Assembly (NCBI GenBank): GCA_019894765.1
Contig: JAGXNT010000115.1
Coordinates: forward strand, 1 to 64,000
Length of the DNA stretch: 64,000 nt
Direction: 5' to 3'
DNA from: Candidatus Heimdallarchaeota archaeon
GTDB lineage: Archaea > Asgardarchaeota > Heimdallarchaeia > JABLTI01
In this document: piece by piece, positions 1 to 64,000 of the stretch
Layout: each line of letters starts with the position of its first letter
Position numbering within the stretch: the stretch's first letter is position 1
Program-made: the position numbers and the translations under genes
The notes under the pieces: generated by a model
Database searches by the model: none
Told to the model about the DNA's origin: nothing
What the model saw: the letters and a program-made list of their open reading frames with translations, nothing else

Positions 1-542
1 ACTAGCTCTGCTTCATCGTTTATATCATTATAAAATGAGGTATTTATATTCCCAACATTATCTATGAAGTGCGCATCACTTCCTCCAATCAAAGGTATAT
101 TCATAACATGGGCTATAGTTTCAGCTGCTTTATTTTGACTCATACTACACTTAGCGTTTATTTCAATTGCATCAAATTTGTGTTTATAGACATCATCTCG
201 TAGACTTGGAGATGCTACTTTATAGGGATGAGCACAAACTGCTGCCCCATCGTGATCTCTAACCCAATCTAGAGTTTCTTCCACAGATCTTTTGAAAGGA
301 GGTTGGTCATCTATTCCATAGATTAGTATGTGCCCTTTCCTTGTTGTGACTTCTACAGCAGAAAAAACCTTCACATCATAGTTTTTCGCAAGCTCTTTAG
401 CTTTTGCAGTTCCAGCGTTTGAATCATGATCTGTAATTGCAATACCATCTAATCCTAGTAATTTCAATTTCTTTAGGAGAAGTCCTATTTTTATTTTGGA
501 ATCAAAGCTGATGTTCGAATGAACATGCATGTCTATTTGCAT
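1..542 (-). CDS. PHP-domain metal-dependent phosphoesterase (3' end outside window)
   Basis: The reading frame starts at an ATG at 542 and runs off the left edge, giving about 180 residues with no stop. The N-terminus carries the PHP metal-binding signature HVHSNISFDSK, followed by ITDHDSN, a central HPYK and a later GGSDAHF. These are the histidine/aspartate ligands of the polymerase-and-histidinol-phosphatase superfamily. Small archaeal members usually hydrolyse phosphomonoesters or oligonucleotides; the substrate cannot be told from sequence. The visible part is a nearly complete PHP core, so only a short C-terminus should be missing. It is divergent from leuS, with about 500 bases between them. 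Confidence 0.88.
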   Translation of the reverse strand, partial: MQIDMHVHSNISFDSKIKIGLLLKKLKLLGLDGIAITDHDSNAGTAKAKELAKNYDVKVFSAVEVTTRKGHILIYGIDDQPPFKRSVEETLDWVRDHDGAAVCAHPYKVASPSLRDDVYKHKFDAIEINAKCSMSQNKAAETIAHVMNIPLIGGSDAHFIDNVGNINTSFYNDINDEAEL

Positions 543-749
543 TTTATCGCCTAATCTCCGGGTTTTAGGAGTGAATGGTCCTGTCTAATAGACTAACGAC
601 AAATTTCCTTAATAACATCTGTTTTATGTGCAAAAATGCACTTTTGTTTTTTGCTATAAATCCCATTGTTGGATAAATTGCACTGCTTTGAATAATATGA
701 AAAACTGTTTTTATAATTGTTCTCGAAAAACAAGCTGAATAGAGAAATT

Positions 750-758
750 TTTATAAAG
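750..758 (+). promoter_or_regulatory. TATA box, likely leuS promoter
   Basis: The sequence TTTATAAAG lies in an A/T-rich setting typical of archaeal TBP sites. Transcription would be expected to begin about 25 bases downstream, near 780, leaving a leader of about 270 bases before the leuS ATG. No closer TATA element stands out. Confidence 0.45.
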
Positions 759-790
759 AAATGACTAAATCAAAAGTTAGAGGAATCAAA

Positions 791-820
791 ATGAGGAATA
801 GTGTTCTTCTTATCCAATAG
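791..820 (+). promoter_or_regulatory. Possible leader peptide (MRNSVLLIQ) upstream of leuS
   Basis: A short frame ATG-AGG-AAT-AGT-GTT-CTT-CTT-ATC-CAA-TAG starts right after a GAGG purine tract and just downstream of the predicted transcription start. It contains two adjacent leucine codons, and the downstream gene charges tRNA-Leu. A leader peptide is a known way of sensing charged tRNA in bacteria; in archaea it is not established. A chance ORF is the main alternative. Confidence 0.2.
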
Positions 821-1033
821 AGAATCATCTTCTGAATATATCTACTGGAAGGAAGGCATCTCAACCCAAAAGATTTCTGGTTTTAGTGAGCGATGGACAA
901 GCACAGTGCAATGTGAGATTGCTCATCATTTCTTTGAATATGAGAACAATTTTAAATGCACAAAATTCAGTTGTCGCATTAAAAACTCACTGGGAAACCC
1001 TCGAGATGATCACCATCAGAGGCTAAAAACTCT

Positions 1034-1040
1034 AGGAGGT
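1034..1040 (+). promoter_or_regulatory. Strong ribosome binding site for leuS
   Basis: AGGAGGT lies ten bases before the ATG at 1051 and matches the archaeal anti-Shine-Dalgarno sequence. It fixes the leuS start and argues that translation is leadered rather than leaderless. Confidence 0.7.
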
Positions 1041-1050
1041 CCAAAGGACA

Positions 1051-3897
1051 ATGAGTGAATACGATTCGAAAAAAGTTGAGCCCAAATGGCAGAAAAAATG
1101 GGCTGATGCAAAGATCCACGAAACAAATGTAGATCATACCAAAGAAAAATTCATGATAACGTTTCCAATAGTATATCTAAACGGAAGCGTTCATGTTGGA
1201 CATGGATATACTTCTATGAAATGTGATTCTTACGCTCGATTCAAACGTATGAATGGAATAAATGTTGTTTTCCCACAAGGCTGGCACGCAACTGGTCAAC
1301 CAATTCAAGGAGTAGCTGAGCGTGTAAAGAAAGGCGATAAAATTCAGATAGGTGTATTGAAACAAAGCGGTATTCCTGATTCTGAATTGGAAAAGTTCAC
1401 AGATCCACTACACATCTCTACTTACTACAAGATTTTGAATAAGAAACACTTAACACAATTTGGCTTAAGCATTGATTGGCGTCGTGAATTTGTAACAACA
1501 ACTCTTTGTCCACCTTTCAGTCGATTCATTGAATGGCAGTATGAAACACTAAGGGATTTAGGTTACGTTAAGAAAGGAACCCATCCCGTTGTTTGGTGTA
1601 GAAATTGCCAAAGTCCTACTGGTGATCATGATCGTTTAAGTGGTGAAGGTAATAGTCCAGTTGAGTTCATCTTACTAAAATTCCCCTTTGAAGACGGATA
1701 CTTAGTTCCTGCAACTTTGAGACCGGAAACAATCTTTGGTGTAACTAACATGTGGATTCATCCAGATGGAGATTACGTTGAAGCTGAAGTGGATGGTGAA
1801 AAATGGTTCTTTTCCGAGCCAACTGTAATTAAGTTAGAGGATCAATTACGTGAAGTAAAAGTTATTCGCAAATTTAAGGGAATAGAAATCATAGGTAAGA
1901 AATGTCATACTCCCGTCAGAGAAGAAGATGTGAAGATTTTGCCTGCTACTTTTGTAGCAGTAGACCACACAACTGGTGTAGTTATGAGCGTTCCAAGTCA
2001 TGCACCATTTGATTATGCTGCACTACGTGATTTGTGGAATAATCCTGAAATGTTAACCAAATATGGTTTACCAAAGGATTTTGCTAGCGATATTGAATTA
2101 ATTTCAATGATTAAAACCGATGGTTTAGGTGAACATCCTGCAAAGGATATCATCGAAGCTAAAAGCATTGAAAACCAAGAAGACGAAGCTATCGAAGATG
2201 CTACTCAAGATATTTACAAAGGTGAATATCACAAAGGCGTTATGCGTGAAAACTGTGGCAAATATGCTGGAATTGCTGTAAACGAAATTAAAGACATTCT
2301 AATTAAAGACTTAATCGCTGATGGAATATCTTCCACTATCTGGGAAACTTCAGGTCCAGTCATATGTCGATGCACAACAAAAAATCACATAAAAATTCTA
2401 AGAGATCAATGGTTCATTACATATGGCGAAGAAAAATGGAAAAAACAAGCAAGAGCTCATCTGAAAAAGATGACTGTTTATCCACCTGATGCTCGATTGT
2501 CTTTTGAATATACCATTGATTGGTTGAAAGACAAAGCTTGTGCTAGGAAAAGTGGTTTAGGTACACCTTTACCCTGGGATACAGAATGGATCGTTGAAAC
2601 ATTATCAGATAGTACTGTGTATATGGCTTACTATACAATTTCAAGAATCATCACTGAGAAAGACATCCAACCTGAGCAATTACCAAACGAAGTCTTTGAT
2701 TATTTATTTAGAGACAAAGTAACAATTGCAGAAGCTGCAAAAAAATCCGGCGTAGACAAAGCAGTATTACAAGAAATGAAAGAGGAATTCGAGTATTTCT
2801 ATCCTCCAGATTTTCGTGGCAGCGCAAAGGAATTGATTTTCAATCATTTTACCTTTTACATTTTTCAACACCTAGCTCTATTTCCAAAGGGTCATTATCC
2901 ACTAGAGGTAGAAGCTAATGGCATGATTCAGATTGAAGGATTAAAAATGAGTAAAAGTGCTGGAAACTCAGTTACACTACTTGATGTCATGGAAAAATTC
3001 GGTGTGGATGCTACACGTTTTGGTTTAGCGTACGCAGGCGAAGGTTATGATGATGCGAATTTCAGATACCCAGACGCAGATGCTGCTGGTAAGAGATTGA
3101 AAGTAATTTATCGAGACATCACTACATCAAAATTCACTGAAGATGTTCATCGAATCGATAAATGGATTTTGAGTCGCCTACAAACAAGAATTGCAGATAC
3201 TACTGAGCATTACAAAGAACAACAATCAAGAAGTGCAATTAGCTCTGGATTCTTTGACATACTAAACGATTTGAAATGGTATGAATTACGATCAGGAAAA
3301 GTCAAAGGTCCTGGTTACAAAGAAGCATTGTTTACAATGGTAGATTTAATGACTCCAATGATACCCCATTTCGCGGAAGAAGTAAATGAAGTAGTAAAAA
3401 AAGACAAGAAAAATTTTGCTGCTCATCGAACATTTCCCAAGGCAAATAAGAAATTAATTGCTAACAAACTAGAAGAAGAAGAAAATCTCGTTAAAAATGT
3501 AAGAGATGATATTGAAGGTATCATCAACGCAATCAAGAAGCAAGAAAAGAAACCATTACAAAGTATCGAGATATTCATCGCACCAGATTGGATGTACAAA
3601 GTCTTAAGCATACGACGAAAGAAGCCAGAGAATTTAATCAAAGAAATCATGGCAGACGAGACCATCAAAAAAGCGGGAAACGCAGCAGTCAAATATACGC
3701 AAAAATTAACCAAACATCCAGGAATTGATCCAAAATTAAATGCAAAATCGGAAAAAGCAGCTATAGAGGATGCATTACCTTATTTCAAACGTGAATTTAA
3801 AGCAAAAACAGTTCATATTACTTTAGCAATAAAATCAAAGCATCCAAAAGCAAAAGTTGCTGAACCTGGTAGACCTGGTATTGCTTTAATATTTTAA
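1051..3897 (+). CDS. leuS: Leucyl-tRNA synthetase, archaeal/eukaryotic type
   Basis: This cytoplasmic class I synthetase charges tRNA-Leu. The 948-residue length fits the archaeal/eukaryotic LeuRS form. The HIGH-type motif appears as HVGH near residue 50, inside LNGSVHVGHG. The CP1 editing domain is marked by TLRPETIFGVTNMW near residue 225. The KMSKS loop is intact at residues 632-636. A C-terminal anticodon-binding and tail domain follows to the end, rich in lysine. The start at 1051 is set by the AGGAGGT ten bases upstream. The gene appears monocistronic, since the next gene is on the opposite strand. Confidence 0.97.
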   Translation: MSEYDSKKVEPKWQKKWADAKIHETNVDHTKEKFMITFPIVYLNGSVHVGHGYTSMKCDSYARFKRMNGINVVFPQGWHATGQPIQGVAERVKKGDKIQIGVLKQSGIPDSELEKFTDPLHISTYYKILNKKHLTQFGLSIDWRREFVTTTLCPPFSRFIEWQYETLRDLGYVKKGTHPVVWCRNCQSPTGDHDRLSGEGNSPVEFILLKFPFEDGYLVPATLRPETIFGVTNMWIHPDGDYVEAEVDGEKWFFSEPTVIKLEDQLREVKVIRKFKGIEIIGKKCHTPVREEDVKILPATFVAVDHTTGVVMSVPSHAPFDYAALRDLWNNPEMLTKYGLPKDFASDIELISMIKTDGLGEHPAKDIIEAKSIENQEDEAIEDATQDIYKGEYHKGVMRENCGKYAGIAVNEIKDILIKDLIADGISSTIWETSGPVICRCTTKNHIKILRDQWFITYGEEKWKKQARAHLKKMTVYPPDARLSFEYTIDWLKDKACARKSGLGTPLPWDTEWIVETLSDSTVYMAYYTISRIITEKDIQPEQLPNEVFDYLFRDKVTIAEAAKKSGVDKAVLQEMKEEFEYFYPPDFRGSAKELIFNHFTFYIFQHLALFPKGHYPLEVEANGMIQIEGLKMSKSAGNSVTLLDVMEKFGVDATRFGLAYAGEGYDDANFRYPDADAAGKRLKVIYRDITTSKFTEDVHRIDKWILSRLQTRIADTTEHYKEQQSRSAISSGFFDILNDLKWYELRSGKVKGPGYKEALFTMVDLMTPMIPHFAEEVNEVVKKDKKNFAAHRTFPKANKKLIANKLEEEENLVKNVRDDIEGIINAIKKQEKKPLQSIEIFIAPDWMYKVLSIRRKKPENLIKEIMADETIKKAGNAAVKYTQKLTKHPGIDPKLNAKSEKAAIEDALPYFKREFKAKTVHITLAIKSKHPKAKVAEPGRPGIALIF

Positions 3898-3928
3898 AAC
3901 AAATTATGCTGGATTGTAACAGCTCCAG

Positions 3929-4375
3929 CTATTCATTTCTTTTTTCTAATAGAGACTTGAAATGATCAGGTAGTTTTACATTTAAAATGCAATCAGATCT
4001 AGGTATATATGGTTTGATATCTATTATAGGTGTTTTATCAAATGCATCTGTTCTATCAATAAAAATTCTATTGTCTTCAATTTTTATTATTTTAACAATT
4101 GTTAATCCTACAGGATTTGGTCGAACTGGAGATCTTGTTACAAAAACTCCACTTAAAGGAGTTTCTTGATTACCATCCAATACTTTAGGATTTACTTGTA
4201 AAATAGAACGATCCTCTTTGTTATCTCTTCCAGTTATCCACCAGAGTGTGATTAAATGTGAGAATTCCTCCATTAAAAGCATTCCAGATTTATATTCATC
4301 CAGAATTTCTATCCAAGTGTTTTTTTCATCTTTCCGAAAATAACCAACAGGAACTATTTCATAACAATCTTTCAC
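3929..4375 (-). CDS. TrmO/TsaA-family tRNA methyltransferase
   Basis: The 148-residue protein matches the TsaA/TrmO (UPF0066) family, which N6-methylates t6A37 in certain tRNAs using S-adenosylmethionine. Diagnostic stretches are VGYFRKDEKNTW near the N-terminus, GVFVTRSPVRPNPVGLT in the middle and TPIIDIKPYIP near the C-terminus. The family usually has LDGTPVLDIKPY; here LDGT is replaced by AFDKT, a divergence. The GTG start is supported by a GAGGT about eight bases upstream. The gene converges on leuS with a 31-base gap. The tRNA target is inferred from the family. Confidence 0.87.
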   Translation of the reverse strand: MKDCYEIVPVGYFRKDEKNTWIEILDEYKSGMLLMEEFSHLITLWWITGRDNKEDRSILQVNPKVLDGNQETPLSGVFVTRSPVRPNPVGLTIVKIIKIEDNRIFIDRTDAFDKTPIIDIKPYIPRSDCILNVKLPDHFKSLLEKRNE

Positions 4376-4490
4376 TTTTTATACCTCGTTGTTCAATAGT
4401 CACATACAAATAGCTTTTAATGATATAGTTTAATTAGATTATTATACTTTTAACCATTAAATGCAAAATAGCACATAGAGGCTTATAATT

Positions 4491-6695
4491 ATGGCAGATA
4501 AAGGCTTACGAAGAGCGATTTGGATAACCGTTATAATTTTCTTAATTGTAACAAGTGTTGCAATTTCCTTACTTTACATAATAAAACCTCTGAGAGTAGG
4601 AGGAGAAGGAGTAAATATAGCGATTCTCGATTCAGGAATAGATATGAATACTAGAATTTCTGGTTATAGCTCCTCTCGAGAATTAAAAGACAGGGTAATT
4701 TTAGAAAAAAATTTTGTAACAACAGAATTTGGTTATGAAGAAAATGAATCTTCACTTGATTTAACCGAATATAAACATGGAACACTTGTAGCCTTACAAA
4801 TAGCAGGTCGATCAGTAGGATTAGGTATTGCCCCTCAAGCGAACCTGATAATAGGAAAATGTGCTAGTTATGATGGAACGGCAACGTATCCAGCTATTTA
4901 TGCTGCATTTATGTGGGCTGTTGAAGAAGCTGATGCTGACATTGTGAATATTTCCTTAGGCGGTCCTATCCTAGAAAATGACACTATTGTTGATGCTATT
5001 AATGAAGCTGCAAAAACAAAAGGGGTTCTAACAGTTATCTCAGCAGGAAATAGTGGTGATGGTGCAGGTTATGCAACTTCTAGCATAGAAGGACCTGGTG
5101 ATGCACTACAAGCAATAACTGTAGGAGCTACAACTTTTGATGGAATAGCAGATTATAGTAGTATAGGTCCTCTAAAGGATCATAGTATTAAACCAGATTT
5201 ATTAGAATCTGGCTTTACATTAATTGCTATTGGAACAAGTTTCTCAGCACCTAAAATTGCTGCGAGAGCTGCTGTTTTGATGTCTTGGTGTAATACAATG
5301 GGATACAAAACAACTCCTGGTTTGTTAAAAGCAGCATTAATGCGTAGTGCTTCCATAAGTCAATCTTATCCAATCTATTATTCTGGAGCAGGTGTGCCTA
5401 ATGTCACATTAGCCAAAACAGTCATAACAGCAGCACAAAAATCAGGAGATATTCCATTAGTTAGTTATGTTTTACCTGACACTTTGCCAATCTCAATAAC
5501 AAAAGCATTTCGAGGAGATATTTGGAGCTTTCCATTAACCATTATTACATCAATCGAACAAACTTTTACTTTTACCAGTTCATTACCTTCTATACAATCA
5601 ATTATTGAAGTTGAAACACCTGTAACAATAAATCAAACTTCATTAGTAGATTGTAAATTTGTAATAGATGATAATCAAACATTAGGAACTCATGTAGAAA
5701 CAATCTATATTACCAGTAATTTAGGAGAATCTTTAGAAGTAGCAATTTCTGTTGAAATTGAGGATCCAGTTGCTAGAATTGGTTTTGATGCTTATCATTC
5801 CCTCTGGGACATGGATCACCTTTTAGGACAATTCAGTGAAATGCGTGATCAATTAGCTGCAGATTCCATAGCCTTAATTGAATTACCAGACCTCAATAAT
5901 TTCTCACAATTGAATGACTTTGATGCATTAATTATTCCTGATCCCAACACTTATGGTCTTTATCTAGAAGAGGATTTCACAGTAGAATCTTATTATAGAG
6001 AATTCACAAATGAGACTTTGGATTATATTACAGAGTTTGTTGAAACCGGACATGGATTATTCATAATGGGAACAGATAACAATTCAGCTGCTCTTAACGA
6101 AACAAATCGCTTATTGAATAAATTCAACATAACAATAACAGAGAACACAATCCCTGATCCCGTGATATTCAATGAAGCAACTGGTGAATACAATGTTGTA
6201 CTTATAACTCAGATGAATGCGACACATCCAGTTACTGCTGATCTGACTAATTTTGATTACCTGGGTGCAAGCCTAAATGTAATAGGTGAGAACTCACTTT
6301 CAGTCGCTTGGTCAGGTTTGCAAACAAATGCTGCTGTGATTGCACATACTTCACCAAATAATACCTATGGACGTGTTGTAGTAACAGGTTCGAATTTTAT
6401 GGCTGATAATTGGGCAATCAATTCCCAATACAATTCGACTCACAACTTGGATTTCATCATAAATGTAGTTGAATGGATCACAAATACTACCATAAGTCCA
6501 ATGCTGGAACAGCATAGCGTTAATTCAAAATCATCAAGCTTAGCTTCCACACAAAGAACCTCACAAAGTAATGACTTGTCAATAACTGGCTATCAACAGA
6601 TAAATACAAACAGTATTGTTTCGCAGAATAATTCACTGGTTATAGAAACTACTACTACAATTGAAAACAAACGAAAAAGAAATAATTGCTTTTAG
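4491..6695 (+). CDS. Membrane-anchored subtilisin-like serine protease (S8)
   Basis: An N-terminal hydrophobic segment (about residues 9-31) should anchor or export the protein, placing the catalytic domain outside the cell. The full S8 triad is visible: Asp47 in AILDSGID, His96 in KHGT and Ser249 in GTSFSAP; the oxyanion Asn lies in SAGNSGDGAG. There is no obvious propeptide between the membrane segment and the catalytic domain. After residue 300 comes a beta-rich region and then a region near residues 430-680 resembling a glutamine-amidotransferase/ThuA-like fold, as in site-1-protease-type subtilases; that assignment is tentative. The tail is Ser/Thr/Asn-rich. Its last bases overlap the convergent vps25-like gene by four. 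Confidence 0.9.
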   Translation: MADKGLRRAIWITVIIFLIVTSVAISLLYIIKPLRVGGEGVNIAILDSGIDMNTRISGYSSSRELKDRVILEKNFVTTEFGYEENESSLDLTEYKHGTLVALQIAGRSVGLGIAPQANLIIGKCASYDGTATYPAIYAAFMWAVEEADADIVNISLGGPILENDTIVDAINEAAKTKGVLTVISAGNSGDGAGYATSSIEGPGDALQAITVGATTFDGIADYSSIGPLKDHSIKPDLLESGFTLIAIGTSFSAPKIAARAAVLMSWCNTMGYKTTPGLLKAALMRSASISQSYPIYYSGAGVPNVTLAKTVITAAQKSGDIPLVSYVLPDTLPISITKAFRGDIWSFPLTIITSIEQTFTFTSSLPSIQSIIEVETPVTINQTSLVDCKFVIDDNQTLGTHVETIYITSNLGESLEVAISVEIEDPVARIGFDAYHSLWDMDHLLGQFSEMRDQLAADSIALIELPDLNNFSQLNDFDALIIPDPNTYGLYLEEDFTVESYYREFTNETLDYITEFVETGHGLFIMGTDNNSAALNETNRLLNKFNITITENTIPDPVIFNEATGEYNVVLITQMNATHPVTADLTNFDYLGASLNVIGENSLSVAWSGLQTNAAVIAHTSPNNTYGRVVVTGSNFMADNWAINSQYNSTHNLDFIINVVEWITNTTISPMLEQHSVNSKSSSLASTQRTSQSNDLSITGYQQINTNSIVSQNNSLVIETTTTIENKRKRNNCF

Positions 6696-7501
6696 AAGAC
6701 AAAAGCAATAATATTCTTCTTTTTATCTGCCCATTCAATGTAACCCTTATCTTCCATAATTTTGAAAATACGTCTAAGATCTTCTATTGGAATTGTACTC
6801 CAAGTTTGAGCTGCTTCTTGAATATCAATAATCGTCATGACTCTCTCAGCACCAGCAGCTCGACCTGTTTTAATACTCCACTCATAAATAATATCTGCCC
6901 ATTCATCAAGAGTACGCCAATAAAGCCGAAGTCGGATTTTCTTTTTATCCCACCATATACCCATCTCTTGAGCTACAATATAATCGCCAATTTCTTGTAA
7001 TTGTTCTCTATCTAATTTCTTCTTAGTTTGTTTGTTATTGAATGGATATTTAGATCGTTCTTCTTCAATGTGTATTATGTGCCTGATATTTATACGAGCA
7101 TATTCCATTATAAAATTCGACCAATCAGAGCACCATGAATCCAGTTGCTTTTGGTGTTCAGGAGTCACATACATCCATGGCTTGTCTATCCATTCCGGCA
7201 GAATTTCTTTCAATTGCCTTTCAATATCTTCTCCTAAATCAAATAAATCCTCTCGAGAGATAGCTACATCTGATTGAATTAGTTGCTCAATCCGAAGCAT
7301 TGCATTGTAGATTTTCTCTTCAGTTGTAGAGGGATTTTCTATTAAAGAAATTGTGACAGTTGCTTCTCGTGGAGGTTTTGTCTCAGTTTTAGTTTCCTTC
7401 GTGGGTTTAACTTCAGTTTTCTCTTTAACCTTCTCCTTCACAGAATCGGATTTCTCCTTCTTCTTTGGTTTGGATTTTGGTTTCTTTTCCTTAACTGACA
7501 T
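6692..7501 (-). CDS. ESCRT-II Vps25-like winged-helix protein
   Basis: The protein has 269 residues: a lysine-rich, probably disordered tail (about 1-50), a linker helix, then two winged helices from about residue 95 to the end. Features shared with eukaryotic Vps25 occur in the same order: KQLDSWCSDW (compare human KQLAAWCSL), YPFNN (compare PLFNN), KKLDREQLQEI, WWDKKK, and WRTLDEWADIIYEWS (compare WRRPEEWGKLIYQWV). In eukaryotes Vps25 links ESCRT-II to the ESCRT-III subunit Vps20. The gene lies 118 bases downstream of a Vps4 ATPase gene on the same strand, as in Asgard ESCRT clusters. The charged N-terminal tail is an addition relative to yeast and human Vps25. The assignment is my own motif comparison. 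Confidence 0.85.
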   Translation of the reverse strand: MSVKEKKPKSKPKKKEKSDSVKEKVKEKTEVKPTKETKTETKPPREATVTISLIENPSTTEEKIYNAMLRIEQLIQSDVAISREDLFDLGEDIERQLKEILPEWIDKPWMYVTPEHQKQLDSWCSDWSNFIMEYARINIRHIIHIEEERSKYPFNNKQTKKKLDREQLQEIGDYIVAQEMGIWWDKKKIRLRLYWRTLDEWADIIYEWSIKTGRAAGAERVMTIIDIQEAAQTWSTIPIEDLRRIFKIMEDKGYIEWADKKKNIIAFVF

Positions 7502-7619
7502 ATAACTATCCCACTGAGATATTGTTTACTTCTGTCATTTTACTTAATTCTATCTTATTTTTTAGTTTACCGTTGTTTCATACAAACAGAGCTGATATTT
7601 TGTTTACTCTTTATTTGTT

Positions 7620-8840
7620 CTAAATACTTCCGAATTCCTCGGCCCAACCACGATGACGCAATAATTCCTCGGGTGCAACGCTTGGTTTTATTTTTTCCAT
7701 TGCGGAAATGAAATCTTGCAAAGTAACCTTTCTTGCTATAATATCAGGATTATCTAAAGCACCTGAAATATCTAATTCTCTTACTGGCATCATGACAGCT
7801 TCACGACAAAGCATTGAAATGTCACGACCAGAATAACCTTCACTCGTTTCGCCAAGTAAATTGAAGTCAACTGACTCGTCGCACTCCACACCTTTGGAGT
7901 GTATTTCGAAGATTTTTGCTCGTGCAGGTAAATCTGGCAAATTAATATAGATTCTCTTCTCGAATCTGCTTCTAAACGCAGGATCTAATTCCCACGGAAG
8001 GTTTGTTGCACCAATGACTACAAGACGGTCCTCTTTCTTTGTGGTCACACCATCCATTTGAGTCATTAATGTTGTTTTGACACGACGCATTGCATCATGT
8101 TCCCCTCCACCTCTTGTAGAAGCAATACTATCCACTTCATCAATAAAGATCAAAGATGGTTGTTTTTCTATAGCTGATTCAAATAATTGTGTGACTAATT
8201 TTTCTGATTCACCCAACCACTTTGAAATGATGCTAGATGCACTCACGTTAAAGAATGTCGCCTCTACCTCGGTAGCCACAGCTCTTGCAAGTAGTGTTTT
8301 ACCAGTACCAGGAGCACCAAAAAGCAAAATCCCTCTCCATGGATTTCTTGCCCCTACGAATAAATCAGGACGTTTCATAGGTAGGATGATTGCTTCTCTC
8401 AAAGCTCTTTTGGCTTCTTCCAAGCCAGCTACTTGACTCATTTTTACATTTGGTTTTTCTACGATAATTATTTCTGAAATTGCTTCTTCTAATTCATCCT
8501 CTTCTTCATCAGAAGGAGAATCAGAACTTTTACCACTACTTTTCTTAGGTTTCTTCCTTTTTCCACTACTCTCTACTCTTTGTAGACCTTGATCTTTTAA
8601 TTCAGTAGCACGTGCAAGATACTCTTTAGCTTTAATGTAATACATATTCTTTAGTTGGGGGTTACTTGTAAAACCAATAAGCTGTTGTAGAACTTCTGCA
8701 GCTTTCAGATAATTTTGATGAGCAGACTTATAATCCCCAGCTTTATCCTGGTCATAAGCTTTTTGTGCATATTTTGATGCATATTGATACAACGATGAAT
8801 TTGACAACTTTCTTCCACGCTCGATATTTAATACAGACAA
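7620..8840 (-). CDS. vps4: Vps4-type AAA ATPase with MIT domain (ESCRT disassembly)
   Basis: The order is an MIT three-helix domain (about 12-90), an acidic Ser/Lys linker (about 95-125), a AAA core and a C-terminal helical region. The core shows Walker A GAPGTGKT near 175, the pore loop KWLGESEKLV, Walker B LIFIDEVDS near 232 and the second region of homology ATNLPWELDPAFRSRFEKR. KWLGESE and the MIT domain point to Vps4/CdvC rather than Cdc48 or the proteasomal ATPase. It should remodel ESCRT-III polymers at membranes. No ATG is available: TTG at 8840 follows an in-frame stop, and a TTG at 8807 fits the TATA box at 8845-8855 better. The Vps25-like gene follows downstream. Confidence 0.95.
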   Translation of the reverse strand: MSVLNIERGRKLSNSSLYQYASKYAQKAYDQDKAGDYKSAHQNYLKAAEVLQQLIGFTSNPQLKNMYYIKAKEYLARATELKDQGLQRVESSGKRKKPKKSSGKSSDSPSDEEEDELEEAISEIIIVEKPNVKMSQVAGLEEAKRALREAIILPMKRPDLFVGARNPWRGILLFGAPGTGKTLLARAVATEVEATFFNVSASSIISKWLGESEKLVTQLFESAIEKQPSLIFIDEVDSIASTRGGGEHDAMRRVKTTLMTQMDGVTTKKEDRLVVIGATNLPWELDPAFRSRFEKRIYINLPDLPARAKIFEIHSKGVECDESVDFNLLGETSEGYSGRDISMLCREAVMMPVRELDISGALDNPDIIARKVTLQDFISAMEKIKPSVAPEELLRHRGWAEEFGSI

Positions 8841-8844
8841 CTAT

Positions 8845-8855
8845 CTTATATATTT
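8845..8855 (-). promoter_or_regulatory. TATA box of the vps4-vps25 unit
   Basis: Read on the minus strand the sequence is AAATATATAAG. It ends only about five bases before the first possible TTG (8840). Transcription would be expected near 8823, so translation from the TTG at 8807 would fit better than from 8840. Confidence 0.45.
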
Positions 8856-8968
8856 ACCATTATTAGCAATTTTATTATTCGAGGATTACATTCAAAAATC
8901 CTTGGAAATGACCTTATCTTGCTACTTACCTATATAAAAGACTGCTAATAAAAGCATAGGGTTACTAT

Positions 8969-10372
8969 TTAGCTCTTTTTCTTCATACTTTTTACGACTA
9001 CAATGAAATCCATGACATTTGTACCTGTTGGACCAGTAAAAATCAAGTTATTTGTTTGTTTGAGAAAGTTAAATGAATCATTATTGTTCAAGAAATCATC
9101 TATTTCTAGTTTCATTTTTGATCCTGATAATGCTGTATAACCATCGACTAATGCTCCTGCGGCATCAGTTGGACCATCAATCCCATCAGATCCTAGTGAT
9201 GCAATTACAATACGTTTCTTTCCTGCAATTATTTGACTTGCAGCTAATGCTAGTTCTTGATTTCTTCCACCTAAACCATTGCCCTGAATTGTAACTGTGG
9301 TTTCTCCCCCCGCTATTAAAACGGAATTATTATCCATTCTCTTTGCCTTCTCTGCAAATTCCTTGCCCACTTCTCTTGCTTCTCCACTGATTTCCGTTGA
9401 AATTATTATCGGAGAATATTTTTTTTGATTTGCATATTCTTTCATTGCATTGCATGATTTTGTATTAGAAGCAATAATGATATTCTCTACATTAGCGAAA
9501 GTAGAATTATCTGGTTTTAATGTCTCATTAATTTCTCTTGTTAATCCTTCTTTTACTACTTGCTGAACTGAAAGCGGTAATTTATGCATAATACCATATT
9601 TATTGATTATTTGTTCTGTAGTATGCCATGATGTTAAATCGGGAGCAGTTGGGCCAGAAGCAATTGTATCTAAAGTGTCACCTATGACATCACTGATTAC
9701 TAAAGAGATGACTTTCGCAGGTTGGATTAATTGAGCTAATTTACCTCCTTTTACTTGAGATATATGTTTTCTAATTGTGTTCAATTCATGTATAGTAGCT
9801 CCAACTTCTGTTAGTATATGAAATAATTCACTCAAATCCTCAAGAGTAATTCCTTCAACTGGTAACTCAAGCAAAGCAGAGCCACCACCACTAATCAAAC
9901 AAATAACTAAATCACTCGATGATAATTCATCAATCATTTCTATAATCTTTTTTGTTCCAGAAATTGTTCCAGAAGTCACTAAAGGATGTCCCGCGATATT
10001 ATATTGAATATTTTTCAAATTGAGCTTCTGTTTCACTGAATTTTCTGGAACATTGATCTGTCCTGCATGTATGTGCTGTCCAAGAATTTTTTCTAACGCT
10101 TCAGCCATCATTGCAGTTGCTTTCCCTGCTCCAATAACGAATAACCTACTAATATCGCTAAGTAAAAAATTACTTCCATTACTAAACTTTATTTCACTTT
10201 TCACTAGCTTTATAGAATCATGAATTGCTTTTTTTGGGTCTGCTGCTTTAATGCCCTCATTAATTATTTCTAATGCAATTTTTCGTGCTTCTATTGTTTT
10301 CAGGTCAAAATCTACCTCGAGAAGAGATTGATGATTCTTAATAAAGGAATGATTGGATTGTATTTCAAACAC
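8969..10372 (-). CDS. Glycerate 2-kinase, MOFRL family
   Basis: This 467-residue protein matches archaeal glycerate 2-kinases (DUF4147 plus MOFRL). It phosphorylates D-glycerate to 2-phosphoglycerate with ATP, feeding lower glycolysis or the non-phosphorylative Entner-Doudoroff route. Landmarks are VIGAGKATAMMAEALE near residue 75, CLISGGGSALLELP near 160, the MOFRL stretch NSVLIAGGETTVTI and GLGGRNQELALAAS near 370, and SDGIDGPTDAAGA near 400. Length is normal and nothing is missing. The start is a GTG at 10372; no clear Shine-Dalgarno sequence precedes it. It stands alone between vps4 and a divergent membrane gene. Confidence 0.93.
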   Translation of the reverse strand: MFEIQSNHSFIKNHQSLLEVDFDLKTIEARKIALEIINEGIKAADPKKAIHDSIKLVKSEIKFSNGSNFLLSDISRLFVIGAGKATAMMAEALEKILGQHIHAGQINVPENSVKQKLNLKNIQYNIAGHPLVTSGTISGTKKIIEMIDELSSSDLVICLISGGGSALLELPVEGITLEDLSELFHILTEVGATIHELNTIRKHISQVKGGKLAQLIQPAKVISLVISDVIGDTLDTIASGPTAPDLTSWHTTEQIINKYGIMHKLPLSVQQVVKEGLTREINETLKPDNSTFANVENIIIASNTKSCNAMKEYANQKKYSPIIISTEISGEAREVGKEFAEKAKRMDNNSVLIAGGETTVTIQGNGLGGRNQELALAASQIIAGKKRIVIASLGSDGIDGPTDAAGALVDGYTALSGSKMKLEIDDFLNNNDSFNFLKQTNNLIFTGPTGTNVMDFIVVVKSMKKKS

Positions 10373-10455
10373 CAGTCCTAAACTTCAATAACAATAATAA
10401 ATTACAATAAACATTTAAGAAGAATTATTAAATTACTTTTCTAGTATATAAGCTG

Positions 10456-11892
10456 GTGAAAAACTTGAGCTACACAAGGCAAAGAATTACAAATGCATTA
10501 TTCAATCAAAGATTCTTACTTGGAGTATATATTCCACTAGTTCTAGAGTTTTTAGTATTTGCAATTTACTCTGCATTTAGGGGGACAAAGCTTGATGTCA
10601 CTTGGTTGATTTACTTAATCATTTGGATTCTAATCTTCCTTGCTCCTGCTCTATTCTTCTATATTGTATCACCAATGTTTATCTATTTCATCTGTGGGAT
10701 TAGTAAAGAATATGAAATGAGTTTAAAGAAGAATATTGATTCGCTATTTATTTTCTCAGATGATATAGTTGGAGTATCTACAAAGCTAAAAGTCAAAATT
10801 GAAAAATCTATAGAAGAAAGATTAATCCCACAACTAGTAAAAGAAGTTAGAGGATTGTATATCGATTCTTATGTTAGTAGAACCAAAGAAAGTAGAAAAG
10901 AAAATCTACTTAGTAGTTTTGAATCATTGCTACTTTTCTCAGTAATCTGGGCAATCTTAGCGATGGCGAACTTTATTGGTGTAATAATACTTCATTATAG
11001 ACCAATTTCTTTTGATTTCTTTATTCTTGATAGAATTGATAATCCAATAAACGTGGCGATTTTTGCTTCCCTCTTTGCAATTTTTATTATTCTCAGCAAT
11101 ATCATTGCAATATATTCCATTGGTCGTCTTAGGAAATTAATCTTAGAAACACTTCCAATTGTTGTGTACATAGACGAAGAAGAGAGAATTAAGCAAAGTA
11201 ATTACATCCGAGCATTGAGTCAATTTCCAATCGAAAGCCTTGTTGGGGAACGCTTGTTAAGAAAACACTCAAGAAGAATCGATCCTATATATCAACAGGA
11301 ATTCTCAGAGTCTCTTGGAGAAGCTTTGAGAATCTACTCAAGAAATCAAGTTGCTAAACAACAAGCATGGAGAATCTATAAACCAATTCTTGATGAGTTA
11401 AAAGTAACAGCAGAACAAACTGCAGTAATAAAGGATAGGTTTTTTGACAGTCCTTTCTATGAAATTGCTCGAGATGTTTTCAGTTATGAACATGAGGTAA
11501 ATTCTCTCAAAACAGATATTGAATATGTAAAAAATCGTTTGAAATTATGGGATGAAATATCGGAAGAAGAACATGCAACAGCTTTGGTGTTTCTATTTAG
11601 GTCTACTGAACAATTATTCAAAAGTCTCATAGATAGATTTGGCGCTCCAGCTGATATTTACACTAATTTTTCCATGATTCTTAACTTTTTAAAAGATAAG
11701 GGCTTAATTTCTGAAAAAGATGAAAAAGCCTTTGACATTATTCGAAAGAAAAGAAATGCTCTCGTTCATCAATCGGGACGAGTGATTTCTATTAAAAAGA
11801 AGGAAATTGAAAATTTTCTTGAAAGCTTAGAGAGAACTTTACTTGCAGTTGAGGACCACTTCAAAAGTGAAGAAAAAGATCAAGAAACATAG
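10456..11892 (+). CDS. Four-helix membrane protein with C-terminal HEPN-type motif
   Basis: I do not recognise a named family. The protein (478 residues from the GTG) has hydrophobic segments near residues 21-42, 50-82, 155-180 and 196-218. The cytosolic C-terminal third is helical and contains RNALVH at residues 433-438, matching the R-x4-H signature of HEPN domains, within a context like abortive-infection or DUF4145 HEPN proteins. HEPN domains act as RNases or nucleotide-binding modules. The R-x4-H and helical surroundings are seen; RNase activity is only inferred. A TTG at 10465 sits five bases after GGTGA and may be the true start. No toxin-antitoxin partner is evident next to it. Confidence 0.7.
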   Translation: MKNLSYTRQRITNALFNQRFLLGVYIPLVLEFLVFAIYSAFRGTKLDVTWLIYLIIWILIFLAPALFFYIVSPMFIYFICGISKEYEMSLKKNIDSLFIFSDDIVGVSTKLKVKIEKSIEERLIPQLVKEVRGLYIDSYVSRTKESRKENLLSSFESLLLFSVIWAILAMANFIGVIILHYRPISFDFFILDRIDNPINVAIFASLFAIFIILSNIIAIYSIGRLRKLILETLPIVVYIDEEERIKQSNYIRALSQFPIESLVGERLLRKHSRRIDPIYQQEFSESLGEALRIYSRNQVAKQQAWRIYKPILDELKVTAEQTAVIKDRFFDSPFYEIARDVFSYEHEVNSLKTDIEYVKNRLKLWDEISEEEHATALVFLFRSTEQLFKSLIDRFGAPADIYTNFSMILNFLKDKGLISEKDEKAFDIIRKKRNALVHQSGRVISIKKKEIENFLESLERTLLAVEDHFKSEEKDQET

Positions 11893-12001
11893 ATAATATT
11901 TTGATCCTTTTCAGAAGAATCCATTAATAATCAATCTTAGCGAAAACCTTTTTGAGTAGTCCCTTTGTCCCCTCAATTAGAGAATACTAGAATGTGATTT
12001 T

Positions 12002-12427
12002 ATGTCTGAAAAAAGTAAAAAAACAACAAGCAAGAAACCAACAGCTAAAAAACCAGCTGTTAAAAAAGCAACCAGTAAAAAATCTCCTCCAAAGAAACCA
12101 ACCACAGCAACAAAGAAAAAACCAGCAACTGAAACAAAAGCAAAATCTAGAAAATTAAAAACTATAAAAGCTATGATTGTAAGTTATCGAAGAAATAATA
12201 GATTACAAACAACCAATCAAGCTATTGCTAAAATACTAGCTGATTATAATCATAAAGCTCTGATTGGAAAGAAATTCGTTCTAGAATTTCCTGATAGTGA
12301 AGCCATAGCTAAAGGTGTAGTCACTGGTACACATGGAAAAAGCGGTTCAAGACAAGTTAGAATTCGATTTGATAATGCAGGTATGTCAGCACATGCATTA
12401 AATCTAATTGGTGATATTTACATTTAA
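12002..12427 (+). CDS. Ribosomal protein eL33 (L35Ae) with histone-H1-like N-terminal tail
   Basis: Residues about 55-141 match the L35Ae family of the large subunit: IVSYRRNNRLQTTNQAI, GKKFVLEFPDS, a GTHGKSGSRQVRIRF segment and NAGMSAHALNLIGD. The first 50 residues are almost wholly Lys, Ala, Pro, Thr and Ser, a basic disordered tail resembling histone H1 tails. Typical eL33 proteins are about 85-110 residues, so the tail is a real extension. The ATG at 12002 is the only start that includes the tail; internal methionine at IKAMIVSY could give a core-only form. It converges on the coiled-coil gene, with a hairpin between. Confidence 0.9.
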   Translation: MSEKSKKTTSKKPTAKKPAVKKATSKKSPPKKPTTATKKKPATETKAKSRKLKTIKAMIVSYRRNNRLQTTNQAIAKILADYNHKALIGKKFVLEFPDSEAIAKGVVTGTHGKSGSRQVRIRFDNAGMSAHALNLIGDIYI

Positions 12428-12439
12428 AAAACGAGTTTG

Positions 12440-12466
12440 AGAGAGAGGAAGTTCCTCTTCTCTCTG
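12440..12466. terminator. Hairpin between convergent genes
   Basis: GAGAGAGGAA and TTCCTCTTCTCTC can pair around a single G, with a small bulge. A T-rich stretch follows to the right. It sits 13 bases after the eL33 stop and before the stop of the opposing coiled-coil gene, so it may end transcription from both sides. Confidence 0.5.
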
Positions 12467-12479
12467 AAACATTATTTTC

Positions 12480-13964
12480 TTACATTTCTGGTAATTGAAT
12501 TTGCCATTTCTTTATAAGGTCAATAAGCATTTGCTTTCTTTTTACTCCCCCACTTTTGATCTTATAGACTTGTGTCATTCCCGGAGATCCGACGTGTTCA
12601 TACAATTCTTCGATTAATTTGTCACATAAATCATTAAATGAACTATTGTCAGTTATTGCTTCTAAATACTTGACGAATACATCAAAAACCTTGACTAGGT
12701 CAGCACTTGGTGTTCTGTCCATCGGTTCAGGTTTGCCCATTTTCTTCTTTTTATATATTGAAACTGGTTTTGGTTTTGGAATAGCAATTTCTTCTTCAAC
12801 CTGTGGTATAGCAGGTACTGCATCCCCTACTTTTGCTTCAACTTTAGGTGCTTCTTCTTTAGCTTCTCCTGAATGAATGCTCTTTCCTTTAAGGAATTCG
12901 CTTGGTTTCACATATCTATCCCCAACATCGTCTTCTGCATCAATATCCTCTACAAGTTCAGCGACAGGTTCTTCTTTAATTGGTTGTCTTTTAACTGGTT
13001 CTGGAATAACTTCTTTAGGTTCTTCAACAAAAGGTTCTACTTTGACTTCTGATGGTTCCACAGGGGTTTCTATTCGCATAGTTTGTCTCGCAGGAGCAAC
13101 CGGTGTAGGTTGAACAGTAGCCATTCTCGGTTCAAAGATTTTCTCAATTTCTCTAGCATGAATAGCTATTTGATTGAGAATTTTCTGTTTTGTAATATTC
13201 CTGTTATCTGCGATTTCCGAAAGCTCAACTCCCATAAAGGCAATGAATTCTCTTTTAAAGGGATCATCAGTTGTTGGATATAATTCATCTAATTCTTCAA
13301 TTAAATCTTCAATTCTCTTTCTAGTTTCATCTCTTCCCTTGACCTTACTTTTCTCCTCTGTTAATTCTAATTCAATTTCTTTTAGCTCTCTTTGATGATC
13401 TTTCATTCTTAATTCTAATTGACTGTTTTCAAGCTCAAGATTATTTGCTTCTTCCAGTTTCTTCTCCAATTTATCTTTTGTTTTCTTGAAATCTTCTGTT
13501 AAGGACTTGTTAGTCATTTTCAGATACTTGTTTTCTTCGGAGAGCTTGATGTTTTCTTCTTTTATTTTGGCATCTGATCTTGCCCCAGCGGACAAATCTT
13601 GAATTTGTTTTTGAAGTTCCTTTACTTGAGCTTCAGCAGTTTGATACTTACTTTGCATAGTGATATTTGACTGCTTCAAAGAGTTATTTTCTGTTTCTAA
13701 TTCTTCATTTCTTTCTGAATATTTTGACACCATACTTATCATACGCGGAGCCATACCCAAGCTGATATCCTTATTTATTAAGAGGGTAATCAAGTTCTCC
13801 AATTCAAAATATTTCATGTCTTTTTGTTTTAACAAGTTAGCAGAACGTAAAAGCATATCAAGATCATCTATAAAGAATGCCAAATTGGAGTAACCCAAAT
13901 CTTTAGCTTTACTAGTTAATTTTTCTAATTGCTTTTGACTGAGATTGCTAGCTCCTTCACTCAT
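12480..13964 (-). CDS. Long coiled-coil protein of unknown function
   Basis: I do not recognise this 494-residue protein. The first 70 residues are helical. A long coiled coil, rich in Lys, Glu and Leu heptads, spans about residues 75-225. A short globular helical segment follows (KREFIAFMGVELSEIADN), then a Pro/Glu/Val-rich low-complexity linker at about 280-400. A C-terminal helical domain from about 420 to 494 ends the protein. There is no signal peptide or membrane segment. The architecture suggests a cytoplasmic scaffold or tether. The ATG follows a GGTGAATAA-like purine stretch. It is transcribed away from the TPR gene at 14259. Confidence 0.75.
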   Translation of the reverse strand: MSEGASNLSQKQLEKLTSKAKDLGYSNLAFFIDDLDMLLRSANLLKQKDMKYFELENLITLLINKDISLGMAPRMISMVSKYSERNEELETENNSLKQSNITMQSKYQTAEAQVKELQKQIQDLSAGARSDAKIKEENIKLSEENKYLKMTNKSLTEDFKKTKDKLEKKLEEANNLELENSQLELRMKDHQRELKEIELELTEEKSKVKGRDETRKRIEDLIEELDELYPTTDDPFKREFIAFMGVELSEIADNRNITKQKILNQIAIHAREIEKIFEPRMATVQPTPVAPARQTMRIETPVEPSEVKVEPFVEEPKEVIPEPVKRQPIKEEPVAELVEDIDAEDDVGDRYVKPSEFLKGKSIHSGEAKEEAPKVEAKVGDAVPAIPQVEEEIAIPKPKPVSIYKKKKMGKPEPMDRTPSADLVKVFDVFVKYLEAITDNSSFNDLCDKLIEELYEHVGSPGMTQVYKIKSGGVKRKQMLIDLIKKWQIQLPEM

Positions 13965-14190
13965 ATTTATTCACCATACTCCGAAAATTTGTTATCATAC
14001 AATTTGTAAAAGCTTTTTCACTATAGAAAAAACTGCAAAACTACCTTATTATCTTTTAGTTAGGGAAATTTATGTAATAAAGTGATTTCTTGTTATATAA
14101 ATACAATTGATAGCACTTTTTGTTTAAAAATAAACTTTAATAAAGTCCGCATCTTTAAATAAATCCTCTATGAATAACCTAAGAAATATC

Positions 14191-14199
14191 TATATAATA
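14191..14199 (+). promoter_or_regulatory. TATA box for the TPR gene
   Basis: TATATAATA lies 60 bases before the GTG start at 14259. Initiation about 25 bases downstream would give a leader of about 35 bases that still includes the AGAGGTT ribosome binding site. Confidence 0.45.
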
Positions 14200-14258
14200 G
14201 GAATCTTGTTTTTTAGGTCGAGTAATATTGAAAAGTAATTCCTAATAGAGGTTATAAA

Positions 14259-16286
14259 GTGGTCCTTCCTAAAAGCTTTCAACTGCATGAATCAAGATTG
14301 ACAAAAGAATCACTAGATACTATTGAATTTCAATATGAGAGACTAGATCAAGATTCTTCCGATTATAAAACATTCCTCAATCGGTTTCTAAGGATTTCAA
14401 AATCTCCTACTATACCACCTGAGGATTATGAAATATGGTACTTGGCATCTAAGATTGCTTACTTTTTATCGGATTATGAGTTTTTCAACACCGAAGATTT
14501 CAAAGAAAAAGCCTCCCATAATAATGGTTCAAGAATCTGGTATTCATTAGCGATGGCCGCTCAAGGTAATATAGACGAAGCAATTAAAACTCTTGAACGA
14601 ATCAAAGAAATTTCTGAACAGAACGGTGATTTTCTACAATATATTGAATGCTTAGGAGTTCTAGCTCAAATCTACTTTGTGAGTGGAACGAAGAGTAAGG
14701 AAAAATTAGCTGAGGTCATGGAAAAAATAGACAAATTTAAGGAAGAGAATCAGGGAACAATTCCTAATTATGACCATATGTTCATGCCAGCTTATTTGAT
14801 TAAATGTCGGATTAATGCCCAGCAACTTGCACCAAAAGACATCATAAAAGAAACATTGCCAATATATGAACTTGCGAAAGCAATTCCTGATCAATACTGG
14901 ATAACTCATTTTGAACTAGACTTGGTACAAGCTTATGTTTTATCTTCACAATTAGATGAAGCTGATAATCATTTGAATGAAATTTTAACAACACTTCAAT
15001 CAATTAAATTTCCAGCTCTAGAAGCAAAAGCTATTCGAATAAAAGGTCAATATTTAGAAAGAAAAGGAGAATATGAACGAGCTGAAAAATCATATCTCGG
15101 AGCAAAAGAAGTCTATAAAGTGCTTAAGGATCAAATTGGAGTATCTGCGTGTGTTTCAAGATTAGCTAAGCTCGCGGAGTTACAAGAACAGCAAAACAAA
15201 GCAGAACAATATTTCAATGAATCTTATTCGATTTCAGAGAAAATGACTGATTATTATGGAATGGCCGTTGCTCTTACTTCACTTGCACGAATCTCTTATC
15301 AACGTAGTCAGTACGCTGAATCAGCTGCAACATTTAACAAGGCACTAGAAATTGCGAAAGAAAATGATTATGATTACTTATTACCTTCTATTTATGATGG
15401 ATTAGCACATGTTAGTTTTATTTCCGGAGACTTTTGGTCAGCTGTAGAAGCACGAAGCAAATCTGTAATTTTTAAGGAAAAACTTAGTTACTCAAAAGAT
15501 GAATTATTGATAGAGCATATGAAGCTTGGACAATTAAATGCACTAGTCGGTAATTTAGATACCTCTTTTAGCGAATTCGAGATTGCATTAAGCTATTGCA
15601 TGGAACAAAATAGAAAAGATGATATTTATTTTGATATTTTGAATTGGTTATTCGAGATCTCGACAGCTCATGATAAATTAGCTTTAGCTGAATCATATAT
15701 GAGCCGAGCTGATCTTTTCGCTTCAATTCATAATTCAAAAGAAGAAAATGCACAGGCATTAATTTCACGAATTAGATTTCTCATCCAGAAAAAAGAATTA
15801 GTTGAAGCTGAAAAATTGATTGCTATTGTGTTTGAGCAAGCACAAGATTTCCCATCACCTCTTACAATGGCCTTAATTCTTGTAGAAAAATCGGTAGTAT
15901 TATTCATGAGATTTTTAGATAGAAAAGAAGATTCAATTCTTGAGGATATTCTTCAAGCTATGGATGATATGCTCTTCATTTCGCTTGATTTAGAATTCTT
16001 GCCATTAACTATGTACACTAAGAAAGTACTTGCTAAGGTCTTGGCGTATAAAAACGAAATAGAAGACGGAATCGAAGAATTAACTGAAGCATTTGAACTA
16101 GCAGAAGAATTAGGAATGCATAAATTTGAGGATCTAATTAAAAAAGAATTAAAAGATCTAGAAAAACTCAAGAGGAAAGAACTCGATGAGGATGCGTTTG
16201 AAAAGAAACGTGATACCTTCCTTCAAGAGGGTTTAGAATTTCTAAAAGAAACATTCTGGTTAGTAAGTGCATCTGAATATCAATGA
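14259..16286 (+). CDS. Tetratricopeptide-repeat protein
   Basis: The 675-residue protein is almost wholly helical, with repeated TPR-like helix pairs from about residue 75 to 650. Examples are KAIRIKGQYLERKGEYERAE, GMAVALTSLARISYQRSQYA and IYDGLAHVSFISGDFWSAVE, each with the small residues and tyrosines of TPR motifs. TPR arrays bind other proteins, so this is probably a cytoplasmic scaffold or regulator; no catalytic domain is visible. The GTG start at 14259 follows AGAGGTT by five bases. No signal peptide or membrane segment is seen. Partners are unknown. Confidence 0.85.
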   Translation: MVLPKSFQLHESRLTKESLDTIEFQYERLDQDSSDYKTFLNRFLRISKSPTIPPEDYEIWYLASKIAYFLSDYEFFNTEDFKEKASHNNGSRIWYSLAMAAQGNIDEAIKTLERIKEISEQNGDFLQYIECLGVLAQIYFVSGTKSKEKLAEVMEKIDKFKEENQGTIPNYDHMFMPAYLIKCRINAQQLAPKDIIKETLPIYELAKAIPDQYWITHFELDLVQAYVLSSQLDEADNHLNEILTTLQSIKFPALEAKAIRIKGQYLERKGEYERAEKSYLGAKEVYKVLKDQIGVSACVSRLAKLAELQEQQNKAEQYFNESYSISEKMTDYYGMAVALTSLARISYQRSQYAESAATFNKALEIAKENDYDYLLPSIYDGLAHVSFISGDFWSAVEARSKSVIFKEKLSYSKDELLIEHMKLGQLNALVGNLDTSFSEFEIALSYCMEQNRKDDIYFDILNWLFEISTAHDKLALAESYMSRADLFASIHNSKEENAQALISRIRFLIQKKELVEAEKLIAIVFEQAQDFPSPLTMALILVEKSVVLFMRFLDRKEDSILEDILQAMDDMLFISLDLEFLPLTMYTKKVLAKVLAYKNEIEDGIEELTEAFELAEELGMHKFEDLIKKELKDLEKLKRKELDEDAFEKKRDTFLQEGLEFLKETFWLVSASEYQ

Positions 16287-16362
16287 GAATAAGATAGCTC
16301 TTTTTCCCTTAACTTTAAGGAATATTTATTCATAATGAAATACTTCTAACAACTTGATATTA

Positions 16363-16656
16363 ATGACAGAATTACAGATTATTTGTGAGAAAGTGGATGC
16401 TCTAATTGAATCTTTAGGAGGTTACTGGTCTAAGGAATGGTTACTCCAGCCTGTTTTGGAGGAATTGGGAGAGTTTTCAAAGGAACTACAAATAGATGCA
16501 GGATTACATCCAGGAAGATCGACCTCAAAAGAAAAACTTGAAGAAGAATTTGGTGATTTACTTTTTGCTGTAATTGCCCTTGGTAGAGGCTTAGAGATTG
16601 ATATTGAAAAAGCAATTCTGCTTTCCATAAAAAAGTATCAAACTCGAAGCAAATAA
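16363..16656 (+). CDS. MazG-like nucleotide pyrophosphohydrolase
   Basis: The 97-residue protein has the MazG/all-alpha NTP-PPase motif pair: EELGEFSKE followed by EEFGDLLFAVIALGR, giving the E-x-x-E and E-x-x-D metal ligands. Enzymes of this family hydrolyse (d)NTPs to monophosphates plus pyrophosphate and help clear abnormal nucleotides. It is a single-domain form of the usual small size. I place the start at the ATG at 16363; an in-frame TTG nine bases earlier is possible. It follows the TPR gene by 76 bases and may be cotranscribed, without a clear functional link. Confidence 0.87.
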   Translation: MTELQIICEKVDALIESLGGYWSKEWLLQPVLEELGEFSKELQIDAGLHPGRSTSKEKLEEEFGDLLFAVIALGRGLEIDIEKAILLSIKKYQTRSK

Positions 16657-16738
16657 TTTATTATGAGGGAATTTATTCTCATTCAACAAATCCTATTCTA
16701 TTATTCAATAAAAAACAATTTTGAAAGTTGATTAGTAA

Positions 16739-17929
16739 ATGAAAGACGATGTTTGGAAAATAGCTAATGAGATTAAGAAGGAAATAATAGAGTTTCGAAG
16801 ACATTTTCACATGTACCCTGAATTAGGTTATGAAGAAGAGAAAACTTCTGAATTTGTTATTAAGAAACTGAAGGAATTAAGTATTGAAGTCACTCCTAAT
16901 TTAGCGAAATTTGGAGTCACTGGACTCATAAAAGGGGCAGCTGGTCAAGGAAAAACTATAGGCATTCGTGCAGATATGGATGCTTTACCAATCCTGGAAG
17001 AAAATGATGTTCCTTACAAATCAAAACATGATGGAAAAATGCATGCTTGTGGTCATGATGCCCATACTGCTATTTTGCTTGGTGTTGCAAAGATTCTCGT
17101 TAAAATGAAGGATAAAATAAAAGGAAATGTAAAATTAATTTTCCAACCAGCAGAAGAAGGATTGGGTGGAGCAAAACCAATGGTGCAAGAAGGTGCTCTA
17201 AAAGACCCTGAGGTTTCTGCTGTGATTGCTCTACATATGGCTGATGAGGTTGAAGTTGGACATATAGAAGTAAAAGATGGAAGTTTTACAGCTAGTGCAG
17301 ATAAAATATGGTTTGATATTGAAGGAAAAGGTGGCCATGCAGCATCACCACATGATACCATAGATCCTATTATGGTTGGATCTCATCTTATAACTGCTCT
17401 GCAAACAGTTGCTTCAAGAAATACTGATCCTGTAGATCCAGTAGTTCTTACCATTGGTACTTTTAATGCTGGAACTGTCTACAATGTTATTCCAAGAACT
17501 GCTCATATGACTGGAACTATTAGATCATTGAAACAAGAAGTTAGGGAAGCGACTTTTGAAAGTGCAAAAAGAATAGCTGAAGGCGTAGCAAAAGCTTTTG
17601 GTGCAAAAATCACCCCTGGAATAAAAAGAGGTTATTCCCCTGGATATAATAGTCCTGAACTAAACGTTTTGCTAAAACAAGCTACCTCAGAATTAGTTGG
17701 GGAAGACAAAGTTCACATAGCTGAAGCACCATCTATGGGTGCAGAAGATTTCTATGAATTCAGTGATAATAATCGAATTCCTGTAGCAATGTTCTGGTTA
17801 GGAATTCTAAATGAAAAGAAAGGAATCATCCATCCAGGTCATAATCCAAAATATGATATTGATGAGGATGCACTTCCTTTGGGCTGTGCTATTCTTTCCT
17901 TAACTGCTTTAAAATATCTTACAAATTGA
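16739..17929 (+). CDS. M20D-family metal-dependent amidohydrolase
   Basis: The 396-residue protein belongs to the HipO/IAA-amino-acid-hydrolase branch of M20 peptidases. These di-metal enzymes cleave N-acyl amino acids or small amides in the cytoplasm. Visible landmarks are RRHFHMYPELGYEE near residue 22, IRADMDALPI near 80, the ligand motif MHACGHDAHTAILLG near 101-115, FQPAEEGLGGAKPM near 140 and GGHAASPHD near 200 in the dimerisation domain. A late PSMGAEDFYEF supplies another catalytic-site segment. All parts are intact. A strong hairpin follows the stop. The substrate cannot be assigned. Confidence 0.93.
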   Translation: MKDDVWKIANEIKKEIIEFRRHFHMYPELGYEEEKTSEFVIKKLKELSIEVTPNLAKFGVTGLIKGAAGQGKTIGIRADMDALPILEENDVPYKSKHDGKMHACGHDAHTAILLGVAKILVKMKDKIKGNVKLIFQPAEEGLGGAKPMVQEGALKDPEVSAVIALHMADEVEVGHIEVKDGSFTASADKIWFDIEGKGGHAASPHDTIDPIMVGSHLITALQTVASRNTDPVDPVVLTIGTFNAGTVYNVIPRTAHMTGTIRSLKQEVREATFESAKRIAEGVAKAFGAKITPGIKRGYSPGYNSPELNVLLKQATSELVGEDKVHIAEAPSMGAEDFYEFSDNNRIPVAMFWLGILNEKKGIIHPGHNPKYDIDEDALPLGCAILSLTALKYLTN

Positions 17930-17951
17930 TTTCTTGTAACTGAATAAAAAT

Positions 17952-17975
17952 TGGTTGATGTTTTTTTATCAACCA
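17952..17975 (+). terminator. Hairpin terminator after the M20 gene
   Basis: TGGTTGAT pairs perfectly with ATCAACCA around a T-rich loop, followed by TTATTCAATTTTT. It lies 23 bases after the stop codon. Confidence 0.6.
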
Positions 17976-18096
17976 TTATTCAATTTTTACTCCGACAATA
18001 TAAATCTATGAATTAATTTTATATTGCATTGTTAATATCATAATATTAAATAACTATCAAGACTCCCGATAGGGATAGGATGGTGTTTATCTACCA

Positions 18097-18363
18097 ATGT
18101 CAGATAAAGATATGCAAGTCTCAGAAAGTGATCTAAAAGGCGTCAAACTTCAAGAAACAAAAACAAAAGCACAAGAATCAGAAATGATACTCCAATTCAA
18201 ATGCCCAGATGGATCCACTATTGATTGGCCTATTTGCTGTGGAGAATCGATGGAACTTGAAGGTGACCAATTGGTTTGTGTTGTTCCAGATTGTGGAAAA
18301 ACAATGGAAGTTCCGACATGCAGCGATGGTTCAAAAGCTAAACCATTTATTGGTAAAGCATAA
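18097..18363 (+). CDS. Small cysteine-rich, probable zinc-binding protein
   Basis: I do not recognise this 88-residue protein. Its cysteines are arranged as FKCPDG, ICCGESME, LVCVVPDCGK and PTCSDG. The C-C-G-x-x-M followed by a C-x4-C knuckle resembles small zinc ribbons or rubredoxin-like knuckles. The first 30 residues are polar and likely disordered. It is preceded by CTCCCGATAGGGATAGGATGG, which holds a short CCC/GGG inverted repeat. It stands alone between the M20 gene and a convergent HAD gene. A metal or redox role is inference only. Confidence 0.7.
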   Translation: MSDKDMQVSESDLKGVKLQETKTKAQESEMILQFKCPDGSTIDWPICCGESMELEGDQLVCVVPDCGKTMEVPTCSDGSKAKPFIGKA

Positions 18364-18412
18364 GGATCGATCAATTTTTGTTTTTATAAAAAATGTGTGA
18401 AATAGGTGAACG

Positions 18413-18428
18413 GGGGATTAAATTCCCC
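18413..18428 (+). terminator. Hairpin after the small zinc protein gene
   Basis: GGGGA pairs with TCCCC around a six-base A/T loop, followed by a pyrimidine-rich ACTCCATTTTCCTTCC. It lies 50 bases after the stop. Confidence 0.4.
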
Positions 18429-18458
18429 ACTCCATTTTCCTTCCATGAATAAAAGAAT

Positions 18459-18474
18459 AGGGATTGCTATCCCT
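18459..18474. terminator. Second hairpin between convergent genes
   Basis: AGGGAT pairs with ATCCCT around TGCT, followed on the right by an A/T-rich tract with a run of T. It lies between the convergent small zinc-protein and HAD genes and could serve either. Confidence 0.4.
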
Positions 18475-18495
18475 TCATATATTTTATTTTTTTAA

Positions 18496-19254
18496 TTAAA
18501 ATCTCCACCCGATTTGCTTGAAGCCAGCAATTTCTGCAACTTCTGTGAATTTGTGAATAATAAATATGGGTTTTTCTTTCTCAGAAAGTTTTTCAACTTC
18601 AATATACCTATTTGGATCAAATAAAACACTGACAATTCCGATTTTATTAGCACCAAGAATATCAGTTTCTATTTTATTTCCAACATAGATAATCCGTGTT
18701 GGGTCAGTTAGTTCTAATTTCTTCATAGCGGTCTTAAACCCAACATTTGATGGTTTCCACTGACTAGGTAAGTCATTAATAACAACAACATCAAAGAAAT
18801 GCTGAATCCCTAAATATGTTAGCTTTTCCCATTGCTTTACTTTAATACCATCTGATATTAGTCCTATTTTAATTGATTTCATTAAGGTAAGTAAAGTAAG
18901 AATTACTCCTGGAAAAGGACGTAATAATCCAAACTTAGTGTTATGGTATGCAACAACTGCTGCAGCAATGAGCTTTGGATGCACTTCGTATCCTAACTCT
19001 TCAATTAACCGATCAAAATGTTCATTGTAATTTGAACCATATTTACTGACAATATCTAATAAAATACCAAAAGCTGTATCTTCATCTAATTCTATTCCAG
19101 CTTCTTTTAATGCTCGTATTGCATTTCTCCTAGCAGTTTGTGACATAAGAGAGCTATTGAATAGTGTATCATCTAGATCAAAAAAAATCGCGTCAAACTT
19201 TTCCTTCTTTACCATACGCGACATCTCCTGTGATTTAACAAATGTCTTTGACAT
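18496..19254 (-). CDS. HAD-superfamily phosphatase
   Basis: The 252-residue protein carries HAD motif I as FFDLDDTLFNS, motif II as ISDG, a motif III lysine in QWKPSNVGF and motif IV as GNKIETDILGA. The helical cap between motifs I and II puts it with the archaeal TIGR02253-like HAD hydrolases. Motif IV has GNKIETD where the usual form is GDxxxxD, so Asn replaces the first acidic residue. It should dephosphorylate a small cytoplasmic metabolite; the substrate is unknown. The ATG at 19254 follows AGAGGTTT; another good start is 19215 after GGAGAT. It lies downstream of the Lrp-TRASH gene on the same strand, 45 bases away. Confidence 0.87.
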   Translation of the reverse strand: MSKTFVKSQEMSRMVKKEKFDAIFFDLDDTLFNSSLMSQTARRNAIRALKEAGIELDEDTAFGILLDIVSKYGSNYNEHFDRLIEELGYEVHPKLIAAAVVAYHNTKFGLLRPFPGVILTLLTLMKSIKIGLISDGIKVKQWEKLTYLGIQHFFDVVVINDLPSQWKPSNVGFKTAMKKLELTDPTRIIYVGNKIETDILGANKIGIVSVLFDPNRYIEVEKLSEKEKPIFIIHKFTEVAEIAGFKQIGWRF

Positions 19255-19299
19255 ATAAACCTCTTTTGGAAAGAAAAAAATCTAAGATAAAGAAACTAT

Positions 19300-19965
19300 T
19301 TATTTTTCAGCAGCATTTTTAGCTTCTTCTTCCTCTTTTGGGTGCTGGAATAGTTCTCCTCGAATGTATTTCTTAGCTCGATCCTCATACTTCTCTTGAC
19401 ACATCGGACTACAGAAATATCGTTTCCTGCCAAGAATAGCTTTTGAAAACACTTCACCAGAAAATTCCCGGTGACAATAATCACATCTAATCAAAAGATT
19501 GATAGGTGCTTTTGGTAACTCAATAGGTTTACACATGAAAGTTTCAAGGTTGATTGATGAAACCAGTTCTATAATTGAGTCTCCAGGAAGTGTGTTTACT
19601 GCTTGAATGAATTCTAGTTTGTCTTTGTCACTCATTGGATGAGTTACAATAAGTAGATTATAGTGACCTGAAGTTATTGTTAGATTTGCTATGTATGGAC
19701 TGTCATAGATATCCTTTGAAACTTTATCTAAGTCACTTGGTTTAACTTTTAAAAGAAAAGACATAGATGTTCCTTTCATTATCATGTGTTCATCTATCAT
19801 TATAGTGAACTTTTCAATCAAACCAGTGTCTACATATTTCTGAATTCTAGTTTTAATAGATGGAATGGTTAGATTAGTCTCTCGGGCTAAAGCAGCGTAA
19901 CTTGTTCTAGCGTCCTCTAAAAGTGTAGTTAAAATCCGAAGATCTGTTTTGTCAAGTTTATGCAT
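19300..19965 (-). CDS. Lrp/AsnC-family regulator fused to a TRASH metal-binding domain
   Basis: From the ATG at 19965, which follows GAGGGA by eight bases, the protein has 221 residues. An AsnC-type helix-turn-helix comes first (KLDKTDLRILTTLLEDAR, then TNLTIPSIKTRIQKYV), then an Lrp-like ligand/dimerisation domain to about residue 150. The C-terminus holds CDYCHREF and, 20 residues later, CSPMC, the TRASH pattern described for archaeal metal-sensing regulators. It is therefore likely a DNA-binding regulator that responds to a metal or to redox state. It is divergent from a threonine aldolase gene; a ten-base direct repeat lies between them. The tail is acidic and lysine-rich. Confidence 0.9.
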   Translation of the reverse strand: MHKLDKTDLRILTTLLEDARTSYAALARETNLTIPSIKTRIQKYVDTGLIEKFTIMIDEHMIMKGTSMSFLLKVKPSDLDKVSKDIYDSPYIANLTITSGHYNLLIVTHPMSDKDKLEFIQAVNTLPGDSIIELVSSINLETFMCKPIELPKAPINLLIRCDYCHREFSGEVFSKAILGRKRYFCSPMCQEKYEDRAKKYIRGELFQHPKEEEEAKNAAEK

Positions 19966-20014
19966 AAGAATTTCCCTCAAACTCAAATAATAACTCAATT
20001 TTTATTGATTATTC

Positions 20015-20040
20015 AATACTTTAAGCGATTAATACTTTAA
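20015..20040. repeat. Direct repeat in the Lrp-TRASH / threonine aldolase intergenic region
   Basis: AATACTTTAA occurs at 20015-20024 and again at 20031-20040, 16 bases apart start to start. The spacing and position between divergent genes fit a regulator binding site, possibly for the adjacent Lrp-family protein. That link is inference. Confidence 0.4.
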
Positions 20041-20129
20041 AGTCTTTTCTAGTCATATAAATTACTCACATAACTAATAAAAACATTTTATAGATAAACA
20101 GCTAAAATCGTTTGATTAGACAAGAAGAG

Positions 20130-21170
20130 ATGCAAATGCAAAAAGAAAAAATCGATTTAAGAAGCGACACAGTGACCCACCCATCAGAAGAAATGATGGA
20201 AGCAATTAGAAATGCAAAACTAGGGGATGATGTTTTTGGAGATGATCCCACAGTTATAGAGTTGCAAGAGAAGACTGCAAAACTCTTAGGAAAAGAAGCT
20301 GCTCTCTTTGTTTGCTCAGGAACCATGGGGAATATTTGTGGTTTGGTGAGTCAGACAAATAAAGGAGATGAAGTAATCTTAGAAAAGAATTCACATATTT
20401 TCCTGCACGAGGTTGCATCATCTGCTGTAATCGGTGGTTTACAGCTACGAACATATACTGGTAAGAATGGTTATTTACTCACTCCAGAGATGTTAGATGA
20501 ATTAGTTAGAAGTTCTGATGTACATTACCCAATTAGCTCTCTCGTTACGATAGAAAATACTCATAATATGGCTGGGGGTATTCCTTGGAAACCAAAAGAA
20601 TTGAGCGACATTTTTTCTGCTGCTAAGAAAAAGAATTTGAAAATACATGTTGATGGTGCACGGATATTTAATGCATCAGTCGCTCTTGGAATCCCAGTAA
20701 AGGAACTAGTAAAAGACGCTGATAGTGTAATGTTCTGTTTAAGTAAAGGATTGGCTTGTCCTATTGGTTCAATGATAGTTGGTAGTCAGGAATTTATAGA
20801 TAAAGCATTACGAACAAGGAAAATGCTAGGCGGAGGAATGAGACAAGTAGGGATCATTGCTGCTCCAGGCATTGTTGCGTTAGATAGTATGATTGATAGA
20901 TTAGCTGATGATCATAAAAATGCTCAATTATTGAAAAAAGGAATAAATGAGATTAATGGAATAACAACCCAAGATTGCGAAACCAACATATTGTTCATTG
21001 ATATAAGTGGATTAAAAGTACCTGGTAAGCAATTCAAAGCTGAACTAGCAAAGCGTAACATTATTGTAAGTAGTCGTTGGGACACCGTTTTTCGCTTTGT
21101 CACTCATTATGGAATTGAGAAAGAACACATTGAATATGTTTTAGAGACTCTACATGAACTGTATGGGTAA
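20130..21170 (+). CDS. Low-specificity L-threonine aldolase
   Basis: This PLP-dependent fold-type I enzyme cleaves L-threonine or L-allo-threonine to glycine and acetaldehyde. Landmarks are DLRSDTVTHPSEEMMEA near the N-terminus, GDDVFGDDPTVIELQ, LFVCSGTMGN, IENTHNMAGG, HVDGARIFNA and the PLP-lysine segment FCLSKGLACPIGS. Length (346 residues from the ATG at 20130) is normal. An in-frame TTG at 20112 is less likely because AAGAAGAG precedes the ATG. It is divergent from the Lrp-TRASH regulator, which may control it. Confidence 0.94.
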   Translation: MQMQKEKIDLRSDTVTHPSEEMMEAIRNAKLGDDVFGDDPTVIELQEKTAKLLGKEAALFVCSGTMGNICGLVSQTNKGDEVILEKNSHIFLHEVASSAVIGGLQLRTYTGKNGYLLTPEMLDELVRSSDVHYPISSLVTIENTHNMAGGIPWKPKELSDIFSAAKKKNLKIHVDGARIFNASVALGIPVKELVKDADSVMFCLSKGLACPIGSMIVGSQEFIDKALRTRKMLGGGMRQVGIIAAPGIVALDSMIDRLADDHKNAQLLKKGINEINGITTQDCETNILFIDISGLKVPGKQFKAELAKRNIIVSSRWDTVFRFVTHYGIEKEHIEYVLETLHELYG

Positions 21171-21266
21171 AACATACAAACGTTATTAAAGTTCAAGGAA
21201 AAATAAATTTACATTTCATCTAAGCGAATTTTCTCTTCGCTAAACAACTTTATTGAAGGATAGTCA

Positions 21267-22349
21267 ATGGCAAAAGTGTTTGTAACAGGTGCAACAGGGC
21301 AAGTTGGCATGCATGTTGTGGAGTACATTCTTTTGAATAAAAAACTGGGTGTAACAAGTCCTTCTGATATAATTTGTCTTGTGAGGAATCCAAAGAAAGC
21401 TCAAGCACTAAAACAAATGAACGTAACAATAGTAAAAGGTGAATTACAAGATAGTGATACAATTTCTGAAGTAATGACTAACGGTATTGATTTCGTATTT
21501 CATGTTGCAGCAAACATTCTTTTGAATCAAACCTATAACCAAATGTATGCCCCCAATGTTTTAGGGACAAGAATTATGCTTGATGCTTTTGTTAAATCGC
21601 AAGCGAAATGCATCATTTATACAAGCTCTATCGCTGTGTATGAAGCATTCAACGGGAAAAAACGATACTACAATATAGATGAAAATAGTCCATTAGGTGA
21701 TCTTAAGGGAGAACCATATCAAGTAACGAAAAGAATAGCTGAGAATCTCGTTAGAGATTATGCAAAGAAGAATCCAAATAAAACCATCATAATTACTAGA
21801 TTGGGACCAATAATCGGTGCTGGTGATAGACAAACAATTCCAGCTGTTGTAGAAGTAATGAAATTTAGATTTCTACCAAAACTCATTAATCGAGGGAAGC
21901 ATTTGTTTGCGCTTACATCTGCTCGTGATGTTGCAAGAGGACAAGTATTTTTAGCTGAATATTCTGGAGATATTTCAGGAGAAATATACAATATTGCTCA
22001 TGAACCTATCTCTTATCGTAGAATGATGAATGTCATTGCTGACTATTATCAGAAAAGGCAACCAAAATTTTCAATAACCTATTGGTTCTTCAAATCTCTT
22101 TTACCTTTACTTCGTGTTTTGCACAAAATATTTCCCACGATAAACCTAATTAAAATCGCATTATCTCCAATTACAGTTAAATATGTAGGAAAAACTTACA
22201 TCTATAATTCAGAAAAATTAGAAAAACTAGGTTTTGAATACAAAGTAACTCCTGAAGAAGCAATAATTGATACTCTTGTTTTTCTAGACCCAGAGAAGAA
22301 AATGATGAAACCAAGTTGGCGACTAAAGCGGAAGATTAAGCAAAACTAA
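21267..22349 (+). CDS. Extended short-chain dehydrogenase / NAD-dependent epimerase-like protein
   Basis: The 360-residue protein starts with the Rossmann motif VFVTGATGQVGMHVVEYI, has the active-site serine region IYTSSIAVYE, and the catalytic pair YQVTK (Y-x3-K). This is the extended SDR fold of NAD(P)-dependent epimerases, 3-beta-hydroxysteroid-like dehydrogenases and related sugar or isoprenoid reductases. A hydrophobic stretch near residue 275 (FFKSLLPLLRVL) may associate with membranes, as in 3-beta-HSD-like members. Length is normal. The substrate cannot be assigned. A HAD phosphatase follows 37 bases downstream. Confidence 0.88.
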   Translation: MAKVFVTGATGQVGMHVVEYILLNKKLGVTSPSDIICLVRNPKKAQALKQMNVTIVKGELQDSDTISEVMTNGIDFVFHVAANILLNQTYNQMYAPNVLGTRIMLDAFVKSQAKCIIYTSSIAVYEAFNGKKRYYNIDENSPLGDLKGEPYQVTKRIAENLVRDYAKKNPNKTIIITRLGPIIGAGDRQTIPAVVEVMKFRFLPKLINRGKHLFALTSARDVARGQVFLAEYSGDISGEIYNIAHEPISYRRMMNVIADYYQKRQPKFSITYWFFKSLLPLLRVLHKIFPTINLIKIALSPITVKYVGKTYIYNSEKLEKLGFEYKVTPEEAIIDTLVFLDPEKKMMKPSWRLKRKIKQN

Positions 22350-22386
22350 TGAAACGGAAGAGCATATATCTAAAGAGGTTTAGAAT

Positions 22387-23106
22387 TTGATTAAATGTGT
22401 AAGTTTTGATTTTGATAGGACAATAGCACATGTAACGCCATTAACACATCATTTTGTTCCAAATCTTCTTGCTCAAAAAGGGATCAGTGTCTCAGCAAAA
22501 CAATTTTTGCAACACTCCATATATTTACGAAGAAATTTACCAGAGCATTTAGCTGATAGGTTTAGTAAATATGGAACACTTCCAAGAGAAGAGCGAGAGC
22601 AATTTCTCAAGGAATATAATAGAGCAAGAGTAGATATGATTGATTTAACTTATTCCGGAGAAGATTTAGAGGAATTGAAAAATTGGCTTGTGGAACAAAT
22701 CTACTTGACACAGAAAAAAGTTCTCTATGATGATGTCATCGATACAATAGTTAAATTAAAACAATTAGACAAGAAAATCTACATTTTATCTGGAAATCAT
22801 TCAGACGGAATTACTGAATTGTTAGACCAAGCAGGTATTCTTGATTCTTTTGAAGAAATCATTACAGTAGACAAATATTTTCCAGAAAAAACTGATAATT
22901 ATCAAGTTTTGTTAGAGAAGTCACAATTTGAGCCAGAAGAAATTCTGCATATAGGGGATGATGTAACAAGTGATGGTTTTGGACCAATGAAACACAACAT
23001 AAATGTGCTTATTATCAGAAGAGAAAAGCAAATGGTTGTTTTTGAGGATTCAAATAATGAATTCAAAACGATTACTACTCTACCAGAATTATTTAGCTTT
23101 CTCTAA
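22387..23106 (+). CDS. HAD-superfamily hydrolase
   Basis: This 239-residue protein has motif I FDFDRTIAH, motif II ILSGNHS, a motif III lysine in FPEKTDNYQVL and motif IV HIGDDVTSDGFGP. The helical cap spans about residues 20-110. It is probably a small-molecule phosphatase. It starts with TTG, supported by AGAGGTTT a few bases upstream, and is likely cotranscribed with the SDR gene before it. It converges on hdrB with a 16-base gap. The family is certain, the substrate unknown. Confidence 0.88.
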   Translation: MIKCVSFDFDRTIAHVTPLTHHFVPNLLAQKGISVSAKQFLQHSIYLRRNLPEHLADRFSKYGTLPREEREQFLKEYNRARVDMIDLTYSGEDLEELKNWLVEQIYLTQKKVLYDDVIDTIVKLKQLDKKIYILSGNHSDGITELLDQAGILDSFEEIITVDKYFPEKTDNYQVLLEKSQFEPEEILHIGDDVTSDGFGPMKHNINVLIIRREKQMVVFEDSNNEFKTITTLPELFSFL

Positions 23107-23122
23107 TGATTTACTATCTCAT

Positions 23123-23968
23123 TTATTGTGTGTGGGTTGCATTGAGGTGTAATCCTAAAGCTTCTTCATCCATGCCAAAAGCCATGCCCATAAGTTGTGT
23201 GAGGTAATAGACTGGTAGCTTTACTTGTTTCTTTATTATCTGTGAGACAACAGCTTGTTTTGTTTCATATTGGCTTTGGCAGAACGGACAAATAGTAGCC
23301 ATGCCTTCAAAACCCATCTCAATAAGTTCAGTAAGCTTATTTCCTGTCATTCTAAAAGGCATATCATGTTCTGAAATAATGCCACCTGCTCCACAACACT
23401 CATGAAGAGTTGGATAAACTTCAGTTTCTAATCCTATATCCTTCATAACAGCCATCATTTTTTCTAAACGAGATATTCCACCTATTTGCTCTTCACCTCG
23501 TTCTTCTTCACCATGACACCCTAAATGAACAGCTATTTTCTTTTTCGAGAGATTCTTGGTAACTTTTGCTTTAATATCCTCTCGAGCTTCGTAAAATATG
23601 TCTACAAGATGAACAATCTCAAGTTTCCCTTTAAATGAGAGTCCTTCCTTAGCTAATTGCTTGTTTATCTTCTTTCTTAGTTCTGAGTTCTCAAGTAATT
23701 CTTCTCTTGCTTCATTAAAAGATAAATAGCAACCATTGCATATTGGAATAAGATTTCTCTTCTCTTTTTCCGCAACAGCCATATTCCTCGCAGCAAGATA
23801 AAGCCAGGTAGTTTTATCTACTGCAATAAATGGAAAACCACAGCAATTGAACTCTTCTTGTACTTCAATTGGTAGCTTTAACTCTTTAACAATCGCTCGT
23901 ACAGATAATTCAAAAGCATATTGGGAAGTAGGTACTTTACATCCTAAGTAAAGATAGGCTTTGTCCAT
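23123..23968 (-). CDS. hdrB: Heterodisulfide reductase subunit B-like (HdrB)
   Basis: The 281-residue protein carries two CCG domains, the hallmark of HdrB: LGCKVP, CCGFP and CNGC in the first half, then LGCHGE, ECCGAGG and CPFC in the second. In methanogens these bind two noncubane [4Fe-4S] clusters that reduce the CoM-S-S-CoB disulfide. In a non-methanogen the disulfide substrate is unknown. It is the last gene of a seven-gene leftward operon, two bases after hdrC. There is no membrane segment, so the complex is cytoplasmic. All cluster cysteines are present. Confidence 0.95.
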   Translation of the reverse strand: MDKAYLYLGCKVPTSQYAFELSVRAIVKELKLPIEVQEEFNCCGFPFIAVDKTTWLYLAARNMAVAEKEKRNLIPICNGCYLSFNEAREELLENSELRKKINKQLAKEGLSFKGKLEIVHLVDIFYEAREDIKAKVTKNLSKKKIAVHLGCHGEEERGEEQIGGISRLEKMMAVMKDIGLETEVYPTLHECCGAGGIISEHDMPFRMTGNKLTELIEMGFEGMATICPFCQSQYETKQAVVSQIIKKQVKLPVYYLTQLMGMAFGMDEEALGLHLNATHTQ

Positions 23969-23970
23969 TT

Positions 23971-24459
23971 TTATTCCTCCGTAGATCCTGCTGTAGCTTT
24001 TTCATCTTCACACCCGATGTCAAAGAAACCAAGCTCAGTTAAAGCTTCAGTAATGGCTTTAGTATTAATTTTAGGAAGAGGAGGTAATCCTATCTCTTCA
24101 CGATTATACTCGTCAAAATCTTCAGTTATGATAATTTCTTCTTTTGAGGATAATCCAGTTTCTCTAAGAAGTCTGATTAGAACTTCGAATCCTTTCGGAA
24201 CGTGATCTTTCGCACACTTGTAGCTTTCATTCTTAAGCTCTGTTACAATCAAAAGTGGGGAGACATTTTGAGGACAACGACGTTCACATCTCTTACATAA
24301 GACACAATACCAGAGATTTTCATCGTTCAGAAGATTTTCTCTATCAACTTTTGATCGAGCAACAATTACATGTGGTTTGAAAGAAGGATCATATTCAGCA
24401 GTTGGGCATCCACTAGTACACTTGGCACAAATATAACACGCAGTTTCATCGAATTTCAT
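23971..24459 (-). CDS. hdrC: Heterodisulfide reductase subunit C-like (HdrC)
   Basis: This 162-residue iron-sulfur protein has two [4Fe-4S] motifs, CYICAKCTSGCP and CVLCKRCERRCP, in the order typical of HdrC, followed by a helical tail. It passes electrons between HdrA and HdrB. Its start overlaps the end of the MvhD-like gene by four bases and hdrB starts two bases after its stop, showing translational coupling. No membrane segments are present, unlike HdrE-linked forms. Confidence 0.95.
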   Translation of the reverse strand: MKFDETACYICAKCTSGCPTAEYDPSFKPHVIVARSKVDRENLLNDENLWYCVLCKRCERRCPQNVSPLLIVTELKNESYKCAKDHVPKGFEVLIRLLRETGLSSKEEIIITEDFDEYNREEIGLPPLPKINTKAITEALTELGFFDIGCEDEKATAGSTEE

Positions 24460-25424
24460 TTAACTTCCTCCTCAGTTGCTAGATTAGCAGCGATAAGGTA
24501 TTTGCCTAAATTGACGTAATCCTCCCCGACAAGATCTCGTCTACAAACAGGACATAAGTGCATAATTTTAGAGTCAATTAACTCGAACTCATCTTTAATT
24601 TCCTCAAGAATTCCAACAGTAGCATATATTGCCCCACACTTTGTGCAAGCAACAAATTGTTTTCCAGCAAATTGCTTTTTCTCTTTCGCTAGAAACGGTT
24701 TAAGATGAATTTCTTTCTTCACAATTATAGCATCTGTTGGACAGGCTCGTATACAAGCTTCGCATCCAGTGCATAAATAGTGTTCATAAAACATTTTACG
24801 ATGTTTTTGTGTTTCTTTAGCTGTTATAGCATCTGTTTCGCAGAGAAGTGCACAACTACCGCAAGAAACGCATTTATCATCATCCACAGTAATCATACCA
24901 AATCCTTCTCTGGGAATTGGTTTTTCATCTATTTTGTCCTTAGTACCAAGAGCTTTGACATATGCATTGAGAATCTCGAGAAGTCTCTCTCTTTTATCGT
25001 CACTCTTTACTTTGGCTTTAATATCTGGAAGATCCGGTAATGATAATACATCTTTTACAAAGTTTGATGTTGAATTTGAAAATGCTTCAGGCATACCTGC
25101 TGAGTTGTAATAACTAGTAACGTATTTTGGATTTATTCCTATACCTTTGAGTAATTTCTTTAGGAAATTGATACTTTCTTCTGCATGAACATTTCCATCC
25201 CCATAATGACATTGATCTGGGAGACATCCAGAAACAAAAACACCTTTTGCCCCTTGGACTAATCCTTCTAGCACCCAAAATGGGTCTGTGGAACCACTAC
25301 AAGGAGTTCGTATTATTCGAGTATTAATAGGATATTTCATGCCTGATTGTCCTGCTAAATCTGCAGCTGCGTATGCACATTCGTTGCAACAGAAACCAAT
25401 AATTCGTTCTTTTTCCTTTTTCAT
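24456..25424 (-). CDS. MvhD/FlpD domain fused to a two-cluster ferredoxin and zinc-ribbon-like tail
   Basis: Residues 1-135 match MvhD (FlpD), the [2Fe-2S] protein linking hydrogenase or formate dehydrogenase to HdrA: GFCCNECAYAAADLAG, RTPCSG and SGCLPDQCHY. Residues about 175-240 are a ferredoxin with CVSCGSCALLCE and CTGCEACIRACP. The tail has CTKCGAIYA and CPVCRRD, a zinc-ribbon- or rubredoxin-like pair. In methanogens MvhD is usually a separate protein of about 140 residues, so this is a fusion. Its ends overlap both hdrA and hdrC by four bases. It likely supplies electrons to HdrA. Confidence 0.92.
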   Translation of the reverse strand: MKKEKERIIGFCCNECAYAAADLAGQSGMKYPINTRIIRTPCSGSTDPFWVLEGLVQGAKGVFVSGCLPDQCHYGDGNVHAEESINFLKKLLKGIGINPKYVTSYYNSAGMPEAFSNSTSNFVKDVLSLPDLPDIKAKVKSDDKRERLLEILNAYVKALGTKDKIDEKPIPREGFGMITVDDDKCVSCGSCALLCETDAITAKETQKHRKMFYEHYLCTGCEACIRACPTDAIIVKKEIHLKPFLAKEKKQFAGKQFVACTKCGAIYATVGILEEIKDEFELIDSKIMHLCPVCRRDLVGEDYVNLGKYLIAANLATEEEVK

Positions 25425-27421
25425 GATTCTTCTACCTCGAGGTCTTTCTCAGTCATTCCCTTAATTTGAGGAACAATCTGTATGGTTCGATAGTGTGGTA
25501 GCTGCATTGAACCTGTAGGACAAACCGTCGTACATGTTCCACATTTCTTGCAGACAGTAGGATTTACCCAAGCAACTCGCTTAATAGCTCCTTTCAGTTC
25601 AATAGCATCAAATGGACAAACCTCTACACAGGCTCCGCATCCGACACAAGTCTCTTCAGTCACTTGAGCTGCGTTGTTTGCTAAGGTTATCTTCCCAGTC
25701 ATTAACCTGCTTGCTGCTGAACTTGCAGCTGCTTTTGCTTCACTAACAGAAGCTGTAATAGTTTTTGGACTACTCGCACAACCAGCGATATATACTCCTG
25801 CAGCTTTTGTATCAACGGGTTCTAATTTTGGATGCAATTCCTTGTAGTAATCAACCATTTTTCCCTCACTTGATGAGGGATCAACACCAAAAATAAGTCT
25901 GATATCACTTGCTTCTTTTACTGGTCTCATACCAACTTGTAGTGCAACAATGTCAACTTCTAAATGCTCTAATTTCTCAATTGCAGAATCATAAACTTTG
26001 ATTCCTAGCTGACCGTTTGGTAGAATGTCTATCTGACTAGGTTTTCCACGAACAAATCTAACACCTAGTTCTCTTATTCTCTTGTAATATTCTTCATATC
26101 CTTTGCCGACAGTTCGCATGTCTGCATAACAAATGTAGACTTTCGTATCTGGATATTGCTTTAGTGTTAAATAGGCATGTTTTAAGCTCGCCATGCAACC
26201 AACGTTACAACAGTAACCAGCAATATCATCTCTAGACCCAACACATTGAACAAATGCTACTGATTTGGGTGGTTTTTTAGTACTTGGTTTAATCAATTTT
26301 CCATCTGTAGGACCAGAAATATTGAATAAAAAGCCAAATTCAGAATTTGTCATAATGTCTGGGCTATTTCCATAATTGTATTCCTCGATAATAGATGGAT
26401 CAAAATCCTCAAAACCAGTCGCAAGGATTACCGCACCAAAAGACATTGTTAGATGTTCTGGTTTTTGATCAAAATTAATAGCACCACTTGGGCAGTTCTT
26501 TTCGCATCGTCTACAAACATCTCGACCTTTATCACGGTTCTTTAAGTAAAGGCAGTAATCTTGGTCAATCACAACTGCCTTAGGAATGGATTGTGCGAAA
26601 GGAAAGAATACCGCATTAGTTTTTCCAATTCCGTGGAAATACTTGTTCGGTCTTTTTTTAACAGGACAGTGCCCAATACAGGTGTAACATGATTTACATT
26701 TATCAATATCAACAAAGCGAGGATGCTGGACAAGTTCGACTTCAAAATTTCCACCATTTCTTTCAGAACTTACAACCTCAGTCTGAGTCATAACTGTGAT
26801 ATTTGGGTGTGAAAAAGCATCATTCATCTTTGGAGTTAAAATACATGCAGAACAATCATTTGTCGGAAAGGTCTTATCTAACTTTGCCATGTATCCTCCG
26901 ATGGTCGCATCTTTATCTATTAAAACAACTTCAATATTTTTTTCAGCTAGATCTAAAGCTGTCTGAATGCCTGCTACTCCTGCACCTACTACAAGAGCTC
27001 GTTTCTTAACATCATACTCAGTTGAATCAATGGCTTCGAGATTAGCAGCACGCTCAATAGCACCATTAACAAGATCAATAGCCTTAATTGTTGCTAATTC
27101 CATATCGGAATGAATCCAAGAATTTTGTTCTCTTAAATTAACAAACTCGAGATAAAAGGGATTTAAATTATTGCGCTCTAGAACTCTTCTGAAGGTTTTT
27201 TCATGAAGCTTTGGTGTACAAGCACCAACTACGACTCGATCAATCCCTGTATCTTTTATAATTTGGGCTATGAGTTCTTGACCAGATTTACTACACATAA
27301 ACATATAATCTGTGGAAAAAGTAACAAGCTTGTTTTTCTTAACTACATCTGCAACTTTTTTAACATCGACTGTTCCTGCTATGTTTTTTCCACAATGACA
27401 AATGAATACTCCAATCTTCAT
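25421..27421 (-). CDS. hdrA: Heterodisulfide reductase subunit A-like flavoprotein (HdrA)
   Basis: The 666-residue protein has the normal HdrA layout. An N-terminal segment starts with FICHCGKNIAG. An FAD-binding motif follows, VVGAGVAGIQTALDLAE near residue 145, then IGGYMAKLDKTFPTNDCSAC. A central cluster-binding insert includes CKSCYTCIGHCP and CRRCEKNCP. Two C-terminal [4Fe-4S] motifs are CVGCGACVEVCP and CKKCGTCTTVCP. HdrA carries the bifurcating FAD in methanogen MvhADG-HdrABC. It lies in the middle of the leftward operon, with overlaps at the following gene. The ferredoxin gene precedes it by 22 bases. Confidence 0.96.
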   Translation of the reverse strand: MKIGVFICHCGKNIAGTVDVKKVADVVKKNKLVTFSTDYMFMCSKSGQELIAQIIKDTGIDRVVVGACTPKLHEKTFRRVLERNNLNPFYLEFVNLREQNSWIHSDMELATIKAIDLVNGAIERAANLEAIDSTEYDVKKRALVVGAGVAGIQTALDLAEKNIEVVLIDKDATIGGYMAKLDKTFPTNDCSACILTPKMNDAFSHPNITVMTQTEVVSSERNGGNFEVELVQHPRFVDIDKCKSCYTCIGHCPVKKRPNKYFHGIGKTNAVFFPFAQSIPKAVVIDQDYCLYLKNRDKGRDVCRRCEKNCPSGAINFDQKPEHLTMSFGAVILATGFEDFDPSIIEEYNYGNSPDIMTNSEFGFLFNISGPTDGKLIKPSTKKPPKSVAFVQCVGSRDDIAGYCCNVGCMASLKHAYLTLKQYPDTKVYICYADMRTVGKGYEEYYKRIRELGVRFVRGKPSQIDILPNGQLGIKVYDSAIEKLEHLEVDIVALQVGMRPVKEASDIRLIFGVDPSSSEGKMVDYYKELHPKLEPVDTKAAGVYIAGCASSPKTITASVSEAKAAASSAASRLMTGKITLANNAAQVTEETCVGCGACVEVCPFDAIELKGAIKRVAWVNPTVCKKCGTCTTVCPTGSMQLPHYRTIQIVPQIKGMTEKDLEVEES

Positions 27422-27443
27422 ATTTTTTCACCGGTCCTCTTCT

Positions 27444-27923
27444 TCAATGACTACCTTCCTCTATAATATTAACAAAACAAATCAAATCCTCACCAAGATT
27501 CAAAACTCGTTGGGCTTGGAGTTTGATTTTCTTCATAGTTTCGCTTGGAACATCAACTACTTGCAGAGCTTTGTCTTTGCACGCGGCAACGCACAAGGGA
27601 CCACCTTCTTTATCCTCACACATCTGACACTTTACAGCTTTAGAGTCAAGAAAATACATGCCACCATAAGGGCATGCTGCTAAGCAGAACTGACAACCAA
27701 CACATAATTCAGGATTAACTTTTACGATTCCTTTTTCTTTTGTAATCGCTTCCGTTTTACAAACATTCATACAATAAGGAGATTCGCACTGATGGCAACT
27801 CACAATGATTCTAGATGGAGTTAATGTTAATAATGCAATACCATATTCCTTTTTGCAAGCATCAATGCAGTCAGAACAATCATTTTTGCATTTTTCAGGA
27901 TAAAATACTAAGCCTTTTGTCAT
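27444..27923 (-). CDS. Four-cluster ferredoxin (HycB/CooF-like)
   Basis: The 159-residue protein has four cysteine groups: CKNDCSDCIDACK, CHQCESPYCMNVCK, CVGCQFCLAACP and CQMC...LCVAACK. This is the pattern of HycB/CooF/DmsB-type electron-transfer proteins with four [4Fe-4S] clusters. Between the HydG-like and hdrA genes, it is the natural wire joining a NAD(P)H module to HdrA. It follows the HydG-like gene by two bases. No twin-arginine or signal peptide is present, so it is cytoplasmic. Confidence 0.92.
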   Translation of the reverse strand: MTKGLVFYPEKCKNDCSDCIDACKKEYGIALLTLTPSRIIVSCHQCESPYCMNVCKTEAITKEKGIVKVNPELCVGCQFCLAACPYGGMYFLDSKAVKCQMCEDKEGGPLCVAACKDKALQVVDVPSETMKKIKLQAQRVLNLGEDLICFVNIIEEGSH

Positions 27924-27925
27924 CT

Positions 27926-28672
27926 CTAGAAAATCCCCTCAACATCTTTGATTTGTTCATAAGTAAATACCGGTCCATCTTTACAAACCAAGAATTTACC
28001 ATATGCACAGTTCCCGCACTTTCCATACCCACAAGTCATCCGATTTTCTAAACTAACAATAATATCCTCTGGTTGAACCCCTAATTCCAAGCATTTCTTA
28101 ACGACGAATTTCATCATAATTGCAGGTCCCACAGTTACCACTTTAGCATTTTCAGGCATTTTGAATTTATCAAATAGAGTAGTAACTACTCCTACATTTC
28201 CTTTCCATTTATCATCACCTTTGTCAACTGTGACAAGCATTTCTGTTTTTGGATCCTTTTTCCAGGTCTCAAACTTCTTTACATAAATTAAATCTCCAGG
28301 AGTTCTAGCTCCATACAAGATAATTTGATTTGGAAAATCATTGACGAATATATGTTGAATTAATGATCTTAATGGTGGTAGACCGATACCACCTGCAACA
28401 ATGACTATACTATTTGCTTTTTCTAATTCTTCAAGTGGGAATGGTTTTCCAAAGGGTCCTCTTATGCCTACTTTGCTACCGACTTCTAATTTGTGCAAAG
28501 CTTCTGTGACTAAACCAGCTTTTCTAATCGTTGATTGAAAAGTTTTACCAGCTTTAGAGGAAAAAGCAAAAGGTGCTTCACCTACTCCAAAAATTGTTAA
28601 CATGAAGAATTGTCCTGGTAAATAGGTTAATTTTTCATCATCAGGTGAGAAAGTGTATGTATTAACATCCAC
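27926..28672 (-). CDS. HydG/AsrB-like FAD- and NAD(P)-binding oxidoreductase
   Basis: This 248-residue protein is a ferredoxin-reductase-type module: the flavin region LPGQFFMLTIFGVGEAPF, GIRGPFGKPFP, the nucleotide-binding AGGIGLPPLRSL and a C-terminal [2Fe-2S] motif CGYGKCGNCAYGKFLVC. It matches the gamma subunit of sulfhydrogenase (HydG) and AsrB. It should exchange electrons with NAD(P)H. Residues upstream of the GTG, read in the same frame (TITKVEKETVDV), still look like the family's first beta strand, but no ATG, GTG or TTG occurs there. A noncanonical start or a base error is possible. It belongs to the leftward Hdr operon. Confidence 0.9.
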   Translation of the reverse strand: MDVNTYTFSPDDEKLTYLPGQFFMLTIFGVGEAPFAFSSKAGKTFQSTIRKAGLVTEALHKLEVGSKVGIRGPFGKPFPLEELEKANSIVIVAGGIGLPPLRSLIQHIFVNDFPNQIILYGARTPGDLIYVKKFETWKKDPKTEMLVTVDKGDDKWKGNVGVVTTLFDKFKMPENAKVVTVGPAIMMKFVVKKCLELGVQPEDIIVSLENRMTCGYGKCGNCAYGKFLVCKDGPVFTYEQIKDVEGIF

Positions 28673-28704
28673 TGTTTCTTTTTCTACCTTGGTGATTGTA
28701 TATA

Positions 28705-29640
28705 TTATTGGTTTACTATGACTGGTAATTTTACTTCAGCCCCTTTTTTTGCTAAATAAGTTAAGATTTTCTTAATATCAAAATGCGCCGGACACAATTT
28801 GTAACACCTACCACATCCTGTGCATCCCAAAACACCATATTGTTCAAGAATGACCTCAAACTTATGACTATATCGTCTCTGGAATCGACGAGACCGATTT
28901 GGCATTAGGGTATGTCCCCCGGCCATAAGATTGAAAGATTCGAGAACACATGCATCCCATACTCGAACTTTTGAAAAATTGTTGGTATCCTTTTTTACAT
29001 GTGCTTCAGTATAACAAGTACATGTTGGACACGAATAATTACAATAACCGCATCCTAGACAACCAGATGCAATCTTTTCCCATTCTTCCACAGGTATATT
29101 TCGTATTTGTTCTGGGGTGGGTATAGTTATGATTTCTTGATCCGGGTTCTTCAGAGCTTCCTTTTTCATCTTAGTTATTTGTTCTCCGAGACCTTTTGGT
29201 GCTTCTACAAGTCCAAGTTTCTGAATGTATTTCTCGCCCTTCTTGGTTAGAACTTCAACATAATACTCTTTGTCTTTTAAAGGAGTCAGTTCCAAATCCC
29301 CAAGACCGTTGTTTAGTAAGCTTCCTCCAGTGGACAGACAAAAACCACCTTCACAAGATTTCAAGCAATTTACGACAGCAAATATAGCTTGTTCTCTAAA
29401 TATCTTGTATTGTGGGTCTGCAGGTTCTTCTAGCATTACTTTGTCAATATATTCAATAGCTATTGCATCACAAGGATGAATTAGAACAAGATTTTCATCC
29501 ATATCAAGATGCTCTTTGATTTTTAGAGACTTAATATTGTAGGATAAAATCTTCTGTCTCTTAAAGACATACTGGTTTTTCATCTCTAAATTAGGTGGAA
29601 CAACCAAATCTTTGATAATATAAGCTTTAACTGGGGACAC
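28705..29640 (-). CDS. HydB/AsrA-like iron-sulfur protein
   Basis: The 311-residue protein matches the beta subunit of sulfhydrogenase (HydB) and AsrA. The C-terminal half has CLGCGYCNYSCPTCTCY and CTGCGRCYKLCP, binding two [4Fe-4S] clusters, with RSRRFQRRYSHKF between them. It is the first gene of the leftward operon, immediately before the HydG-like gene. The neighbouring rightward HydB is a paralog. It starts with GTG at 29640. It is about 40 residues shorter at the N-terminus than its paralog, and the upstream frame is open for a further 37 codons without a standard start. Confidence 0.9.
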   Translation of the reverse strand: MSPVKAYIIKDLVVPPNLEMKNQYVFKRQKILSYNIKSLKIKEHLDMDENLVLIHPCDAIAIEYIDKVMLEEPADPQYKIFREQAIFAVVNCLKSCEGGFCLSTGGSLLNNGLGDLELTPLKDKEYYVEVLTKKGEKYIQKLGLVEAPKGLGEQITKMKKEALKNPDQEIITIPTPEQIRNIPVEEWEKIASGCLGCGYCNYSCPTCTCYTEAHVKKDTNNFSKVRVWDACVLESFNLMAGGHTLMPNRSRRFQRRYSHKFEVILEQYGVLGCTGCGRCYKLCPAHFDIKKILTYLAKKGAEVKLPVIVNQ

Positions 29641-29880
29641 ATTACTGCCAACTTTTAGTTTATCTTGAGATTTTCCTAATTCAAGTTCTAAATATATTTT
29701 GGTATAAATGCTAAGAATTGAATTTAATTGTTTAGATTTATATTATGAACCATTTTTTTCGTTTCTTAAGTTTCCAATGAGATCTAACCTATTTTGTAAA
29801 TCAGCAAAAATAATTAATATCATCAATATAGTTAAAAGGGTAAGGTAACAAACCCTTGGTCGACTCCATTCAAGCAAGTT
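29641..29880. promoter_or_regulatory. Divergent promoter region between the Hdr and hydrogenase operons
   Basis: This 240-base gap drives two divergent operons. On the minus strand, CATTTATACC (around 29701-29710) is a TATA candidate. On the plus strand, the A/T-rich stretch around 29806-29832 (AATAATTAATATC and TATAGTTAAAA) could serve. At 29836-29857 an AAGGGT/ACCCTT inverted repeat lies 40 bases before the hydB start and may be an operator or leader hairpin. One regulator may control both operons; none is encoded nearby. Confidence 0.45.
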
Positions 29881-29895
29881 TTGGAAGAAAAAATA

Positions 29896-30939
29896 ATGCC
29901 CTCTAAAATAATCTCTAGAGATAAAATAAGCAATTTCGTTGATTCTATGATCAATGATTTCATTGTAATTGCTACAACAAACAAAAACGAAGTACCAACT
30001 TTGGCGGAAATCTCTAGCTTTGAAGAAGTTCTTTTTGATACAGATTTACCTATGATTCCATTAAAAAAGCTCTTTCATCCTGCACAACAAGATCTTTTCA
30101 AATTTAGCCGAACGAAAGGTGTTGTTGATATCTATTTGCTAAAAGCAACAAAGGATATTGAAACAAAAGTAGTTGTTTTTGGCGTGAGGCCTTGTGATAT
30201 AACTGGTAATAATGTATTAGATGAAATATTCAAAGAAAATTTCCGTGATGATTACTACTTAACTCTACGTAATAGAGCACTAATAATCGGAATCAATTGC
30301 TTGAAACCTTGTTATGAAAACTGCTTTTGTGAATCAATGAATTCTAATGATCCAAAGAGTGGATTTGACATAATGCTTACTGAAATTGCTAAAAATCAGT
30401 ACTTAGTTGTTCCTAATACGGATGGCGGGAAAAGAATAATCGAATTATATCCTGAACTCTTTGAGGATGCAACAGAAGAGCATTTTGATAAATATATTAG
30501 AATATTGGAGTTGAAAGATAACAATTTCAAAAAAGATATCCTCGTTGAGGGTCTAGCAAGTGAATTAGAGGATAAATTCGAATCAAAGGCGTGGAGAAAG
30601 TATACAAAAGATTGTCTCTTTTGTGGTTCTTGCACTTTTGTTTGCCCAACTTGTTATTGTTATAATGTTAAAGATAAAATAGCGATAGATCTAGAGCATG
30701 GAATACGTCTTCGAGAATGGGATTCATGTTACTATCCTGAATTTGCAAGAGTAGCTGGAGGTCATGATTTTAGACATGAAAAAGAAAGACGTTTCAGATA
30801 TCGCTATTTACATAAATTCATTGACATTCCAAGAAGATACAACGTTGAAGGGTGTGTGGGGTGCGGAAGGTGCATTACTTACTGTCCCGCAGATATTGAT
30901 GTCAGAGAAGTTTTAGAAGACGTGAGAGGGGAATCCTAA
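29896..30939 (+). CDS. hydB: [NiFe] hydrogenase-associated iron-sulfur subunit (HydB, beta)
   Basis: The protein has 347 residues from the ATG at 29896; an in-frame TTG at 29881 would add five. It matches the sulfhydrogenase beta subunit/AsrA: VVFGVRPCDITGNNVL near the middle of the first half, INCLKPCYENCFC, then CLFCGSCTFVCPTCYCY and CVGCGRCITYCP for two [4Fe-4S] clusters. It is the first gene of a hydB-G-D-A operon, the same order as Pyrococcus furiosus sulfhydrogenase I. It overlaps hydG by one base (TAATG). It links NAD(P)H oxidoreductase HydG to the small subunit. Confidence 0.93.
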   Translation: MPSKIISRDKISNFVDSMINDFIVIATTNKNEVPTLAEISSFEEVLFDTDLPMIPLKKLFHPAQQDLFKFSRTKGVVDIYLLKATKDIETKVVVFGVRPCDITGNNVLDEIFKENFRDDYYLTLRNRALIIGINCLKPCYENCFCESMNSNDPKSGFDIMLTEIAKNQYLVVPNTDGGKRIIELYPELFEDATEEHFDKYIRILELKDNNFKKDILVEGLASELEDKFESKAWRKYTKDCLFCGSCTFVCPTCYCYNVKDKIAIDLEHGIRLREWDSCYYPEFARVAGGHDFRHEKERRFRYRYLHKFIDIPRRYNVEGCVGCGRCITYCPADIDVREVLEDVRGES

Positions 30940-31799
30940 TGAGAGCAGTAATGGCACATGATAAAGGATATATTGCACCACATGAAGCAAAAATCATAAA
31001 AATTAGACAACTAACAGAAACAACTAAGCTTTTTGAATTGAAATTTGTTGAGGAACACTTGAATCCTCTCTTCCAAAATGACCCTGGTCAATTCGTTGAA
31101 TTATCTGTTTATGGTATTGGCGAAGTTCCAATTAGTATAACTTCCCCTCCAACAAAACGTGGTTCTTTTGAGCTTGGAATAAGAAATGTAGGAAATGTTA
31201 CCAACGCAATGCACAAACTGAAGAAAGGAGACATTGTTGGAATTAGAGGTCCATTTGGCAATCATTTCCCTGTTGAAGAATACAAAGGTAAAGATCTATT
31301 ATTTGTTACTGGAGGTTTAGGTTATCTTCCTCTTAGATCTGCTTTCAGATATGCTATTCACAATCGAGATGATTATGGACAAATCTTCATTCTTTATGGT
31401 GATAGGTGCCCAGCAGATGTTCTTTTTCCAGAAGAAAACGATGAATATGAAAAACGAGAAGATATAGAATTCCTTAGCACTGTAGATCGTGACGATTTAA
31501 TGTGTTGGGGAGGTAACATTGGTGTTGTTACTTCACTTTTCCCAACAATAGCTGATAAACTTGATCCTAAGAATACTGTTGCAATGATTTGTGGTCCACC
31601 TATTATGTATAAATTCGTGAACATAGAATTAGAGAAATTGGGTCTAGATAGTGATCACATTTTTCTTTCTCTCGAGCGAAAAATGAAATGTGGAGTAGGC
31701 AAGTGTTGTCATTGTGGTATTGGTGATAAATTTGTTTGTCTCGATGGTCCAGTCTTTACCTTAAGACAAATACGAACGCTACCGGAGGCTTTAATGTAA
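30939..31799 (+). CDS. hydG: Hydrogenase diaphorase subunit (HydG, gamma)
   Basis: The 286-residue protein is the FAD/NAD(P)-binding gamma subunit of group 3b-type hydrogenase. It shows DPGQFVELSVYGIGEVP, GIRGPFGNHFP, VTGGLGYLPLRSA and a C-terminal [2Fe-2S] motif CGVGKCCHCGIGDKFVC. It transfers electrons between NAD(P)H and the iron-sulfur chain. Its start codon overlaps the hydB stop and its stop overlaps the hydD start, so the four genes are translationally coupled. It is a paralog of the protein at 27926-28672. Unlike that one, it has a complete N-terminal region. Confidence 0.94.
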   Translation: MRAVMAHDKGYIAPHEAKIIKIRQLTETTKLFELKFVEEHLNPLFQNDPGQFVELSVYGIGEVPISITSPPTKRGSFELGIRNVGNVTNAMHKLKKGDIVGIRGPFGNHFPVEEYKGKDLLFVTGGLGYLPLRSAFRYAIHNRDDYGQIFILYGDRCPADVLFPEENDEYEKREDIEFLSTVDRDDLMCWGGNIGVVTSLFPTIADKLDPKNTVAMICGPPIMYKFVNIELEKLGLDSDHIFLSLERKMKCGVGKCCHCGIGDKFVCLDGPVFTLRQIRTLPEALM

Positions 31800-32614
31800 T
31801 GGCAAAACCAAAAATTGGTATTGTTGCTTTCACTGGTTGCGCAGGTTGTCAACTAAGTATTTTAGATCTGGAAGATGAACTCCTCGATTTACTAAATCTA
31901 GTTGAAATAATTGATTTCAGAATGGCTATGACAGGAAACAAAGAAGGACCATATGACATCTTATTTGTTGAAGGCAGCATTGTAAATGACAAGCAAGAAA
32001 AGGAACTGAAAGAACTTCGGGAAAAAGCTCAAGTGCTTGTTGCTATTGGTTCCTGTGCATGTTTTGGTGGAGTACAAGCTATTAGAAATTATCATGATGA
32101 TAAGAAAATCCGAGAAGCTGCTTATGGTGAAGAAGGTGCTAAAAATTTCCCTGTATTTCAAGTTAAACCACTTAACAAAGTTGTTCATGTGGATCACTAC
32201 ATTCTAGAATGCCCTGTAAACAAATATGAGTTCCTTGATTTTATCAAATATATTTTGATCGGTGGAAAACCGAAACTCCCAAATTTACCTGTGTGTCATC
32301 AATGCAAAGCATTAGAAAACCGTTGCATTTTCTTGGAAGACAATATCATTTGTATGGGACCAGTCATTCAAGCTGGTTGTGGAGCGTTATGTCCAAGTCA
32401 TGGTTTACCTTGTGATGGATGTCGAGGTTCTACACTTGAAGCAGCATATCAACAGCAAGTTGACTTGATGATCAAAAAAGGAGCATCTGTTCAGGATGTC
32501 TCAAGATTTGTTTTGAAATATAATGGAGAAGATCCCCAAGTGAGGGATTTTCTATTAAAAACTTGGCAAGAGCAGGATGAGGACCTCAAATATGGTGAGG
32601 AAGAGGAGAAATAG
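31799..32614 (+). CDS. hydD: [NiFe] hydrogenase small subunit (HydD/MvhG type)
   Basis: The protein has 271 residues from the ATG at 31799, which overlaps the hydG stop and follows CGGAGG. It carries the small-subunit proximal cluster motif FTGCAGCQLS, then EGSI, GSCACFGGVQAI and CPVNKYEF, and further cysteines (CHQC, CIFLEDNIICMGP, CGALCPSHGLPCDGC) for additional [4Fe-4S] clusters. It lacks the twin-arginine signal of membrane-bound hydrogenases, so the enzyme is cytoplasmic. Longer frames from 31736 are not needed. Confidence 0.95.
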   Translation: MAKPKIGIVAFTGCAGCQLSILDLEDELLDLLNLVEIIDFRMAMTGNKEGPYDILFVEGSIVNDKQEKELKELREKAQVLVAIGSCACFGGVQAIRNYHDDKKIREAAYGEEGAKNFPVFQVKPLNKVVHVDHYILECPVNKYEFLDFIKYILIGGKPKLPNLPVCHQCKALENRCIFLEDNIICMGPVIQAGCGALCPSHGLPCDGCRGSTLEAAYQQQVDLMIKKGASVQDVSRFVLKYNGEDPQVRDFLLKTWQEQDEDLKYGEEEEK

Positions 32615-32626
32615 GTGTGATTAAGA

Positions 32627-33931
32627 ATGACTGTTAAAAAATTACATTTAGAACACATTTGCAGAGTAGAAGGACATGGTAATCTCTTAGTTGAAATTGA
32701 TGGTAACAAAACCAAAAACGTCGAAATGCAAATAGTTGAAGGTACTCGATTCTTTGAAGGATTTGCTGTCGGTAGAAAATATGATGAAGCAATAAATATC
32801 ATGTCAAGAATATGCGCTATCTGCAGTACTTCTCATCAACTATCTGCTGTGGAAGCTTTGGAACGTTCCGTTAGCATTGTTCCAAGTGATCAAGTTCATG
32901 AATTTAGGATTCTACTTGACCATGGTGAAAACCTTCAATCACACATTTTGCATGTTGGAATGCTTGCTTTACCAGATTTCTTGGGTTTTGATGGAGCTAT
33001 ACAAATGATTCCAAAATATCCAAATGAAGTTAAATTAGTTCTTCGAATGAAAAGAATCGCAAATGATTTACAAGCATTAATTGGTGGGCGTGAAATTCAT
33101 CCAGTAAACATTCGACCTGGTGGTTTTGGCAAGTATCCTACAACAAAGCAACTCGAAGAAATGAAAGAGAAACTCGTTGAATTTAAGAAAGGAACACAAG
33201 CAATAGCTGATCTTTATGCAACCCTAGATATTCCCCAATTTGTGAATAAAACTGAACAACTTGCGGTATATGATGGAAAAACATATCCCTTCATCCGTGG
33301 GGATATCAAAAGTTTGCTCAGTGGAAAAGTAATACCTCCTGAGGATTATAAAAAAGATTTCATAAAAGAAGAAGTTAAACCGTATTCAACTGCCAAGTTT
33401 TCAACCATCAATAATGGTGATATCTATTATGTGTCACCACTTGCTCGAGTCAATATTAATAATAAGTTCTTAACTGATGATGCAAAGGCACTCATAAAGC
33501 AGTTTGGATTGAAATTACCTGACTTCAATCCATTTAACAATAATCTTGCACGAGTCATTGAATTAATGCATTGTGCGGATGAAGCAATTGAGATTCTAGA
33601 CAAATACATTGCAACACCTCCCAAAGATGACAACAAAAACTTCAGAATTAAAGCTGGAACAGGAACAATCGCAACTGAAGCACCAAGAGGTCTATTGAAC
33701 CACTCCTACGATGTGAACAAAGAAGGAATCATACAAAGAGCAGATGTTATAACTCCTACAGCACACAATACAAACAAAATTGAGGACGACGTGATTAAAT
33801 TCACTCCTAAACTCACAGACATGAAAGACGATGAGCTCGAGTTATTCTTTAATATGCTAGTTAGATCTTACGATCCATGTATTTCATGTTCAGCACACGC
33901 AATAACAATTGACTTGAGAAGAACAAAATAA
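32627..33931 (+). CDS. hydA: [NiFe] hydrogenase large subunit (HydA/MvhA type)
   Basis: This is the catalytic subunit, 434 residues. The NiFe ligands are intact: RICAICSTSH near residue 62 and YDPCISCSAH near 415-424. The N-terminal HICRVEGHGNL is typical of group 3 hydrogenases. Only about ten residues follow the final His, so the C-terminal peptide removed at maturation would be short, or is absent. With HydBGD it fits group 3b (NAD(P)-linked, bidirectional), although group 3c remains possible given the neighbouring Hdr genes. No hyp or protease maturation genes are in this window. A hairpin follows. Confidence 0.95.
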   Translation: MTVKKLHLEHICRVEGHGNLLVEIDGNKTKNVEMQIVEGTRFFEGFAVGRKYDEAINIMSRICAICSTSHQLSAVEALERSVSIVPSDQVHEFRILLDHGENLQSHILHVGMLALPDFLGFDGAIQMIPKYPNEVKLVLRMKRIANDLQALIGGREIHPVNIRPGGFGKYPTTKQLEEMKEKLVEFKKGTQAIADLYATLDIPQFVNKTEQLAVYDGKTYPFIRGDIKSLLSGKVIPPEDYKKDFIKEEVKPYSTAKFSTINNGDIYYVSPLARVNINNKFLTDDAKALIKQFGLKLPDFNPFNNNLARVIELMHCADEAIEILDKYIATPPKDDNKNFRIKAGTGTIATEAPRGLLNHSYDVNKEGIIQRADVITPTAHNTNKIEDDVIKFTPKLTDMKDDELELFFNMLVRSYDPCISCSAHAITIDLRRTK

Positions 33932-33944
33932 TTCTATTTTCTTT

Positions 33945-33962
33945 GATTAACGACTGTTAATC
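33945..33962 (+). terminator. Hairpin terminator after the hydrogenase operon
   Basis: GATTAAC and GTTAATC form a perfect seven-base stem with a GACT loop, followed by ATCCTTCTTCTTTTTATTT. It lies 13 bases after the hydA stop. Confidence 0.6.
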
Positions 33963-34097
33963 ATCCTTCTTCTTTTTATTTAGTTAAATTGATTACAAGA
34001 CAATTATTTACTAGCAGAAATGTTTATGAGTGTCCTTTTTAACAACTTTCAAAGTAATTTTATAGCTTTAATATCTTAACACGTATGGTGCGAAAAA

Positions 34098-36554
34098 ATG
34101 GCTACGTTTGGTGAACTTTTAGGAACTTGGTTTGCTCGAGAGAATCTTGATGCGACTCTTGGATATCTTATAGCTATTGTATGTGGAATATTCATTCTCA
34201 CAGAATTATATACGATAATTACACAGAAAAATGAACCTGATCTTGTAATGCTACTCCTAGCTGGTGTTTTTGGCGGAGTCGTACAAGGCGTTACTCAAGA
34301 TCCGTTATTAGCAATTCTTGTTGGTTTGTGTTGGTTGATGATTTACTCAGTTTGGACTATACGTGAAAGTCCAGTTTGGAGAGAATTAATGCTTGCATCA
34401 CTAATCTCTTACATAGTTGTTCTTATTGGGAGAACGATCCAACGAGTTATGGAAATGTGGGTGGCCTACAGAGGTTATAACATCGAAACCTATACAAGAT
34501 GGGGTTTGACAGGGCAACAATTTTTTGGAATTTCGTGGAATATTTTCATTTATATATTCTTTATATTATGCATAATCTTCTTTGGCAGAAGATTCTTCTT
34601 AGTTTCAAGATTAACATCTCCACAAGTTATCTATCTTTTACTTTTCGCACTTTCATATGTCGTTTTATACCAATTTAGTGGTGACAAAGGAATTCCAACT
34701 TTCTATTATGGTGGATTAGATCAAGCAGTGGCGGATAGATTACTCTTTGGTTCTTTTGGAACTTATGAAATAATGATATTAACGAATTTTGTGCTGTATC
34801 TCATTTCAGGTCCATTGCTACATCTTATGTTTGGAGTCAAGAAAGTAAAAGATAAAAGAGTCTTAGGTTTAGTAGAAGAGGTTAGACATAAATTAGGAAT
34901 TAAAAGCAAAATAAGAGTAGGAAAGGTTAAAGCTCCAATTCTAAATGCATTTGCATTTGGAGCTTTCTTTGATAAACGGATAGCATTTATGTCTCGAGAA
35001 CTCGAAGATTTTACAGATGATGATATCAGAGGAATTGCAGGTCATGAACTAGTGCATTCACAAAAAGTGCATACATTGTGGTTACTATTAATTTCAATTG
35101 TATCTTTTGCAATCACCAAAGCACTTGCTTTACCAGCAACAACATTAGATTATATTTTTGATCCAAATGTTGGATTTGAATTCTTATGGTATTATCTTTA
35201 CAATATTGCTTTACTAGGATTCTCGTACATCTTTGTGAGATTCTTAGAAGGAAGAGCTGACAAATTAACTATGAACGCAGGTTATGGTAAAGCATTAGCA
35301 AAATCACTTGTAAAACTTGATGGGTTCTATCAAGGAATTGCCAGTGAAATGGGTCTTAGTGTTTATCTATTAACTGACAAAGAACAAACAAAATCTGAAA
35401 AGTTGAGATTCCTCGGTGATGCTGGAAGAAACATGTATAGAAATTACGTTAAACCAAATATTGCAGAGAATTTAATTAATTTAATTGCAAGTCATCCAAA
35501 ATCAGCTTATAGAGTCGTTGCATTAACCGATCAAGAAAAACTCCGACCCTTCAAAGCAGCATTATTACCAATCTTCTTAGTAATTCCAATTCTAAGACGC
35601 CCATTTCTTAAGGACTTGCATGAAGCAAGACACAAAGCATCAGAATTGATAAGTGAAACGTTTGAAACAACATATACCTCAAAGGGAATCAAACAATATG
35701 ACAATTTGTCACATCTTTCCTATCAACATAATTTTCTCCTAAATAAAGAAATTATTGCAATTTCTAAAATGAATAAAAAAGAAATTATTCAAGGAACAAT
35801 AACAAAAATCGAAGTTTCAAAACAGATAACTACTCCACTTCTGTTGAAGCTTAAGACAAGTGAAGGATCAAAAGTAATACCAACAAGTGATTACAAAATT
35901 TTCGAAATAGCATTAAATCAGAAACAAATTTTCAAAAATGGGAAAATAGGTATTATCACAGAAATAAATACAGAAGAAAAGTTCTCTTTCAAAGCAAAAT
36001 TCAATGACAACGGCAAAGAAGAAGAAAAAGAATTGAAGGTTCCAGGAATCCCAGTGACTTATTTCGAGTCAATTGTAGGCAAGGACATATTATTACTACA
36101 AAAAGGTGTGACAAGATTAGCTCATTTAGAAAAAATGGATTTGGATGAAAACAGCTTTGCAAAAAGTAAACTCACAATAACTGTAGGAAAACAAACTAAA
36201 GTTATTAATGGAGAGAAATTTGTCATTTCCTTTAAACCATTTGATGTCCATATCAAGAAAGGTAAAGAGGAAGAACAAAGATCTTTACTTGAATCACTAA
36301 AGGGTAAGCCTGTTTCATTACAAACAAAAGACGATCTTGATACCTTAGTAAAAGGAAAAGTTACAGAAGTAACAGAGGAAATTATCAAAATCGAAACTTT
36401 AGATGAGAAGAAAGAAATCATCATAAAGCGTCTTGAATTTCTGTATCTATACGAAGACTCAATCAAATTGATTTACAAACCATCAATCTCTTTCATTGAA
36501 AAATTCTTTATGCGAATGCAGAATCGAACAGAACTAGCATATATTGTTCCTTAA
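34098..36554 (+). CDS. M48-family (HtpX-like) membrane metalloprotease with long C-terminal domain
   Basis: The 818-residue protein has about seven hydrophobic segments in the first 250 residues and more near 330-385. The zinc motif is HELVH at residues 316-320, with the third ligand in EGRAD (Glu384, Asp388). HtpX proteases of this family degrade or clip membrane proteins; most are about 300 residues. Residues from about 550 to 800 form a soluble, charged, beta-rich region with three KGKVTxV-like repeats, not found in ordinary HtpX. N-terminal membrane helices before the catalytic domain are also extra. Protease activity is well supported by motif; the role of the extensions is unknown. Confidence 0.86.
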   Translation: MATFGELLGTWFARENLDATLGYLIAIVCGIFILTELYTIITQKNEPDLVMLLLAGVFGGVVQGVTQDPLLAILVGLCWLMIYSVWTIRESPVWRELMLASLISYIVVLIGRTIQRVMEMWVAYRGYNIETYTRWGLTGQQFFGISWNIFIYIFFILCIIFFGRRFFLVSRLTSPQVIYLLLFALSYVVLYQFSGDKGIPTFYYGGLDQAVADRLLFGSFGTYEIMILTNFVLYLISGPLLHLMFGVKKVKDKRVLGLVEEVRHKLGIKSKIRVGKVKAPILNAFAFGAFFDKRIAFMSRELEDFTDDDIRGIAGHELVHSQKVHTLWLLLISIVSFAITKALALPATTLDYIFDPNVGFEFLWYYLYNIALLGFSYIFVRFLEGRADKLTMNAGYGKALAKSLVKLDGFYQGIASEMGLSVYLLTDKEQTKSEKLRFLGDAGRNMYRNYVKPNIAENLINLIASHPKSAYRVVALTDQEKLRPFKAALLPIFLVIPILRRPFLKDLHEARHKASELISETFETTYTSKGIKQYDNLSHLSYQHNFLLNKEIIAISKMNKKEIIQGTITKIEVSKQITTPLLLKLKTSEGSKVIPTSDYKIFEIALNQKQIFKNGKIGIITEINTEEKFSFKAKFNDNGKEEEKELKVPGIPVTYFESIVGKDILLLQKGVTRLAHLEKMDLDENSFAKSKLTITVGKQTKVINGEKFVISFKPFDVHIKKGKEEEQRSLLESLKGKPVSLQTKDDLDTLVKGKVTEVTEEIIKIETLDEKKEIIIKRLEFLYLYEDSIKLIYKPSISFIEKFFMRMQNRTELAYIVP

Positions 36555-36570
36555 TAAAAAGATAAAATAA

Positions 36571-36592
36571 CCTTAGGAGTAAAATCCTAAGG
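36571..36592. terminator. Hairpin between convergent genes
   Basis: CCTTAGGA and TCCTAAGG pair perfectly over eight bases with a GTAAAA loop, then ATTTCACATTTATTT follows. It lies between the M48 gene and the convergent PPC-repeat gene. Confidence 0.6.
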
Positions 36593-36601
36593 ATTTCACA
36601 T

Positions 36602-39490
36602 TTATTTCTCATTTAGCAATTTATCAGCTATTAGTTTCTTCCATTTGGGAGGAATTGTATGTGAAAGTAATCGATTTAAGGCTCTATTCGCTTCAAAAAG
36701 GAATTCCTTTGAATCATCATGTGCTGGAATATAAGGGAGCTCTCCAGGTTTTGTATGCTTAATTTTCTGAGCCCAAAATCTATTCAAGCTTTTCAATTCA
36801 ATATTTGAAGGTAATGTGATTTTCACATCTTCTGCAGCTCTCAGTATTCTACCTAATTCTTTGGATTCAATGACGTCTTGATATTTAGGTAGTGAGTCAA
36901 TATCCTCGGTTTCGTGTATATCAATGATAAGCCGTTCTTTTACTACTGATTCGACAACACTTCCGATATCGAAAACAACTCTTCTAGTATCTCCTTTCGC
37001 GAGATCTTCAATATTGGAAGCCATCAATTGCTTAAGTTGATCTGTTAGATTAGTGAAACATAAGAACATGTCATCTGTTAAGAAATGACCTTCCAAACTT
37101 CCAGCTTGAATCAGTTTTTCAATTATGATTTTGATTTCTTCTTCTAATCCTTCTAAGTTGTTCTCTTTCGCTATTATTGATATTTTTACACTACCATCAT
37201 GAATAATCTTATTCGCGAATAATTCATGAACGATGAAAGTATGCTCGTTGATAAATTCACCTTTAGTATAACCTTCTTCAGCAATTTTCTCAAAAATAAC
37301 CTTTGAACTATCAACAGAAGTATCATATGATTTAGAGATTTCATTTAGATGAATGATTGGCATTGATTGAGCAATATCACTAAGCTCTGAGATGAGTTCG
37401 TCAGAAACTGACAACAAAAGTGAAATCTTATCCATATGAATTGGAGCTGGAATTTCTTTTCTCTCGACTAATTCTCGAAGTATCTCCTTCAAGGTGTCAA
37501 TTTCGATATTAGTATCTTCTGCTAGGCTTGTTACCTTCACTTGCTTTATTTTCTTCAAGTGCATTGCACCAACCCTCTTCCAATATGCTTGTCTAACTGT
37601 CTCTCGAGCGAATTCTCTAGTAAGTATGAAGTTCTTCGATCTATCAAGAATATACCGTTCACTAAGCAAAGGAACAGAATTAATGTATTTCACAATACGC
37701 TCTTCAGAAAGCCATAATAATGCAGTTACAGCAGATACTTTGGCTTTTTGTGAAGGTTTACTTGATTTCGATAATTGTCTTCTAATAGTGCTATCAATTA
37801 TGTTAGCAAGATCATCATTTACAGCTTGTAAATCATCAAGTTGGGTTTTGAAATCTGTACTTTCTTCACGAAGCTTGGTAAGAACTTTTTCTTTGGTTTT
37901 TTGATCCTCTTCCAATCGATGAAGTGATTCAAGATCTTTTGCACGTTTTGAATCCTTCTCAATCATTTCTTCTCGTAACGTGCTAATTTGTTCATCCCTA
38001 ACACGTATAGTATATTTGAGAGATTTAACATCATCAGTCTTATCATCCTTCCTGAATACTTTATCAAGACCTTTAGAAATCCCTGGAATCCTAACATCAG
38101 TATACTCGTAAATGAAAAAGATAATTATTACAATCAGTAGAAGTGGGACAATTGCATAAGAAATGACTTTTAGTAATACATCTTGCCAATCTCTAAGGGG
38201 ACCGTTGGGATTTACTACATCTTCAAATAGACCAACATCTAACCTATAAGAATAGCTTTGCTCTGGTTCTCCTGAATAGATAAATTCAATCAAGATGAAA
38301 TATGTGCCATTTGTCAAAGTTATGCCTTGTATAGCTTCATCAGTACCCGCTTCTGCATTCTTAGAAGAAAAAATCACTACAATTTCTGAATTATAGATAA
38401 TGAGATCAAAATTTGCTGCTTGAGGGACCAATAAATAAACATAGATAATGGATTGTTTATCAACAGAAAATTCAAAGAAATCTTTTAGATCACCTTTGTA
38501 AACAAGCTGACCAGGAAATTTAGAAGCACTCAATGGGATTACGAAATGAGCGTCAGCAGCAGTGTTACCTGCATCTGTGCCTGAATTCGCATCATTTTGT
38601 GTTGTAAGAGTAATCGTAATGTTGTATGGTATTATGACATCAGAACCTATATTGTCTATAAGAATTACTCGCAGACGATAATCTCCTGGTACACTTATTG
38701 AGTAGTAAATTGACTCATTAATTCCTATTATGTTATCTGAAAAATCAAGCAATGTAGGATTTTCATCATAGAATTCAATATCAACATTCGTTGTATTCAA
38801 AGGAACCAGATCAATATCAATAATCTCTCCTTTAACCAATGAGATTTTATAGAAATCTTCATCATCGCTTCCCCATACCAATGTTCCATTTGAAATTCCT
38901 GAGGTAATACTTAGAGAATCACCAAATGAGTTACCAGCATCTGTTCCAGAATCAAAATCATTTTGGTTAATCAATGAAATTACGAAACTATAATTCCCTA
39001 CATCACTAATACTTGCAGGTGCAATAAGTAGTGTAAAATTATCCGTTGATCTAGAAGATCGAATTACTGTTTCCCGTAATCCTGCATCTCTTAAATTCTG
39101 ATGTGGATCAAATTCTGGGGTATACAATGTTAAATCAAAGTTCATTATTGGATTAAGTGGGATCATAGTGACATTGATAATATTTCCTTTCATCACTGAA
39201 AACGAAAAATAATCTTTGTCTTCTGAAACTAATGTTCCATTATAATCACCAGGGGAAATATAAGTAGCAAAAGCAGTGGTATTTCCTGCATCTCCACCGG
39301 TTTCAGCATCACTTTGATTACTTCCGTTTGTCAGAAGTAAGAGTAATTGGGAGCCATTATCCGAATAAATTTGACTTTCTGAGAAAGCATCAATTGGTTT
39401 TACATCATTTGAATATTGACAAAATCCACTAATCAAAAAAACAAGAAAGGTTAAACCAATGATTAATGGTAATTTGTCATTTTTTGGCAA
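36602..39490 (-). CDS. Exported PPC-repeat, single-pass membrane protein with winged-helix interior
   Basis: I do not recognise a named family. The 962-residue protein starts with a signal-like segment (about 8-24). Three repeats of about 120 residues follow, each opening with a DAGN motif (near residues 66, 180 and 300) and continuing with a beta-rich DYFSFSV-like core, as in bacterial pre-peptidase C-terminal (PPC) domains. One membrane helix lies near 441-465. The inside part has a coiled coil (about 495-570), then tandem helical/winged-helix segments to the end. It looks like a sensor or receptor with an intracellular protein-binding part. The topology is inferred from charge and hydrophobicity. 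Confidence 0.78.
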   Translation of the reverse strand: MPKNDKLPLIIGLTFLVFLISGFCQYSNDVKPIDAFSESQIYSDNGSQLLLLLTNGSNQSDAETGGDAGNTTAFATYISPGDYNGTLVSEDKDYFSFSVMKGNIINVTMIPLNPIMNFDLTLYTPEFDPHQNLRDAGLRETVIRSSRSTDNFTLLIAPASISDVGNYSFVISLINQNDFDSGTDAGNSFGDSLSITSGISNGTLVWGSDDEDFYKISLVKGEIIDIDLVPLNTTNVDIEFYDENPTLLDFSDNIIGINESIYYSISVPGDYRLRVILIDNIGSDVIIPYNITITLTTQNDANSGTDAGNTAADAHFVIPLSASKFPGQLVYKGDLKDFFEFSVDKQSIIYVYLLVPQAANFDLIIYNSEIVVIFSSKNAEAGTDEAIQGITLTNGTYFILIEFIYSGEPEQSYSYRLDVGLFEDVVNPNGPLRDWQDVLLKVISYAIVPLLLIVIIIFFIYEYTDVRIPGISKGLDKVFRKDDKTDDVKSLKYTIRVRDEQISTLREEMIEKDSKRAKDLESLHRLEEDQKTKEKVLTKLREESTDFKTQLDDLQAVNDDLANIIDSTIRRQLSKSSKPSQKAKVSAVTALLWLSEERIVKYINSVPLLSERYILDRSKNFILTREFARETVRQAYWKRVGAMHLKKIKQVKVTSLAEDTNIEIDTLKEILRELVERKEIPAPIHMDKISLLLSVSDELISELSDIAQSMPIIHLNEISKSYDTSVDSSKVIFEKIAEEGYTKGEFINEHTFIVHELFANKIIHDGSVKISIIAKENNLEGLEEEIKIIIEKLIQAGSLEGHFLTDDMFLCFTNLTDQLKQLMASNIEDLAKGDTRRVVFDIGSVVESVVKERLIIDIHETEDIDSLPKYQDVIESKELGRILRAAEDVKITLPSNIELKSLNRFWAQKIKHTKPGELPYIPAHDDSKEFLFEANRALNRLLSHTIPPKWKKLIADKLLNEK

Positions 39491-39691
39491 TACAATTCAC
39501 TTCTTTAGATTAAATTCTTACTTTTTTAAATAATTGCATAATATAATGTTTTAATCTATAATAATAAAATACTGAAAAATGCAGATAAAAGTTTGCTTCG
39601 AGTATTTTTTAGTCGAAAAAAACCATCAACTACAAAAAGACTTTAATGTTTGATATTGCAATTCAAATATAAAAATAAAAGAGTGAACAGT

Positions 39692-40117
39692 ATGTCTAGC
39701 CGACCAACAGATGCAAATTCCATTAAAAGAGGAAGTTATATTTTAGCAGAAGAAGAACCATGTATGGTTTTAGATTTAAGTCATTCTAAAACAGGGAAAC
39801 ATGGTCATGCGAAAATAAGAATGGAAGTAATAGGACTTTTTGATAAGAAAAAAAGATCTATTGTTATGCCATCGACGAATAAGGTTCAAGTACCGATTAT
39901 TGATAAAAGAAATGCTCAAGTTATAACTATCGAAGGTATAGAAATGTCTGTTATGGATAAAGAAACTTTTGAGACACTTTCTATGCCAAAACCATCAGAT
40001 GAAGAGCATCTTAAAAAACTTGAGGATATCGTTGGTGCAGGGAAAACCGCAGAAGTAGAATATTGGATCGTCATGAGCCGATTCATTGTGAATCGTGTGA
40101 AAGAATTAGATCTCTAA
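39692..40117 (+). CDS. Translation factor aIF5A
   Basis: The 141-residue protein has the aIF5A fold: an SH3-like N-terminal domain with the hypusine loop SKTGKHGHAK (Lys36 is the modified residue) and an OB-fold C-terminal domain. It promotes translation of difficult sequences by binding the ribosome. I start it at the ATG at 39692, which follows GAGTGA and gives the normal family length; an upstream in-frame extension begins within A/T-rich leader sequence. A hairpin follows. The deoxyhypusine synthase gene is not in the window. Confidence 0.96.
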   Translation: MSSRPTDANSIKRGSYILAEEEPCMVLDLSHSKTGKHGHAKIRMEVIGLFDKKKRSIVMPSTNKVQVPIIDKRNAQVITIEGIEMSVMDKETFETLSMPKPSDEEHLKKLEDIVGAGKTAEVEYWIVMSRFIVNRVKELDL

Positions 40118-40132
40118 TAAAATTAAATGATT

Positions 40133-40147
40133 GGTCGACTTTCGACC
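40133..40147. terminator. Hairpin after aIF5A
   Basis: GGTCGA pairs with TCGACC around CTT, followed by TTTCAATTATTCTTTTCTTTT. It lies between convergent genes. Confidence 0.5.
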
Positions 40148-40166
40148 TTTCAATTATTCTTTTCTT

Positions 40167-40574
40167 TTATTCAATAGCCTTCATAGTGACATCTGAGACA
40201 TTTGGAATTTCTTTTATCGCATCAATTATTTGTTCTTTTCGTGTCTTAAATGAAGAACCAAGGATGATTCCATCCCAGAAACAATCAGATTTTGAAATAC
40301 AAACGCCTGTGGAATAGACAAATTCTGTTATTAATTTGTTAAGTTTGGCCAGTATTTTACCACTAGTTTCTGGACTAAAACTATTAATAGCAATTTTCAA
40401 CCACCAGATATCATCGTCTTTCGTTGGAAAGAATCTTAGTGTTTTGCTTTTCTTAGAATAAATAGTTAGAAAAATATTGCCAGAGCCTTCAAGATCATTT
40501 TTTACACTTTCTGGTAATATCGGTGAATTCAAAGCGTCAATTATTTTTACTTTTGCACATTCTATTAGATCCAA
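40167..40574 (-). CDS. Hypothetical alpha/beta protein
   Basis: I do not recognise this 135-residue protein. It has alternating helices and strands, with a SILPESVKNDLEGSGNIFLT-like N-terminal half and a C-terminal EQIIDAIKEIPNVSDVTMKA. The last part resembles a ferredoxin-like strand-helix-strand, as in ACT or NIL domains, but no specific motif supports that. It has no membrane segment. It is convergent with aIF5A and divergent from the longin-like gene. Confidence 0.6.
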   Translation of the reverse strand: MDLIECAKVKIIDALNSPILPESVKNDLEGSGNIFLTIYSKKSKTLRFFPTKDDDIWWLKIAINSFSPETSGKILAKLNKLITEFVYSTGVCISKSDCFWDGIILGSSFKTRKEQIIDAIKEIPNVSDVTMKAIE

Positions 40575-40797
40575 TGAGTGTCCCTCTTGCTACTATTAAT
40601 TGTATGCTATAACTACCTCTTGAATTTTCATTAATAACTTTACGTTTGCGGTAAGTTGACACAAAACTCAGGTAGAATTTTTTTCACTAATCAATCAGAT
40701 AAAATAAAAAATATTTCACATGCTTTTCTCCCATAAAAGTAAAATAAGGATAATGAACCTATTTCTATAGAAACAAATTCTAGTAGTTGATTTAAAA

Positions 40798-41622
40798 TTG
40801 GCAATAGAAAACATTTGGATTATAGACAGTAACAGTGGTATTTGTATCTACGATTGGTGCACAGAATTCAAAGAAAAAACGATTGATGAACAACTAGTCT
40901 CAGGATTACTACTTGCCTTCAGAAGCTTCTCGAGTGAAGCAGGTTTAGTGGACATAAGTGCAATAGAAGGGATCGATAGAAAACTTGCTTATCAAGCTGA
41001 TGATAGATTCATCATTGCTTCTATCTGTCATTCTAATGATTACGAACCACTAGTAAACAAGACACTTCAGGGATTATTAGCTGATTTTCGCAAAAAATAC
41101 AAACACCTCATAGATGAGGATTCAACAACTGACGTTTCACCATTCAGAACTTTTAATGAAGACCTTGACTCAAAATTAGAAGGTACAACTGCAACAAGAA
41201 GCACTATTTCATTAATTGCTGGGGCAATAATCACAATGATGCTTGTTGGAGTAATATACGTCATTTACTTCTTCATTCATGAAAAGATAGTTCTTCTATT
41301 ACCGGAAAGTGGTGACATACTAAATCTAATAATAATATTCATTGGTTACTTTGTAAGTGGAATCGTAGGAGGTTTAATCGCTGGTGACAGAAGATATGGT
41401 ATTTTCTCCGGGATTTTTGCTTCAATTTTTGCTACTGGTTTATTCATTGCCTTTCTATATCAGGATTGGATACTTATAAACGTCGCAGCTGTTGTAATAA
41501 ACTCCTTACTGTACTCTATACTCTTCTTACTCTTAACTACTGCAGGTGGCGTTGTTGGCGGTTATCGTAGAGAACAGAGATTCTTGTATCCATTAAACAT
41601 TGATGAAGAAGAGGATGAATAA
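40798..41622 (+). CDS. Membrane protein with N-terminal longin/roadblock-like domain
   Basis: Residues 1-105 have the beta-beta-alpha-beta-beta-beta-alpha pattern of longin or roadblock folds: IWIIDSNSGICIYDW, LVSGLLLAFRSFSSEAG, then RFIIASICHS and LQGLLADFRKKY. Such domains bind small GTPases or coats in eukaryotes and are plentiful in Asgard archaea. After a short linker come four hydrophobic segments (about 140-162, 172-195, 200-222, 226-250). The C-terminus is acidic. A TTG at 40798 is the start; no ATG precedes the conserved first strand. The longin assignment is by pattern, not by search. Confidence 0.7.
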   Translation: MAIENIWIIDSNSGICIYDWCTEFKEKTIDEQLVSGLLLAFRSFSSEAGLVDISAIEGIDRKLAYQADDRFIIASICHSNDYEPLVNKTLQGLLADFRKKYKHLIDEDSTTDVSPFRTFNEDLDSKLEGTTATRSTISLIAGAIITMMLVGVIYVIYFFIHEKIVLLLPESGDILNLIIIFIGYFVSGIVGGLIAGDRRYGIFSGIFASIFATGLFIAFLYQDWILINVAAVVINSLLYSILFLLLTTAGGVVGGYRREQRFLYPLNIDEEEDE

Positions 41623-41641
41623 AACAAAAAAGAAATAAGAA

Positions 41642-41672
41642 AGAAGAAGAGAAATTCTTCTTCTAATTTTTT
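41642..41672. terminator. Hairpin and T-tract between convergent genes
   Basis: AGAAGAA pairs with TTCTTCT around a GAGAAA loop, followed by a run of six T at 41667-41672. It separates the longin-like gene from the opposing acidic membrane protein gene. Confidence 0.5.
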
Positions 41673-41681
41673 ATACTCAAT

Positions 41682-44219
41682 CTACGCTTGTTCATCAGTT
41701 GCAGTATACAGAGTATTGAATTCTGTATTTATATCTACTAAACCAGTCGCAAATTCACCAGGAGTGTCATTGATTTCCATGAAAGATTTAATGTTTGTAA
41801 TTACTGATGACCAGTTATTGAGATAGTTTTGTAAGTATTGTGGATCACTGACAACCAAAATTAGTTGCACATCTGTAACCATTGCTTCTGCTACTAGTAA
41901 ATTAGCAGTGGCTGCAGCAAAATTCTGAATTGAGTATTCTTCGCAACCAAGTAAGAAATATGTAAGAGCATTTGCGGTGTTATTGGTTATTTGACCAAAT
42001 TCTTGCGGTTTGAAATCTTTGGTAAGAATATCTTCAAGATCAGCTCCAACACTGGAGAATGTGGGACCATAAGCTTCTGCTGTAACTTTAATCCTAAAAC
42101 CAACTAATTCCGTTTGAGCCAATTCACCAAAATTAGCTGTTGTATTTGCATCAGTTACAGGTGAATACATAGCAAAATAATCAACCGCTGTAAGATCGGG
42201 TGCTAGGTAAAAGTCTTCAATCATAGTGTCGATTCCTTCGAGAGTCATTGCATAATTCAATTCCTCATTAAGCAAAGGATCCATTAGACCAAGAAGATCA
42301 TTTAATAGATCAGAATAGTCACCAGTTAAATCAGCTGAGACAAATCCACTTAGATCACCAGTTGGAGTAAAAGTATCAATTGTCAAGCCAGTTACGTTAT
42401 TAACGGCTTGTTGGAAGGAATTCTTTGCATCAGTGAATTTGTAATATTTGAGATATTCATTACCTTCAATAGCGTTGTATGCTGTCCACAAGATGTTCTT
42501 AGTTGGACCGATGGAACTAGTAGTATATTCAAGCATCTCTGAAAAACCAGTAATTTGATCTCTAAATCCACTTATTTCATCAATAACTTCAGAAATTGGA
42601 TCACTTAGAAAAGCTGGTAATTTAGAAGTATCAATTAGACCAAGAGCTTCGTTGACTCCATCAAATGCTTCATCCAAATCTCCAGCTGCTAAATCAGCTT
42701 GCACTTCAGTTAAAGTAATTTCAGCTTCAGTTAGACCATCAATTGCAGCAATAATCTTTAGCTTTAATGCTGCAACATCTGCGAGATCATTTTTAGTGAT
42801 ACCTGAATCACTAAAATCTGCAAGAATCAAACTTGGTGATGTTCCAAATCCGGCCATACTTTCTGTTGCATTAGATATACTTGAAGTTAAACCAAAAATA
42901 CCATTGAATAATGGAACAATGATATCCGTCAGAGCCAGCGTTGCCAGAGCCAGTTGATCACCTGCTTCTATAAATGGACCATATTGGTTCGGTATAATTG
43001 TCATCAAATTAAATAATCCAATGTTCTTCAAACCTTGGAAGTTTATTTGAGCCTCACCCATCATACGATTCGCATCAGTCATTAAATCGGTAAAGTCTTG
43101 TAGTGATTGTGTAGTCATTCCTTCAGTATCAAACACAGCATATGCGTCCTGCATTTTGGCAGATCCACCAAGAAAAGCAGAGCTTGCTTGTACTATACCA
43201 AACGTTGATGAGAAAATTATAGGAGTGAATATAGTGAAAATGATTAATCCTATGCTTAGTAATGGGATGCCTATCCAATGGCCTGCTTTTTTCTTCCTAA
43301 TTGTGATACTTTTGATTAATGCTGTAGCAATTGTTACAACTAGAACAACTAAGATGAACATTAGTACTAGATCTATAATCCAAATCCAGAATCGGACCGA
43401 ATTAAAGTCAATCGCAGCTAATGCTGGGAACAGACTACTAAACGCCTCAAATGCAGGTATTGAATAATCAACACTTGAGAACAATGGTGTTAGTGGATTA
43501 AGAATGTAATTAAGACCAGCGAGTGACAATACTAATGGTGGGATAAATGCTACAAGGAATATTAAAAATCCTCCAAGTAATCCCTCAAGAACACTTCTGG
43601 AGAATAATCCAGGCAGTGTCATTGCAATTAGAATTAAAACTAATTCTATGTAATATAAGTCAGGACGACTTACTCCATTCAACCATAAAGGAATTGAGAA
43701 CGAAACTTCGATTACCAAGGCAGCAATAACGCCTACAAGCAAACCAGTTAACATTTTTTTGCTTCTTTTCTTTCGCTTCTTTCGTTTCTTTACTGGTTTA
43801 ACTTCCTCAGCTTCCACAACTTCTTCGTCAACAACAATGTCTTCCTCTTCTTCTGGCTCAGCGTCAAGTTCCTTAGCTTCAATTACTTCCTCCTCTTCTA
43901 CTTCGAGGGGGATATCGGGAATCTCAAATTCTTCTTCCACTTCTAAAGGTTCTTCAGCTTCTACTTCAAGAGGTATTTCAGGAATTTCTAGTTCTTCGTC
44001 TACTTCAATTTCTTCATCGTCTTCGACAGTCTCAATTTCTTCTTCATCTTCGACTTCGATTTCTTCGGTTTCTTCCATTTCTAATGGTTCGTCTTCAGTT
44101 TCCTCTGCTTCAATTGGTTCGTCGAGAATCTCTTCTTCCTCTGTTGTTAGAGTTGCTTCGGGTTCTTCTGTTTCCTCTATGATTTCTTCTGTATCTTTTT
44201 CTTCAGACAACAGTATCAA
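41682..44219 (-). CDS. Large membrane protein with acidic N-terminal repeats
   Basis: I do not recognise this 845-residue protein. Residues 1-145 are extremely acidic, with repeats such as EIPEIPLEVEAEEPLEVEEE and a near copy with IPDIPLEVEEEE. A basic patch (KKRKKRKKRSKK) at about 146-158 precedes four or five membrane helices between about 158 and 350. The remaining 490 residues are helical with frequent Ala, Leu and Thr and probably lie outside. The acidic tail and basic patch should be cytosolic. No enzyme motif is visible. The neighbouring gene (longin-like) is also a membrane protein, transcribed toward it. Confidence 0.72.
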   Translation of the reverse strand: MILLSEEKDTEEIIEETEEPEATLTTEEEEILDEPIEAEETEDEPLEMEETEEIEVEDEEEIETVEDDEEIEVDEELEIPEIPLEVEAEEPLEVEEEFEIPDIPLEVEEEEVIEAKELDAEPEEEEDIVVDEEVVEAEEVKPVKKRKKRKKRSKKMLTGLLVGVIAALVIEVSFSIPLWLNGVSRPDLYYIELVLILIAMTLPGLFSRSVLEGLLGGFLIFLVAFIPPLVLSLAGLNYILNPLTPLFSSVDYSIPAFEAFSSLFPALAAIDFNSVRFWIWIIDLVLMFILVVLVVTIATALIKSITIRKKKAGHWIGIPLLSIGLIIFTIFTPIIFSSTFGIVQASSAFLGGSAKMQDAYAVFDTEGMTTQSLQDFTDLMTDANRMMGEAQINFQGLKNIGLFNLMTIIPNQYGPFIEAGDQLALATLALTDIIVPLFNGIFGLTSSISNATESMAGFGTSPSLILADFSDSGITKNDLADVAALKLKIIAAIDGLTEAEITLTEVQADLAAGDLDEAFDGVNEALGLIDTSKLPAFLSDPISEVIDEISGFRDQITGFSEMLEYTTSSIGPTKNILWTAYNAIEGNEYLKYYKFTDAKNSFQQAVNNVTGLTIDTFTPTGDLSGFVSADLTGDYSDLLNDLLGLMDPLLNEELNYAMTLEGIDTMIEDFYLAPDLTAVDYFAMYSPVTDANTTANFGELAQTELVGFRIKVTAEAYGPTFSSVGADLEDILTKDFKPQEFGQITNNTANALTYFLLGCEEYSIQNFAAATANLLVAEAMVTDVQLILVVSDPQYLQNYLNNWSSVITNIKSFMEINDTPGEFATGLVDINTEFNTLYTATDEQA

Positions 44220-44394
44220 CCCTTTATTTATTTGTCATAATCTAAATGATAAAAACTCTTCATTTTTCAATGAATGATTTTACTAGTACTCCCTATGAAG
44301 TCAGTCTTTAATAAACTAACTGAATTAGCATATTGCATGAAAAAATTTCATGAAAAAACGACTAATTGAATACTTTCAGAGCGGTAATTAATAA

Positions 44395-44796
44395 TCACTT
44401 ACTAAATGCAACCTGAAACTCTTGTTTAATCTCTTCCTCAAAAATTCTTGCATTTTGAAAAAGGCTAGTAATAGATTCAATTTCAGCATTTTCAATAGGA
44501 GCAAAAATAATTACAGTAATTTTGGTATCTAAGAAATCTGTTCCAATTTTCGCTATAAAGTGATAAGCAATGCGCAACTCATCATTGCTTTTCCATGCAT
44601 TAATTCCAGCTAATTTTTTTACTCCTCTGTTTGAGAGAAACTTTGTAATATCTTTTAAGAGTTCTTTTTTTGTGGTTGCTTGATACTCTCTTTCAAAATA
44701 TTTTATTGGTCCCTGAATGTTTGTCTTATATGCCTTCTTCAGGTTTTCAAGTAATAAAGGCAAAGAATTCTTATCTGATTCTTGGTTTGCAGACAT
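44395..44796 (-). CDS. Orphan NuoC-like (complex I 30-kDa subunit-like) protein
   Basis: The 133-residue protein resembles the complex I 30-kDa/NuoC/EchD domain: GVKKLAGINAWKSNDELRIA followed by YHFIAKIG, TKITVIIFAP, then SITSLFQNARIFEEEIKQEF. This follows the family's YHF, strand, and S-x-x-x-L-F-x-x-A-x-x-x-E-x-E layout. The normal E-x-x-D-x-F-G ending is degenerate here (EEIKQEFQVAF). No other complex I or Ech genes lie in the window. The start is the ATG at 44796; a TTG at 44805 is possible. Homology is my own judgement. Confidence 0.6.
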   Translation of the reverse strand: MSANQESDKNSLPLLLENLKKAYKTNIQGPIKYFEREYQATTKKELLKDITKFLSNRGVKKLAGINAWKSNDELRIAYHFIAKIGTDFLDTKITVIIFAPIENAEIESITSLFQNARIFEEEIKQEFQVAFSK

Positions 44797-45035
44797 GGAC
44801 TTCAACTACTTTTGCAAATTCTTCAATTGTTCTGATAATGGATCCTTACAATAAGTAAGATTAAGTTCTTATTATCAAAATAGTATAAATTGTTTTGGCA
44901 TAACAAGAAATACTTTTTACTTCCTAATTGGGAATCCTTATATTTGATTTTTTAGCTTATTTTATTACAAATTGTTAATACCATAACATCATATGGTAAA
45001 ATTTGTCAATATTAAAGGGGATAAACTCAGTAAAT

Positions 45036-45317
45036 ATGTCAATTCAAAAAGTCTTTGGACTCCTTGTAACGGATCAAAAAGTACCATTACTAGACAAACC
45101 AGATGAAAAGGATCAATGCTATCTTTGTGGTTTTACTTTTGAAAATGAAGACTGCATGCATATCCTTAGCGATGAAGAATTAGTAGATAAGAGAAAAGCT
45201 CATCAAAAGTGTATTTTTAATCATTTACAATATCTACCAAAAGATACCAAAGTAGCTTTTGTTAGTGTTGAGACGAATGAAGTCCTTTCATATACTGCGG
45301 TAAATGGAAAGGCATAG
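45036..45317 (+). CDS. Small putative zinc-binding protein
   Basis: This is a protein of 93 residues with CYLCGFTF near residue 28 and HQKCIFNH near 56, a possible C-x2-C/H-x2-C metal site. Otherwise it has no recognisable family. The ATG at 45036 is preferred over an in-frame TTG at 45003 because the latter would need a leader that begins in A/T-rich promoter sequence. It precedes the 45445 gene on the same strand with a gap of 127 bases. Confidence 0.55.
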   Translation: MSIQKVFGLLVTDQKVPLLDKPDEKDQCYLCGFTFENEDCMHILSDEELVDKRKAHQKCIFNHLQYLPKDTKVAFVSVETNEVLSYTAVNGKA

Positions 45318-45444
45318 TTTCCAAAAATTAAGTAATTGTAATGTCAACAGAATCATATTTCAGTTTTTAGCATAAATTCTTTATTCATAGAGAAATTATG
45401 TATAGGAAGATATTACAAGAGCAAGTATTTCTGGAGAGAAAACG

Positions 45445-46455
45445 TTGACTCAAAAAGTACACATTTCAACAAATTTAACTCCAAACATCATCATGCATGT
45501 TTTTTCTTGTTTGGAAATTGAGGGGTCCTTTTATAATTCTGATTATGGTTTAAAACATCGCTTCACCATCTTAGAAGAAGAATATAAGACTTGGGAAGAA
45601 ATTTCCAAGAAATGTATGACTCTTGGATGTAATGTAGAGCTTTTTGCAGTTCTTTTTCAAATTCCAAGTTATATCCCTGCAGATGATATAGAAACCGTTA
45701 TCAGTAGTTTTGAAAAAATCTCGGAAGCAATCGAGGAAGGATCAATTGAAGCATTACTTAATAGTTATCCAGAAGTATTTGACAATATCCCAATTTATGT
45801 TCCAATAACTATTTTAGATGAACAATTCAAAAAATTATTCGAACACAAGGACTTAATGAAAGAGATTTTCAAGAAATTTCAAGGAATACTTGGAGGATTG
45901 TGGAATCGTTTTTATAAAGATAATTGGGAGAACAACACCAAAAAAATGATTGAAAAACGAATTAAGGATTTTGAGGTAATATTAAATCCCATCAATATTA
46001 TTTCTGCTTGGCAAAAAAAACTTGACATAAAATTTCCTTATCCTGAATTTCTTATCTATTTTGTCGAACCAACAACAACCCTTGCTACTAATTTACTTGC
46101 AGAAAAAATAATTGTCTCCGCTAGCCTTGATGATTTAACTCTATATAAAGTAGCAATACATGAAGTTGGTCGTGCGTTTCTTTTAAATACAAATTTGTTT
46201 ACAAATGATAATCTGAAATCAATAGCTCAATCAAATATTGAGAAACTCTCAGTTATAGTTGATGCAGTTTGTATTCATGTCAAGAAGGAATTATTCAAGA
46301 ATCTAAAGATAAGAGACGATGAGCTTGATCCGTATATTGTTCCCGAAGTCTCAGAGATAATTCCTGTCTTTGCTCAAATTTGGGATTCTATGAAGGAAAA
46401 AGATATCTATGATGCACTAGTTCAAACATATAATAAATTGACCCCAATCGTTTGA
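45445..46455 (+). CDS. Hypothetical protein with degenerate HExxH-like segment
   Basis: I do not recognise this 336-residue protein. It is mainly helical. Near residue 238 it has AIHEVGRAF, which looks like a zinc-protease HExxH helix in which the second His is replaced by Arg. Preceding sequence (EKIIVSASLDDLTLYK) resembles the strand before such a helix. It may be a peptidase-fold protein without catalytic zinc, or the likeness is chance. The TTG start at 45445 follows GGAGAG. No signal peptide is seen. Confidence 0.6.
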   Translation: MTQKVHISTNLTPNIIMHVFSCLEIEGSFYNSDYGLKHRFTILEEEYKTWEEISKKCMTLGCNVELFAVLFQIPSYIPADDIETVISSFEKISEAIEEGSIEALLNSYPEVFDNIPIYVPITILDEQFKKLFEHKDLMKEIFKKFQGILGGLWNRFYKDNWENNTKKMIEKRIKDFEVILNPINIISAWQKKLDIKFPYPEFLIYFVEPTTTLATNLLAEKIIVSASLDDLTLYKVAIHEVGRAFLLNTNLFTNDNLKSIAQSNIEKLSVIVDAVCIHVKKELFKNLKIRDDELDPYIVPEVSEIIPVFAQIWDSMKEKDIYDALVQTYNKLTPIV

Positions 46456-46533
46456 TTTAGCAAGAAAAAGTTAATTCAACTAACTTATTTTTACCATAGA
46501 TAATAGTCTCGATTTATTAAAAACCTAAAGAGG

Positions 46534-47715
46534 ATGAGTACGACATTGAGAATTGAATCTATGATTGAAAAAGTTGATGCGAAACTGATTAAAAGATTAA
46601 CCAAGGACCTTGTAGCTTTTGATAGTCAGAATCCACCAGGATCTACAATAGATATTACTAATTATCTTCAAGAAGAAAGTAAAACCTTAGGTTTTACCTC
46701 AAAAATCTATTCTATGGATAATCATCGAAGTAACATTGTTATTACTTATGGTAAAGGTGAGAAAGATATCGTTCTGAGTGGGCATCTTGATACAGTTCCC
46801 GTTGGTGACTTATCACAATGGAAATACCCTCCTTTAGAAGTAACAGAAAAAGATGGAAAATTATTTGGTAGGGGAACAGTTGATATGAAAGGGGGTGTAG
46901 CTTCTCTAATAGCTGTTATGGATGCAATCAGCAGATCAGATATTGAATTAGACCAACGTTTAGTTTTTGCAGGAACAGCAGATGAAGAAGTTGGTATGAA
47001 TGGTGCTTTCCATCTAAGAGAGAACGGAGTAATGGATAAAGCAGAATGTTTGATAATCACCGAAGCAACTGATTTGAAAGTGGGAATTGCAGAAAAAGGA
47101 CCATATTGGATTCGAGTGACTGTCAAAGGCAAGGCTGCTCATGGTAGTATGCCTGAATTTGGGATAAATGCAATTGAAGGTGTTTGTATTGGAATTAAGG
47201 CACTAAAAGATATCATTCCATCAACTAAACATAATTTGCTAGGCCAAACTACTTTTAACGTAGGTATGATTAATGGTGGAGTTAAAATCAATGTTGTTCC
47301 AGATGAGTGTTACATAGATTGCGATTTTAGATTAATACCAGAAGTAGATCAAAAGGAATTTGATTCTTCGGTAGCTGTCTTAATGAAGAAACTTTCAGAT
47401 GAAAATGAATGTCAATATTCTCATGAAGTTTCCCATACAATTCCCGCTATAGGAACAAATCAAGATGAATCCATTGTAAGAGGATTGATGAAGTGGTCAA
47501 ATAGTATCGCTAATCCGTCAGAAAACCCAATTGGCTTAACGTATGGAACAGATGCTGCTGCTTTAATTCCTCCGGATAACATTCCATTTGCAATTATAGG
47601 TGGGGGTTCGCCCTCAGTTCTACATCAAGCGAATGAGTATGTTCGTCTATCTGATCTTGTTGATGCCTCGAAAATAATTATCGGAGGAATTTTGGAAGCT
47701 TATACCAAAAATTGA
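46534..47715 (+). CDS. M20-family peptidase / ArgE-DapE-like deacylase
   Basis: The 393-residue enzyme has the M20 pattern: DIVLSGHLDTVPVG near residue 80, the bridging ligand in FGRGTVDMKGGVASLI near 115, AGTADEEVGMNG near 150 with catalytic Glu, TEATDLKVGIAEKG and AAHGSMPEFG in the dimerisation domain, and a final GGGSPSVLHQANE with the last metal His. It should hydrolyse N-acyl amino acids or small peptides with two zinc ions. ArgE, DapE or a carboxypeptidase role cannot be told apart. The ATG at 46534 directly abuts AGAGG; a second ATG at 46561 is possible. Confidence 0.92.
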   Translation: MSTTLRIESMIEKVDAKLIKRLTKDLVAFDSQNPPGSTIDITNYLQEESKTLGFTSKIYSMDNHRSNIVITYGKGEKDIVLSGHLDTVPVGDLSQWKYPPLEVTEKDGKLFGRGTVDMKGGVASLIAVMDAISRSDIELDQRLVFAGTADEEVGMNGAFHLRENGVMDKAECLIITEATDLKVGIAEKGPYWIRVTVKGKAAHGSMPEFGINAIEGVCIGIKALKDIIPSTKHNLLGQTTFNVGMINGGVKINVVPDECYIDCDFRLIPEVDQKEFDSSVAVLMKKLSDENECQYSHEVSHTIPAIGTNQDESIVRGLMKWSNSIANPSENPIGLTYGTDAAALIPPDNIPFAIIGGGSPSVLHQANEYVRLSDLVDASKIIIGGILEAYTKN

Positions 47716-47773
47716 TTTTTTCCACCTGCAATTTTTATTAGAAAGTCTTATTTAATTGTATGAAGTTCAATGC

Positions 47774-47781
47774 TATATATA
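47774..47781 (+). promoter_or_regulatory. TATA box for the small membrane protein gene
   Basis: TATATATA lies 33 bases before the ATG at 47814. Initiation about 25 bases downstream would leave a leader of under ten bases that includes GGTGA, supporting 47814 as the real start. Confidence 0.45.
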
Positions 47782-47813
47782 CACAGAAATGTGATCTATC
47801 ATTGGTGAAACAT

Positions 47814-48233
47814 ATGTTGGAATTGAAAAAAACAGAAGACTGGGCATTTTTCTTCCTTTTCTTTGGAGGAATTCTCTTAATTGCAAATGCCATTTTTGGC
47901 TTTATTGTCCATTATACAACAGGTCTAATAGAGATGCACTTTCTTGATGGACAGGGTCTATTCGTATTTGGTGGACAGAATTTTGCATTTCCATTAGGAG
48001 CTTCGATCAATATAATTATTGGATTACTTGCTCTTTTCTTAGGTTTGAAATTATTCTTTATTCCTTTTAGGAATTTCATCACAAAAATAGATATAGCTAT
48101 CATTGGATTTGTTATGTTTATATTTGGTGCTGTATCCTTTTCCTTACCTGGTGGATTATTAATGGTAGCTGGGGTTTATTGCATTCTTTATCGATTAACT
48201 GTTAAAGGAGCAAATAATCCTACTGCAAAATAA
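47814..48233 (+). CDS. Small four-helix membrane protein
   Basis: This 139-residue protein begins LELKKTEDW and then has four hydrophobic segments (about 12-35, 55-80, 90-110, 112-130). I do not recognise a family. The ATG at 47814 follows GGTGA by five bases and is downstream of the TATA box; an earlier in-frame ATG at 47760 would lie upstream of the TATA element. A short polar C-terminus ends the protein. Function is unknown. Confidence 0.65.
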   Translation: MLELKKTEDWAFFFLFFGGILLIANAIFGFIVHYTTGLIEMHFLDGQGLFVFGGQNFAFPLGASINIIIGLLALFLGLKLFFIPFRNFITKIDIAIIGFVMFIFGAVSFSLPGGLLMVAGVYCILYRLTVKGANNPTAK

Positions 48234-48352
48234 TCTATCCCAATTCTTTTTTTCTTTTATTTTTCCTTCAAATTTTAAAAAAGCAATTACCTAAAAATCT
48301 TTTAATAGCAAAACTAATGACAAAATACTATTGGGAAATTTGAGCGATTAAT

Positions 48353-50611
48353 ATGACCGATGAAAAAGCTCCAAATTCTGATTTAATTCATTCTGAATTA
48401 GAAAATAATAATGAATCAGAAGCTGAAAATATTAATCTCAAGTTACCAACAGGTGACCCGATTACTGTTGCTCAAATAATAATTAAAAGGATAAGAGAAA
48501 GCCCAGATGAGGATTCGAGAGTAATAAGTTTCTACCTTCAGCATTTATCAAATCTTTATACTAGTCAACCTGAGAACAATAATTTGTTTTTCTTAATGCT
48601 GGAAGGATTTTCAGAAGCAGCAAACTACTATAATGATGATTTAGAAGCAGATTACCTTACTTCAATTTTAGATAAAATCTTCTCAATAATCGATTTGTAT
48701 TTGGAGAATGATGATCGATTAGCGGCAATAAGTGATGCATTACTAAATGTGCTTCTAGGATTAGTGAAAAACGAGTTCTTTGATGAATTAGAAGAATATG
48801 TTGTAACAATTGTTAATAAGTCAATTGACAATCCAAACAACATCTTCTTACGAACTGCTGCTGCAGAAGCAACCATTATAGCAATTAGAGGGTTTGGCGA
48901 TGATTGGAATTTTGAGAAAACAAAGGAATTTGATATTATCCTGAAGGGATTATTACCTCCTAATGATGTTACTGGATTCCTTGCTGGTATTTTGCTTAAG
49001 GGATTATCTGAGGAAATTGATTGTTATGGTGATATGCATGAATTTTCTTCCATGAAACGCACAATAAAGCTAATGAAAGACCTTTTCTCGCAAAAGTTAC
49101 AATCTGATGATGAATCACTACTTCATTTTACAAATGGTTTAGTTCATGCAATAAATTGGTTTGGCGAAGCTGAAGACTATGAAGCTATGATGGAAGCTTT
49201 GGAAGATCTAACAAATCTTTCAGATAGTCAATCTCAGAATCTTGAGGTTAAAATAGCGTTTGGTAATGGATTACGAATAGCATTAGATCACTGTGGTATA
49301 ATGGAAGATCTTGATAATGCTACAAAATTAGCAAAAAGATTACTACAACTTGCTGATGATTTGCCTGAGAATAAGAAAATACAATCAGTTGCAATTATTG
49401 GTGTTTTTAAAGCTGCTACTTGGGCTGGAGTCTTTTGGGAAACAGGCTTGGTTAATGCTTTAATGACTAGTGTAGAAAAGATTTATTTACGTTTCCCAGA
49501 TGATGCCCAAATCAAAATTCTGTTGGGTAGAGGTTTATTCAATCTAACAAAGGAATTATGCTTAATTAATAAACAAAAAATGATGACTAAAATCATCAAT
49601 GAATTATCAAAGTTGCATCAGAAAAATCCTGATATTATCGAATTAGCTCAATTTTATTCTCAATCATTGGTTAACATGTTATACCTTCTCAGTGAATTTA
49701 GTGATAATTTTGAGGAAATCTATTCATATTTGAATGAATCAGAAAAGCTTGCAATAAAATACCAAGAAGATGAAATAATCTCTTTAAGCTATTCCAAAAC
49801 GCTAGTTAATGTTATCCGAGCTTTAGGATTGTATGGCAAAATAGATGAAATGGAATCCACATTGGATGTTTTAAGAGATTATACTATATCATCTGAAAAT
49901 TTTGATATTTTATTGCGTCTTGGTAAAGGTTATATCGATGCAATAAAAGCTTACGGAGATCTTGCTGAACTTCACAAAATAAACCCGATACTTGTGGAAA
50001 TTAAAGAATGGATAGAAGATGATCCAACAAATATTGATTTACAAATTATTCTAGCAAAAACTCTTGTAAATACCATTAGTGGTTATGGAAAAAATAACAA
50101 AATAAATGAGATGAACCTTCATTTAGATGAATTACGAGAAATAATAATTCATTTTCCTGCATTTAATACAATTCAAGTTCAATTGACAAAAGGTCTCTCT
50201 CATGCAATACGATGGTATGTTAAACAAGAAGATCTAATGCGTAGTGTAAGCTTACTACATGAAATGCGTTCAATTAGTATCGATTTCGCTGACGAAATCG
50301 AAATCCATGAAATGCTGGCTAGATCAACACGACGTATTTTGTCTATATCCTACAAACTTGAGAAATATGAATTAGTAGAAGAGCTGCTAGAAAGCCTGAG
50401 AAAACAACTCAAGAAATTCACTTACAACGAAAACATTCAAGTTGAATTGGCACGAGCTTTAACTTCTGTAATACTTGAGGAAACAACTTGTGACAGTAAT
50501 TCCTACTGTCAGTCGTTGATTATGGAGCTTAAAGGATTACGAATACAATATCCAAAGAATGATAAATTAGCTGCTATCCACCAAACAGTCTCTCCTATAA
50601 TTAAGGATTAA
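48353..50611 (+). CDS. Helical-repeat protein (TPR-like array)
   Basis: This 752-residue protein is built from roughly 45-residue helix pairs. Repeats contain forms of AKTLVNTISGYGKNNKINEM and LDELREIIIHFP, such as SKTLVNVIRALGLYGKIDEM and GKGYIDAIKAYGDLAELHKI. The pattern is like a divergent TPR solenoid. There is no signal peptide, membrane segment or catalytic motif. The first 45 residues are acidic and polar. It probably acts as a cytoplasmic protein-binding scaffold. It converges on a small zinc-finger gene with a gap of only eight bases. Confidence 0.75.
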   Translation: MTDEKAPNSDLIHSELENNNESEAENINLKLPTGDPITVAQIIIKRIRESPDEDSRVISFYLQHLSNLYTSQPENNNLFFLMLEGFSEAANYYNDDLEADYLTSILDKIFSIIDLYLENDDRLAAISDALLNVLLGLVKNEFFDELEEYVVTIVNKSIDNPNNIFLRTAAAEATIIAIRGFGDDWNFEKTKEFDIILKGLLPPNDVTGFLAGILLKGLSEEIDCYGDMHEFSSMKRTIKLMKDLFSQKLQSDDESLLHFTNGLVHAINWFGEAEDYEAMMEALEDLTNLSDSQSQNLEVKIAFGNGLRIALDHCGIMEDLDNATKLAKRLLQLADDLPENKKIQSVAIIGVFKAATWAGVFWETGLVNALMTSVEKIYLRFPDDAQIKILLGRGLFNLTKELCLINKQKMMTKIINELSKLHQKNPDIIELAQFYSQSLVNMLYLLSEFSDNFEEIYSYLNESEKLAIKYQEDEIISLSYSKTLVNVIRALGLYGKIDEMESTLDVLRDYTISSENFDILLRLGKGYIDAIKAYGDLAELHKINPILVEIKEWIEDDPTNIDLQIILAKTLVNTISGYGKNNKINEMNLHLDELREIIIHFPAFNTIQVQLTKGLSHAIRWYVKQEDLMRSVSLLHEMRSISIDFADEIEIHEMLARSTRRILSISYKLEKYELVEELLESLRKQLKKFTYNENIQVELARALTSVILEETTCDSNSYCQSLIMELKGLRIQYPKNDKLAAIHQTVSPIIKD

Positions 50612-50619
50612 TTCTTCTT

Positions 50620-50823
50620 TTATCCAATTGGTGGGAAAATATCCTCATGAGGTTTACGTTTCTTGCCATCTGGTCTTGGGATTCCCCTAGAAGGATCTGG
50701 AGGTAATGTTCGGAAGCAATCCTTACAAATAACTCTTGGACCATTTGGGAAATTGTAAAGAATCATGTTGTCCCTATCCTCAGTTTTACCACAGAGATGG
50801 CATTTAGCTATTGATTTTATCAT
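50620..50823 (-). CDS. Small zinc-finger protein
   Basis: The 67-residue protein has CHLCGKTED at residues 8-16 and CKDCFRTLPPDP near 34-45, giving a C-x2-C ... C-x2-C zinc ribbon. The rest is proline- and lysine-rich. Such small proteins are frequent in archaea and often uncharacterised. The ATG follows GGAAGGAT by five bases. It lies convergent with the helical-repeat gene. Confidence 0.7.
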   Translation of the reverse strand: MIKSIAKCHLCGKTEDRDNMILYNFPNGPRVICKDCFRTLPPDPSRGIPRPDGKKRKPHEDIFPPIG

Positions 50824-50966
50824 GAATTCATCCTTCCAGTATATATTAACGCATTTCCAAATAAAATTACTTTGTTAGATAATTATATTTTAGGAATAGA
50901 AAGATTTTTCATACCCAAAAATTTAACAAATGCGACTAATACTGAGAATCAAATCTGGTGGAAAAC

Positions 50967-52223
50967 ATGGTAGATTGGGCTAAAGTTAGAGACGATTTTC
51001 CTACATTGAAAAGAAAAATTGATGGAAAATCAATTGTTTATTTTGATAGTGCTTGTATGGCTTTGAAACCGAAGCAGGTTATCGATGCTTGTTGTTATTA
51101 TTATAATCAACTCGGAGCTTGTGGGGGACGATCTATTCATTCTTTAGCAAGAGAAACAACAGAATTGCGAGATGCTGCTCGAGAGAAAATTGCAAATCAT
51201 ATCAATGCTCGAAGCACAAATGAAATTATTTGGGTTAGGAATACCACAGAAGCAATGAATTTAGTTGCACATGCATTGCACTTTGAGAAAGGGCAAGAAA
51301 TAATCACAACAAATCTTGAGCATCATAGTGGTGTTTTACCTTTTCACAAAGTGATGAAAAGAAAGGGATTAAAGCTCACAATTGTAGATGCAAATAAAGA
51401 GGGTTTGTTTAATGTTGAAGATTTTGAAAATACCATCAACAAAAACACTCGGTTAATATCTATCGTTCATACATCTAATGTTAGTGGAACAACAGCCCCT
51501 CTTGATGAAATTATTAAAATTGCTCATGATTATGGAACCTTAGTTTTAGCGGATGACGCACAATATTTTCCACACAAAAAAATGGATGTACAGAAATCAG
51601 ATGTTGATTTTTCCACAGTAAGCATGCATAAAGCTCTGGGTCCAACCGGAGTAGGATTTCTTTATGGAAAAGAACACTTGCTAAAAGAAATGGATTCATT
51701 CTTAGTTGGTGGAGATACAATCATTGATGTTAAATATGAAAACGGCGAAGTAATTCCAACTTATCTTGAACCACCTCACAAATTTGAAGCTGGTCTGCAA
51801 AATTACGCAGGGGAAATTGGTGCAGGAGCTGCTGTAGACTATCTTAATTCTATGGGCATGGAAAACATAGAGACTCGAGAGAATTATCTTACAGAAAAAT
51901 TGTATAATGCTCTCAAAGATCTTTCAAGCATCAAAATTGTCGGTCCTAAAAATGCTCATGAGAGAAGTTGTTTGGTATCATTCACATTAAAAGACATTGA
52001 TACTGCGGGAGATATTGCTAACTTTCTTGATTGTGATGTGGATAATCATAAAATTATGGTTCGTGCTGGTGCTCATTGCACAAATCCCTTCCATTACTTT
52101 CTTGGTATTCATCCAAGTGAAGGAACAGCTCGAGCTTCTCTTTATGTGTATTCAAATGAGGAAGACATACGAATCTTGAAGGAAGCCTTAGAAAAACTAG
52201 AAGCAATTCTTGAAAGTTCTTAG
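50967..52223 (+). CDS. Cysteine desulfurase, SufS/CsdA-like
   Basis: This PLP enzyme removes sulfur from cysteine for Fe-S cluster or thiolated-cofactor synthesis. The PLP-lysine is Lys222 in SMHKALGPTG, the aspartate region is ADDAQYFPH, TNLEHHSGVLP holds the conserved His pair, and the catalytic Cys is Cys371 in RAGAHCTNP. Length (418 residues) is normal. The ATG at 50967 follows GGTGG by five bases; a GTG nine bases earlier is also in frame. SufBCD and IscU genes are not adjacent, so the target of the sulfur is unknown. The many Fe-S proteins upstream would need such an enzyme. Confidence 0.94.
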   Translation: MVDWAKVRDDFPTLKRKIDGKSIVYFDSACMALKPKQVIDACCYYYNQLGACGGRSIHSLARETTELRDAAREKIANHINARSTNEIIWVRNTTEAMNLVAHALHFEKGQEIITTNLEHHSGVLPFHKVMKRKGLKLTIVDANKEGLFNVEDFENTINKNTRLISIVHTSNVSGTTAPLDEIIKIAHDYGTLVLADDAQYFPHKKMDVQKSDVDFSTVSMHKALGPTGVGFLYGKEHLLKEMDSFLVGGDTIIDVKYENGEVIPTYLEPPHKFEAGLQNYAGEIGAGAAVDYLNSMGMENIETRENYLTEKLYNALKDLSSIKIVGPKNAHERSCLVSFTLKDIDTAGDIANFLDCDVDNHKIMVRAGAHCTNPFHYFLGIHPSEGTARASLYVYSNEEDIRILKEALEKLEAILESS

Positions 52224-52232
52224 ATAAAATGA

Positions 52233-52259
52233 GTTGAATATAGTTTACCACTATATTCA
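52233..52259. terminator. Perfect hairpin between convergent genes
   Basis: TTGAATATAGT and ACTATATTCAA form an 11-base perfect stem around TTACC. It lies between the cysteine desulfurase stop and the opposing LonB-like stop, so it may terminate both. Confidence 0.6.
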
Positions 52260-52268
52260 ATTGCTTTA

Positions 52269-53843
52269 CTAACCATTCCACATGTTATATGGATTCTGAT
52301 TTTCTTCATTTGTTGTTCTAGGAAATCCTCTCTGCTCATTTTTTATTGCCGCTTCAAATGAACCATATTTTTGCAGTATTTGTTCTTCAAGCGGTTTAGC
52401 GATTTCAAGAGCAGCTTTTACATGTTTACTAGTAATTATTTCTTCTCTGTTTGTTGTTGCTAAATCTCCTGCTACCTTTATCAATCCTGCAAGTTCTCTC
52501 AACCTTAGAGTTAATGCTGATTCTTCTTCATCTACTTTTTCAGCAATCATCCTTGCACTTTTAATAACTTCGAAAATACCCTTTCTATCCATATCTGGAA
52601 TTTTATCATCTCGAAGTATTTCTTGAGAAATGAATTGAACAAGTTTCAGACGATTTATTTCAGTATCAGGCATCGTTGTCTTAAGTAAAATCTCATAACC
52701 ATCACCTTGAATTCTGGATCGTAATGGTGGAACAATACGTGGTAAATCAATCATGTTACATGCAGCAACTAAAACAAAATCAGCTGGAACCTCATCTACT
52801 CTTACAGATGCACCAGAGCTTTGAGGATTTCTCCCAATAATTGGAAACTTCTTTTCTTGTAAAGCTGTAAGCAATGATCTTTGTAAAATTCCTAATTGTG
52901 AAATCTCATCAATAAATAGCACTCCTTGATGGGCTTCATGAATTGCTCCCGCTACCACTCTTTTGTATGGTGGAGTCCCTAATTTGTGATGCCCTCCGTA
53001 TGGATCATGCAAACAATCTCCAAGAAGTTCTGTTGCACTTGCACCTGTTGCTTGAATAAAGAGAGATCGTCTTATTGGTAATAAGACCTTCATAGGTCTA
53101 GGTCCTTTTTTAGCTTTAGATAGTTCAATAGCTTCTTGATCAAAAATACGTATACTATTTCCTGCTTCTTCAAATAGAAGAATTTCTTCTCTACCGTCAG
53201 GAAGCTGGATTGCTTTAGAAACTTTTGATCCATCAGATGACTTTGCACTAAAAGCTGACAATGAGAGGAGATCACCAAATCGAGATGGACTCTTCTTTAT
53301 TTTTGATTGTGAGCAGTGAGGACATTTTCTTGTTTCAGGAATAGAGAACTTCCGACAGTGTTCACAAGCATACCCTAATTTAACAGCAACATCAAAAGGA
53401 GCTTTGGAAGGATGTATAAGTTTTCCAAATTCACCACCATTTGTTTGTTGATTTCTATTCTTTAACTCATGTAGTTTTTTCCTTTCGAAAAATGGTCTCT
53501 CTGGATTTTCAGGATTATGAACTATCCAAATCTCTTCGTCTGGTTGTCCCAAATGAAATGAAAGTGCTTGAGCTATCATTGATTTTCCAATACCAGGAGG
53601 TCCAATAAGTAGTAGATTTCTTCTTTGATGCGCTGCCATTCTCGCGATCTTAATAGCAAAATCTTGCCCAATTACTCGTTTCAATGGATCTTTTGGTATA
53701 GGTATATTAAAAGTACTCTCAATATCCCTCATTCGAATGGTTTGTTGATTATCTTCAAAGCTCTCCTTCTTTTCATTAATAGGTTCTTTTCCTTGATTTT
53801 TATCAAAATCCTCTGAAAAAGTTTGTTCTTGACCTCTAGACAT
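52269..53843 (-). CDS. LonB-like AAA+ ATPase lacking the protease domain
   Basis: From the ATG at 53843 the protein has 524 residues. It carries Walker A IGPPGIGKSMIAQAL near 78, Walker B GVLFIDEISQLG near 300, sensor 1 VLVAACNMID and an arginine region PLRSRIQGDG. The order FGKLIHPS, LGDCLHDPYGG, TALQEKKFPI and LRSRIQGDGYEI matches archaeal LonB closely. Between Walker A and B there is a zinc-ribbon pair, CEHC and CPHC, near residues 163-177. The sequence ends after the ATPase lid helices, where LonB would continue into a serine-lysine protease domain; none is present. LonB's membrane helices are also absent. It may therefore be a LonB-derived, protease-less remodelling ATPase. Confidence 0.85.
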   Translation of the reverse strand: MSRGQEQTFSEDFDKNQGKEPINEKKESFEDNQQTIRMRDIESTFNIPIPKDPLKRVIGQDFAIKIARMAAHQRRNLLLIGPPGIGKSMIAQALSFHLGQPDEEIWIVHNPENPERPFFERKKLHELKNRNQQTNGGEFGKLIHPSKAPFDVAVKLGYACEHCRKFSIPETRKCPHCSQSKIKKSPSRFGDLLSLSAFSAKSSDGSKVSKAIQLPDGREEILLFEEAGNSIRIFDQEAIELSKAKKGPRPMKVLLPIRRSLFIQATGASATELLGDCLHDPYGGHHKLGTPPYKRVVAGAIHEAHQGVLFIDEISQLGILQRSLLTALQEKKFPIIGRNPQSSGASVRVDEVPADFVLVAACNMIDLPRIVPPLRSRIQGDGYEILLKTTMPDTEINRLKLVQFISQEILRDDKIPDMDRKGIFEVIKSARMIAEKVDEEESALTLRLRELAGLIKVAGDLATTNREEIITSKHVKAALEIAKPLEEQILQKYGSFEAAIKNEQRGFPRTTNEENQNPYNMWNG

Positions 53844-53996
53844 TTTTGTGCACAATAGTACATCATTAAAGGAGTTTCTTAAAGCAACAGATTATCTGTA
53901 TATTATCTATTCAGATTAGTCTAAAATCAATAGAAAAAAATAAAAAAAAATGTCTAGTTGGCTAAACATTCAGTTTTAACCAACTCTATTATTAAT

Positions 53997-55439
53997 TCAC
54001 GCGAAAGTATAATATTTTAGTTTTGCAGGTCGTCTTTCAATTTCACCTATTCTTGCACCAATTATTACATCGATGTTTTTCTCATCGCAAGCATCAATTA
54101 ATCTTTGAGTAATAATTCCATCAAAAATTACTTTGGTTACTCCTTTAGACTTCTGTATTTCTTCAATTATTTTTGCTACTGGAACTGTCTTAAGCTTCTT
54201 CAATTTATCATTCAGGAATATACCTTCTTGTTTTTCTTTTCCATCAATTTCTTTTACAATTGGTATTAATTCATCAGGTATTTTAGGTGGAGCGGGTTTA
54301 CTATAGCCTTCCCTACCTCTTCTATCTCTAGATTGTGGACGACGACCATCTCTTGAATATGGTCTCTTATCAGGGGGACCTCGAGAAGAAGTTCTTGGTC
54401 CGCTTCTCCCTGTAGATTGGGATGATGGTTGAGGTTTTCTTGCAGGTGGTCTACTAGTAGAAGTAGTATCAGGTTTTGCTGCAACTTTTCCTGGTGCAGG
54501 TTTTGCAGCTACTGGTGTAGCTATTGGTTTTTGTATTATCTTTGTAGCTTTTCTCTTGATTGCTTTTTCAAGGACGTCTGCTGCATGAATTTCAGATATA
54601 AAGCTTGCCTGCTCTATTGGAACTTTCTTACTTAATTGCTCAATGATTTCCTCTGGTTTAAGGTCTTCAACTTCTTTTCCTGTTGGAGCTCGGGCTACAT
54701 AATCAATATCACTATACATTAGTAGCTCTTTTAGGATTAGGTCTCCTCCTCTATCACCATCTAAAAATGCTAAAGTGGAACGTTTCTTAGTTAAATCTAT
54801 AACAACTTTTGGTACAGAAGCTCCTTCAACAGCAATAGTGTTTCTAACACCGGCTCGAAGACAGGCAGCAATATCAGCTCTCCCTTCAACTATTATTATG
54901 GAATCCGAATCATTAATTTCAGGTCCAGCTGGTAAACGTCTGTATGTGATTATTCTACCCACACGAGCAGCTTTTATTACTTCATCAGCTAATTCACTAG
55001 AATCTTGATGAGTTTCTGTAGTCCATTTCTGAAGAAGTTCAGAAGCTCTTTCTCTGATTTTCTTCATCTTTTCTACTCTTATATCATCAATCGCTTTGAT
55101 AGAGATCTTTGCGGAGCAAGGTCCAATACGATCTACTGTTTCAATTGCTGCAGCTAAGATTGATGTTTCGACTTTATCTAAGCTTGATGGGATGTCAATA
55201 TAACCTCTAGTTTTACCACCTCTGATATTCAAATTAACTTGAATGCGTCCAATTCGTCCGCTTTTCTGTAATTCTCGAAGTTCAAGTTCTTCAGAGAGTA
55301 ATCCTTCTGTTTGACCGAATAAAGCACCGACAACATCGGGTTTTTCAACCAAACCATCAATTGTGAAATCTGCACGAATCATATATTTTGTCGTTGACGG
55401 CTCATCGTGCATTGCGTTTTGTTTATTATTATCTGCCAT
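53997..55439 (-). CDS. dnaG: Archaeal DnaG (Toprim primase-like)
   Basis: This protein (480 residues from the ATG at 55439) has the archaeal DnaG layout. An N-terminal domain is marked by LFGQTEGLLSEELELRELQ. A Toprim domain carries the acidic motifs IIVEGRADIAACLRAG near 165 and AFLDGDRGGDLILKEL near 207. A Pro/Arg/Ser-rich low-complexity stretch (about 310-385) precedes the C-terminal part. In archaea DnaG binds the exosome through its N- and C-terminal domains and has weak primase activity. The ATG at 55439 follows GGAGGT by ten bases; an in-frame ATG at 55457 is upstream of that site. Confidence 0.95.
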   Translation of the reverse strand: MADNNKQNAMHDEPSTTKYMIRADFTIDGLVEKPDVVGALFGQTEGLLSEELELRELQKSGRIGRIQVNLNIRGGKTRGYIDIPSSLDKVETSILAAAIETVDRIGPCSAKISIKAIDDIRVEKMKKIRERASELLQKWTTETHQDSSELADEVIKAARVGRIITYRRLPAGPEINDSDSIIIVEGRADIAACLRAGVRNTIAVEGASVPKVVIDLTKKRSTLAFLDGDRGGDLILKELLMYSDIDYVARAPTGKEVEDLKPEEIIEQLSKKVPIEQASFISEIHAADVLEKAIKRKATKIIQKPIATPVAAKPAPGKVAAKPDTTSTSRPPARKPQPSSQSTGRSGPRTSSRGPPDKRPYSRDGRRPQSRDRRGREGYSKPAPPKIPDELIPIVKEIDGKEKQEGIFLNDKLKKLKTVPVAKIIEEIQKSKGVTKVIFDGIITQRLIDACDEKNIDVIIGARIGEIERRPAKLKYYTFA

Positions 55440-56168
55440 CTTTTTATTAACCTCCATAGTTTTTGGAGTAATAACATTTGACTAAAACAAATAATCCAAA
55501 CTCTTAGTTTTTCTTATACTTGTTTGGAATAAGCTATACCTTTTTTCAAGTTGCTTTTCCATCGCATCTTCTAAGAGTATACTATATACTTCAGATCAAA
55601 AAGAAACTAAACTTGTTAGATTTTTTTTTGTTAATTTGCCATTGGAAATATCTTTTCCAAACTACATTAATCAACATGAAATTTGATATCTAACGTCTTT
55701 TCATTTCATCAATAGAGGAATGATTTTTCCTTACTATTTTTTAATTCTCCTTTATTGGAAGGCCATAATCATGATCCGATTATACCACATTATATTTTTG
55801 TGAACGTGATTAATGATAAATAGCTTCTTACATCAATCGATTGAGCTATTTTGTTATGATTCTTTTCGATCTAATCTGTTTATTTGATTAGTTTATGTTA
55901 TTTTATCGTAATCAGTCTCATCTTTCGTTATTTTTAAACCTTTGTGACTGATTGCAATATGCTATTTGTTTTCATTCTATAAAAACTATACATATCGGCA
56001 ATTAGAAGTAAAGCAACTAAATAATCGCAATAAATGAACAACAATTATTCAGAATGGTCATTATGGTTTAATTAAAATAGTAATTCTTTTATTATTGAAC
56101 GCAACATTTCTCTATAGATTTAAAATCAGCAATATACATAAAGAAGGCAGGAAATATTTTGAGGGTAA
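55440..56168. other. Gene-free intergenic region of about 710 bases
   Basis: This stretch lies between the divergent dnaG and DUF2207 genes. It is very A/T-rich. I see no ORF of note, no tRNA-like cloverleaf and no repeats longer than a few bases, apart from the hairpin at 55818-55851 and an AGTATACT palindrome near 55577. Promoters for both neighbours should lie here. Confidence 0.5.
55818..55851. repeat. Inverted repeat with internal palindrome in the dnaG/DUF2207 gap
   Basis: AAATAGCT (55818-55825) pairs with AGCTATTT (55844-55851), an eight-base perfect stem. Within the loop, and touching the right arm, TCAATCGATTGA (55833-55844) is itself a 12-base palindrome. A dimeric DNA-binding protein site or a structured RNA is possible. 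Confidence 0.35.
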
Positions 56169-58262
56169 TTGCTGGAGGAATTCATTATTTTAAAAGATAG
56201 AAAAAATCGTTTGAAAATAGCAACAATACTAGTATTTTTGATATCATTGCAAATATTCACGTTGTCTTTAATGACAAATACTGCAATAGCAAAATTTACC
56301 GAACCTGGTGATGATGTCTTAACAATAAATGGATATTATTATTCTGACTGGAATCAAATAATCAATGTTGGAATGGATGGGTCATTGCTTGTAGAAGAAG
56401 AAATGACGTTCCACTTAGATGCTGGTTCATATGGTTTTGCTTATAGAGATTTGAAATGGCAAAGTTTTCATGATGTAGTGTCTTGGAGTATTGTTTCTGG
56501 ACCAGGAACGCCTTCAATTACTTCTTATAAAATGGAGAAAGAATCAGATATTATCCAATTCTATTGGGAGTGGTCTAGACAATCTGTCTTATCTGGTACT
56601 GAATATACTTTCATCTTAACCTACAATGTCTCTTCAGCAATGGATTTGAGAGGTAATCGTGATAGAGTCTATTGGAATGTTATTGGAGGAGAATTTGAGG
56701 TGCCGATTTATGATATTGATACCACAGTAGTCTTCCCTAAGGAATACAACATAAGTGATGTAAGATCTCAAACTTATTATCAAGGATCTGATCCTGGAGA
56801 TGATAATGGTGTAGTTTCAAATGTTGGAGGGAAAACAATTGTTACTTATCACCAAGGATCAGTGGCTGCGTATGAATCTTACACAATAGATACTGATTCA
56901 CCACCAGCTGGAATAAACATGCCCTTTTCATGGCGGGTATACTTAAATAGTAATTATTTTCTTGTAATAGCAATTGGCTTTGTGCCTATTTTCATATTCT
57001 TTATCCTGGCATTTCTAATTAAAGGCATAGATCCAAAAGCCAAAGCGATTCCTGTCTTAAATGAAGTTGCTATGAAAAAATGCACTGAATGTGGTTACAA
57101 AGATAGTCGAAGAATTCAATATTGCCCCCAATGTGGGAACAGTATGAAAACTATTAGTGAAGTTGGACCTCCAAATGATTTGTCTCCTGCTGAAGTAGGT
57201 ACTTTACTTGATGAAAAATTTGATAAAATTGACTTCGTAGCTGAAATATTTTACCTGGCAGAAAAAGGATATCTCAAGATAATTCAACCGGAAGACACTG
57301 ATGAAATGTACTTCCAAAGAACACAGAAAGAAGAGTATTTAGGGAATCTATCAATTTTTAATAAAGGAATCATTGGATTCATCGAATCAAATTCTCATGA
57401 AACACTTTGGTTTAGAGAACAAACAGCAGAATCAGATAAGCCAAAGGGAATTGCTGTTGAAGTTACATCGCTCTCAACAATAAAGGAAAATGTTTTGTCT
57501 TTGTGGAAACACAAAGATTCTGTTTACAATAAATTATCCGGTGGAGATTCAAAGTATTTTGAATCGAATCCAGAAAAAGTTAAGAGCTTTTACTTTGGAG
57601 CTTCGATAGCCGCAGGTATAGGTGGCGGAGTACTTCTATTCTTTGCTTCATCATTATTCCATATTAGTAACTTAACTTGGGGTATTTTAGGTGTAGTAAT
57701 TGCAAGCGTGATTGGTTTGGCTCTCTCATTCAAAATGCCAAAATTAACCAAACATGGTGCACAAATGAAAGCAAGTTGGCAAAGCTACTTACAATTAATA
57801 AGAGGTCAAATAATGGGTTTCCCTGATCCTTACGAGCAATTCAACTTCTCAATGGATCATTTCTCGTATCTCTTAATTGATCCGAAATTTAATTTACCTG
57901 CACATTTGAAACACATCTCTTCAGAGATTTCAACTAGACCACCTCCTACGGGTTATCACTTCATAACTCCTTACTGGTATTTTTATCCACGAATCTATAT
58001 CCCAAGACGTGGTGGGTTACGACATAGACCAATCACTGGATTCGATAGAGCAGGCAGGGGATTTGAAAGCGCAATTAGTGGTATAAGCAATATGGCAGAA
58101 AACCTGCCAAAAGCTATCTCCAACATGGCAGAAGGTTTAACCTCAGCTATCTCAAATATGAGCGAAAGCTTTACCCCACCATCTTCAAGTGGTGGAAGTA
58201 GCGGATTTGGTGGTGGCTTCAGTGGAGGAGGGGGCGGTGGTGGCGGAGGAGGAATCGGATAA
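56169..58262 (+). CDS. DUF2207-family membrane protein with zinc ribbon and Gly-rich tail
   Basis: The 697-residue protein matches DUF2207 (YciQ-like) membrane proteins. It has an N-terminal signal/anchor (about 15-38), an extracytoplasmic beta-rich domain (about 45-255), a membrane helix near 258-283 and a zinc ribbon with CTECGYKD and CPQCGNSM near 303-325. A soluble segment follows, with a second helix pair near 478-520. The C-terminus is a glycine-rich tail of FGGGF and long GGGG runs, typical of this family. Function is unknown in the family. The TTG start at 56169 follows GAGGG. A strong hairpin follows the stop. Confidence 0.85.
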   Translation: MLEEFIILKDRKNRLKIATILVFLISLQIFTLSLMTNTAIAKFTEPGDDVLTINGYYYSDWNQIINVGMDGSLLVEEEMTFHLDAGSYGFAYRDLKWQSFHDVVSWSIVSGPGTPSITSYKMEKESDIIQFYWEWSRQSVLSGTEYTFILTYNVSSAMDLRGNRDRVYWNVIGGEFEVPIYDIDTTVVFPKEYNISDVRSQTYYQGSDPGDDNGVVSNVGGKTIVTYHQGSVAAYESYTIDTDSPPAGINMPFSWRVYLNSNYFLVIAIGFVPIFIFFILAFLIKGIDPKAKAIPVLNEVAMKKCTECGYKDSRRIQYCPQCGNSMKTISEVGPPNDLSPAEVGTLLDEKFDKIDFVAEIFYLAEKGYLKIIQPEDTDEMYFQRTQKEEYLGNLSIFNKGIIGFIESNSHETLWFREQTAESDKPKGIAVEVTSLSTIKENVLSLWKHKDSVYNKLSGGDSKYFESNPEKVKSFYFGASIAAGIGGGVLLFFASSLFHISNLTWGILGVVIASVIGLALSFKMPKLTKHGAQMKASWQSYLQLIRGQIMGFPDPYEQFNFSMDHFSYLLIDPKFNLPAHLKHISSEISTRPPPTGYHFITPYWYFYPRIYIPRRGGLRHRPITGFDRAGRGFESAISGISNMAENLPKAISNMAEGLTSAISNMSESFTPPSSSGGSSGFGGGFSGGGGGGGGGGIG

Positions 58263-58284
58263 ACAATTTCAAAAAACATTAACA

Positions 58285-58321
58285 GGATCAAAAACTTGAT
58301 CCTATTATCCTCTTTTTTTTC
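58285..58321 (+). terminator. Hairpin and T-tract after the DUF2207 gene
   Basis: AGGATCAA pairs with TTGATCCT around AAAC (58285-58304), followed by TTATCCTC and a run of T. It resembles a typical intrinsic terminator. Confidence 0.65.
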
Positions 58322-58360
58322 CAAAAATAAAAAAATAAGAAAAAGAACAAGCATGAAATC

Positions 58361-58915
58361 TTATTCTTTCTTTTTCTCGGCAATAACTCGTGGTTTCTTT
58401 AATGGTTCACCTGTTTCAGCGTCGCATTGAACTACAACTGTTTTTGCTAATTGATCTGCTAATCGTTGTCTATTCTTATCGTTGGTAATGAAATACCAAG
58501 CAATTACTACAGGTATCCAAGTTGCTTCGATTCCACCGATAATTGCTCTTATTACTAGCTGCATCAAATCTCCGTCTTTTACAGGGCGTAGAGTCCACTT
58601 AGCTTCATCTTCAATGAACATTATCTTTATGTTCTGCTTTTTCTTTCCGAAGGTTTGACCATCCTTTTTATAAGGCATCCATACGAAAAGATAAATGCCT
58701 GCTGCAAAACCTACAAGATATAATGGTATAGAGATGAGATATCCTATAACTATCATTGCTGTTGATGCAATGGCAAAACCAATACCAAGGAAGATACCCA
58801 TAAATATACCAGCTGCAGCTTCGATTCCAAAAATAATTAAGTAATCGATTAATCCAGCAAAAAGGCGCTCATTAAAGGTTGCCAAAGCAACTTTCACATC
58901 TGGTTTTTCACTCAT
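58361..58915 (-). CDS. RDD-family membrane protein
   Basis: The 184-residue protein fits the RDD family: an N-terminal FNERLFAGLIDYLIIF, in which Arg and Asp of the family signature are present, then a second helix region (about 55-85) and a KKDGQTFGKKKQNIKIM segment typical of the family. Three or four helices are predicted. RDD proteins may transport ions or small molecules, but function is not settled. I start at the ATG at 58915 after GGAGTTAG; an upstream start at 58957 would add 14 unsupported residues. Confidence 0.85.
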   Translation of the reverse strand: MSEKPDVKVALATFNERLFAGLIDYLIIFGIEAAAGIFMGIFLGIGFAIASTAMIVIGYLISIPLYLVGFAAGIYLFVWMPYKKDGQTFGKKKQNIKIMFIEDEAKWTLRPVKDGDLMQLVIRAIIGGIEATWIPVVIAWYFITNDKNRQRLADQLAKTVVVQCDAETGEPLKKPRVIAEKKKE

Positions 58916-59118
58916 AATACTAACTCCAATTAAATGGATAATTAACAATAAGTCCAAGAGCTCTTTTCATATAAAAACAATTTTGGAATGAAAACTGGGA
59001 GAAACACAAAATAGATGAATCTCAAATAAAACAGAAGAACCTTTAAAAATTCCAAAAACCACTCAGTCTAGAGATTTTTGTCACAAAGGACTCATCGACA
59101 AAAATTTGGTGATTATAT

Positions 59119-60626
59119 ATGGCAGAACAAATTGAAATGACTGAGAAAGGCTCAGCAAATGCAGGAGATGGTGGAGCCATAAAAGAAGCAACGAAAACCG
59201 GCTGGAGAAATGCCTTCCTCTGGTATTCGTATGATGCTGCTGACACTTTTCACAATTAGTAATTAGTCTAGCATATACTCCATTTGCTCTCCTTATTGGA
59301 ATTGCATATATGGGTTGGTCTTATCAGACATCTTTCGTTATTACTTCAGTTTTTATGGCTGCGTCTAATTTGTTAATAGCTATTATGGGACCAGTTCTCG
59401 GGTCTTTTTCAGATAATATGGGTAAAAGAAAAGTTGCAGTAATAATGGCTGCAAGTGTTATGATCGCTACTACTGCACTAATAACTACTTGGGTGAATTT
59501 CTGGTGGGCTTCAATTTTATTCTTAATAGCCAATTTCTGTTACCAGGCTGGCAGAATGTTTTACGATGCGCAAATCCCATTCATTGCAGAAACTAAGAAA
59601 CGCTCGCTTATACAAGCTGTTGGTGGTTCGTTAGCCTTTTTTGGTTCCGTTTTCGGTGTCTTAACAACTATGATTTTAGGCCTGGTTTTAGGTGATTGGA
59701 CTCATATTGATACAGCTATCTGGGATGCAAATCCTAGTGAATATTCTGGTAAGATAGATATTATCATAGCTGAGCTTAATGGTATCATTAGATGGTTGTT
59801 CTTAATTGGTGCTATTGTTATTCTGTTAATGTCTATTCCATACATTTTCCACAAGGAAGTCGAGAATCCCACTAATATCTCTATTAAGGAAAACCTAAAA
59901 GAATCATTGAAAACCTTCAGAACTACTGGTAGGGATATTCTCAAGGATAGGAATTCCATACTCTTCTTTTTGAGTTGGTTCTTTATTACTGACGCAGCAA
60001 ATACGGCTATACTGTATATGGCTGTGGGTTACTCGCCTGCGGTTACGAATTATGTTATTTTTGCAGGCATAGGTGGCAGTCTGATTTTCGCTATACTTAC
60101 GGGTCTTTTCATGAATAAGTATGGCCCGAGACTTACGTTTATAATAAATGGTATAAGCTGGGCTATTGCGATAATCATAGTGTTCTTTTCTGGTTGGCAA
60201 TACAAAACAGAATTGGTTTGGAATGGTTGGAGTTTTAATACGATAATTCATGAGCTTCCTAAATGGTGGATGTTTATCGGAGCCTTCTTCATCGGAATAG
60301 GTTTTGGTGGCATTTGGATCGTAGGTAGACAGTTTATAATGATCTTGGCTCCTCCAAGTAGACTTGCTCAATATGGTGGTTTCCAGAAAATCGCAGGCAG
60401 AGTAAGTGCTATTGCCTCACCACTTATCTTCGCAGGATTAATTTATGCTTTCACGGGACAATTCGGAGTGCATCATGCATATAGGTTCGCATTAGCAGGT
60501 TTACTGCTATTCTTTATCATTGGTGTGATACTGCTGTTCTTTATCAAAGATCCTCATAAACGATACTTAGCCGGTGAACGTGCCCCCTATAAAGACCTAT
60601 ATCCTCCCAAGGAATCTAAAAAATAG
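59119..60626 (+). pseudogene. MFS transporter with a frameshift near its N-terminus
   Basis: The gene starts at an ATG at 59119 and codes 46 residues ending FLWYSYDAADTFHN before a TAG at 59257. From 59244 a second frame continues without a break to 60626 (from HFSQLVISLAYTPF). WYSYDxA then a helix is the start of UMF1/Atg22-like transporters, so the two parts belong together. Adding one base in the TTTT at 59247-59250 would give DTFSQLVISL and restore one protein of about 500 residues. The rest has about 11 helices and the MFS loop GSFSDNMGKRK. It may be a sequence error, a recent pseudogene or programmed frameshifting. The solute is unknown. Confidence 0.8.
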
Positions 60627-60653
60627 AAAGATAGGTTCTTAGAACCTTTCTTT
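60627..60653. terminator. Hairpin and T-rich tract after the MFS gene
   Basis: AGGTTC pairs with GAACCT around TTA, and the stem extends by six more pairs beyond one mismatch. TTTCTTTTTCTCTTCTTTTTTT follows. It also lies before the opposing AhpD-like stop. Confidence 0.6.
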
Positions 60654-60667
60654 TTCTCTTCTTTTTT

Positions 60668-61033
60668 TTATGTAAGCTCTTTTCCATCTTCCACTAATTT
60701 TAAGCATTCTTCAAAAATTTCTACTGCTTTTCTTAGGTGAGGAATGATAATTGATCCTCCAACTATTAATGCTACATTCATTGCTTCAAAAAATTCTTCA
60801 GAAGTGACTCCTTCTTTTACACAATTAATGATATGGTATGTTATACAGTCATTGCACCTGAGCACTGTTGATGCTACAAGTCCCAGTAACTCTTTTACTT
60901 TTATAGATAAAGCTCCATCTTCATATGCTCTAGAATCAAGAGCGAAGAATCGCTTGATTTGCTTATTATCACTAGCCATTATTCTCTCATTCATTTTCTC
61001 TCTGTAACGTTTAAACTCTTCAAGTTTGTTCAT
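60668..61033 (-). CDS. AhpD/carboxymuconolactone decarboxylase-like protein
   Basis: The 121-residue protein fits the CMD/AhpD family. It has the family's catalytic pattern C-x-x-C ... H in LRCNDCITYHI, and a helical body with REKMNERIMASDNKQI before it. Such proteins act as thiol-based peroxidases/reductases or as decarboxylases. With the CxxC pair present, an AhpD-like redox role is more likely. The ATG follows AGGTG. It is convergent with the MFS gene and divergent from the winged-helix membrane protein. Confidence 0.88.
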   Translation of the reverse strand: MNKLEEFKRYREKMNERIMASDNKQIKRFFALDSRAYEDGALSIKVKELLGLVASTVLRCNDCITYHIINCVKEGVTSEEFFEAMNVALIVGGSIIIPHLRKAVEIFEECLKLVEDGKELT

Positions 61034-61187
61034 AAAAACACACCTGTATTTATCAAATAATCATTTTACCTCATTAATACACTTTTTGTATAACTCTAAT
61101 ACATTATTCACCCGAAAAATATTAAGCAAAGGTTTTTTTCGTATAAGATGGAAGATAATATAGTTAACTCATAGAGGAGAATTTGTA

Positions 61188-61889
61188 TTGGCAAGAACAG
61201 CTCTTAAATGGATCTTAGGTATTTTACTTACAATTGCTGGCTTCTTTATAGCTGGTGTTGTAATTATTGGTTACACTATGGATGTCTCATGGGACAATAG
61301 TTTTGGTGGAATGATTAGTGGAATCGTTATGGGATCAATATTCTTTGTTCCTGGTCTTATCTTCATTATCTTAGCATTAATTGATGTCTCTAATAATGCA
61401 TTTGATTTGAGAATATCCAAAATCTTAGAAGAAAATGATCGTATTTCTCCTCCTAAACTCGCTGAAAAAGCTCATAGCAATGAAGATAAAATTGAGAAAT
61501 CAGTTTCAAGAATAATTGAAAAGGGTTTGATTATCGTTTATTTTGATAAAGCAACTGGAGAATTCGTTACTCAAGAAGGACGAGCTATTGCTGAAAGAGT
61601 AATTGGAATTATTGATTCAAAAAGAAGAATTACTTTAGAAGAATTAGTTGCTGAGACAGGTATGACTCATGACGAAGTGAAGCGTATTGTCGTTGGCATG
61701 GAAAAACGAGGTTTATTCAGCGGAACGTATGATTGGAAAAGCGGTAAAATTCTCTCCAAGGATGGCACACGCATGTTAGCTGATGCAGAGACAAATTGTC
61801 CTCACTGTGGAGCTAATCTAACTGAACCCCCACTCAAGGGCGAAGAAATTAAGTGCGAATTCTGTGGAGAAATTATAACAGGTAAGTGA
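61188..61889 (+). CDS. Membrane-anchored winged-helix and zinc-ribbon protein
   Basis: The 233-residue protein has two membrane helices (about 7-30 and 43-68). A cytosolic part follows with two tandem winged-helix-like segments (KILEENDRISPPKLAEKA and IDSKRRITLEELVAETGMTH). The C-terminus is a zinc ribbon (CPHCGANLTEPP and CEFCGEIITGK). This layout is frequent in Asgard and other archaeal proteins of unknown role and suggests a membrane-bound regulator or a PCI-like scaffold. The TTG start at 61188 follows GAGGAGA. It is convergent with the GNAT gene. Confidence 0.75.
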   Translation: MARTALKWILGILLTIAGFFIAGVVIIGYTMDVSWDNSFGGMISGIVMGSIFFVPGLIFIILALIDVSNNAFDLRISKILEENDRISPPKLAEKAHSNEDKIEKSVSRIIEKGLIIVYFDKATGEFVTQEGRAIAERVIGIIDSKRRITLEELVAETGMTHDEVKRIVVGMEKRGLFSGTYDWKSGKILSKDGTRMLADAETNCPHCGANLTEPPLKGEEIKCEFCGEIITGK

Positions 61890-61902
61890 GTGTTTTTCAC
61901 AC

Positions 61903-62361
61903 TCATGTCTTCTTTATTTTTCGTGCCATTAAATATGCATCAGACATGTCGTCATAGTATTGTTCTATTGTATTTATAATTCTAAAACCATATCTCTCAT
62001 AGAATTTTATCGCTGCGTTATTGGTTAATCGAACTTCCAAGCGTATCAAATTGATTGGTAGCATTTCTGAAATTTCAATAGTTCTCTCCAATAATTTTGA
62101 ACCAATGCCTTTTCTTCGATAATCTAAATCTACAGCAAGGATCTTAATGTGTGTTGTCTTGATTGAATAAATACCAAAAGCAACAAAACCTACTACAATC
62201 TCTTTTCCAACCAACTCAGCAACATAAAAATGCTCTCTATCAAATAATGACTTGATAATTTCTTCTGCATCTTCTTCTGGAAAGCTCTCAATACTTATTT
62301 TTATTACTTTATGGTAATCCTTTTTCTGCACTTTACGAATACCAATTTCTAATTCTGTCAT
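61903..62361 (-). CDS. GNAT-family N-acetyltransferase
   Basis: The 152-residue protein has the GNAT core: VVGFVAFGIYS, IKILAVDLDYRRKGIGSKLLE with the acetyl-CoA motif R-R-K-G-I-G, LEVRLTNNAAIKFYERYGFR and a final YYDDMSDAYLM. It resembles RimI-like N-terminal protein acetyltransferases in the sequence ERYGFRIINTIEQYYDD. RimI-type or amino-acid acetylation remain undetermined. The length is normal. The ATG at 62361 has no clear Shine-Dalgarno sequence. Confidence 0.9.
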   Translation of the reverse strand: MTELEIGIRKVQKKDYHKVIKISIESFPEEDAEEIIKSLFDREHFYVAELVGKEIVVGFVAFGIYSIKTTHIKILAVDLDYRRKGIGSKLLERTIEISEMLPINLIRLEVRLTNNAAIKFYERYGFRIINTIEQYYDDMSDAYLMARKIKKT

Positions 62362-62616
62362 TGAGTATCTTACTTCCCTATCCGAGTTAATGAACTCGTG
62401 AATGTTTTCTTTTAAGAATTTTTAGCAAACATCTTTTATAGTAGCTATGCTTGTTATATCATTTGTCACTGAATCTTTTACCTAGAATCAGGTATAAAAA
62501 CTATGAAAGAAGCATAACGCTTATTTAGTAGTGAAAATCCCTCAAAATATGTAAAATGAATTCGTTTCAAAAGAATACCTTTCATCACTTCATTATCTAA
62601 AAACGGAGCATTAAGA

Positions 62617-63843
62617 ATGTCGACTAATATTACAGAGATAATAAAAAATTTGAGTTCCAAAGACGCCACAAAGAGAGTGAAAGCAGCAAAAGTCCTTGGA
62701 GATTTAGGAAGTAGAAAAGCTACTGCTGAATTAATGAAGGCATTAAATGAAAATCCAGATGTTGATACAAGAATTGCCTGTGCACAAGCTCTTGGAAAAA
62801 TTGGCGATAGAGAAGCAACAGAATTAATCATTGATACTTTTAAACGTGATCCTAATAAAAAAGTTAAAGCAACTTTGCTCTCTGCTTTAGGTGAACTTGG
62901 TGATGATTCTGCTTTTGATACTCTCATGGATGCAATGCTTAATGAAAAGCTATTAGTTATTCGTGAAGCTGCAACAGCTGCACTTGGGAAATTAAATAAT
63001 AAATCTGCAGCAGAAGATTTGCAGAATCTAGTTCGTACCGATAAGAACACAAAAATTGTTGTTGCTGCAATAAAATCTCTTTATCTTTTAGGTGAAAGAA
63101 AAGCTGCTCCTCTATTCAAAGAATTACTTGAAACATCAGAAAATATAGAAATACGTTCTGAGGTTGCTTCAGGCTTAGGACGAATTGGTGGAAGAGCTGC
63201 TATCCAACCATTAGTAGCTGTTTTGACGAAAGAAGAAAGTGAAGTTGTGAGAGAAGCAATAATAGTCTCTTTAGGTAGAATTGCAAATACTACTGCTGTG
63301 GATCCTCTCATTAGTGCTCTAAAGAAAGATAAGAGTCCTTTAGTTAGAAAGAGTGCTGCTTGGGCGCTAAGAAGGATAAGAGATGGTCGAATTACTGCTG
63401 CATTAATGTCACAACTAGATAAGGAAACTTTTGAAGCTGTTAAACAGGAAATAATCTCCTCATTAGGAAAACACCGAGAAAAAAAAGCAGTAAATGCTAT
63501 TATTGATACACTAAAAAACTCTAAAGACGAACAAGTAAGAAGATCAGCAGCTATTGCATTGGGAGACATAAATGATAAGAAAGCTGTTGAACCACTGCTT
63601 CATCAACTCGAAGTTGATAAAATCCCAGAAGTCAGAAAATATGCTGCATGGTCACTAAGCAAACTAAAGAGTGTTAATTCTAAAGATCACTTGGTAGCTC
63701 TCAAAAAGAAAGAAAAAGACTCTGAAGTTAAGGATATGATTCAATCTGCAATAAATGCGATAGATAACGCAATTCATCACGCTGAAGAAGATGCGAAAAA
63801 AGCAGAGGAACGAGCTAAAAGAGAAGAATATTATTATTTCTAA
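62617..63843 (+). CDS. HEAT-repeat protein (PBS-lyase-like repeats)
   Basis: The 408-residue protein consists of about eleven 31-residue HEAT repeats, such as RVKAAKVLGDLGSRKATAEL, RIACAQALGKIGDREATELI and RRSAAIALGDINDKKAVEPL. Each has the Ala-Leu-Gly helix-turn of PBS lyase-type HEAT repeats. The last 45 residues are charged and rich in Glu and Lys. Such solenoids bind proteins. It has no catalytic motif and no membrane segment. The ATG at 62617 gives the full first repeat. Confidence 0.9.
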   Translation: MSTNITEIIKNLSSKDATKRVKAAKVLGDLGSRKATAELMKALNENPDVDTRIACAQALGKIGDREATELIIDTFKRDPNKKVKATLLSALGELGDDSAFDTLMDAMLNEKLLVIREAATAALGKLNNKSAAEDLQNLVRTDKNTKIVVAAIKSLYLLGERKAAPLFKELLETSENIEIRSEVASGLGRIGGRAAIQPLVAVLTKEESEVVREAIIVSLGRIANTTAVDPLISALKKDKSPLVRKSAAWALRRIRDGRITAALMSQLDKETFEAVKQEIISSLGKHREKKAVNAIIDTLKNSKDEQVRRSAAIALGDINDKKAVEPLLHQLEVDKIPEVRKYAAWSLSKLKSVNSKDHLVALKKKEKDSEVKDMIQSAINAIDNAIHHAEEDAKKAEERAKREEYYYF

Positions 63844-63867
63844 TGAAATTCTCTTTTGGAATTCCTA

Positions 63868-63999
63868 TCACTTCATTAATTTTTCTTGGTGATATTCACC
63901 AATTAATTCCCCAAAAGAAAGTCCTTTACTAGAAGCTATTGCAAAAGTAATTTTGTAATTATTGCCTTTCTTCACTTTTTCAAGCTGATCGGGAGCTTT
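63868..63999 (-). CDS. Partial unknown gene cut by the right window edge
   Basis: On the minus strand a frame enters at 63999 and ends with TGA at 63868. The 43 visible residues include GNNYKITFAIASSKGLSFGE and end IGEYHQEKLMK. The segment is a protein C-terminus and the 5' part lies beyond the window. Nothing specific can be recognised. It is convergent with the HEAT-repeat gene. Confidence 0.5.
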   Translation of the reverse strand, partial: KAPDQLEKVKKGNNYKITFAIASSKGLSFGELIGEYHQEKLMK

Positions 64000-64000
64000 C

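Follow-up and report, generated by a model that had tools for sequence, protein, structure and literature searches.

A seven-gene operon of a Heimdall-type archaeon probably encodes a soluble NAD(P)H:disulfide oxidoreductase of seven subunits, Flx-Hdr-like and, judging from its sequences, assembled separately from FlxABCD-HdrABC, at least in its Hdr half. The operon lies in the window, by which we mean the whole stretch of DNA analysed (64,000 nt of Candidatus Heimdallarchaeota archaeon, GCA_019894765.1, contig JAGXNT010000115.1, positions 1 to 64,000). Its ORF map shows seven tightly packed ORFs on the minus strand, from 29640 to 23123, with intergenic gaps of 32, 2, 22, -4, -4 and 2 nt. From 5' to 3' these encode a HydB-like protein, a HydG-like protein, a four-cluster ferredoxin, HdrA, an MvhD-ferredoxin fusion, HdrC and HdrB, an arrangement far beyond chance. 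The initial annotation had described just this operon and gene order, without hydrogenase catalytic subunits, and both the ORF map and Pfam/NCBIfam searches confirm it: no such subunit is found inside the seven genes. The locus comprises:

28705 to 29640, minus strand: FlxB-like (HydB/AsrA family) iron-sulfur subunit, 311 aa (Fer4_22, 9nez_B, tree)
27926 to 28672, minus strand: FlxA-like (HydG/AsrB/PyrK family) FAD/NAD(P) subunit, 248 aa as called (NAD_binding_1, DHODB_Fe-S, 9nez_C)
27444 to 27923, minus strand: HycB/HydN-like ferredoxin with four 4-Cys sets, 159 aa (Fer4_11, 7z0s_B, 9mqx_E)
25421 to 27421, minus strand: HdrA, 666 aa (NF040770, 5odc_A)
24456 to 25424, minus strand: FlxD-like fusion, 322 aa (FlpD, Fer4_21, 5odc_D, 7z0s_F)
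23971 to 24459, minus strand: HdrC, 162 aa (TIGR03290, two CxxCxxCxxxC motifs)
23123 to 23968, minus strand: HdrB, 281 aa (CCG in two stretches, 5odc_B)
29641 to 29880, no strand: 240-bp divergent intergenic region common to the Hdr and hydrogenase operons (ORF map)
29881 to 33931, plus strand: complete group-3b-type hydrogenase HydB-HydG-HydD-HydA, a neighbour outside the complex (ORF map, NCBIfam)

The cluster-ligand and NAD motifs of the operon proteins are intact. The FlxB-like subunit matches Fer4_22 (2.6e-27) and the beta subunit of the P. furiosus sulfhydrogenase (9nez_B, E 1.2e-29), its best NCBIfam matches being AsrA, ShyB and HydB. Its FlxA-like partner combines NAD_binding_1 and DHODB_Fe-S domains, keeps the NAD motif and Cys 214/219/222/230, and matches 9nez_C (E 1e-43), with AsrB and HydG as best NCBIfam matches. 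The 159-aa ferredoxin is HydN/DmsB-like (Pfam/NCBIfam, Fer4_11), with 16 Cys in four sets, and matches 7z0s_B and 9mqx_E (residues 1-134). In the FlxD-like fusion, MvhD is joined to two [4Fe-4S] motifs and a CxxC...CxxC (HycF-like) tail (FlpD at 6.2e-39 plus Fer4_21); it resembles 5odc_D and 7z0s_F both by sequence and by fold (AF2 pLDDT 91.5). Another fusion, at locus L076, differs from it in domain order. The Hdr proteins are readily recognized: HdrA (NF040770, 760 bits; 5odc_A, E 5.6e-178), HdrC (TIGR03290, 66.5 bits) and HdrB (5odc_B, E 8e-44), the latter with two complete CCG motifs for non-cubane clusters (C10/42/43/77/80 and C151/191/192/227/230), as in soluble HdrB.

Taken with the tight operon, the conserved gene order and comparable Hdr-linked FlxB/FlxA loci in Bacillota, these domains and motifs make a disulfide oxidoreductase fed by NAD(P)H the best explanation, and we infer that the seven proteins form one complex. 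NAD(P)H would reduce the FAD and [2Fe-2S] cluster of the FlxA-like subunit, and electrons would then pass through the FlxB-like [4Fe-4S] chain, the HycB-like ferredoxin, the ferredoxin part and MvhD [2Fe-2S] cluster of the FlxD-like fusion, the HdrA flavin, HdrC and finally the two non-cubane clusters of HdrB, which may reduce some disulfide or persulfide distinct from CoM-S-S-CoB. Ferredoxin may be co-reduced by bifurcation, given that the HdrA ferredoxin domains are kept. The complex could also run in reverse, making NAD(P)H from ferredoxin and thiol; the adjoining hydrogenase could then vent this NAD(P)H as H2.

As to the acceptor, the initial annotation had proposed looking for mcr, methyl-CoM or other disulfide genes. 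We discard CoM/CoB: McrA was not found in the three relatives searched (G182 lay outside that search), nor ComA in any of four, a further difference from methanogen Hdr systems. DsrC, not found in the same four draft genomes, is discarded as well, and here the window lineage departs from FlxABCD-HdrABC, of which the D. vulgaris system is set apart by its description rather than by sequence. DsrC is not universal, however; according to the excerpt available of PMC6687939, a Syntrophomonas genome with Flx-Hdr likewise lacks it. TusA occurs in 4/4 relatives and is uninformative because it is also present in 11/14 control genomes.

Flavin-based bifurcation, also part of the initial proposal, comes out weakened. 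The flavin lysine of HdrA is kept (K414 = K409) and its ferredoxin motifs are intact, but the position of E356 is taken by a glycine (G363), as in all 6 distinct members of the window clade seen. Both residues are present in 12/12 Flx HdrA of the tree. A wider K409/E356 count took in 116 of the 120 HdrA matches listed out of 7463 found, the other 4 belonging to the window clade; many of the proteins counted are long HdrA with several flavin domains, only one of them shown in the alignment. An alternative is that HdrA acts as an electron relay only, in a non-bifurcating NAD(P)H:disulfide (or thiol:NAD(P)+) oxidoreductase. This reading concerns mechanism alone and overlaps with the one we prefer; the loss of the glutamate is consistent with it, since E356 is reported to keep in place K409, the lysine in contact with flavin N5 (PMC12054007, in the part available), and in the sister HdrA clade 'DUAL' K409 is missing too (Gly and Arg, 6/6). 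Against it stand the retained lysine, the intact ferredoxin motifs and, in the same part of PMC12054007, a survey in which 87/401 HdrA are without E356. On balance we lean against a pure relay, while regarding it as a genuine possibility.

The NAD(P)H:disulfide oxidoreductase that we favour shares its logic with FlxABCD-HdrABC, the NADH/Hdr complex known from D. vulgaris, from Bacillota and, as 'type b', from Asgards. Complexes of the NADH-Flx-Hdr kind have been described since 2015, with a report from Asgard archaea following in 2020 (PMC7015854); an NADH function of the family is described for D. vulgaris (PMC12125255, partial source). To say, as had been suggested, that the modules are joined in a new way is thus too strong; what seems new, on sequence comparison, is a composition and ancestry unlike those of the Flx-Hdr loci compared here. 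In both systems FlxA-like, FlxB-like, MvhD-type and HdrABC proteins are encoded in one operon without a hydrogenase subunit. In contrast to FlxABCD-HdrABC, the window operon has a HycB-like ferredoxin instead of the 327-residue FlxC, its MvhD is fused to a HycF-like ferredoxin, its order is B-A-Fd-HdrA-D-HdrC-HdrB, and its HdrA belongs to another branch, with E356G.

We used a FlxC of about 327 aa as an operational mark of Flx systems; the genome-search counts are lower bounds, with genomes sampled from a larger group and limits on the candidates scored per genome and on the matches listed. Close orthologues of the operon with the adjoining hydrogenase occur in at least 4 of 195 Asgard genomes, and FlxC (model A1) was found in none of these 4 carriers at E 1e-10. 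The same model detects it in at least 55 of the 195 Asgard genomes (E 1e-50) and at least 108 of 299 Clostridium-phylum genomes (E 1e-20). This FlxC stands beside FlxB in 11/11 other Hdr-linked Asgard loci, and 18 Bacillota loci fetched by FlxC contain FlxB (18), HdrA-like (18), FlxA (17, the remaining locus being cut by a contig end), MvhD (14) and HdrB (11). Evidence against FlxC as a family mark is that the D. vulgaris operon has three Flox genes, not four (PMC4287179, partial source).

Gene order is conserved among the carriers. G182 carries the full set of seven in identical order, and 50/51 window ORFs are colinear with its contig C2; in G002, one contig runs from the FlxB C-terminus to HdrB and another has the FlxB N-terminus beside HydB/HydG; in G001 and G003, a run labelled FlxB-FlxA-FlxC-HdrA is visible until the contig end. 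The comparison across Asgards that had been proposed thus yields the same order in G182 and, as far as it can be read, in the other three. Separation of the HydBG-like pair from the Hdr genes, which would have spoken against the proposal, is seen in none of the four, two of which inform no further than their contigs extend.

Could the operon be a true but divergent FlxABCD-HdrABC, descended from the same ancestral operon, in which FlxC was lost, FlxD fused and HdrA exchanged? We consider this unlikely. The AU test rejects a clade uniting window and Flx HdrA (p 6.1e-6; 7.5e-5 without L071) in a tree that includes G182, G145, G142 and G081 and excludes G104 and methanogen HdrA. The FlxA-like subunit falls outside the sampled Flx clade (100/99), the FlxB-like subunit forms its own deep clade outside hydrogenase HydB (99/95), and FlxC is missing from the carriers as searched. 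The HdrA test and these two placements argue for separate ancestry. On the other side, the shared logic, the earlier Asgard report and the varying gene number of published Flx operons fit common descent, the last of these also counting against our preferred reading, as does the FlxB tree without the Asr outgroup, where support for the hydrogenase clade is only 84/86 and the window type and Flx lie on one side. Sisterhood of FlxA or FlxB with Flx is not rejected by AU tests (p 0.12-0.44, including 0.43, 0.26 and 0.12), so that the NAD(P)H module may have an origin in common with Flx; the FlxA/FlxB trees leave the deep branching order undecided, and FlxB of Flx systems does not form a supported clade (35/67).

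These FlxA and FlxB trees draw their Flx rows from the Clostridium phylum and Asgards only, with no Desulfobacterota. Exact duplicates were removed first, the first copies of identical pairs being kept, then L006, L007, L008, L017, L020, L029 and L033; L040, L043 and P0014 were also dropped from the FlxA (100/99) and FlxB (99/95) trees, and L040 from another FlxA tree. G182, G145, G104, G142 and G081 are consequently missing, though a database row may still represent FlxB of G182. The doubtful labels of L006, L008 and L009 were assigned by hand from gene neighbours.

It is very improbable that the HydBG-like pair, rather than being an Hdr module, arose by local duplication and gives the neighbouring hydrogenase a second arm for electron input: the hydrogenase operon does start head to head with the Hdr operon, an arrangement conserved in relatives, but it has a complete HydB/HydG of its own that groups with other hydrogenases unlike the pair, the pair is only 29% and 44% identical to these, and it sits in one operon with Hdr. 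The FlxA/FlxB trees likewise speak against such a duplication. HydA (RxCxxC and DPCxxC motifs) and HydD of the neighbour are linked to the divergent HydB/HydG, and the proposal that the pair serves the hydrogenase only is dropped; the earlier view of an NAD(P)H module joined to HdrABC is supported.

Other known systems share parts with the oxidoreductase we propose. Like MvhADG-HdrABC and Fdh-HdrABC of methanogens, it has an HdrABC core, a CCG HdrB, an MvhD adaptor and the HdrA flavin lysine, but its input is through NAD(P)H subunits instead of NiFe hydrogenase or formate dehydrogenase, and the operon has no MvhA/MvhG. The HydB-/HydG-type module recalls group 3b (sulf)hydrogenase HydBGDA, yet comes without HydD/HydA, has Hdr as partner and, in the FlxB tree, does not fall within the hydrogenase clade. 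AsrABC sulfite reductase provides the best NCBIfam matches (AsrB and AsrA), whereas FlxA and FlxB remain under the cut-offs (189 of 288.6 and 128 of 323 bits) and AsrC is not in the operon. The ferredoxin and the FlxD tail resemble HycB and HycF of formate hydrogenlyase (7z0s_B, 7z0s_F), but belong here to an Hdr operon.

Heimdall-type Asgard archaea figure in the debate on close relatives of the eukaryotic host, and the operon bears on how they keep NAD(P)H, ferredoxin and H2 in balance. It may, at somewhat less than even odds, represent an NAD(P)H-Hdr complex independent of FlxABCD-HdrABC in one Heimdall lineage, with formate-hydrogenlyase-like ferredoxins as wires and an HdrA without the lysine-positioning glutamate, in which case the complex would bifurcate through a changed mechanism or else be a simple NAD(P)H:disulfide oxidoreductase working on a thiol carrier, NAD(P)H-coupled to the adjoining hydrogenase. 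If so, the wiring from NAD(P)H to Hdr evolved on more than one occasion, and caution would be needed before labelling every HydBG-Hdr operon FlxABCD. The clade offers a natural E356G HdrA, a test of the role of the glutamate in flavin-based bifurcation, and the disulfide acceptor becomes a concrete biochemical question.

A scan of genome contigs with HdrA alone returned 5 loci, among them L005, a mere ferredoxin-motif match. A FlxB-FlxA frameshift fusion was discarded, an in-frame stop lying between the A-run and FlxA in the window. For the FlxA-like gene, a conserved peptide encoded ahead of the called GTG points to a probable start about 12 codons further upstream, where an ATA at about 28708 overlaps the FlxB stop.

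The seven-gene Hdr operon proposed in the initial annotation is borne out by the ORF map of the window, which shows every gene on the minus strand, arranged and located as stated there.

23123..29640, minus strand: genes for FlxB-like (HydB), FlxA-like (HydG), HycB-like ferredoxin, HdrA, FlxD-like (MvhD-ferredoxin fusion), HdrC and HdrB proteins
28703-28708, minus strand: probable FlxA-like start, where ATA codons that overlap the stop of FlxB open the conserved frame

Given intergenic gaps of 32, 2, 22, -4, -4 and 2 nt, the genes very probably form a single operon. Pfam and NCBIfam describe the FlxB-like subunit as an AsrA/HydB-family iron-sulfur protein, the FlxA-like subunit as an AsrB/HydG-family FAD/NAD(P) protein, and the other five products as a HydN/DmsB-like ferredoxin, HdrA, an MvhD-ferredoxin fusion, HdrC and HdrB. 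No product reached the NCBIfam cut-offs for Hdr, Hyd or Asr, and all are therefore divergent family members. The FlxA-like subunit keeps its NAD motif and the HydG-type [2Fe-2S] cysteines, and, as far as motifs are readable, complete sets are found in the HycB-like ferredoxin (four Cys sets), HdrB (two CCG motifs), HdrC (two CxxCxxCxxxC motifs) and HdrA (three). The best solved relatives of the four-cluster ferredoxin are formate hydrogenlyase subunit 2 and 9mqx_E (over residues 1-134 of 159); the FlxD-like fusion, which includes a two-cluster ferredoxin and a CxxC...CxxC tail, resembles MvhD and formate hydrogenlyase subunit 6 both by sequence and by AlphaFold model (pLDDT 91.5). The GTG start of FlxA is missing in two related loci (L001, L003), where part of the FAD domain would then be lost, and the conserved frame begins at the ATA codons, which points to a likely non-AUG (AUA/AUU) start with translational coupling.

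A complete group-3b-type hydrogenase (HydB-HydG-HydD-HydA) lies 240 bp away and is divergent from the Hdr operon. It encodes HydB and HydG of its own, to which the Hdr-linked FlxB-like and FlxA-like proteins are just 29% and 44% identical. This head-to-head layout recurs in 4/4 carriers (G001, G002, G003 and G182; the G003 contig has HydB in part only). The gene order comparison across Asgard genomes shows that the operon is real and conserved: G182 holds all seven genes in order, the operon of G002 is spread over two contigs, and in G001 and G003 the order is visible up to HdrA, within which their contigs stop. The window and the G182 contig are colinear, 50 of 51 window ORFs being matched in order; two M20-family peptidases in this block (16739-17929 and 46534-47715) are in keeping with a peptide-fermenting lifestyle. 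The FlxB-like query matched at least 132 of 195 Asgard genomes; among the matches listed, the four carriers hold the close orthologues (69-88%) and the others are at most 39% identical, bar a C-terminal FlxB fragment on a second G002 contig. Thirty loci fetched from these matches comprise four of the window type, 15 hydrogenase HydB and 11 of another Hdr-linked type. Against about 5.8 billion proteins the same query gave 14 matches, of which 13 share 68-90% identity with it and the remaining one 30%, the named organisms being Heimdallarchaeota and "Asgard group archaeon".

The operon is a variant of a known NADH-fed Hdr kind. FlxABCD-HdrABC is, as given by citing papers, an NADH dehydrogenase/heterodisulfide reductase of D. 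vulgaris, and Imachi et al., 2020 (PMC7015854) state that other Asgard archaea possess it; neither an NADH-fed Hdr nor its Asgard occurrence is therefore new. What stands of the suggested new way of joining modules is the absence of FlxC and the different descent of HdrA relative to the Flx-Hdr loci compared, and a search of full-text literature, with most subscription journals outside its scope, found no description of this NAD(P)H-Hdr variant. Where Flx has FlxC, the window type has the four-cluster ferredoxin instead. A match to A1, a model of the 327-residue FlxC, adjoins FlxB in 11/11 other Hdr-linked Asgard loci, which were located via FlxB and not FlxC, and is also found in 18/18 Clostridium-phylum loci, which had been selected for FlxC. 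A1 matches occur in at least 55/195 Asgard genomes (E 1e-50) and 108/299 or more Clostridium-phylum genomes (E 1e-20), and in 0/4 window-type carriers (E 1e-10). Speaking against FlxC as a family mark, PMC4287179 counts three Flox genes in D. vulgaris and four in D. gigas. By FlxC and HdrA descent we do not file the operon as FlxABCD-HdrABC; it plausibly works like it.

Judged by sequence, the Hdr half and the sampled Flx loci are of separate descent, because a 44-row tree places the window HdrA beside that of Asgard clusters with duplicated Hdr genes (100/99; long branches flagged), apart from Flx HdrA, and the AU test rejects a tree constrained to unite it with the latter (p 6.1e-6; 7.5e-5 once the outlier L071 is removed). 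A separate origin of the NAD(P)H half is likely, not proven: the window type falls outside a single clade of all 22 Flx rows in the FlxA tree (100/99) and of all 18 hydrogenase rows in the FlxB tree (99/95), but sisterhood of the pair to Flx or to hydrogenases gives AU p 0.12-0.44. In the FlxB tree without the Asr outgroup, hydrogenase-clade support is 84/86, with the stray match P0014 inside; Flx FlxB forms no supported clade (35/67). Two duplicated Hdr clusters (L110 in G141, L111 in G130) read HdrC-HdrB-HdrA(422)-HdrA-like(654)-Fd-MvhD fusion(304)-HdrA(677)-HdrC-HdrB; profiles found no FlxAB- or hydrogenase-like ORF nearby, and the 677-aa HdrA lacks both K409 and E356.

These residues bear on the possible flavin-based bifurcation, which is weakened, not disproved. 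In M. thermolithotrophicus numbering, K409 touches flavin N5 and E356 holds K409; of 401 HdrA, 61 lack K409 and 87 lack E356 (PMC12054007). The window HdrA keeps the lysine as K414, but E356 is replaced by G363. Gly and Lys occupy the two positions in 6/6 distinct members (the window, G182, G002, G001 and database proteins P0016 and P0017), and the sister clade from duplicated clusters has Gly and Arg (6/6). Both residues are present in 12/12 Flx, 9/9 Mvh-linked and 5/5 MvhD-linked HdrA of the tree, and in 109/116 other HdrA among the matches listed.

From family knowledge, NAD(P)H electrons would come in at the FlxA-like flavin and reach HdrA by way of the FlxB-like protein, then the HycB-like ferredoxin, then the FlxD-like fusion; they would exit by HdrC/HdrB onto a disulfide, and ferredoxin may serve as a second acceptor. 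Running the other way would be equally allowed; NAD(P)H would then supply the adjacent hydrogenase. In draft genomes of relatives, DsrC and ComA were each found in 0/4 (G001, G002, G003, G182) and McrA in 0/3.

Several further observations concern other Hdr-linked loci. At L037, an Asgard type-b locus, 2-oxoacid:ferredoxin oxidoreductase genes lie on one side of the Flx-Hdr operon and an FeS protein with an FAD_binding_2 flavoprotein on the other (Pfam), the latter a candidate acceptor-side protein; flanking ORFs of similar size surround the L038 and L040 operons and occur on one side only in L043. L039 (7141-12195, in G188) reads MvhD-FlxC-FlxB, then a radical SAM/SPASM protein in place of FlxA and a NiFe small-subunit-like Oxidored_q6 protein. 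Finally, the HdrA frame is in two pieces in Clostridium-phylum loci L057-L063, and TGA interrupts HdrA frames of Asgard genomes such as G059, G163 and G179 among the matches listed, consistent with selenocysteine forms.
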